A stretch of 24,422 nucleotides of DNA from a virus: IMG/VR virus record IMGVR_UViG_3300033144_003459, positions 1 to 24,422 of that record, one strand, 5' to 3'. A program made the position numbers and the translations under genes. Position 1 is the stretch's first letter. The number at the start of each line of letters is the position of its first letter. This document shows, piece by piece, positions 1-24,422 of the stretch. The notes below the pieces were generated by a model. That model searched no databases. It was not told where the DNA came from and saw nothing but the letters and a program-made list of their open reading frames with translations.

Positions 1-567
1 ATGAACAGGAGCAATAACATCCAGGCTACCAGCAAGAGCACCGAAACCAATTGAAGTTAATGCTTTTTGTCGAGGAGATAAATCAGATTCTGTAGCCTGG
101 AGTTCTGGAAAAATAATACCTGTTTCCGTACCAGTAGAACCTGCTACAGCTCCAGCAATAGCACCAGTACGTCCAGCTAAAGCTGCACCACCAGCACCAG
201 CTAATACCATAGGTGCTAAAACAGGAAGTACTTGTCCAAATGTACCAGCTGTAAAATCTGCAAAATCTGCAATATTTTTAACATCTTGAATTTGTTTAAC
301 ACGAGGACCAACAGCTGCAGAATCTCGAAGTAATTGTTCTGCATTTTGTTGGTTGACTTTAGCTGCTTCATCACGACCAACTAAAACATTACCTACACCA
401 GCAACACCTTCTCCAATAGAAACAAGTTGACGCGATCCTGCGCGTAATCCTTTTTTAAATTCTCCAGCTGGTTTACTAAAAGTACCTGCAGGTAAACCAC
501 GGTTTAACCCACGATTTTGCCTGTCAAGCTCTCGTGCAGCGTCAACTTTAGTAGGATCAAAGGCCAT
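1..567 (-). CDS. Large internal virion / ejection-type protein, N-terminal part (cut by window edge)
   Basis: Only the first 189 codons are in the window; the frame is open through base 1. The ATG at 567 overlaps the stop of the upstream gene as TAATG, which suggests translational coupling. The N terminus is basic and Gly/Ala-rich. A Gly/Ala-rich hydrophobic stretch at about residues 115-145 (LPVLAPMVLAGAGGAAL onward) looks like a glycine-zipper or membrane-active segment, and a second small-residue segment lies near 170-185. Such segments are common in the very large podovirus internal proteins that are ejected with the DNA. Being last in the leftward structural block fits that role. The catalytic part, if there is one (for example a transglycosylase), would lie outside the window, so the function is inferred from position and composition only. 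Confidence 0.55.
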   Translation of the reverse strand, partial: MAFDPTKVDAARELDRQNRGLNRGLPAGTFSKPAGEFKKGLRAGSRQLVSIGEGVAGVGNVLVGRDEAAKVNQQNAEQLLRDSAAVGPRVKQIQDVKNIADFADFTAGTFGQVLPVLAPMVLAGAGGAALAGRTGAIAGAVAGSTGTETGIIFPELQATESDLSPRQKALTSIGFGALAGSLDVIAPVH

Positions 568-2048
568 TACTGCCTAAGTGATTGTTTACGTCTAGCAAAT
601 ACTGATTGAAGAAATTGAGAAGATGTATCAGGAAGATCAGATAAATTAATAACAAAAGAGGGAGGACCACCTTCTTCTTTAACAGCAAAAAGCCCGCCGT
701 CTTGTATACTAAAAGCACTCATACTATCTGCATCTAAAAGTGGAGCTGTACCATCAAAAGAATCAGCTATAGAACTGAAAGGATCTCCTCCGCCTAAGAA
801 ACCAGGCATTATAGCGTTAAATATTTTACCTACAGCAGAATCTTCTTCAGCTGCTACTTCACGCATAACAACTGAGAACATTGTTTGTACAGCAAGTGAT
901 TCAGGATCAAAATTATCTTTACGAGCTTGTGTAAAAGTGATATCTGTTTTTTGTTGAGTTGTATCAGCATTTCCAAGCGCATCCATCAAAACTTTATTTT
1001 CGTTTTTACGTCCATCAGCTGCTGCTTGGGATATAGTACCTGCAAGTGTTGCTTCATCTAATTGAGCAGAATGTAAATCAATAGCATTATCGAAATCATT
1101 TTGACGTTTAGTTTCACCAAATTCATCTTGTTCAAGACCGAATTTCTTCTGATCAAGACCAAATTGATTTCGTGTATTTAATCCTTTATTGAACTCACCG
1201 GCTAATCCTAATCGAGTTTTAAGAGCTAATGCATCACCAAGAGCATTATCAGTACGTTCAAAACCAGTCAATGCTTCTCGAAGTGAAACACGTTTATTGT
1301 TTGGATCTTGTTCATTTACAGGAGCTTCAGGATCTTGCTCATCTGCTGTAGTAGCAAAAGTTCTACCTTCTGTTCTAAGTCTAGAATCACCAAGCGGAAC
1401 ATTTGGTTCATCAGGATTAAACTGTTCACCTCTAAGTAATTGATCTCGTGTTAAAGAACCCGAACCATTCTGTCCTTGATCAAGTTCTTCGACAAAACGA
1501 TTAGGGTTTAAAGATCGAGCATCTGTAGAAAAGAAACCACCAGAATCAGTAGGAGGTCGAGTTAAACCAGGAGCATTTAGTGCATCAATAGTAGGATTAC
1601 CAGAAATATCAAGTTCACCAAGTCCACCAATATTAAAATCTCGTAATTGACGTTTTCCAAAGTCTGAACCTACGATTGCTTGTCCTGCTTCGAAACCAGC
1701 AAAACCAGCAGCAAGTGGACCAGAAGCACGCGATGCAACTCGACCAGCAAATTTAAGACCCCTTCCAACTTTATTAGATAATTTAGTAGTATCGTTTACA
1801 ACACGACCTCCCTTTGGTTCAGGCGTAGGACCAGTATTACTTCTTTGATTTGTGAACTTAGGTCGTGTACCAGACTTAAGGTTTTCATTAGCACGACCAG
1901 CAGCAGAACCAGTTTTTAGTTTAACTTCTTCTACAGTTGCTTTAGCTCCACCTTTAAGTTTGTCAACTCCTGCTTTTCCAGCAGCTTTAGCTTTTCTACC
2001 TAGTTCTTCTGCTTTTTTTAATATTTCAGAGCGATCAAATCGTGCCAT
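567..2048 (-). CDS. Putative internal virion/structural protein, 493 aa
   Basis: I do not recognise a family. The first 60 residues are Lys/Ala-rich and probably helical (ILKKAEELGRKAKAAGKAG). A Gly/Ala-rich stretch at about 95-125 (GRVASRASGPLAAGFAGFEAG) could insert in membranes. Residues about 160-350 are rich in Asn, Gln and Asp and look disordered, with a local QFGLDQKKFGLEQDEFGE repeat near 300. The C terminus ends in a basic helix. The ATG at 2048 is preceded by AATAGGTACATAGTC, a Shine-Dalgarno variant used by several genes here. It lies between a coiled-coil protein and the large ejection-type protein, and its stop overlaps the next start. Low sequence complexity and position suggest a minor virion protein packaged or ejected with the DNA; this is inference. 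Confidence 0.5.
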   Translation of the reverse strand: MARFDRSEILKKAEELGRKAKAAGKAGVDKLKGGAKATVEEVKLKTGSAAGRANENLKSGTRPKFTNQRSNTGPTPEPKGGRVVNDTTKLSNKVGRGLKFAGRVASRASGPLAAGFAGFEAGQAIVGSDFGKRQLRDFNIGGLGELDISGNPTIDALNAPGLTRPPTDSGGFFSTDARSLNPNRFVEELDQGQNGSGSLTRDQLLRGEQFNPDEPNVPLGDSRLRTEGRTFATTADEQDPEAPVNEQDPNNKRVSLREALTGFERTDNALGDALALKTRLGLAGEFNKGLNTRNQFGLDQKKFGLEQDEFGETKRQNDFDNAIDLHSAQLDEATLAGTISQAAADGRKNENKVLMDALGNADTTQQKTDITFTQARKDNFDPESLAVQTMFSVVMREVAAEEDSAVGKIFNAIMPGFLGGGDPFSSIADSFDGTAPLLDADSMSAFSIQDGGLFAVKEEGGPPSFVINLSDLPDTSSQFLQSVFARRKQSLRQ

Positions 2049-2061
2049 GACTATGTACCTA

Positions 2062-3858
2062 TTATGAAACGTCGATATCGACGGCTGTATTAAGAGTTGC
2101 GTTTGCTGAAGCGAATTCAGCGAATACTTTAGCAGCTGAAGCAGCAGATTCAGCTTGTAATCTAGCTCGAAGATTTGCTGAATCTACATTGAATTGAGCA
2201 TTACGAGATTCAATATCACCTCTTTTAATACTTGATTGTACTTCTACGTTTTCTTCTTGAATTAAAGTACTAACCCACGATGCATATTGACTTGCATATG
2301 AACCGTAACTGGAAGCTCGACTACCTAGTATAGAAGCATTAGTTTCAATCTCGGAAGCAGTACGTGCAATATTTGCTCGATACAAATCAATTTCACCTCG
2401 ATATCTTTCGAGGCGAAGCCCATCTTCACGTACTCGTATATTTGCTTCTTCTATACGCGAACCTTGTTGTGAGATATTAGCTCGAACTTCAGCTTCATAC
2501 GCAGTAACATTAGTAGCAAATACTCGAGATTTAACTTCTTCGGCACCAAGTTGAGTAGCATATAAATTTGCTTTGGATACTTCAGCTTCAACTTGTGCTT
2601 TATAAGAATCAATTTCAGTTTTAAAAATTTCTAATTTATCACGTTCAATATCAGATATTGTTTTAGCTGCTTCAACTTCGACCTGATACATTTGAATTAG
2701 ACTAGTAACAGAATCTATCTGTGCTTGGTATAACTGAATAGTGTTGGTATTGATTTCACTTTTAAGAGCTTCGGATTCAATTGCAATTTTAGAAACCTGA
2801 ATCTGAGAAACAGCTGCATCGACCTGAGCTTGATAAGATCCAGTAAATGAATTATAAGCTTGAATTACTAAATTATGTCTTGCTACTTGTGCATTAAATA
2901 CACTAATAGAATGACCAGCCAGGAATTCAGCAGCTTGCATTAACCGTTGTTGCATAAAACCACGGAAAGTAGTCATAGATTGATTTAACTGATTTGTTTG
3001 AGCAATAACATTTTCACGAGATTTACGAACTAAATCAGCACGCTGAGTCGAAATATCTAATTCTACTTCTTGCATTTTATCAGTAGTTTGTTTTTGTAAT
3101 ACTCTTATTTGGTCGATCTGATCACCTTGGGGTACACCAAATCCCCGGGCAGAAAAAGTATCAAATAATTCTTCTTCATCAACAACTAACTCACGACGCA
3201 TACGTATACGTTGGCGTTCAAATAATTGTTCTTCATCTACGTGATTAACACCAAAACCACCATTAAGTAAATCATCATTAAGCATAGCGCGAAGATTAGT
3301 TAATTCGGTAGATATATAATCTTCTTCGGAATAAACAAAACTAGTTACAGGTGCTGCTAAAGCATCAGGAATAGCAGGAAACACCTGATCGTAAATAGGT
3401 AATATCGGTGTGTTTAAAACCGGAATATTAATATTAGCTAAAGCTGGAACCGACGGAATAGCTAAAACAGGTTTTATAGGAATAGGTGTAGTCTGTAGTG
3501 CCGGAGACCCTGGTACAGAAGGTAAATTAGAAACTGGCGGAATACCGAAATCTAATAGTGGTGATGTTGGTGGAGCAGGAACTGCTAATTGAGCAATACC
3601 TGTAGTAGCAATAGCAGGTGTGCCAAAACCACTAAAAGCTGTAGGATTAGAAACTGTAGCTGCATAAACAGGTTCATCAGTACGATTAGGACGTTCTCCA
3701 CCAATACTAACAACAGGATCTGTAGAAATACCAACAGGTACTTGTGGTACGCTTTGAGCAGCTAATGTTGAAATTTCGTTTGTAAAAGCTATAATTTGAT
3801 CTGCAAGTGCTCTATTAGCAGCATCTATTTGCGCCATATTGTCTGTAGGATATCCCAT
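2062..3858 (-). CDS. Coiled-coil tail/internal virion protein, 598 aa
   Basis: Residues about 60-170 are rich in Pro, Ile and Val with repeated P-x-hydrophobic steps (for example PIPIKPVLAIPSVPALANI). The next part, about 175-260, is charged (YSEEDYISTEL, RQRIRMRRELVVDEEELFD). From about 260 to the end the protein is a long predicted coiled coil with recurrent units such as YKAQVEAEVSKANLYATQL, YQVEVEAAKTISDIERDKL and YEAEVRANISQQGS, roughly 20 residues apart. This Y-x-A-x-V-x-A-E pattern recalls uncharacterised phage tail-associated proteins encoded next to proteins like the repeat protein upstream here. The ATG at 3858 overlaps the upstream stop as TAATG. An elongated structural role is likely; the exact place in the virion is unknown. 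Confidence 0.55.
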   Translation of the reverse strand: MGYPTDNMAQIDAANRALADQIIAFTNEISTLAAQSVPQVPVGISTDPVVSIGGERPNRTDEPVYAATVSNPTAFSGFGTPAIATTGIAQLAVPAPPTSPLLDFGIPPVSNLPSVPGSPALQTTPIPIKPVLAIPSVPALANINIPVLNTPILPIYDQVFPAIPDALAAPVTSFVYSEEDYISTELTNLRAMLNDDLLNGGFGVNHVDEEQLFERQRIRMRRELVVDEEELFDTFSARGFGVPQGDQIDQIRVLQKQTTDKMQEVELDISTQRADLVRKSRENVIAQTNQLNQSMTTFRGFMQQRLMQAAEFLAGHSISVFNAQVARHNLVIQAYNSFTGSYQAQVDAAVSQIQVSKIAIESEALKSEINTNTIQLYQAQIDSVTSLIQMYQVEVEAAKTISDIERDKLEIFKTEIDSYKAQVEAEVSKANLYATQLGAEEVKSRVFATNVTAYEAEVRANISQQGSRIEEANIRVREDGLRLERYRGEIDLYRANIARTASEIETNASILGSRASSYGSYASQYASWVSTLIQEENVEVQSSIKRGDIESRNAQFNVDSANLRARLQAESAASAAKVFAEFASANATLNTAVDIDVS

Positions 3859-5447
3859 TATTGTGCCTTCCTGTCAAATTGTTGGATATAAAAACCTAAT
3901 TTATCGATTTCAAAATCTGCACCTGCAACGTTTGATGCACCAAATTGCCAATAACGAGATTTTAATCCTCGTGCGATTTTTGCCCTCCCACGTTTAATCC
4001 CACTAGTATTAGAAATGTTACCTATAGTATATTGACGTACTACAGGCTCACCGTCAATACTTACATCAACCTTCATATTACCATCTGATGTATAACCCAT
4101 ATATACATAAGGTACTCGTTTAAGACCTGATTTTTTCATATCAGAAAAACCAAACTTAAAAGAAGCAGCAATATCTGTTGTAATATCTTTCGTTCCAACT
4201 AGTTCAAAAATCCCTGCTGTATTAACACCATAATGTTTTCCTGCTTTTTGAAAGACAGTATGGAAATTATAATTCGTATATTTAGTAACACTATAATTTT
4301 CTGTATTCATTGCAAAAGGATTAAATACTGCAACTGCACCGTTATCCAATAAACCATTTGAATATAAAGAAGGTAACGTAGCAGTTAATACTCCAATGCC
4401 ATTTTCTGCTAAGAAACCTGTACCTGTAAGTACAGGTAAAGTAAGAACAGCAGAAATTGCACTACCATTAAAAACTAAACTATCGATTGTAAAAAGAGGT
4501 AATGATCCGGTTACATTAATAGCACCGGACATATTCAATTCAGCTGTTAGATCGAATAAAGGTAGTGTACTAGCAGCATTTAATACTACTTGAGAATCTA
4601 ATTGTGCTGCTATTGTTAATGGAGGTAATGGACTTATAACAGTTGAATTATTACCTGGAATAAGAAGCGCATTACTAGTAAATAAAGGAAGTGTTACATT
4701 TGTATCATGCCCAAGATCAATCTCGATCGTAAACATAGGTAACGTATTTATAACACTACTTACACTACCATTAAGAATTGTGCCATCTAATGTAAATAAT
4801 GGAAAAGTATTAAAGTTTGGTGGTGTGTTTTCTTCTACACTAACTATTGTCATCGACGGCATTGTTGCCGCTACATGCATTACAGATTGTTGTGTAGTAG
4901 TAGAAGTTAGCGTTATTGGAATAGTTGCCGATAATTTACCTGAACGGTTTTCAGCTTGACCCGTTAGGGTCACAACAATTGCTTGTACTAAAGTTCCTTT
5001 AACAGGTTGAACGTTAGCAACACCTGTTAATATTAAAGGATGATTTGTCGATAATGTATTAGAAGCCTGGCCTTTATTCTCAACTTTACCAACAGCAGCA
5101 AGTGATATTGTAATAGGCTTATTAAGTAATGCGTTTTGACCGTAATTAGCTGCGCCTGCAAGAGTAACAAAAAATGATTTATCTAAAGTACCTATTCGTA
5201 CAACATCACCAGCTGCTGCTAATGACACTGCAATAGTTGCGTCAACCGTTGCTTTAAGAGGTATTACATCAGCAACACCAACAAGTGTTACTATAATTGT
5301 TTCATCTAAAGTAACGTGTTGAAGATTTTTAACAAACGTATCTGATGTTACAACTATTGTTGCATCAAGCGTTGCAGTTTTAGCAACAGGTAATACCGCC
5401 ACTTTACCTTCTGGCTGGTTTACAAAGTTTCTAAATAAATTAGCCAT
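3858..5447 (-). CDS. Repeat-built tail-associated protein with conserved C-terminal domain, 529 aa
   Basis: After a short N-terminal segment, residues about 25-190 hold roughly eight units of about 21 residues built on T-L-D-A-T-I-x-V-T-L-x-G. Residues about 195-370 hold about nine more of similar length built on T-L-P-L-F-T-I-x-x-x-L. Alternating hydrophobic and polar residues suggest a beta-rich rod or stack. The last 150 residues form a separate globular part ending in a GLKSRYWQFG..N..GADFEIDKLGF signature, which I recall from tail-associated proteins of other phages. I chose the ATG at 5447 over a TTG at 5471: it has GGCGG six bases upstream and overlaps the previous stop in the 8-base pattern ATGGCTAA. 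A fibre- or spike-like role is plausible but not shown. Confidence 0.6.
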   Translation of the reverse strand: MANLFRNFVNQPEGKVAVLPVAKTATLDATIVVTSDTFVKNLQHVTLDETIIVTLVGVADVIPLKATVDATIAVSLAAAGDVVRIGTLDKSFFVTLAGAANYGQNALLNKPITISLAAVGKVENKGQASNTLSTNHPLILTGVANVQPVKGTLVQAIVVTLTGQAENRSGKLSATIPITLTSTTTQQSVMHVAATMPSMTIVSVEENTPPNFNTFPLFTLDGTILNGSVSSVINTLPMFTIEIDLGHDTNVTLPLFTSNALLIPGNNSTVISPLPPLTIAAQLDSQVVLNAASTLPLFDLTAELNMSGAINVTGSLPLFTIDSLVFNGSAISAVLTLPVLTGTGFLAENGIGVLTATLPSLYSNGLLDNGAVAVFNPFAMNTENYSVTKYTNYNFHTVFQKAGKHYGVNTAGIFELVGTKDITTDIAASFKFGFSDMKKSGLKRVPYVYMGYTSDGNMKVDVSIDGEPVVRQYTIGNISNTSGIKRGRAKIARGLKSRYWQFGASNVAGADFEIDKLGFYIQQFDRKAQ

Positions 5448-6429
5448 AAGGAACCGCCAACTTGCCACCAACTACTGAACCCGTAGTAGCACCAGTAAAC
5501 CCTGTTTTAAATAAGATATAAGCCGCGTCATTGATAAGAACTATATCTATTACATCATTTGTACTAGGAGCTAAAAACCAGAGATCGCAACGTTCATTTA
5601 TATTACCCATATAAGTATTAGCATCGAATTGCAGATTTTGAGGGTTCCCTCCAACAGAAATTGAATGCGCAAAAAATTGAGTATCTTGACCAATAAATTC
5701 TAAAGCAGTAGTACCGCCAAGACCAGTAAGTGCGTAAGAATCGCCGTCACTTTGAAAATTATCTCTTGCGGTATAACTCATATCTGCTTTAAAAGGCTCA
5801 AGAATAGTATTAGTATTATCTCTGCCTTCAAAAAAGTATAGAAACTGAGTAGCATCGGCATCGCCCCAAAGCAAGGCAGTAGATCCGACAAACCAATTTG
5901 GCATCCCTCCAGCGATATTGAGATTCGGCGCATCGCGTGTAATTTCGAAACAACCGATAGAACCATAAGATGGATCACCAGCCGCATCACCAAAAATACC
6001 GGTTGAACCTTCGTGCATAATAATAAAAAAAGTTTGGCGTGCTGCAATATGAAGTGTACCGCCGGGACTAACAAGAGTACCCATGCTGATTTTATCATTC
6101 AGCGGTGTTTCTTTTGTACCTGTATGTGCTATTTCATTCCATGATGCTGCAGCAGAAAGACGGATATAAATACTAGAAACACCATTAAGCGAAACAAATT
6201 TAAATACACCTGAATCATCGGCAATTTCTAATCGAAGAACTTTTTTAGTTGCAGATACATCATCAAATTTTACCCAAGGAGATGCAACAATAGAAATAAT
6301 TTCAGTAAGTGATTGGTCACAAGAAGCAGACAAATTTGCTTTATTAGTTTCACCACCAAGAATTAAATAAACATCATTAAATATTTGAGAGAATGTAGCA
6401 CCAGCAATATATTTATATTTGGTATACAC
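5440..6429 (-). CDS. Tail-associated protein, paralogue B of a tandem pair, 329 aa
   Basis: The start is GTG at 6429, overlapping the upstream TAG as TAGTG and preceded by GAAGGTACATA. The protein aligns by eye over its first two thirds with the upstream neighbour: KYKYIAG..LGGETNKANL versus KYAANG..LTGETDKNNL, a shared SWNE/DWNP region near residue 105, and GCFEITRDAP versus AALEITRTHP near residue 165. The two are therefore diverged tandem duplicates. The composition is beta-rich, with many aromatic, Gly and Asn residues and no signal peptide. I recall similar unnamed proteins beside tail fibre genes in other phages, but no function is known to me. Position between the nozzle candidate and the repeat-rod protein suggests a virion surface or tail role. 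Confidence 0.55.
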   Translation of the reverse strand: MYTKYKYIAGATFSQIFNDVYLILGGETNKANLSASCDQSLTEIISIVASPWVKFDDVSATKKVLRLEIADDSGVFKFVSLNGVSSIYIRLSAAASWNEIAHTGTKETPLNDKISMGTLVSPGGTLHIAARQTFFIIMHEGSTGIFGDAAGDPSYGSIGCFEITRDAPNLNIAGGMPNWFVGSTALLWGDADATQFLYFFEGRDNTNTILEPFKADMSYTARDNFQSDGDSYALTGLGGTTALEFIGQDTQFFAHSISVGGNPQNLQFDANTYMGNINERCDLWFLAPSTNDVIDIVLINDAAYILFKTGFTGATTGSVVGGKLAVPYG

Positions 6430-7412
6430 TATGTACCTTCGTTTCTGAACAGAAATTTAGGTTGTCCTTTAGATGTAGAGATATTCCATTCAGGCCATAT
6501 TAATCTAAGATCATTTGGTGTATCTAAAGTATGGAGAGTATCGCTTTCAAATCCTGCAACTATTCCAGCTTCCATCGAATAGATAGGACCGAGTGCAGAG
6601 GAACCAATAGGAGCACCAACGTCCTCGTATTTTTCAACATGAATTAGATTTAATGCATAAAAAGGATTACCTGCATTGTCATAAACAATAGCAGTTGATA
6701 AATTATCATATTCATTAGTAACATGTTCCCCGCGTGAACTTGTATTACCTATTCGAAGTGCTTTATTAATTAAATCAGTTGTACCGATATCATCAAGAAT
6801 TCGAGGAATTCGTGCGTTAAATTGAGAAGTAAAAGAAGTTCCTGTATACCAACTATCAATTGTAGTTATAACAGGTACATACCCACTACCAACAGCAAGA
6901 CACGGATGAGTTCTGGTTATTTCTAATGCCGCTAGTCCCATACTTGGTGCTATGCCTGTATATCCAGTATTTCGCCATGTAACATAACGATTAGTCGCGA
7001 ATATATCAAATATCTGAACACCATCCCCCCAAGAAGAAATAGGCATACGAAAAGTTGAAATTTCGTCTGTTGTAGTTTCGTTTGTCGCTGTATTGGTCGT
7101 AGGATTCCAGTCTTCCATAACGGAAGAATCAATACGCATAATAGTTGATGCGCCTATAAAAAATCTTAGACGGAGATATTTGAATTGAGCTGGATCGCCA
7201 TCACAGGCGGACCGCAATACCCATTCGTCCGCTGTGCCGGTGTCACTATCAAACATCTCCCAGCCAGCTGGGTATACACTAAAGATTTCAGTAGCGCCAG
7301 GAAGCGCTGCGATAAGATTATTCTTATCCGTTTCGCCTGTTAACAGTGCAACTATATCACTACCAAAATTTGCGGCTGTAGGCGAACCATTGGCTGCATA
7401 CTTGCATCGCAT
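6429..7412 (-). CDS. Tail-associated protein, paralogue A of a tandem pair, 327 aa
   Basis: Paralogue of the following gene: near-equal length, similar N terminus (MRCKYAANG then LLTGETDKNNL), a central DWNPTTNTATNETT segment in place of SWNEIAHTGTKETP, and the EITR motif at about 167-170. The C-terminal third differs, which could mean divergence of a receptor- or partner-facing part; that is inference. The ATG at 7412 lies three bases after the upstream stop (TAAGCAATG) with no good Shine-Dalgarno site, so translation is probably coupled. An antisense open frame of 214 codons at 7234-7878 spans this gene and its neighbour and is judged a shadow. Function unknown; a tail/virion role is inferred from neighbours. 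Confidence 0.55.
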   Translation of the reverse strand: MRCKYAANGSPTAANFGSDIVALLTGETDKNNLIAALPGATEIFSVYPAGWEMFDSDTGTADEWVLRSACDGDPAQFKYLRLRFFIGASTIMRIDSSVMEDWNPTTNTATNETTTDEISTFRMPISSWGDGVQIFDIFATNRYVTWRNTGYTGIAPSMGLAALEITRTHPCLAVGSGYVPVITTIDSWYTGTSFTSQFNARIPRILDDIGTTDLINKALRIGNTSSRGEHVTNEYDNLSTAIVYDNAGNPFYALNLIHVEKYEDVGAPIGSSALGPIYSMEAGIVAGFESDTLHTLDTPNDLRLIWPEWNISTSKGQPKFLFRNEGT

Positions 7413-7415
7413 TGC

Positions 7416-7832
7416 TTATACACTAAGGTCAAACTGTGTAATAGTAACTTGGTCAGCGATTGCAATTACGATAGTAGACAAATTTAAATCAGAACCGGAA
7501 GCTGCAACATCACCATCAATACGAACATCAGTAGCACTTGCACCACCACCATCTGTTGATTGCTTTAATCGAAACCATGTTGCAGTACCTGCAGCTGGTG
7601 CAGAAGTTTCTGTCCAAGGAGTATTTCCTACAATCGTACCGCCAGATGCTGCTATAAATGAATCAGCTACCAAAGTAAAATCTGCAAGTACAGTTCCTGT
7701 TGGAATATCATCAGCTGATGCAGGTCGAGTACCGTTTCGAATTTCGAGAATATCATTAGCTCCATCGAAAGCAGCATTAATACCGGAATCAAGCAATAAA
7801 TTCGCTGCTCCAGTTGAAAGTCCAATAGCCAT
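7416..7832 (-). CDS. Small tail-associated protein, paralogue B of a second tandem pair, 138 aa
   Basis: Starts at the ATG at 7832, preceded by AAGGAGGTACTTATT, a full Shine-Dalgarno; an upstream extension to 7898 is rejected because it would run into the preceding gene. The protein begins MAIGLSTGAANLLLDSG and carries LEIRNGTRPASADD, GTATWFRL, RIDGDVAASGSDLNLS and a beta-rich end. It matches the upstream neighbour position for position. I recognise this as a widespread but unnamed phage family, M-A-(I/L)-x-L-S-T-G...I-Y-(S/T)-G-(T/S)-Q-P-x-x-A-D...G-W-F-R, usually found among tail genes. It is probably a small beta-sandwich virion subunit; no catalytic residues are evident. Confidence 0.6.
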   Translation of the reverse strand: MAIGLSTGAANLLLDSGINAAFDGANDILEIRNGTRPASADDIPTGTVLADFTLVADSFIAASGGTIVGNTPWTETSAPAAGTATWFRLKQSTDGGGASATDVRIDGDVAASGSDLNLSTIVIAIADQVTITQFDLSV

Positions 7833-7845
7833 AATAAGTACCTCC

Positions 7846-8286
7846 TTATGCGGCAGGGAATGTAATAGCGAAAGTTGAGATAGTCTGAACTGCTGCACTC
7901 GCGATAAACGTATTACTCATATTCATGTTTGCACCTGAAGTAGCAATATTACCGTCGATACGAGAGTTAACAGTAGACAAAAGAGCTGGATTATCAATTG
8001 CTTCGTGTAAACGAAACCAACCAGCAGTACCTTCTGCAATAGCAGTACCTGACCATGTTTGAGCAGCAGCTTTTGAAATAACACCAGCTACCGGTGCGTC
8101 AAAAGAAACACCAATAGCAACACCGTCAGAAAAAATAGTTGCTAAAAGAGTACCGGTTGCAGCTTGATCAGCATCAGAAGGTTGAGATCCAGTGTAAATA
8201 TTAATAAAGGATAAAGCAAATTCAGTTTGGAAGGAATTAGTTCCAAGTGCTGCTTGTCTATATCCGGTTGATAAACGCAAAGCCAT
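7846..8286 (-). CDS. Small tail-associated protein, paralogue A of a second tandem pair, 146 aa
   Basis: The ATG at 8286 follows AGGAGGCTGTT, a strong Shine-Dalgarno. Landmarks are MALRLSTGYRQAALG, FINIYTGSQPSDAD (about 28-41), ATGTLLATI, GTAGWFRLHEA (about 87-97) and RIDGNIATSGANMNMS (about 108-123). The closeness to the next gene, including the GWFRL/TWFRL and RIDG motifs, shows a tandem duplication. Both copies keep their own strong ribosome sites, so both are probably expressed well. It belongs to the same widespread unnamed phage tail-region family as its neighbour. The exact location in the particle is unknown. Confidence 0.6.
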   Translation of the reverse strand: MALRLSTGYRQAALGTNSFQTEFALSFINIYTGSQPSDADQAATGTLLATIFSDGVAIGVSFDAPVAGVISKAAAQTWSGTAIAEGTAGWFRLHEAIDNPALLSTVNSRIDGNIATSGANMNMSNTFIASAAVQTISTFAITFPAA

Positions 8287-8295
8287 AACAGCCTC

Positions 8296-9219
8296 CTAAG
8301 TTTGAATGATTGAAACAATATGGTTCTGCCCGTTCTCATTCCTATACATAGCAGAGCCAAGACTTCCTTGCGGTAGAGAAACAGATTTCTGTGTTACTCT
8401 ATTAAGTTGCCCATTAGGAAGACCAACACAAAAACCTGCAGTAGTCGCCCAAATCGGCAATAATTCTGTTGATGCTCCATCACCAACTATACTCCCCTCT
8501 ACATATGCCTTAGTACCTTCAATTACACCAACATTTGCTACTTTTAGCAAGTCTGCTTTTTTAGGTTCACGATTATTAAGATAGAAAATTTCATCGAGTG
8601 TTCCCACAAATAAACCGTTTTCAACTTTAGCAATCATAGTTATGGTATCAGGAAAGCGAAAATAATCTTTACCAAGACGAAGTTTGTAATATCCAAATAC
8701 AGGCGTGTAATAAACTCGTTCTCCACAAGCATAATAATTTCGACCGGCGAATGTTTCTACGTCGTTAAAAGCCAAAGGAATAGAATAATCAAAAGTCCTG
8801 TCACCAAAATCACTCGTATCGAACACCAATTGTTGGGCAGTGGTTGTATTACATATTCCAACAGCAATGCCGTTAGAAAAGATAGCAGTATCAAGTATAC
8901 AATTAATACGAAGTTTATTATGTGGTCCAAAACCATTTAATTGTGTATAAGTAGCGATCGAAGCAAAAGAGTCATCTAGTTGATGAACATCACCTGAACT
9001 ATTAAGAGCTAGAACAATTTTATCTTCAGTACCAACAGCAACATAACTATCAGCAGTAACTAGTGTTTGGCCTGAACGTCTACGCGGTTTATTTGCACGC
9101 GTAATATCAACATTAGTTGCTTCTTTAAGACTACCAAATCCGACTTCTTGAGAAGCATTAACATTATCTAGACCGGCGAATTTTGCTACATCTAAGGTTG
9201 GATGAGTATCTCTAGCCAT
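8296..9219 (-). CDS. Candidate tail nozzle / beta-propeller-like protein, 307 aa
   Basis: Begins MARDTHPTLDVAKFAGLDN and has EATNVDITRANKPRRRSG at about 33-50, a segment typical of podovirus tail proteins that sit under the adaptor. The remainder alternates short beta strands with WD/Kelch-like blocks (KIVLALNSSGDVHQL, NGLFVGTLDEIFYLN, LPIWATTAGFCVGLPNGQLN), consistent with a propeller-type nozzle. It directly follows the adaptor gene (TAAATG junction), the usual position for a nozzle. At 307 residues it is shorter than P22 gp10 (about 470). Beta-rich receptor-binding or tail accessory proteins are alternatives, so the role is moderately supported and the family assignment tentative. Confidence 0.5.
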   Translation of the reverse strand: MARDTHPTLDVAKFAGLDNVNASQEVGFGSLKEATNVDITRANKPRRRSGQTLVTADSYVAVGTEDKIVLALNSSGDVHQLDDSFASIATYTQLNGFGPHNKLRINCILDTAIFSNGIAVGICNTTTAQQLVFDTSDFGDRTFDYSIPLAFNDVETFAGRNYYACGERVYYTPVFGYYKLRLGKDYFRFPDTITMIAKVENGLFVGTLDEIFYLNNREPKKADLLKVANVGVIEGTKAYVEGSIVGDGASTELLPIWATTAGFCVGLPNGQLNRVTQKSVSLPQGSLGSAMYRNENGQNHIVSIIQT

Positions 9220-9927
9220 TTATAAACCGCCATATCTAACTGTGCCTACTGTAGAACTAAACCGTTGACGGCGTAGTGCTGTTTTAACACGATCCATAAA
9301 ATCTGTAGCTAAAACAAAAGCAGCTTCAGAAAGTTGTTCATTAAATACATCAGCGTCATTCTTTTGATAGGCCAGGTATTTCATGTAATACATCAAACCA
9401 CGTTGATACTCCACTTCTGTTATTTCGAAGGTAGCACTATCTTCTGTAATATCCAAAAGAGGTAAGCGATAAACAAATAAATTAAGAGTGTCATTAACAA
9501 CGGGGATAGCAACTAAACGTCCTTTGTCTTTTTCTAAATCTGTAATAATAATAGTTGGAGTCCCTGTTGCGTTTTCCCAGTTAATAGGACTTGAAAAAGC
9601 AAAGTTATCATATGCATCACGCCCATAACCAGACTGATTAACATCTGCATATGTTCTGGGAATAACTTCAAGGCCGGCAGTAGCAAGGCGGGCTCCTCGA
9701 ATCTTGGTGATTCGAGGATCTAAATTTATAAATTTTTGTGTAGCAACTACAGGAATATCAACTATTTCTGTAGTAGAAGCATCAGCAAAGTAATCAGTTA
9801 CCCGGGCAAACTGTTTTATCGATTGATCCATATAACCGAATATTTCAGTATCTGTCCAAAGAGGATCATCGGCATCAGTATCCTCAATATCAGAACGAAA
9901 AAGATCAGCTATATCAGAAGGAGTCAT
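9220..9927 (-). CDS. Tail adaptor (head-to-tail joining) protein, 235 aa
   Basis: Starts MTPSDIADLFRSDIEDTDADDPLWTDTEIFGYMDQS. This is the hallmark opening of phage adaptor proteins of the DUF6682 type: a helix, an acidic D-x-x-D-P-x-x-W-(S/T)-D segment, then helices. The middle is beta-rich (IVDIPVVATQKFINL, IIITDLEKDKGRLVAIP) and the C-terminal part is helical (EYQRGLMYYMKYLAYQKND), as expected for a ring protein docking under the portal. The ATG at 9927 overlaps the upstream stop as TAATG. It lies downstream of capsid and upstream of the nozzle candidate, the usual connector position. Its role would be to extend the portal and hold the tail nozzle. Confidence 0.75.
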   Translation of the reverse strand: MTPSDIADLFRSDIEDTDADDPLWTDTEIFGYMDQSIKQFARVTDYFADASTTEIVDIPVVATQKFINLDPRITKIRGARLATAGLEVIPRTYADVNQSGYGRDAYDNFAFSSPINWENATGTPTIIITDLEKDKGRLVAIPVVNDTLNLFVYRLPLLDITEDSATFEITEVEYQRGLMYYMKYLAYQKNDADVFNEQLSEAAFVLATDFMDRVKTALRRQRFSSTVGTVRYGGL

Positions 9928-10382
9928 TAAGTATTAGACGTTGCTGTAGAACCAGGATCTGGATCTTCCTGGTTATCATTAGATGGATGCAGTTTTTGTT
10001 GTCTGCGTATATTAAATAAATCCCATATTTTATTTCGTTCAGTAGAATCAATACGAAACTTAACCAGATCGGTAAATGCATCTACACGAGGAGCGCCATT
10101 ACCACCGAATTTTTTACTATCGTTTTGTTCAACTAGATATTTACAGGCGTCTAGTAATATATTTTCACGTTCTTCGCCTTGTGGTTCTGATTGGGGAGTT
10201 GGGAAAGATGTTTTTTCTTCTGCTGAATAATTAGTTATATCTTCACCATCTTCTGATACACCACCCCATTTACGAACTTCTCCGTATAGAATAGGAGGTA
10301 CATGCAGGAACTCATTTTTTTTAAACATGAGCGCATGACCGTGCCCTTGTACGGTAAAATCACGATTCATTTTAAATTTCAT
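9927..10382 (-). CDS. Hypothetical connector-region protein, 151 aa
   Basis: The ATG at 10382 (MKFKMNRDFTV) has GAGAGGAGAAAG about eight bases upstream; a TTG start at 10400 would place this Shine-Dalgarno inside the gene and is rejected. Residues 1-45 look like a small beta domain (VQGHGHALMFKKNEFLHVPP). A Glu/Ser/Thr-rich linker at about 50-75 follows, then a helical part at 75-130 (ENILLDACKYLVEQND, DLVKFRIDSTERNKIWDLF) and an acidic disordered tail. It sits just before the adaptor, after the capsid unit's terminator. Similar positions in related phages hold small head-completion or tail accessory proteins. I do not recognise the family. Confidence 0.55.
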   Translation of the reverse strand: MKFKMNRDFTVQGHGHALMFKKNEFLHVPPILYGEVRKWGGVSEDGEDITNYSAEEKTSFPTPQSEPQGEERENILLDACKYLVEQNDSKKFGGNGAPRVDAFTDLVKFRIDSTERNKIWDLFNIRRQQKLHPSNDNQEDPDPGSTATSNT

Positions 10383-10402
10383 AATACTTTCTCCTCTCAA
10401 AA

Positions 10403-10431
10403 AATAAATGATGGGGCCTTACGACCCCATC
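10403..10431 (-). terminator. Intrinsic terminator after the capsid unit
   Basis: A GATGGGG/CCCCATC stem (10410-10416 with 10425-10431) with a short loop is followed, in the leftward direction, by ATTTATTTTTTG. It lies eight bases beyond the stop of the decoration-protein candidate and just before the next ribosome site. It probably ends or attenuates capsid-unit transcription. The U-tract is interrupted, so partial read-through into the adaptor and tail genes is likely. Confidence 0.65.
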
Positions 10432-10438
10432 GCGTCGA

Positions 10439-10840
10439 TTAGACAGGTTGAACTTCGTTAGCCTTACCATCCATGATGTACTTAACCATTGCAAATCCTG
10501 CACCAGTTGTTGGCACTGCGCCAACTCCGGTCCATTCAATTGTAACAGTAGCTGCAGCTGTTAAAGCTGTAGAGTCCAAAGCAGTGGTAGTTTTAGTACC
10601 TAAACTTGAACCATTATCTGCAGCACCAAGAGTAATACCAGCACCTGCCATTTCGAGCAAGTCTGTAGTAGCACTATTGAATATTGTAGTAACAGTCAAA
10701 GTTGCTTCTAGAACACTAGCTCCAGCAGGAAGATCAATCGCAGGAAGCGCGACTCCTGAAGAACCAGCAAAATCCGCAAAACCAAAAGATAGTTTTGCAA
10801 CTAGAGGGTATTGCCGTCCGCCGTCTTTAGTGATAGCCAT
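10439..10840 (-). CDS. Candidate capsid decoration / head protein, 133 aa
   Basis: The ATG at 10840 follows AAGGAGGTAGATAATC, one of the best ribosome sites in the window. The protein is Ala/Thr/Gly-rich and apparently all-beta (VLEATLTVTTIFNSATTDL, AATVTIEWTGVGAVPTTG), with no Cys and few charged residues. That composition is common in capsid-stabilising and decoration proteins. It is the only gene sharing the capsid promoter unit, with a terminator directly after it, so it is probably made at levels near those of the capsid protein. I do not recognise a named family; a small head fibre or tail subunit is the alternative. Confidence 0.55.
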   Translation of the reverse strand: MAITKDGGRQYPLVAKLSFGFADFAGSSGVALPAIDLPAGASVLEATLTVTTIFNSATTDLLEMAGAGITLGAADNGSSLGTKTTTALDSTALTAAATVTIEWTGVGAVPTTGAGFAMVKYIMDGKANEVQPV

Positions 10841-10854
10841 GATTATCTACCTCC

Positions 10855-11979
10855 TTAAAGTGCGACGCTACAAGCGAGAACACCGAAATCTTCGGTAGTA
10901 CCGCTGTAGATAGAGTGAAACTGGGGCTTCAAAAGACCACAGATTTTGCCAACCGAAATACCTTGCTGGTTGTCATAATCAAAGCCTTTCTCAATCCAGA
11001 ATGGATCCCCGATATCTGCAAAACCCATCGCCTGGGCACCCGCCATAATAATACGGGATCCCTCGACTGCGCCACCGGCTCCATACTTAGAGCCTGCAAG
11101 AGCACCCTTTGTAGTAAAGACATGACGATATTCGAAGATATTCAGACCATCAACATGGATAACTGAAGTACCTTTAAACAGCGGGTTATTTGGAGAACGA
11201 GGTTGCGCATCTTTCCAGGCAGCGCGAAAGTCAGGATCTTTCTTGAGTCTCGCGATAGAAAGTGGAGCCATGAATACATTGTATTCTTCGGTTCCGGCTT
11301 CCCCGAGTATCGGGCGGATATAGTTATCAACCGCATATGCTTTCAGATCGACAAGCATATTATAAGTCGGCGTATCGGCAGCAACAACATCTGCTGTACC
11401 GTTCGAACCTGATGCGGCATCTTTCAATACACTTGCAGTACCGTCCCAACGAACCAAGCGGTTCACTGATGGGGCAGTTACATCGGCAGCGTAATCCAGG
11501 TTTGCTAGGTCGGAACCTACACGGGTTGCGCCATCGTTGGCAGATGTATATGGGATACCAGATAAGGTAAGGAACGCCATCTGATCTAAGCGGTCAGCTA
11601 ACCAGTAGGCTAGAACATTACGAGAGTTCTCGCGGAATGTAACGACTGACTTCTGATCGGCAATGCGACCTTCGTGTCGGTTAGCGTGACGTAGCTGATC
11701 AATTCGAATAACTTGATCAAAGCTTTTCATCGCTTCTTCGTTACCTTCCAGAGTACGATCTCCTGCAGTACCGTCGCCTTCAAGGTCGGATACGAGCGTA
11801 AGAACTGCTCGTGCGCCTTTATGGGACTTCGTTAACTCTGTGACTCTCTGAATCATCGCGGTATTGCTAGTACCAAGAAAGCGATTCAGAAACATCCAGT
11901 TTCGAGCAGCACGCCAAATATCACGTTGCCAGATGGTAAGCTGCTCCGTAGTCAGAAGTCCAAAGTTTGTCAAAGACAT
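10855..11979 (-). CDS. Major capsid protein, N4-gp56 family, 374 aa
   Basis: The sequence carries the family's conserved N-terminal half: LTIWQRDIWRAARN (about 14-27), LVSDLEGDGTAGDRTLEGNE (about 62-81), FDQVIRIDQLRHANRHEGR (about 87-105), ADQKSVVTFRENSRNVLAYW (about 107-126) and LADRLDQMAFLTLSG (about 127-141). This matches the HK97-fold capsid proteins named after phage N4 gp56, and the length is typical. The ATG at 11979 has AGGAGATTCCATA upstream. It has its own promoter and structured leader and is GC-richer than its neighbours: a hand count of 11401-11460 gives 31 of 60 G+C, against 23 of 60 for 1201-1260. It assembles the icosahedral shell on the upstream scaffold. Confidence 0.93.
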   Translation of the reverse strand: MSLTNFGLLTTEQLTIWQRDIWRAARNWMFLNRFLGTSNTAMIQRVTELTKSHKGARAVLTLVSDLEGDGTAGDRTLEGNEEAMKSFDQVIRIDQLRHANRHEGRIADQKSVVTFRENSRNVLAYWLADRLDQMAFLTLSGIPYTSANDGATRVGSDLANLDYAADVTAPSVNRLVRWDGTASVLKDAASGSNGTADVVAADTPTYNMLVDLKAYAVDNYIRPILGEAGTEEYNVFMAPLSIARLKKDPDFRAAWKDAQPRSPNNPLFKGTSVIHVDGLNIFEYRHVFTTKGALAGSKYGAGGAVEGSRIIMAGAQAMGFADIGDPFWIEKGFDYDNQQGISVGKICGLLKPQFHSIYSGTTEDFGVLACSVAL

Positions 11980-12003
11980 TATGGAATCTCCTAAGAAAGG
12001 AAG

Positions 12004-12125
12004 TTAAAATAAAGTACACTTTATTTTAAAGTGCACTCAAGCTTTATACCATCAGCGTATCGTGCTGAAAACCGAAATCGACTCTGATAACGTTGTTCGA
12101 TAAACGACCTGTTTTCGACACAGGT
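12004..12125 (-). promoter_or_regulatory. Structured 5' leader of the capsid mRNA
   Basis: From the predicted start near 12132 to the capsid ATG at 11979 the leader is about 150 nt long and holds two clear inverted repeats. One, at the extreme 5' end, is ACCTGT/ACAGGT (12107-12112 and 12120-12125, seven-base loop). The other is a perfect 12-bp repeat TTAAAATAAAGT/ACTTTATTTTAA (12004-12015 and 12018-12029) just upstream of the Shine-Dalgarno. Hairpins at the 5' end and next to the ribosome site often protect strongly expressed phage mRNAs or mark RNase III sites; that role is inferred here. Confidence 0.5.
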
Positions 12126-12138
12126 AAGCGATAATAGA

Positions 12139-12167
12139 GTTATATGCTAAGAAATAAGTATTGTCAA
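12139..12167 (-). promoter_or_regulatory. Sigma70-type promoter for the capsid unit
   Basis: Reading leftward: TTGACA (12167-12162), a 17-base spacer, then TATAAC (12144-12139). The -35 is perfect and the -10 matches five of six. Transcription should begin near 12132. It lies just beyond the terminator that follows the scaffold gene, so the capsid gene has its own host-polymerase promoter. Confidence 0.8.
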
Positions 12168-12212
12168 TAAAACTAAGTCGTTATGTTTACAGAACAAGTT
12201 AATTTTGTTGAC

Positions 12213-12242
12213 AAAAAAAGGGCTGGGAAAAATCCCAGCCCT
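12213..12242 (-). terminator. Strong intrinsic terminator after the scaffold gene
   Basis: A perfect 10-bp stem AGGGCTGGGA/TCCCAGCCCT (12219-12228 with 12233-12242) with an AAAA loop is followed leftward by a run of T residues (complement of the A run at 12213-12219). It lies about 50 bases after the scaffold stop. It should separate the packaging/portal/scaffold transcript from the capsid transcript. A weaker AATTTT follows on the other strand. Confidence 0.85.
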
Positions 12243-12294
12243 AATTTTGGGCACATAAACAAGGGGTTAATTTGTTTAATAAACAATATTATAC

Positions 12295-13275
12295 TTAAAT
12301 AGCATCTCCTCTCAAGCGTTTTAACGTACTCTCTGGTATTGCATCGAACTCCTCCATAGTCATTTCACTGACTGCACTAGCATCTTCGACATCACCCCCT
12401 CTGTCTGAATTTTCTCCTTTATCACCAGTATCCGGTGGAATCTGATCTGCTGCTTTTAGATTCTTTTTAATGTCGGTTACTTTCGGATCAGGTTTTTCAC
12501 CTGTAGGTGTGGTAGCTGGTAAAACTAATTTTGCAGCTTTACGCATAGCCTGAGCCGGTGAATATTTACCTCCTAATACAAGACCTTGTTGAATATCCAA
12601 TATCTCGCTAATAACAGTCTGGTCATAATCTTCGTGGTCTTCGTTAAGAAAAGCATGAGTTTCTTCCAGTTCATCAACAACTGTATCCAGTTGAATCTGT
12701 TCACGCGCCTGTTTACCAGCCGCTGTTGAAGTTGAAGTAGCTATCTCCTGATTAAACTCGCGCTCAAGTATTCGTTGTTCCTTACCTAGCGCAACAACCT
12801 GATCAATATTGTTATCTGCCCGGGCTTCTTCAATCTTTCGATCGAGGGCGGATAACTGAGTATCAATATCAGGTGCATCGGGATCTTTAGTAGATGCAGC
12901 ACGAAGCGAAGCGTTTTCTGTTTCCAGTTTATCGTTAAGTTCTTCAGCATTTTTAGCACGACTAGCTGCAGAGTCATAACGATGTTTTGGAATCATATGG
13001 GCAGCTTTTGCTGGATCGTCGTCTTTATCGTCGCCGTCTTTTTCGTCTCCGTCATCCTTTTTTTCAGCTTTTTTATCATCCTTTTTGCCGTCCGGTTCAT
13101 CATCTTTCTTATCCTTATTATCTGATGCGTTTTTTTCTCTCGTGTCATCTTCTTCATGTACATCTCCACGATCTGCATCGTCGTCTTCATTTGATTCATC
13201 GAATAGATTAATCCAACCAGATATTAGATCTAGCAACCAGTCAGAAAAAGAAGGAGTTAATATTAAGTCATTCAT
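12295..13275 (-). CDS. Scaffolding protein, 326 aa
   Basis: After a short hydrophobic N terminus (SFSDWLLDLISGWINLF) comes an extreme Asp/Lys/Glu-rich region at about 27-90, then helical and coiled-coil segments (RAKNAEELNDKLETENASLRA, LDRKIEEARADNN, EQRILEREFNQEI) and a charged C-terminal helix with RLRGDAI at the end. Length, acidity, high helix content and position between portal and capsid fit a head-assembly scaffold that is released or degraded before packaging. The ATG at 13275 overlaps the upstream stop as ATGA and has GAGAGGTACAGC before it. The acidic/lysine repeat region is low complexity and produces many shadow frames on both strands. No protease motif was seen. Confidence 0.75.
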   Translation of the reverse strand: MNDLILTPSFSDWLLDLISGWINLFDESNEDDDADRGDVHEEDDTREKNASDNKDKKDDEPDGKKDDKKAEKKDDGDEKDGDDKDDDPAKAAHMIPKHRYDSAASRAKNAEELNDKLETENASLRAASTKDPDAPDIDTQLSALDRKIEEARADNNIDQVVALGKEQRILEREFNQEIATSTSTAAGKQAREQIQLDTVVDELEETHAFLNEDHEDYDQTVISEILDIQQGLVLGGKYSPAQAMRKAAKLVLPATTPTGEKPDPKVTDIKKNLKAADQIPPDTGDKGENSDRGGDVEDASAVSEMTMEEFDAIPESTLKRLRGDAI

Positions 13276-13445
13276 GCTGTACCTCTCAGAGTTTTATTGC
13301 GTTTAAGTTTAGATGTCTTACTTTTCGGTTTAAGATCAGGAAGTGGCGTATTACGTGTACGTCCTCCAGCATTTTGTTGCTGCCGTCCGATAAAACGAAG
13401 AAGTTTTTCGCTTGAGCGACCAAGTTTTGAAGGATTACGTGCCAT
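13272..13445 (-). CDS. Small basic protein between portal and scaffold, 57 aa
   Basis: A 57-codon frame from the ATG at 13445, overlapping the portal stop as TAATG, to a TGA overlapping the scaffold start as ATGA. The protein starts MARNPSKLGRSSEKLLRFIG and continues Arg/Lys/Gln-rich to a very basic end (SKTSKLKRNKTLRG). The tight overlaps on both sides make it a real coupled gene despite its size. I do not recognise it. A strong positive charge beside portal and scaffold genes suggests a nucleic-acid or scaffold-interacting assembly factor, but that is speculation. Confidence 0.7.
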   Translation of the reverse strand: MARNPSKLGRSSEKLLRFIGRQQQNAGGRTRNTPLPDLKPKSKTSKLKRNKTLRGTA

Positions 13446-15583
13446 TATTTTGCTCCTGCTTTTGCTTTGGGTTTAGATGCTGCGGCTTTGATTTTCTTTT
13501 CTTCCAGTTCTTTGTTTTGAGCAAGCTCCAGTCCTTTCATTTCCTTGTTGTCTTCAAGTTCTTTAGCTTTAAGTAACAGGGTACGCCGCATTTCATCGCG
13601 TTTCAATCCAAGTTCACCTTGAACCTGCTCGCGCTTTAACAGGGTATCAACTTTAAATTTTTCAATATCAATAACATTAGCACTGTTATCACCTGATTCA
13701 CCGGCTTCAGCGTTAGTCTTATTTGCCCGGGCTATTGTAAATTGAGTATCTGCTTTTTTAGCTTCGATTTCAGCTGCCAGGGCCTGAGCTTCCAGCTCCT
13801 TAATCTGAAGTTCAAGTTCTGCCAACTTCTGATCAATCTCGGAGGGATCAGTATCACCGGTTAATCGTTTGTTAGCTTCAATGATTTCTTCCTTGTTTGA
13901 TAAATTTGAAGACTCGATAAGAACAGAATCAGGAATAGTAACTCCCATTTCGCGCATATCTTTTGCTTCCTGAAACTGAGTTTCACGATAACTATCTTTT
14001 GCAGGCGCGTCGGTAACAGTTACTTCATATTCACCAATCATCAGGTTATTAGATATTTCACCTGCTGCATTGCGCTGGTTGATAATTATTTCTTCTGATT
14101 TCGAATCAAGACTATTACCAGTTACACGAAAAATACGTTCTTCAGTATAGAACTCCTGAACAAGATCCAGTACACGCTTTGCAACAAGTCGTCTGGTTCG
14201 AGCCAGGTTAAAAAATGCCTTGGCCTGATTAACGCCGCCTGCTGCTTGTTTGGCTTGAATAGCTTTAGCAGCTACATCGGCGCGATCGAATCCTCGTAAC
14301 GAATCCGATACACCGGACAGCTCTTTAATAAACTCGTCAGCTTTAAAAGCTAATCGATCAAGTCCTTGCGGAATCTGGTTTGGTTGGATCTTCTCAAGAG
14401 GCTCGGTACCCTTCTTCCTTACGAGAACAATCCCTGTTTCTGCTCCGCGTTGTTCCAGCTCATCAGGATCCATATTCATTAACTGGTCTTCTTCCATCTG
14501 CCAACCAGAGTTTGCCGTAGTATTTACTACGTGCAGTTCCTGAGAAGTTGTTTTGTTCAGAAAATCCTGAGAACTGATTAAGTTCTCAACCAGCCCGATA
14601 GTCTTCCCTTTATGGAAGATCGGAAAATATGGAACGACTGTAAAATGGTTAAAAGGACTCCAGTCGTCGTGGAATACATAGTTATCTGCAGTCACGAGCC
14701 ATTTAATTTGTTTGACTTTTTTCTTAATCGTTCCCAAGTTATATTTTTGTATAACTTCGTTGATTCTTTCCTTTTCCCATTTTTCAGGAATAGGTCGCAT
14801 ATCACCATTTACCAGGTCGACGAAATGATCTACGACGCGAACATGACGATACTGTCGTTCAATTACGCGTATATAACGACGATTATTCTGATCGGGATCT
14901 CCTGAGCCGGATATGGTTTGATTCAGTCCACGACCGCCAAAAGTGTTTTCAAGACTGTTGATTGAGTCGAGCCCATACTCGAAGTCACTACGACTTTTAT
15001 TCCGTAACATGTCGGCGTCCGCCTGATTATATGTCACGGCGATGTCGTCCGGCGTCAGCCATTTGGTAATAAAAACTTCGTTCCAGTCATCGGGGTCATA
15101 CGAATGTGCGTCGGGATCGATGACTACATTCTTGGAGTTTAGATTTCCTATCGACACTTCACCTCGCATCGCGTCGTCGAAACTTAGTCGTATATCCAAA
15201 AACCCCCTGGAAGAAATAATCCCTTCGTCAAATAATTCAGACTCGAGATGTTTCATATCCACATTGTTCATAATATGAATATAAAGTTTATTCAGTGCTT
15301 CAGATGTTTCAGGAACACCAGTAGCTGTTGGAATAAAGTTGATTGATGCCTGGTTCTGTAACTGCTCGCCCATGATGGTTAACAGCGTGCTAAATACTTT
15401 GTTAATTGTTAAAACCGGTTTGCCCTGTCTTTCGAGTCTCTGCTTAAAGATAGGACTCCATTGATTACCGTAGTAATAATCTTCGCAGAGTTTCGCTTTC
15501 CTTACAAAATCTAGATGACCGTTATCACGAGCATAGACATAATGATGCCAATTTTCTCTGGCGCGGGTAATATTAAGGGACAT
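13445..15583 (-). CDS. Portal protein, P22-like family, 712 aa
   Basis: Recognised by YGNQWSP (about 35-41), QRLERQGKPVLTINKV (about 44-59), ISSRGFLDIRLSFDD, a FNHFTVVPYFPIFHKGKTIGLV block (about 315-336), and LISSQDFLNKTTSQELHVVNTTANSGW (about 340-366), which is diagnostic of P22-type portals. SGVSDSLRG and the KAIQAKQAAGGVNQAKAFFN helix follow near 445-475. From about 585 to the end there is a long charged coiled coil with a Lys/Ala tail, comparable to the P22 barrel region. The protein forms the dodecameric DNA channel at one capsid vertex. The ATG at 15583 overlaps the upstream stop as TAATG and has an AAGGAAAATAA ribosome site. Confidence 0.92.
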   Translation of the reverse strand: MSLNITRARENWHHYVYARDNGHLDFVRKAKLCEDYYYGNQWSPIFKQRLERQGKPVLTINKVFSTLLTIMGEQLQNQASINFIPTATGVPETSEALNKLYIHIMNNVDMKHLESELFDEGIISSRGFLDIRLSFDDAMRGEVSIGNLNSKNVVIDPDAHSYDPDDWNEVFITKWLTPDDIAVTYNQADADMLRNKSRSDFEYGLDSINSLENTFGGRGLNQTISGSGDPDQNNRRYIRVIERQYRHVRVVDHFVDLVNGDMRPIPEKWEKERINEVIQKYNLGTIKKKVKQIKWLVTADNYVFHDDWSPFNHFTVVPYFPIFHKGKTIGLVENLISSQDFLNKTTSQELHVVNTTANSGWQMEEDQLMNMDPDELEQRGAETGIVLVRKKGTEPLEKIQPNQIPQGLDRLAFKADEFIKELSGVSDSLRGFDRADVAAKAIQAKQAAGGVNQAKAFFNLARTRRLVAKRVLDLVQEFYTEERIFRVTGNSLDSKSEEIIINQRNAAGEISNNLMIGEYEVTVTDAPAKDSYRETQFQEAKDMREMGVTIPDSVLIESSNLSNKEEIIEANKRLTGDTDPSEIDQKLAELELQIKELEAQALAAEIEAKKADTQFTIARANKTNAEAGESGDNSANVIDIEKFKVDTLLKREQVQGELGLKRDEMRRTLLLKAKELEDNKEMKGLELAQNKELEEKKIKAAASKPKAKAGAK

Positions 15584-15780
15584 TATTTATTTTCCTTTGC
15601 TCTTTTGTGGAGATTGCGTATATTAAAATCACCTTTTAGAAAACTACCTTTAAGTTTTTTTCTTTTACCCATATTTGCAAAATTTTTGCTGGTATCAAGA
15701 AAAGTTTTTTTAGCAGAAGTAACAGCGTCACGTAATGTTTTCTGTATTTTAACATGTTGTTTCTTTTTTAAAAGAACCAT
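15583..15780 (-). CDS. Small basic protein between large terminase and portal, 65 aa
   Basis: I take the ATG at 15780 (MVLLKKKQHVKIQKTL), which has AGGA about nine bases upstream and lies just after the terminase stop. A longer frame from 15849 would overlap the terminase and is unlikely. The protein is strongly basic (KRKKLKG, HKRAKENK) with a probable central helix (LRDAVTSAKKTFLDTSKNF). Its stop overlaps the portal start. It has no family I recognise, and its position in the packaging block suggests a packaging or head-assembly helper. Confidence 0.6.
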   Translation of the reverse strand: MVLLKKKQHVKIQKTLRDAVTSAKKTFLDTSKNFANMGKRKKLKGSFLKGDFNIRNLHKRAKENK

Positions 15781-15791
15781 ACAAAAAAGTC

Positions 15792-17738
15792 CTACGCAGT
15801 CATTGGGTGGCGTTCGCCTTGAGTATACACTTTCAGACGATCGCGCCAACCTTTTAATTTCTTCATTTTCTTTCTTTTCGGCGGTGAAACATTAATAAAC
15901 ATACGTACTAACCATGCCATCGCATCAACCTGATCGTCGTGAACTCCCCCGGGGAACCTTAACATTTCATGCCGGCAGTCTTCGACCCACGGATTATTCT
16001 GTTCCGGTGGAAAAATAACTCGTCCTTGTTGCATCCGTCCTTGAAGTGGACGCGCACGCATTAATTTATCAGTTAACGGATTAAGTGTATTATCAAATGA
16101 TGGGAACAGTCGGCGTTCATCCATTAACCTCCGTATATGCGGTCCAATTGCCAACTCCAACTGCCCCCTTTCTATTCCTACCACAACACTGCCAATTGTT
16201 TGTTCGTTATATTTCTCATAAGTATTGATAATTAATTCCGCGCTTTGGTGAGTCTCCCATTTTCCACGAAGTACTTCTAAAATGTGAATATTGTCATACT
16301 CATCCAACGCCCCTACAACGCCTACAGTAAAGTCATTTTGTTGCTTGAGTCCTACTGCCAGATCCCAGGCTATACAAATAGGCATCGCGGTCCAAGTTGG
16401 AAACTGCTGGTACCTGAACATACTCTTAGTAAAGTACATACCTTCTTCAGGTACAGGATTCTGCTGGTAAAGTGCACTCCAATGTCTCGGTTGAGTCACT
16501 CTCTTTATTTTCATCAATCGTGTGTAATCGAATCTTTCTGGATGCAACGCATCGTTTTTCTTTCGCAGGAACTTGGATTTGGGACTTGCTGGATCCGTAG
16601 TAACGGATCCATCCAAATTTAACCACTCATCATTTATAGCTATCGCCGGATATTCAATAATTTCCCACTGGTCTATTTCTCTCATTGCCTGTTCATATTT
16701 AGCTTTGACCTGTTTCGGATCCATTCCTTGCTCGGCCCACATAGTTTTTAACTCATCGGCTTCTTTTATCGCCTCGCGCATCTGGTTAATCATTCGACCG
16801 CTTAGATCGTCATCATGCCAGCGGGTTTGAATCACTAACACACCGCCAGATGGATCAAGTCTTGTGTAGGCCGTGCTTCCCCACCAATCCCAGGTGCTGT
16901 TCCGCGTAGTTTCTGAATCTGCTTCTTCCGCATCCTTAACTGGATCGTCTACAATAAATATATGCGCACCTTTACCAGTTATACCACCGCCGACACCGGC
17001 AGGAATGTATCCACCTTTCTGAGTAGTCGACCAGCCCTCAACATTTTCGTTGGTTCTGTCCAATTTCGTATTTGGAAACATGACCTGGTATTTTTTATCT
17101 CGTAAAAATGCCCGAACCATTCTCGAAAACTTCATAGGAAGACTAGATGCATAGGAAGCTGCAATTATTTCAAGATGAGGGTAGTGTCCAAGCGCCCAAC
17201 CTGGAAAATGATGGCTTCCTATCGTACTTTTACCGTGTCGGGGAGGAACAAAGAGCATAAGCCGGGGTGATCTGCCTTCGATCACTGCTTTTAAGAACTT
17301 TGTAAGCCTGCGACAGATATCTTCGTGTACCCAACCAGCATTATAGTTAGGTTGGAACCTTTTTATGAATTCAACCAGCGATTTTTTAGCTAAAACACGA
17401 TTTAAAAGCTCTTTCTCAATATCGCTTTTAGTTCTCCGCGTCTGTTTGGGTCGTTTGGTAGGATTAGTAAGAATTTGTTTCGCAGCTTCAGCTTCGAGCG
17501 CCTCAATCAGATCAACCTGCTTCTGTACGTGCTTTTCAGCAAGCCGGATCTTGATTTTCTGTTTAAGAGTTACAGGATTAGTAGCATATTTAGCCTGTAA
17601 CTTATCATCACAGGGTATGCAATACTTCTTATAGGAACCTTTGTGCTGTTTCCTTCCATTCTTTTCTTCGTAAATAACCCAACGATGAAAAAATTGGGAA
17701 GTTTTTACCCTGTTACAGATTGAGCATGTGCTAGACAT
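15792..17738 (-). CDS. terL: Terminase large subunit (ATPase/nuclease packaging motor), 648 aa
   Basis: It pumps DNA into the procapsid and cuts concatemers. Seen: Walker A PPRHGKST (about 165-172); Walker B IFIVDD (about 260-265); the coupling region QTRWHDDDLSGRM (about 304-316); and nuclease motifs with acidic residues at ICIAWDLAV (about D459), VVVGIE (about E523) and HDDQVDAMA (about 600-608), as in the RNase H-like terminase nuclease. The N terminus carries an extra CSIC...CIPC pair (about 5-8 and 40-43), a probable zinc ribbon. The length is above the usual 450-550. I chose the ATG at 17738, which overlaps the upstream stop as ATGTCTAG; a TTG at 17759 and an ATG at 17750 are possible but lack better ribosome sites. 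Confidence 0.92.
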   Translation of the reverse strand: MSSTCSICNRVKTSQFFHRWVIYEEKNGRKQHKGSYKKYCIPCDDKLQAKYATNPVTLKQKIKIRLAEKHVQKQVDLIEALEAEAAKQILTNPTKRPKQTRRTKSDIEKELLNRVLAKKSLVEFIKRFQPNYNAGWVHEDICRRLTKFLKAVIEGRSPRLMLFVPPRHGKSTIGSHHFPGWALGHYPHLEIIAASYASSLPMKFSRMVRAFLRDKKYQVMFPNTKLDRTNENVEGWSTTQKGGYIPAGVGGGITGKGAHIFIVDDPVKDAEEADSETTRNSTWDWWGSTAYTRLDPSGGVLVIQTRWHDDDLSGRMINQMREAIKEADELKTMWAEQGMDPKQVKAKYEQAMREIDQWEIIEYPAIAINDEWLNLDGSVTTDPASPKSKFLRKKNDALHPERFDYTRLMKIKRVTQPRHWSALYQQNPVPEEGMYFTKSMFRYQQFPTWTAMPICIAWDLAVGLKQQNDFTVGVVGALDEYDNIHILEVLRGKWETHQSAELIINTYEKYNEQTIGSVVVGIERGQLELAIGPHIRRLMDERRLFPSFDNTLNPLTDKLMRARPLQGRMQQGRVIFPPEQNNPWVEDCRHEMLRFPGGVHDDQVDAMAWLVRMFINVSPPKRKKMKKLKGWRDRLKVYTQGERHPMTA

Positions 17739-18063
17739 TGCCCCGAGCATCCCATCCAATTATTTCTCTATAATTACCTAAAGATTCCTCAAGCGTAGGG
17801 TTATTAATAGAAGCAGCTAATTTAGTTAAAGCACGACGTACATGAGATTCTAAAGTTGTTCCTGTACCATCGCAATTCATACAAGGGCGTGTAACTATTT
17901 CTTCATACTCAGCTCGAGTTGTATAATTTCGAATTATTCCTCCTGTTACCTTACCTGTACCGTCGCAAGTATCACACTCAAAAATTCCCGCGCTTTCCAG
18001 AATTTGTCGACGAAGAATTAACTCTCTAGTCTCATCTTCAAAACTATCAGGTAACTTTTGCAT
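17731..18063 (-). CDS. DnaJ-type zinc-finger small protein between terminase subunits, 110 aa
   Basis: Two C-x-x-C-x-G-x-G motifs, CDTCDGTG at 30-37 and CMNCDGTG at 61-68, form one zinc-binding module of the DnaJ cysteine-rich type. The N-terminal helix (FEDETRELILRRQILES) and C-terminal helix (LESHVRRALTKLAASI) have no J-domain features. The ATG at 18063 overlaps the stop of a 17-codon frame as TAATG, and its own stop overlaps the large terminase start. It may act as a chaperone-like or DNA-binding helper in packaging. The location is the main clue; the function is unknown. Confidence 0.75.
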   Translation of the reverse strand: MQKLPDSFEDETRELILRRQILESAGIFECDTCDGTGKVTGGIIRNYTTRAEYEEIVTRPCMNCDGTGTTLESHVRRALTKLAASINNPTLEESLGNYREIIGWDARGNV

Positions 18064-18116
18064 TAGTATCTTGGCGTTCTTGGTGTAGGACGTTTTCTAC
18101 CTTTCTTTTTAGCCAT
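18063..18116 (-). CDS. Micro-ORF, 17 aa, very basic
   Basis: ATG at 18116 with GAGAGAGGTACATC upstream, a ribosome site as good as those of large genes here. The product would be MAKKKGRKRPTPRTPRY, with eight Lys/Arg in 17 residues. Its start overlaps the preceding small gene's stop (ATGGCTAA) and its stop overlaps the zinc-finger gene's start (TAATG). It could be a real basic peptide or only a coupling device that brings ribosomes to the next start. No family is recognised. Confidence 0.5.
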   Translation of the reverse strand: MAKKKGRKRPTPRTPRY

Positions 18117-18222
18117 GATGTACCTCTCTCATTTGAGCTTTTTTATGCGCGTGACGCATAATATGTTTATGCGGTAAACAACCTGCACGGGCGCTTTTAG
18201 GTTTACCGCGTTTATGATGCAC
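18109..18222 (-). CDS. Small His/Lys-rich protein with GTG start, 37 aa
   Basis: GTG at 18222 with GGAG nine bases upstream; the frame runs to a TAA that overlaps the next start in the 8-base pattern ATGGCTAA. The peptide has an Arg/Lys-rich front (HHKRGKPKSARAG) followed by CLPHKHIMRHAHKK, a C-x2-H-x-H-x3-H-x-H array that could bind a metal. Overlap on one side and a ribosome site support it, but the short length leaves doubt. No similar protein comes to mind. Confidence 0.5.
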   Translation of the reverse strand: MHHKRGKPKSARAGCLPHKHIMRHAHKKAQMREVHHG

Positions 18223-18265
18223 TACCAAATTCTCCAGGCAAAATCATAACTCCGACACCTAACTT

Positions 18266-18274
18266 AGTATACCA
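18266..18274 (-). promoter_or_regulatory. Possible extended -10 promoter downstream of the small terminase
   Basis: Reading leftward, TGGTATACT fits an extended -10 (TGn plus a TATAAT-like hexamer). There is no convincing -35 at the right distance. It lies in the gap after the small terminase gene and before the micro-gene cluster, so it could give a second entry point for transcription of the packaging genes. Confidence 0.35.
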
Positions 18275-18281
18275 TTTAAAC

Positions 18282-18767
18282 TTAATTTTCAGGGGGAAGT
18301 TCACTGAATTCAGCATCGATGTACGGTTGCTCCTTATCCAGCTCTAACAATAACTCCTCCTCACTCATTTCTTCCATCTGTTGTAAACGCTGAGTATGTT
18401 CAACCGATACGAGAACCTCCTTTTTCTCAGGTGCATAATAACCCTGCATCTTGTTAAATTCCTGCGCCCCGCGAATCATCGCAGTCGGGTCGCAAGTAAG
18501 CCGTGCTATTTCAACTGCATCCTCTACTACTTCCATTACCTTATCCCTTGTATATACAGCTTCCTTGCGGGTAATTTTAACATGCTTGGCAATTTGTTCC
18601 TGAACATAAGGATCTTCTTCCCATTTCAGGTAATCCCGTTTACTTTTATAACCAGCCTGCAAAGCAGCTTGCCTTGGTGTAAAACCAGTTATACGGAGAT
18701 TAATATAATTCTCGATAGAAAAATCTATAGGATCTTCCTGAATAACTAAAGATGCGGCTCGTGACAT
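18282..18767 (-). CDS. terS: Terminase small subunit (DNA recognition), 161 aa
   Basis: The N-terminal part contains a helix-turn-helix-like RITGFTPRQAALQAGY at about 25-40, followed by the helical core (TRDKVMEVVEDAVEIARL, PTAMIRGAQEFNKMQGYYAPEKKEV) and an acidic C-terminal tail (MEEMSEEELLLELDKE). HTH, oligomerisation helices and acidic end in this order are typical of small terminases that bind the packaging site and load the large subunit. The ATG at 18767 lies six bases beyond a predicted -10 box, so the mRNA may begin at the start codon. A TTG at 18809 would add 14 basic residues but would be upstream of that promoter. It heads the leftward packaging/structural block. Confidence 0.75.
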   Translation of the reverse strand: MSRAASLVIQEDPIDFSIENYINLRITGFTPRQAALQAGYKSKRDYLKWEEDPYVQEQIAKHVKITRKEAVYTRDKVMEVVEDAVEIARLTCDPTAMIRGAQEFNKMQGYYAPEKKEVLVSVEHTQRLQQMEEMSEEELLLELDKEQPYIDAEFSELPPEN

Positions 18768-18773
18768 AGATAC

Positions 18774-18802
18774 TTTATAGACCTTTTTTCTTTTTAAATC
18801 AA
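18774..18802 (-). promoter_or_regulatory. Sigma70-like promoter at the head of the leftward block
   Basis: Leftward: TTGATT (18802-18797), a 17-base spacer, TATAAA (18779-18774). The expected +1 falls on or next to the A of the ATG at 18767, and no Shine-Dalgarno stands in front of that ATG. The primase promoter at 23188 uses the same TTGATT -35. If this promoter is used, the small terminase message would be leaderless. Confidence 0.55.
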
Positions 18803-18813
18803 GATGCAAAGGT

Positions 18814-18854
18814 GTGGGTCAAGAAGCCTGAGAGGAGTAGACTCCTCGACCCAC
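18814..18854. repeat. Nested hairpin with one-sided bulge upstream of terS
   Basis: Outer arms GTGGGTC (18814-18820) and GACCCAC (18848-18854) enclose an inner pair GAGGAG (18832-18837) and CTCCTC (18842-18847) with a TAGA loop. The right side is continuous while the left side has an 11-base bulge (18821-18831). Position beside the small terminase gene suits a packaging recognition site; a structured RNA is the other possibility. No repeat copies were seen elsewhere. Confidence 0.5.
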
Positions 18855-18901
18855 GGTGTCTGGAGAAAAGGGTCAATCCCCGGACTTACAGAGATTAGCA
18901 C

Positions 18902-18934
18902 AAAAGAGCAACGAAGTTACGTTGTTCTTTTTTT
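18902..18934 (+). terminator. Terminator-like hairpin in the divergent region
   Basis: AGAGCAACG/CGTTGTTCT (18905-18913 with 18920-18928, one G-T pair) with a six-base loop is followed rightward by a run of seven T. Read leftward the tail is only TTTTG. As no rightward gene lies just upstream, it may block antisense or stray transcripts, or act leftward with low efficiency on transcripts from the control region. Confidence 0.55.
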
Positions 18935-18959
18935 CTGTCCTGCGTATAACTTTAGTCGT

Positions 18960-18981
18960 AAAATTGTTATATAACAATTTT
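18960..18981. promoter_or_regulatory. 22-bp perfect palindrome, operator-like
   Basis: AAAATTGTTAT followed directly by its reverse complement ATAACAATTTT. A further TTGTTATAT half-copy begins at 18980, 16 bases (about 1.5 helical turns) after the first at 18964. Palindrome plus spaced half-site is typical of a dimeric DNA-binding protein's operator. It lies between the leftward and rightward programmes, so a transcription switch is plausible. Confidence 0.5.
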
Positions 18982-18993
18982 GTTATATTTTCA

Positions 18994-19062
18994 TACCCCT
19001 AAACTAAAATAAAAACCTTATTTGCACATTTTCTGCAAAAACATAAAAAATAATTAGGGGTA
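18994..19062. repeat. Long inverted repeat TACCCCTAA/TTAGGGGTA with inner hairpin
   Basis: Nine-base arms at 18994-19002 and 19054-19062 enclose 51 very AT-rich bases. Inside sits TTTGCA/TGCAAA (19021-19026 and 19034-19039). The GC-rich tips in an AT-rich field could form a cruciform or a large RNA hairpin. Use as an origin element, regulator site or leader structure cannot be told apart from sequence. Confidence 0.4.
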
Positions 19063-19263
19063 AATAAAAAATAAAAAATTTTGAAAAAAGTTACGAGGTA
19101 TGACGGACGAGGGGGTCTCCCTCGTTCCGAGAAGTGCACCCCCCACTTCGGATTCGGATTCGCTGCGAGACGTTAGGAGTCCCAGACTTCGATCACCAAC
19201 AGCACTGCGCCTTATCGATACACTCATGCGTAGCTGTGTGTACCACGCCACCACGTACTTCGC
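19063..19263. other. Non-coding stretch of the divergent control region
   Basis: An A-rich start (19063-19090) switches abruptly to GC-richer DNA from about 19092. A small hairpin ACGAGGG/CCCTCGT (19107-19113 and 19119-19125) is present. Short open frames on both strands (19100-19297 rightward, 19054-19266 leftward) lack spaced ribosome sites and have Ser/Arg-rich low-complexity products, so I do not call them. No complete tRNA could be folded. Confidence 0.4.
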
Positions 19264-19280
19264 CAAGTCGTGTCGCCTAA
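19264..19280 (+). promoter_or_regulatory. Early-region element, copy 1 (AAGTCGTG..CCTAA)
   Basis: AAGTCGTG, three extra bases (TCG), then CCTAA, 30 bases before the 59-residue gene at 19310. It shares the core with two more copies ahead of the next two rightward units. A TATAAC hexamer lies 16 bases after AAGTCGTG, so this copy could sit in the -35 zone of a promoter. Confidence 0.4.
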
Positions 19281-19309
19281 GTGTAACTTATAACTAATAG
19301 GATCATATC

Positions 19310-19489
19310 ATGCCACTATCAACTGTAATTGTTCTTAACATATTCATGTACACCATCGTAGCCATCTACTTCGGTTGGTACGTAGTACCATTCATCATAG
19401 TCAATCATGCCCTCGGTTTCCTGATTGAATACATGCGCACTCGCCCTACTAGTACACCAGCAAAGCCTAGCTTACACCTAGTTAAGTAG
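19310..19489 (+). CDS. Small membrane protein, 59 aa
   Basis: ATG at 19310 with AGGA seven bases upstream; the frame ends TAG at 19489 and a strong terminator follows after three bases. The first 40 residues are hydrophobic (STVIVLNIFMYTIVAIYFGWYVVPFIIV, then HALGFLIEYM), enough for one long or two short membrane helices. The C-terminal part is polar and basic (RTRPTSTPAKPS), probably cytoplasmic. It is the first rightward gene, forms a unit of its own, and follows an early-region element. An early host-takeover or membrane role is possible; a holin is less likely given the early position. Not recognised. Confidence 0.65.
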   Translation: MPLSTVIVLNIFMYTIVAIYFGWYVVPFIIVNHALGFLIEYMRTRPTSTPAKPSLHLVK

Positions 19490-19492
19490 CTT

Positions 19493-19527
19493 AAAGAGAT
19501 AGAGCTTCGGCTCTATCTCTTTTTTTT
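19493..19527 (+). terminator. Strong intrinsic terminator with UUCG loop
   Basis: A perfect 13-bp stem (19493-19505 with 19510-19522) closed by C-UUCG-G, followed by more T up to 19527. It directly follows the 59-residue gene and defines a one-gene transcript. Confidence 0.92.
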
Positions 19528-19617
19528 AATGCTGTGTGTCGTGCGGAGTGCGCAAAAAGATAAAAAGGGCATATAGCACATATACCCTGTACCAATACCG
19601 TAAAGGCTAATGACGTA

Positions 19618-19634
19618 AAGTCGTGCCTATATTA
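19618..19634 (+). promoter_or_regulatory. Early-region element, copy 2 (AAGTCGTGCCTAT)
   Basis: AAGTCGTGCCTAT at 19618-19630 is identical to copy 3. Similarity continues as ATTAGTGAAATTAG against TTTATTGTCATTAA. It lies 62 bases before the 130-residue gene, just after a terminator. The TATATT within it could be a -10 box, but no matching -35 is seen, so a phage-specific promoter or activator site is more likely. Confidence 0.5.
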
Positions 19635-19691
19635 GTGAAATTAGTCAATTCTGACTTTTTTGTTTTCTTTAACACTTTTGAGGTTTTCAAA

Positions 19692-20084
19692 ATGGACAAA
19701 AAAAGAGTAAATGCATTAAACGTCGATGATATCACTGCTCGCACTAAGCGCGGTATAGCTTTATTAGATGCAGCACATGCTATCATCTTTACCGCTTGGT
19801 TCAACGACTACATATTAGACGTTGGACGCTCGCCTGGTAAATTCCTTAAAGACAATCATGTCGATGTTTTGGTTAAATTGATCGAAATTTATCATCTGCA
19901 GAAAGCATTAACCGCAGAAGAAACCTTCGATCGTAAAACATCTCCCTGGATCGTTCGTGTACGCGCTCGCGCAGCACGGATCCGCGTCGCACAACAGGAA
20001 TTGCGCAAGCTCGCAATGGCTTCGGCTCCGATCGAAGCGATTAAAAACGCTAAACTGCGCATAAAGGCAGCGCAAGCGACTTAA
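19692..20084 (+). CDS. Basic helical early protein, 130 aa
   Basis: I choose the ATG at 19692 (MDKKRVNALNVDD), with GAGG eight bases upstream; a GTG at 19623 lies inside the early-region element and is rejected. Predicted helices dominate: ARTKRGIALLDAAHAIIF (about 16-33), HVDVLVKLIEIYHLQKAL and a very basic C-terminal helix (RVRARAARIRVAQQELRKLA). The charge suggests nucleic-acid binding. It is a one-gene unit between an early element and a strong terminator. Its codons are GC-richer than the neighbouring membrane gene. Family not recognised. Confidence 0.65.
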   Translation: MDKKRVNALNVDDITARTKRGIALLDAAHAIIFTAWFNDYILDVGRSPGKFLKDNHVDVLVKLIEIYHLQKALTAEETFDRKTSPWIVRVRARAARIRVAQQELRKLAMASAPIEAIKNAKLRIKAAQAT

Positions 20085-20092
20085 AAAGACCG

Positions 20093-20128
20093 AAAAGCGT
20101 CGAACTCATCCCGGAGTCGACGCTTTTT
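20093..20128 (+). terminator. Intrinsic terminator after the 130-aa gene
   Basis: AAAAGCGTCG/CGACGCTTTT (20093-20102 with 20118-20127), extendable by ACTC/GAGT with one bulged A and an ATCCCG loop, followed by T. It ends nine to 44 bases after the stop codon and should be efficient. Confidence 0.85.
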
Positions 20129-20266
20129 CGTTGCGAGAGATCTCGAGCCCACAGCTAAAAACTCGGCATACCTGGTAAATGACTGATTTAGTTGCGTATT
20201 AAAAACATCCCTTCGATAACTAACTTGCGTTGATTTGCACCAGGAGAGCTCCTCTGAAATAAATAC

Positions 20267-20283
20267 AAGTCGTGCCTATTTTA
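20267..20283 (+). promoter_or_regulatory. Early-region element, copy 3 (AAGTCGTGCCTAT)
   Basis: Exact 13-base match to copy 2 at 20267-20279, 34 bases before the next gene. In the 228-base gap before it I see a CAGGAG/CTCCTCTG inverted repeat (about 20241-20256) and no gene. Presence ahead of a third separate unit supports a promoter or activator-binding role. Confidence 0.5.
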
Positions 20284-20312
20284 TTGTCATTAACTTAAAA
20301 GGATAAAACAAA

Positions 20313-20564
20313 ATGGGTACTGGAATCTTAACGCTTTCATTCTTATGCGCATTAGCTTTTATCATCATTTTGCATAAATGTGGTATTCGTAATTTTACAA
20401 AACACAGCATTGCAACTGATGTATTCATATCAGGACTATTAACCATTCTGTTCTTTGGAACATTTTCTGGAATGGTTACTGCCCTGATAGCAGGTATATT
20501 CGTTTCCTTATACTTGGTATTCGCCAAGTATGTTTGGGGAACTCAAAAGGGGAAAAAATCATGA
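20313..20564 (+). CDS. Multi-pass small membrane protein, 83 aa
   Basis: ATG at 20313 with AAGGA about nine bases upstream. Hydrophobic segments at about 4-20 (GILTLSFLCALAFIIIL) and 37-72 (DVFISGLLTILFFGTF, then VTALIAGIFVSLYLVFA) predict two or three membrane helices, with a basic C terminus (WGTQKGKKS) likely in the cytoplasm. The stop overlaps the next start as ATGA, so it heads a three-gene unit under early-region element copy 3. Function unknown; small membrane proteins in phage early regions often affect host membranes or superinfection, but nothing specific is visible. Confidence 0.65.
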   Translation: MGTGILTLSFLCALAFIIILHKCGIRNFTKHSIATDVFISGLLTILFFGTFSGMVTALIAGIFVSLYLVFAKYVWGTQKGKKS

Positions 20565-20698
20565 AAGATGCAATCTTAGAGATATCTAATCTGATTAAGA
20601 ATTACACATTCGGTCTTATGACCACGGAAGAATGTTGGCAAAAGATTGTTGACGTTATCAATAGCACAGTGATTGAAAAGGACGACAATCATGAGTAA
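20561..20698 (+). CDS. Small acidic protein, 45 aa
   Basis: ATG at 20561 (overlap ATGA) with AAAAGGGGAAAA ahead; ends TAA at 20698. The product starts MKDAILEISNLIKNY and continues TTEECWQKIVDVINSTVIEKDD, probably two helices. Overlaps on both sides (4 bases before, 8 bases ATGAGTAA after) support a real coupled gene. Not recognised. Confidence 0.55.
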   Translation: MKDAILEISNLIKNYTFGLMTTEECWQKIVDVINSTVIEKDDNHE

Positions 20699-20927
20699 AT
20701 ATTATAAATCGTTTGAAGAACTCAAACTTGCTATTACATTTGCTGATGGTGAGCCTGTCGATCTCATCGACGATGATAAAGACGCCACGGAAGACTACTC
20801 ACGTAGATCTCGATTCGGGCGTAATCCCGAAAATAATGTTATTGAGTATCAACGGCGGGCTCATGATCACACTAATTTTGATGATTTCTGCGTAATCATC
20901 ATTGGTTGTACGTGCAAAAAATCCTGA
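20691..20927 (+). CDS. Small hypothetical protein, 78 aa
   Basis: ATG at 20691 (MSKYYKSFEELKLAITF) with AAGGA eight bases upstream, overlapping the previous stop by 8 bases. An acidic middle (DLIDDDKDATED) is followed by an Arg-rich stretch (SRRSRFGRN) and a hydrophobic, Cys-containing end (VIIIGCTCKKS). An upstream ATG at 20673 is less well placed. Third gene of a coupled set; not recognised. Confidence 0.55.
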   Translation: MSKYYKSFEELKLAITFADGEPVDLIDDDKDATEDYSRRSRFGRNPENNVIEYQRRAHDHTNFDDFCVIIIGCTCKKS

Positions 20928-21127
20928 TGAATCCATTCACGGAGAATCAAAATCACGCTCTATCCCTCAAGGTGATGATATATCAATGTATTAAATCATT
21001 GATCGCAAGGAGACTGCTCCGCATGGTAGCGTAAAAACCATAGGTAAATGTAGCCGAACTTACTAATATATGACGCTGGTTGGCTACCAGCACTCAACTA
21101 ATCAACTAAACATATGAGGAAATACAA
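20928..21127 (+). other. Leader region of the 309-aa gene with two hairpins
   Basis: No gene seen. ATCAATG/CATTGAT (20982-20988 and 20997-21003) and GCTGGT/ACCAGC (21075-21080 and 21086-21091) can form hairpins. The second is 37 bases before the ATG. No clear sigma70 promoter or early-region element was found, so the promoter for the next gene remains unidentified, or transcription reads through from upstream. Confidence 0.4.
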
Positions 21128-22057
21128 ATGCATTTATTTGGCGAAACACCTGACGAACTCGCAGCTAAATCAACTTCGATTGAGCAACTATTCGTGTTCC
21201 ACACCGCTGCGGATTGTATCCGCTACGGGGAAAAATCTGCTGCTTTCGCAGTAGATATGCCTGGTATCGATGTTGCCAAGTTTGCAACCTACGCATACTC
21301 GGTAATCGTTCGTTTTGAAGATAACTTTTGTGAAAGTTATCAGGACGAACAAGGCACCTGGCAAACTCGCGGCAAGGGTCAATATTCCCTTACCACTCCG
21401 TTATATAACCGCTTAAAGAACCAGACTGATGCAGCTCTCGCATTCAGTAAAAACGTTTTCAAAACTGGTTCATTAACTACCGAGCGTTTACAGGAAGTTC
21501 TGGATTACGTCCAGGGTAAACGGCATACCGTTGTCGACGGTGTAAATACGATTATTCCGGTTGAACAAATCAATCCGGTATCATCCGAAGGCACCAAAGG
21601 TTTCAAGTTCTCCGAACAGGAAACCGGAATGAAAGAGTACATTTCATTCCAGACCAACGTTGCGATTGGGCAAGCCACTCGCATTTTCAAATCTACGAAT
21701 ACTCGTAATTTGAAAAAATCGAATCTTTCCGCCTCGATCATTGATGATCTCGTCAACCTGGAAATATTCGAACTAGGTAAAATGCCTGTTGATCCAACGC
21801 CGATCGACGGTGAAATTGTATCGTTCTTGACTGATACCACCGTCTATGAAGATACAGGACAGATCGAAGTTGATGAAACCGATCTGCACCTGTTGAAACA
21901 GGCACAAGTAAACCTTGCGCTCTGGTGGAACCTGTTCGATCGTCAATCCGACAAGAAAACACTTGTCGAAATTATGGTCACTGAAGCCAGGACTTTCATC
22001 GAGGAGAAACAGAAAAATCCGACTTCAGCTGGATTCATTCTCGCGGACGCAGTTTAG
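21128..22057 (+). CDS. Unknown early protein, 309 aa, GC-richer than neighbours
   Basis: ATG at 21128 with GAGGAAATACAA upstream. The protein is soluble and mixed alpha/beta: MHLFGETPDELAAKSTS at the start, AYSVIVRFEDNFCESYQ (about 57-73), a GKGQYSLTTPLYNRLKNQTD segment (about 83-102), NTIIPVEQINPVSSEGTKGF (about 140-159) and a helical end (VEIMVTEARTFIEEKQKN). I see no catalytic motif and recognise no family. Hand counts give 28 of 60 G+C at 21781-21840 against 18 of 60 at 22261-22320 in the next unit. A good ribosome site and strong terminator suggest high expression. DNA-binding or host-control roles are open possibilities. Confidence 0.7.
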   Translation: MHLFGETPDELAAKSTSIEQLFVFHTAADCIRYGEKSAAFAVDMPGIDVAKFATYAYSVIVRFEDNFCESYQDEQGTWQTRGKGQYSLTTPLYNRLKNQTDAALAFSKNVFKTGSLTTERLQEVLDYVQGKRHTVVDGVNTIIPVEQINPVSSEGTKGFKFSEQETGMKEYISFQTNVAIGQATRIFKSTNTRNLKKSNLSASIIDDLVNLEIFELGKMPVDPTPIDGEIVSFLTDTTVYEDTGQIEVDETDLHLLKQAQVNLALWWNLFDRQSDKKTLVEIMVTEARTFIEEKQKNPTSAGFILADAV

Positions 22058-22066
22058 ATCCCCAAC

Positions 22067-22129
22067 GCCTGAACCTTCAGGCATTTGCAGGTGTAACAAA
22101 TCTTAAAGGTTTGTTGCACCTGCTTTTTT
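22067..22129 (+). terminator. Double hairpin terminator
   Basis: First a small hairpin GCCTGAA/TTCAGGC (22067-22073 and 22076-22082). Then a 14-bp stem GCAGGTG-T-AACAAA/TTTGTT-G-CACCTGC (22087-22100 with 22110-22123, one G-T pair) with a nine-base loop, followed by six T. The second hairpin is a clear intrinsic terminator for the 309-residue gene; the first may stabilise the mRNA end. Confidence 0.9.
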
Positions 22130-22163
22130 AATGCACAGAGCCAGGCCCTAGTGGGGTTTAACT

Positions 22164-22379
22164 ATGTTCAAATCAATTAAAATATGGTGGCTTAAACGCC
22201 AAGCAAGACGCTGGTATCTTCTTGCTACAACCATTCCTGATTACATGGATTGTGGAATAACTATGGCTAAATATATTCGTCCAGAAATGTTACAAGCTGA
22301 ATATGCTTATGATAATATAGCAGATAAATTAACAGCTTTAAACGAATCTATTCCAGAGTTTAGATTTCATAAACCATGA
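22164..22379 (+). CDS. Small basic/aromatic hypothetical protein, 71 aa
   Basis: ATG at 22164 with GGGG eight bases upstream. The N terminus is basic and Trp-rich (FKSIKIWWLKRQARRWYLL), possibly membrane-associated. The rest is helical (YIRPEMLQAEYAYDNIADKLTAL). The stop overlaps the next start as ATGA. First of three coupled AT-rich genes with no visible promoter of their own, so read-through past the terminator or a cryptic promoter is needed. Not recognised. Confidence 0.6.
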   Translation: MFKSIKIWWLKRQARRWYLLATTIPDYMDCGITMAKYIRPEMLQAEYAYDNIADKLTALNESIPEFRFHKP

Positions 22380-22714
22380 GTTTTATACCAATAACACCAG
22401 CAGGATCAGTATGTGCTCACTTAGAATCAGATACTGAAGAAGAAGCATGGACAGCTTTAATGAAAGATGCTGCTCATATGCCATATCCAGATAAAGCTGC
22501 ATTCATTAACCGTGGATATACTGTTGAAGCATGGGGAGAAAATAAAACCACACTTGATGAATTACAAGATAAAGTATCTCTTGCTATGCAATCTGATTTA
22601 GAACATGGTGTTGCGTGGATGAACGAAGAAGCAGCTGCTAAATTCGCTAAAGAATATCCAAGCATCATCGAAGTCCTTGGTTGGATAGCTGAAATAGATG
22701 AGATAATAAAATGA
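22376..22714 (+). CDS. Hypothetical protein, 112 aa
   Basis: ATG at 22376 overlaps the previous stop, and its own stop overlaps the next start (ATGA both times). The acidic protein reads like a small alpha/beta fold: FIPITPAGSVCAHLESDTEEEAWTALMKDA at the start, GYTVEAWGE near 47-55, then helices to EIDEIIK. The EEEAWTALMKDA...RGYTVEAW arrangement resembles small phage proteins of unknown role that I have no name for. No catalytic residues stand out. Confidence 0.6.
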   Translation: MSFIPITPAGSVCAHLESDTEEEAWTALMKDAAHMPYPDKAAFINRGYTVEAWGENKTTLDELQDKVSLAMQSDLEHGVAWMNEEAAAKFAKEYPSIIEVLGWIAEIDEIIK

Positions 22715-22893
22715 CAATTACCGGAACTGATTTATCAGAAGAACAAGAACAAGAACAATTCCATAAAGCTCTCAATTTACTCGAAGCAGCTAAAATACCT
22801 GTCAATACCCTGGTAGCTAGATTAATAATAATTCTAATCAAAAAACAACTATTAACAGAGACAGATATCCATTTTTTAGTCCAAAAAGACTGA
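22711..22893 (+). CDS. Small helical hypothetical protein, 60 aa
   Basis: ATG at 22711 overlapping the upstream stop. Acidic Glu/Gln-rich start (LSEEQEQEQFHKALNLLEAA) then a hydrophobic helix (NTLVARLIIILIKKQLLTETDI). Predicted all-helical, possibly oligomeric. It is the last gene before the repeat-dense region and primase. Not recognised. Confidence 0.55.
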   Translation: MTITGTDLSEEQEQEQFHKALNLLEAAKIPVNTLVARLIIILIKKQLLTETDIHFLVQKD

Positions 22894-23175
22894 TTACGAG
22901 ATTACACTTTTGAAATCAAAGTCGTAATCGATAAGTCATTGATTTCATTGACTCGATTACGGTTTATTACGAAAATCGGCCTTTTTCGGAAATTAGTAGG
23001 AGAGAGCCGGAAGTATAGCCAAGTATAAATAATAAAATATATACTTTTCATTTTATACCCAATATTCTATATATTGTAATAAGTGTAATAAAGTGTAATC
23101 CAAGTAGTAAAATCAATGACTTAACACTTTTTCAAAAGTGTAATTTATCGTAATAATTGATCTCAAAAGTGTAAT
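22892..23175. repeat. Iteron-like, AT-rich repeat region (candidate replication origin)
   Basis: The box TCAAAAGTGTAAT occurs inverted at 22901-22913 and direct at 23132-23144 and 23163-23175. Shortened forms TAAGTGTAAT and AAAGTGTAAT lie head-to-tail at 23080-23099, and an inverted ACACTTTT at 23124-23131 makes a hairpin with the neighbouring box. CGTAATCG (22923-22930) pairs with CGATTACG (22954-22961), with AGTCA/TGACT inside. TAAGTCATTGATTT (22932-22945) recurs inverted at 23110-23123. Repeated protein-binding boxes in AT-rich DNA directly before a primase gene fit an origin or a replication-gene operator. No coding frame was found here. Confidence 0.6.
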
Positions 23176-23187
23176 CTTATTATTTGA

Positions 23188-23216
23188 TTGATTTTTACCC
23201 AATTCAGTTTTATAAT
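23188..23216 (+). promoter_or_regulatory. Near-consensus sigma70 promoter for the primase gene
   Basis: TTGATT (23188-23193), a 17-base spacer, TATAAT (23211-23216). The start point should be near 23223, giving a leader of about 33 bases with GGGG seven bases before the ATG at 23256. The last iteron-like box ends 12 bases before the -35, so its binding protein could regulate this promoter. Confidence 0.8.
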
Positions 23217-23255
23217 ATTGACCATAAAAGTAGCATTTATAACTCGGGGTTAATT

Positions 23256-24422
23256 ATGCAGAAAATACTGGTATATACACTAGCATCTTCTAATGGTGTG
23301 CACCTGTCAAAAACCAAAACAACATCGTATCCATTAGTTAAAAATTTCAATTCTAAAGAACATACAATTACAACTCCGCAGCAGTTATTTAATGTCATAA
23401 ATAAAGCTGCAGACACTGGGCATTGTCTCATTAAAGGTATGCTCACCAGGCAATTGAACGACGAAAGTAGAGCACGCTCTACAGATCCAGTTCTCCAAAC
23501 TCAGTGGATAGTTTTCGATATTGACGGTGCACCATACAAATCACCGGAAGATTTCGTTCATGAGTTACCAAAAGAATTTCACGATGTTAGCTATACAACC
23601 CAGTATTCTGCATCACAAGGATTAAAGCCTGGTTTACGATGCCATCTCTTTTTTCTACTTAAAGAACCAGCTTACCCAGTTTATTTAAAAACATGGTTAA
23701 AACATCTTAATTTCAGTATTCCAACATTAACCAACGCATTAAAATTAACATCAACCAGCGTTGCTTTACTCTGGCCTCTAGATATCACAGTATGTCAGAA
23801 CGATAAAATTATTTATGTTGCGAGCCCACAAGATCGAACCGACAAAAAAAGACCGAATCCCTGGGTTTCTTTTAGTAAGAAAAAGAACACACATGTTAAA
23901 TTCGCCGGCATAAAATTCGACACAAATGAAACACGGTTAAACGAAAAGAAACACATAAATAGAATTAGAAAAGACCAGAATCTTTCGGTTAGAAAACAAC
24001 TTAACATGAAGAAAATTGGTACCTTCGATGTCTTATCTAATCCAGGTGAATGCGTCGTAACCGGACATAAAATAGAAAGAGAATTTAATTACCTCAACCT
24101 AAATGGCGGTGACTCGTGGGGTTACTATCACGCAATTGGGAAGAATGAGATCTTATTTAATTTTAAAGGTGAACCCCTTTACTTAATTAAAGAACTCCTC
24201 CCTGAGTATTACAAACAAATAAACGAAGATAAAGATGTGCCCACAAACACCATCGAGTCAGAAGTAGATTCATCAGCATACAGATATCTAGCCTTCTGCG
24301 ATGCAAAGACCGATGCATATTATAGAGGTACTTTCGACGAAGTAGAAAATTACCTCGAAATATTTAAAACAAACAGTTTAGTTAAAGTAAAGCATTTTTT
24401 AAAACAGCATGGTCAATACGTA
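23256..24422 (+). CDS. Archaeo-eukaryotic-type (AEP/PrimPol-like) primase, N-terminal 389 aa (cut by window edge)
   Basis: The frame is open to the right edge. Motif I: WIVFDID (about 84-90, D88/D90). Motif II: YSASQGLKPGLRCHLFF (about 117-133, H130, the s-x-H type). Motif III: WPLDITVC (D176), followed by NDKIIYVASP, a segment usual after motif III in phage and plasmid primase-polymerases. A second part with EREFNYLNLNGGDSWGYYH (about 274-292) and FNFKGEPLYLIKELLPEYY follows, resembling the linker seen before helicase domains in phage primase-helicases. The expected role is primer synthesis for phage DNA replication. A helicase domain, if present, lies outside the window. Promoter and iteron-like boxes lie directly upstream. 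Confidence 0.75.
   Translation, partial: MQKILVYTLASSNGVHLSKTKTTSYPLVKNFNSKEHTITTPQQLFNVINKAADTGHCLIKGMLTRQLNDESRARSTDPVLQTQWIVFDIDGAPYKSPEDFVHELPKEFHDVSYTTQYSASQGLKPGLRCHLFFLLKEPAYPVYLKTWLKHLNFSIPTLTNALKLTSTSVALLWPLDITVCQNDKIIYVASPQDRTDKKRPNPWVSFSKKKNTHVKFAGIKFDTNETRLNEKKHINRIRKDQNLSVRKQLNMKKIGTFDVLSNPGECVVTGHKIEREFNYLNLNGGDSWGYYHAIGKNEILFNFKGEPLYLIKELLPEYYKQINEDKDVPTNTIESEVDSSAYRYLAFCDAKTDAYYRGTFDEVENYLEIFKTNSLVKVKHFLKQHGQYV

Follow-up and report, generated by a model that had tools for sequence, protein, structure and literature searches.

The DNA analysed here, referred to as the window, is the whole 24,422-nt stretch of virus record IMGVR_UViG_3300033144_003459, from a tailed phage of lytic type that is a distant relative of Pseudomonas phage KPP25. 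Directly 5' of a primase-helicase gene lies an origin-like module of about 285 bases with the following components.

22892..23175, no strand assigned: whole module, two box arrays flanking an AT-rich core; a large imperfect inverted repeat
22892..22971, minus strand: left box array, ATTAC at 22893(-), 22901(-), 22956(-) and 22966(-), and a single GTAAT at 22924(+)
22901-22913, minus strand: full box TCAAAAGTGTAAT in the left array, exact match
22932..22944, minus strand: IHF-consensus site AATCAATGACTTA (WATCAANNNNTTR), inverted copy, exact consensus
23021..23075, no strand assigned: AT-rich core and putative DNA unwinding element, 19% GC over the 120 bp starting at 23026
23076..23099, plus strand: three tandem GTAAT boxes starting at 23076, 23085 and 23095, spacing 9-10 bp
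23081-23089 and 23091-23099, plus strand: short copies AAGTGTAAT within the tandem GTAAT boxes
23111..23123, plus strand: IHF-consensus site AATCAATGACTTA, exact consensus, the copy whose orientation relatives keep
23122-23130: inverted partial copy AACACTTTT
23132..23144, plus strand: full box TCAAAAGTGTAAT, exact match
23150..23154, plus strand: GTAAT box in TATCGTAAT context
23163..23175, plus strand: full box TCAAAAGTGTAAT, exact match, the final one ahead of the promoter-like site
23188..23216, plus strand: promoter-like TTGATT-17-TATAAT, 10/12 consensus, by itself not above chance
23256..24422, plus strand: primase-helicase gene, ATG at 23256, truncated by the window end

The main box orientation is opposite in the two arrays. 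GTAAT motifs follow the order - - + - - on the left, then comes the AT-rich core, and then six + on the right. All five window copies of AGTGTAAT lie inside 22892-23175, and the module combines 5 AGTGTAAT and 11 GTAAT in ~285 bp, the compact arrangement of a short replicon-specific repeat that characterizes iteron-type origins. GTAAT/ATTAC reaches 11 per 300 bp, all within these limits, compared to 5 in the second-densest cluster of the window and to a maximum of 7 in simulated clusters (300 runs). Because this clustering exceeds all simulated windows, a chance origin of the boxes is excluded. Likewise, all five copies of AAGTGTAAT in the 24.4-kb window fall in the module region, with 0.38 expected window-wide, and a count of five was reached in none of 100 shuffles. 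The three full copies in two orientations, the two tandem short copies, the inverted partial copy and the high AT content described in the first-pass annotation were all recovered at the positions listed above.

Three features of the module had been overlooked there: two exact AATCAATGACTTA IHF-consensus sites in opposite orientation, the position of the 120 bp from 23026 as the second most AT-rich place in the window, and folding of the module as a single large imperfect inverted repeat (z -8.5 relative to shuffles). A bending-protein site is thereby indicated by match to the IHF consensus, and an AT-rich unwinding element beside the boxes, as in iteron-type origins, by base composition. The window's most AT-rich 120 bp (18% GC) is located at 18961-19080, between the terminase block and early genes. 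DnaA boxes are absent from the module, and an Rfam scan of the window gave no matches. The strong promoter proposed earlier was found as a promoter-like site at 23188, 12 bases past the last box (23175), and is unremarkable. Shuffles contain more such sites (14.8) than the region itself (9), and the promoter is therefore no evidence on its own.

The complete primase-helicase gene, coding for 794 aa, is present in a 99.5% identical contig, IMGVR_UViG_3300013098_000007 (L004:10001-12385). The protein appears PrimPol-like, has a DUF5906 SF3-type helicase, and is nearest in structure to the NrS-1 polymerase. The C-terminal half is a DUF5906/P4-type helicase of SF3 type, homologous to the NrS-1 helicase CTR (PDB 6k9c/6k9e; E 1.2e-35 by sequence and 1.2e-28 by fold), so that the helicase expected of NrS-1-like PrimPol-helicases is found by sequence and fold match. 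The structure predicted for the protein (pLDDT 84) resembles the NrS-1, poxvirus D5/E5 and SaPI primase-helicases. No variation occurs among 22 relatives at D88 and D90 (DxD), H130 and D176, the pattern that would be expected of an AEP primase, and no AEP family model matched the protein. The last 100 residues have a predicted helix-helix-strand-wing, winged-helix-like order, with weak Foldseek matches (best E 0.04 to NrS-1, others insignificant). Two related primases exceed the usual ~790 aa: one of 1066 aa carries an insertion, perhaps an intein (L033:5920-9120), and one of 849 aa carries a charged linker (L034:5935-8484).

Recurrence of the module in related phages

Among the members of the family are Pseudomonas phages KPP25, phiR18 and CRPAP1904, Aeromonas phage phiA008, and ~100 environmental contigs. 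About 70 relatives, with primases 31-45% identical, were compared. For 69 non-redundant relatives, the 600 bp ahead of the primase show a 7.4-fold enrichment of the IHF consensus WATCAANNNNTTR (p ~1e-9) and a 16.6-fold one of its tighter form RATCAANNRCTTR, with 11/11 of the latter in one orientation. Since upstream DNA is AT-rich, shuffles of the same DNA served as a control; the counts were 19 vs a mean of 1.9 (max 6) and, in a second comparison, 15 vs 0.26 (max 3), and the pattern read backwards occurred once. The exact consensus is found inside the 600 bp in only 15 of the 69. The genome's AT-richest 120 bp fall inside this stretch in 17/37 relatives, and the stretch ranks 1-2 for AT-richness in 23/37. 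The relatives are statistically non-independent.

Repeats peculiar to each phage flank the core, namely TTGGAATGGAAG (L009/L036), ATCGGAAG, CTTCCAAA (L015/L021), AGAATGAGATG (L012), TTTCGTAAGG (L020) and GTTCCGAAC (G015). The boxes of the window itself are kept in G028, which of the genomes of complete size gave the best match over the full length (43% in its best segment), as the conservation check suggested in the first-pass annotation revealed. Its module, 2.5 kb before the primase, has 10 GTAAT boxes in 300 bp and two ATCAATGACTTA, in an order (- - + - -, AT, + + + + -) nearly that of the window. A module right at the primase is absent in KPP25, phiA008, G024, G042 and several others. In G022, an IHF-type site ~3.4 kb before the primase is accompanied by TTGTACCAAACC repeats and by TGTGGATAA sequences, DnaA-box-like when read by eye (L055:3751-4451). 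Covariation between iterons and the recognition helix was looked at by eye, with too few cases.

A DNA-level search of phage records with 20.5-24.4 kb of the window found nothing, and exact-box pattern searches in viral contigs returned either the near-identical contig only or 51 stretches. That contig is unusable as a conservation test because it is 100% identical over the module. Matches of AATCAAGCACTTG beside a tRNA 3' end in G025 and G002, and beside a ribosome-binding site in G024, were not counted as modules. At L046:5517-6217 and L043:9458-10158, a tRNA 3' end is followed by AATCAAGCACTTGG in an att-like arrangement.

One of the small genes upstream of the module (22164-22893) had been put forward as a possible source of the box-binding protein, which our comparison did not support. 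The 71-aa and 112-aa ORFs are poorly conserved, with one homologue each among the relatives examined; for the 60-aa ORF and the 309-aa gene, homologues were limited to the near-identical contig. The small ORFs and the 309-aa gene were rejected as binder on account of this lack of conservation. The module has one conserved partner only, the primase-helicase.

Paired modules and GC skew

In 37 genomes, pairs of AT-rich segments with common repeats were sought without regard to the primase. Standout pairs were obtained in 16 of them and none in the remaining 21, and some standouts (G009, G042) consist of repeats of another sort. In the clearest cases, two modules are 0.31-0.50 of the genome apart. 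Separations, as genome fractions, are 0.494 in KPP25, 0.498 in G024, 0.500 in G012, 0.488 in G007, 0.498 in G025 and 0.459 in G015, with others at 0.31-0.43; possible incompleteness of several records blurs these fractions, and related genomes are non-independent. The KPP25 record (AB910393) has two unannotated modules with AT-rich cores at 26.2-26.9 and 58.2-58.6 kb, whose TCGTAACA clusters lie at 26.4-26.8 and 58.3-58.5 kb; one module occupies a non-coding gap of 677 bp, and a structural gene adjoins the other. In the 67.6-kb circle of G012, IHF cores occur at 18740 and 52528. About ten genomes give good support for the presence of two modules, and their near-opposite placement is suggestive. 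Exact antipodality as a rule was weakened at 37 genomes, where partner separations range from 0.08 to 0.50. Because distant modules share iterons, the protein reading the boxes would act in trans.

GC skew, a further check named in the first-pass annotation, had its cumulative maxima close to the module in most of the relatives that carry one. The detrended maximum lies at most 7 kb from the primase in 14/23 genomes with an AT-rich module vs 1/14 without (Fisher p 0.0016); the 7-kb limit was picked after the data had been seen, and limits of 5 and 12 kb give p 0.03 and p 0.002. The skew at the module is a maximum and not a minimum, a sign opposite to the usual bacterial one. Gene orientation could contribute to this association.

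The origin reading and its alternatives

Boxes, a meltable core and bending sites recur in many relatives, and it is therefore very probable that the module is a replication origin composed of iterons, IHF sites and an AT-rich region, which either the primase-helicase or some unseen initiator would open. Of the original iteron proposal, the reading as an origin gained from the IHF-type core, AT-rich core and phage-specific repeats of relatives and from the G028 boxes, and the binder encoded by an upstream gene was lost. Initiator-dependent origins are equipped in this way, with a meltable core between repeats, a bending site and a primase-helicase gene (PMC5043065, PMC6092414).

We infer binding, melting, initiation and autoregulation in the following manner. 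Copies of the initiator would bind GTAAT-type boxes on both sides of the core; the most likely initiator is the downstream primase-helicase, acting via its C-terminal domain, with an unseen phage initiator as the alternative. Host IHF or an IHF-like protein would bend the DNA at AATCAATGACTTA, bringing the two arrays together, which presumes that the host, whichever it is, possesses IHF. The AT-rich core would then melt, the SF3-type helicase would load as hexamers, and the PrimPol domain would lay primers. Boxes on the promoter side may also serve the initiator in autoregulation.

Such a layout could also suit transcription control, with the boxes as operators through which a repressor or activator times transcription of early or replication genes, and the AT-rich DNA as merely promoter DNA. 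The promoter-like site just past the last box, box orientations suited to a dimeric regulator, and second modules that could be additional operators are all compatible with this explanation, which we nevertheless regard as unlikely. The place upstream of the primase is often the most AT-rich of the entire genome, the orientation of the IHF-type core is fixed, the KPP25 modules in the non-coding gap and beside the structural gene are not obviously at early promoters, and no conserved regulator gene adjoins the module. Alternatively, the PrimPol-helicase would recognize an extruded hairpin in which the boxes are merely stem, in the manner of plasmid pRN1, whose replication protein (AEP, SF3 and winged helix) uses a stem-loop (PMC4234260). 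Folding far better than shuffles agrees with such an origin, and most modules of relatives fold as well (z -1.9 to -10.9). However, G028, with nearly the same box order, reaches only z -2.4 and L020 only z -1.9, oppositely oriented iterons would give such folding anyway, and the pRN1 loop is downstream of its gene; a stem-loop origin thus appears very unlikely. Iterons and AT-rich bends also occur at packaging and partition sites. Against a pac/cos site, the terminase genes at 15.8-18.8 kb are 4-7 kb away and every AGTGTAAT copy is in the module, with none beside terminase; among the proteins scanned, no partition gene was recognized; and chance is excluded for the boxes by the simulations. 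Packaging, partition and chance are accordingly considered highly improbable.

Returning to the iteron-type origin, paired modules lead to a broader and tentative proposal, somewhat short of an even chance in our estimation. The widespread 59-72 kb KPP25-like phage family may possess two roughly opposite iteron/AT-rich origins per genome, each phage with its own iteron and a co-diverging PrimPol-helicase, and some with a shared IHF-type core. In KPP25, a cultured phage, the two predicted origins would lie at about 26.3-26.9 and 58.2-58.6 kb, in the modules described above. No description of the origin of KPP25-related phages was found in the open-access literature searched, and phage origins with PrimPol/SF3 primase-helicases are hardly known. 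A portable, sequence-defined origin-initiator unit, present in tens of phages with differing iterons, would allow swaps of initiator-iteron specificity.

Comparison with known replicons and side loci

By analogy, the layout equals that of PICI/SaPI origins and would work like P4, SPP1 and lambda origins, being a member of none. Phage P4 has two cis sites, ori and crr. Its alpha protein, as Ziegelin 1993 is summarized in PMC4234260 and PMC9611036, unites a primase with an SF3 helicase and recognizes the origin at repeats; in contrast, the alpha primase is Toprim-type and the one studied here probably an AEP-type PrimPol, and box sequences differ. In PICIs and SaPIs, two iteron sets flank an AT-rich region, as 22893-22970 and 23076-23175 do around 23021-23075, the iteron sequence is element-specific, and primase and Rep are fused (PMC6092414); SaPI PriRep helicases match the primase-helicase in fold (SaPI5 PriRep structures 7ola and 7pds). 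The PICI origin is immediately 3' of rep, whereas the module is 5' of the primase-helicase gene, has an IHF-type core in addition, and is carried by a 59-72 kb phage family. According to PMC6092414, no other bacterial replicon was known to have iteron sets on either side of an AT-rich core, and the module bears on this published claim of uniqueness to PICIs.

Bacillus phage SPP1 similarly has two origins, oriL and oriR, each with repeats and an AT-rich unwinding element, although these are ~13 kb apart in 44 kb and served by a dedicated initiator, gp38, and a DnaB-type helicase (PMC6316719). ORF904 of pRN1, with AEP, SF3 helicase and a C-terminal winged helix, resembles the architecture predicted for our protein, while its origin, a stem-loop, lies downstream of the gene and has no iterons (PMC4234260). 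The closest solved relative, NrS-1 primase-polymerase, is reported to recognize TTTGGTTA on template DNA, and no iteron origin was found described in the NrS-1 literature consulted (PMC7102993, PMC8718748).

Some loci of the near-identical contig past the window end deserve mention. A tRNA-like segment in permuted order at L004:13228-13296 was rejected as a permuted tRNA in favor of a match to YrlA (Y RNA-like, RF02553; 48.3 bits, E 1e-9, below the curated cut-off of 69). It is followed by a 744-aa ORF without recognized family (13587-15821) and by an ORF that is von-Willebrand-like by eye, with no Pfam match (16800-17666); together these possibly form a Ro60-type RNP locus. An adenylosuccinate synthetase relative at L004:17663-18763 (Pfam 139 bits; PurZ model 34 bits, far below cut-off) is a possible base-modification (2-aminoadenine) gene. 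The ~600 bp of non-coding DNA at L004:12960-13586 include several imperfect copies of TTTTTAAGTTYGCCTRGTCAT.
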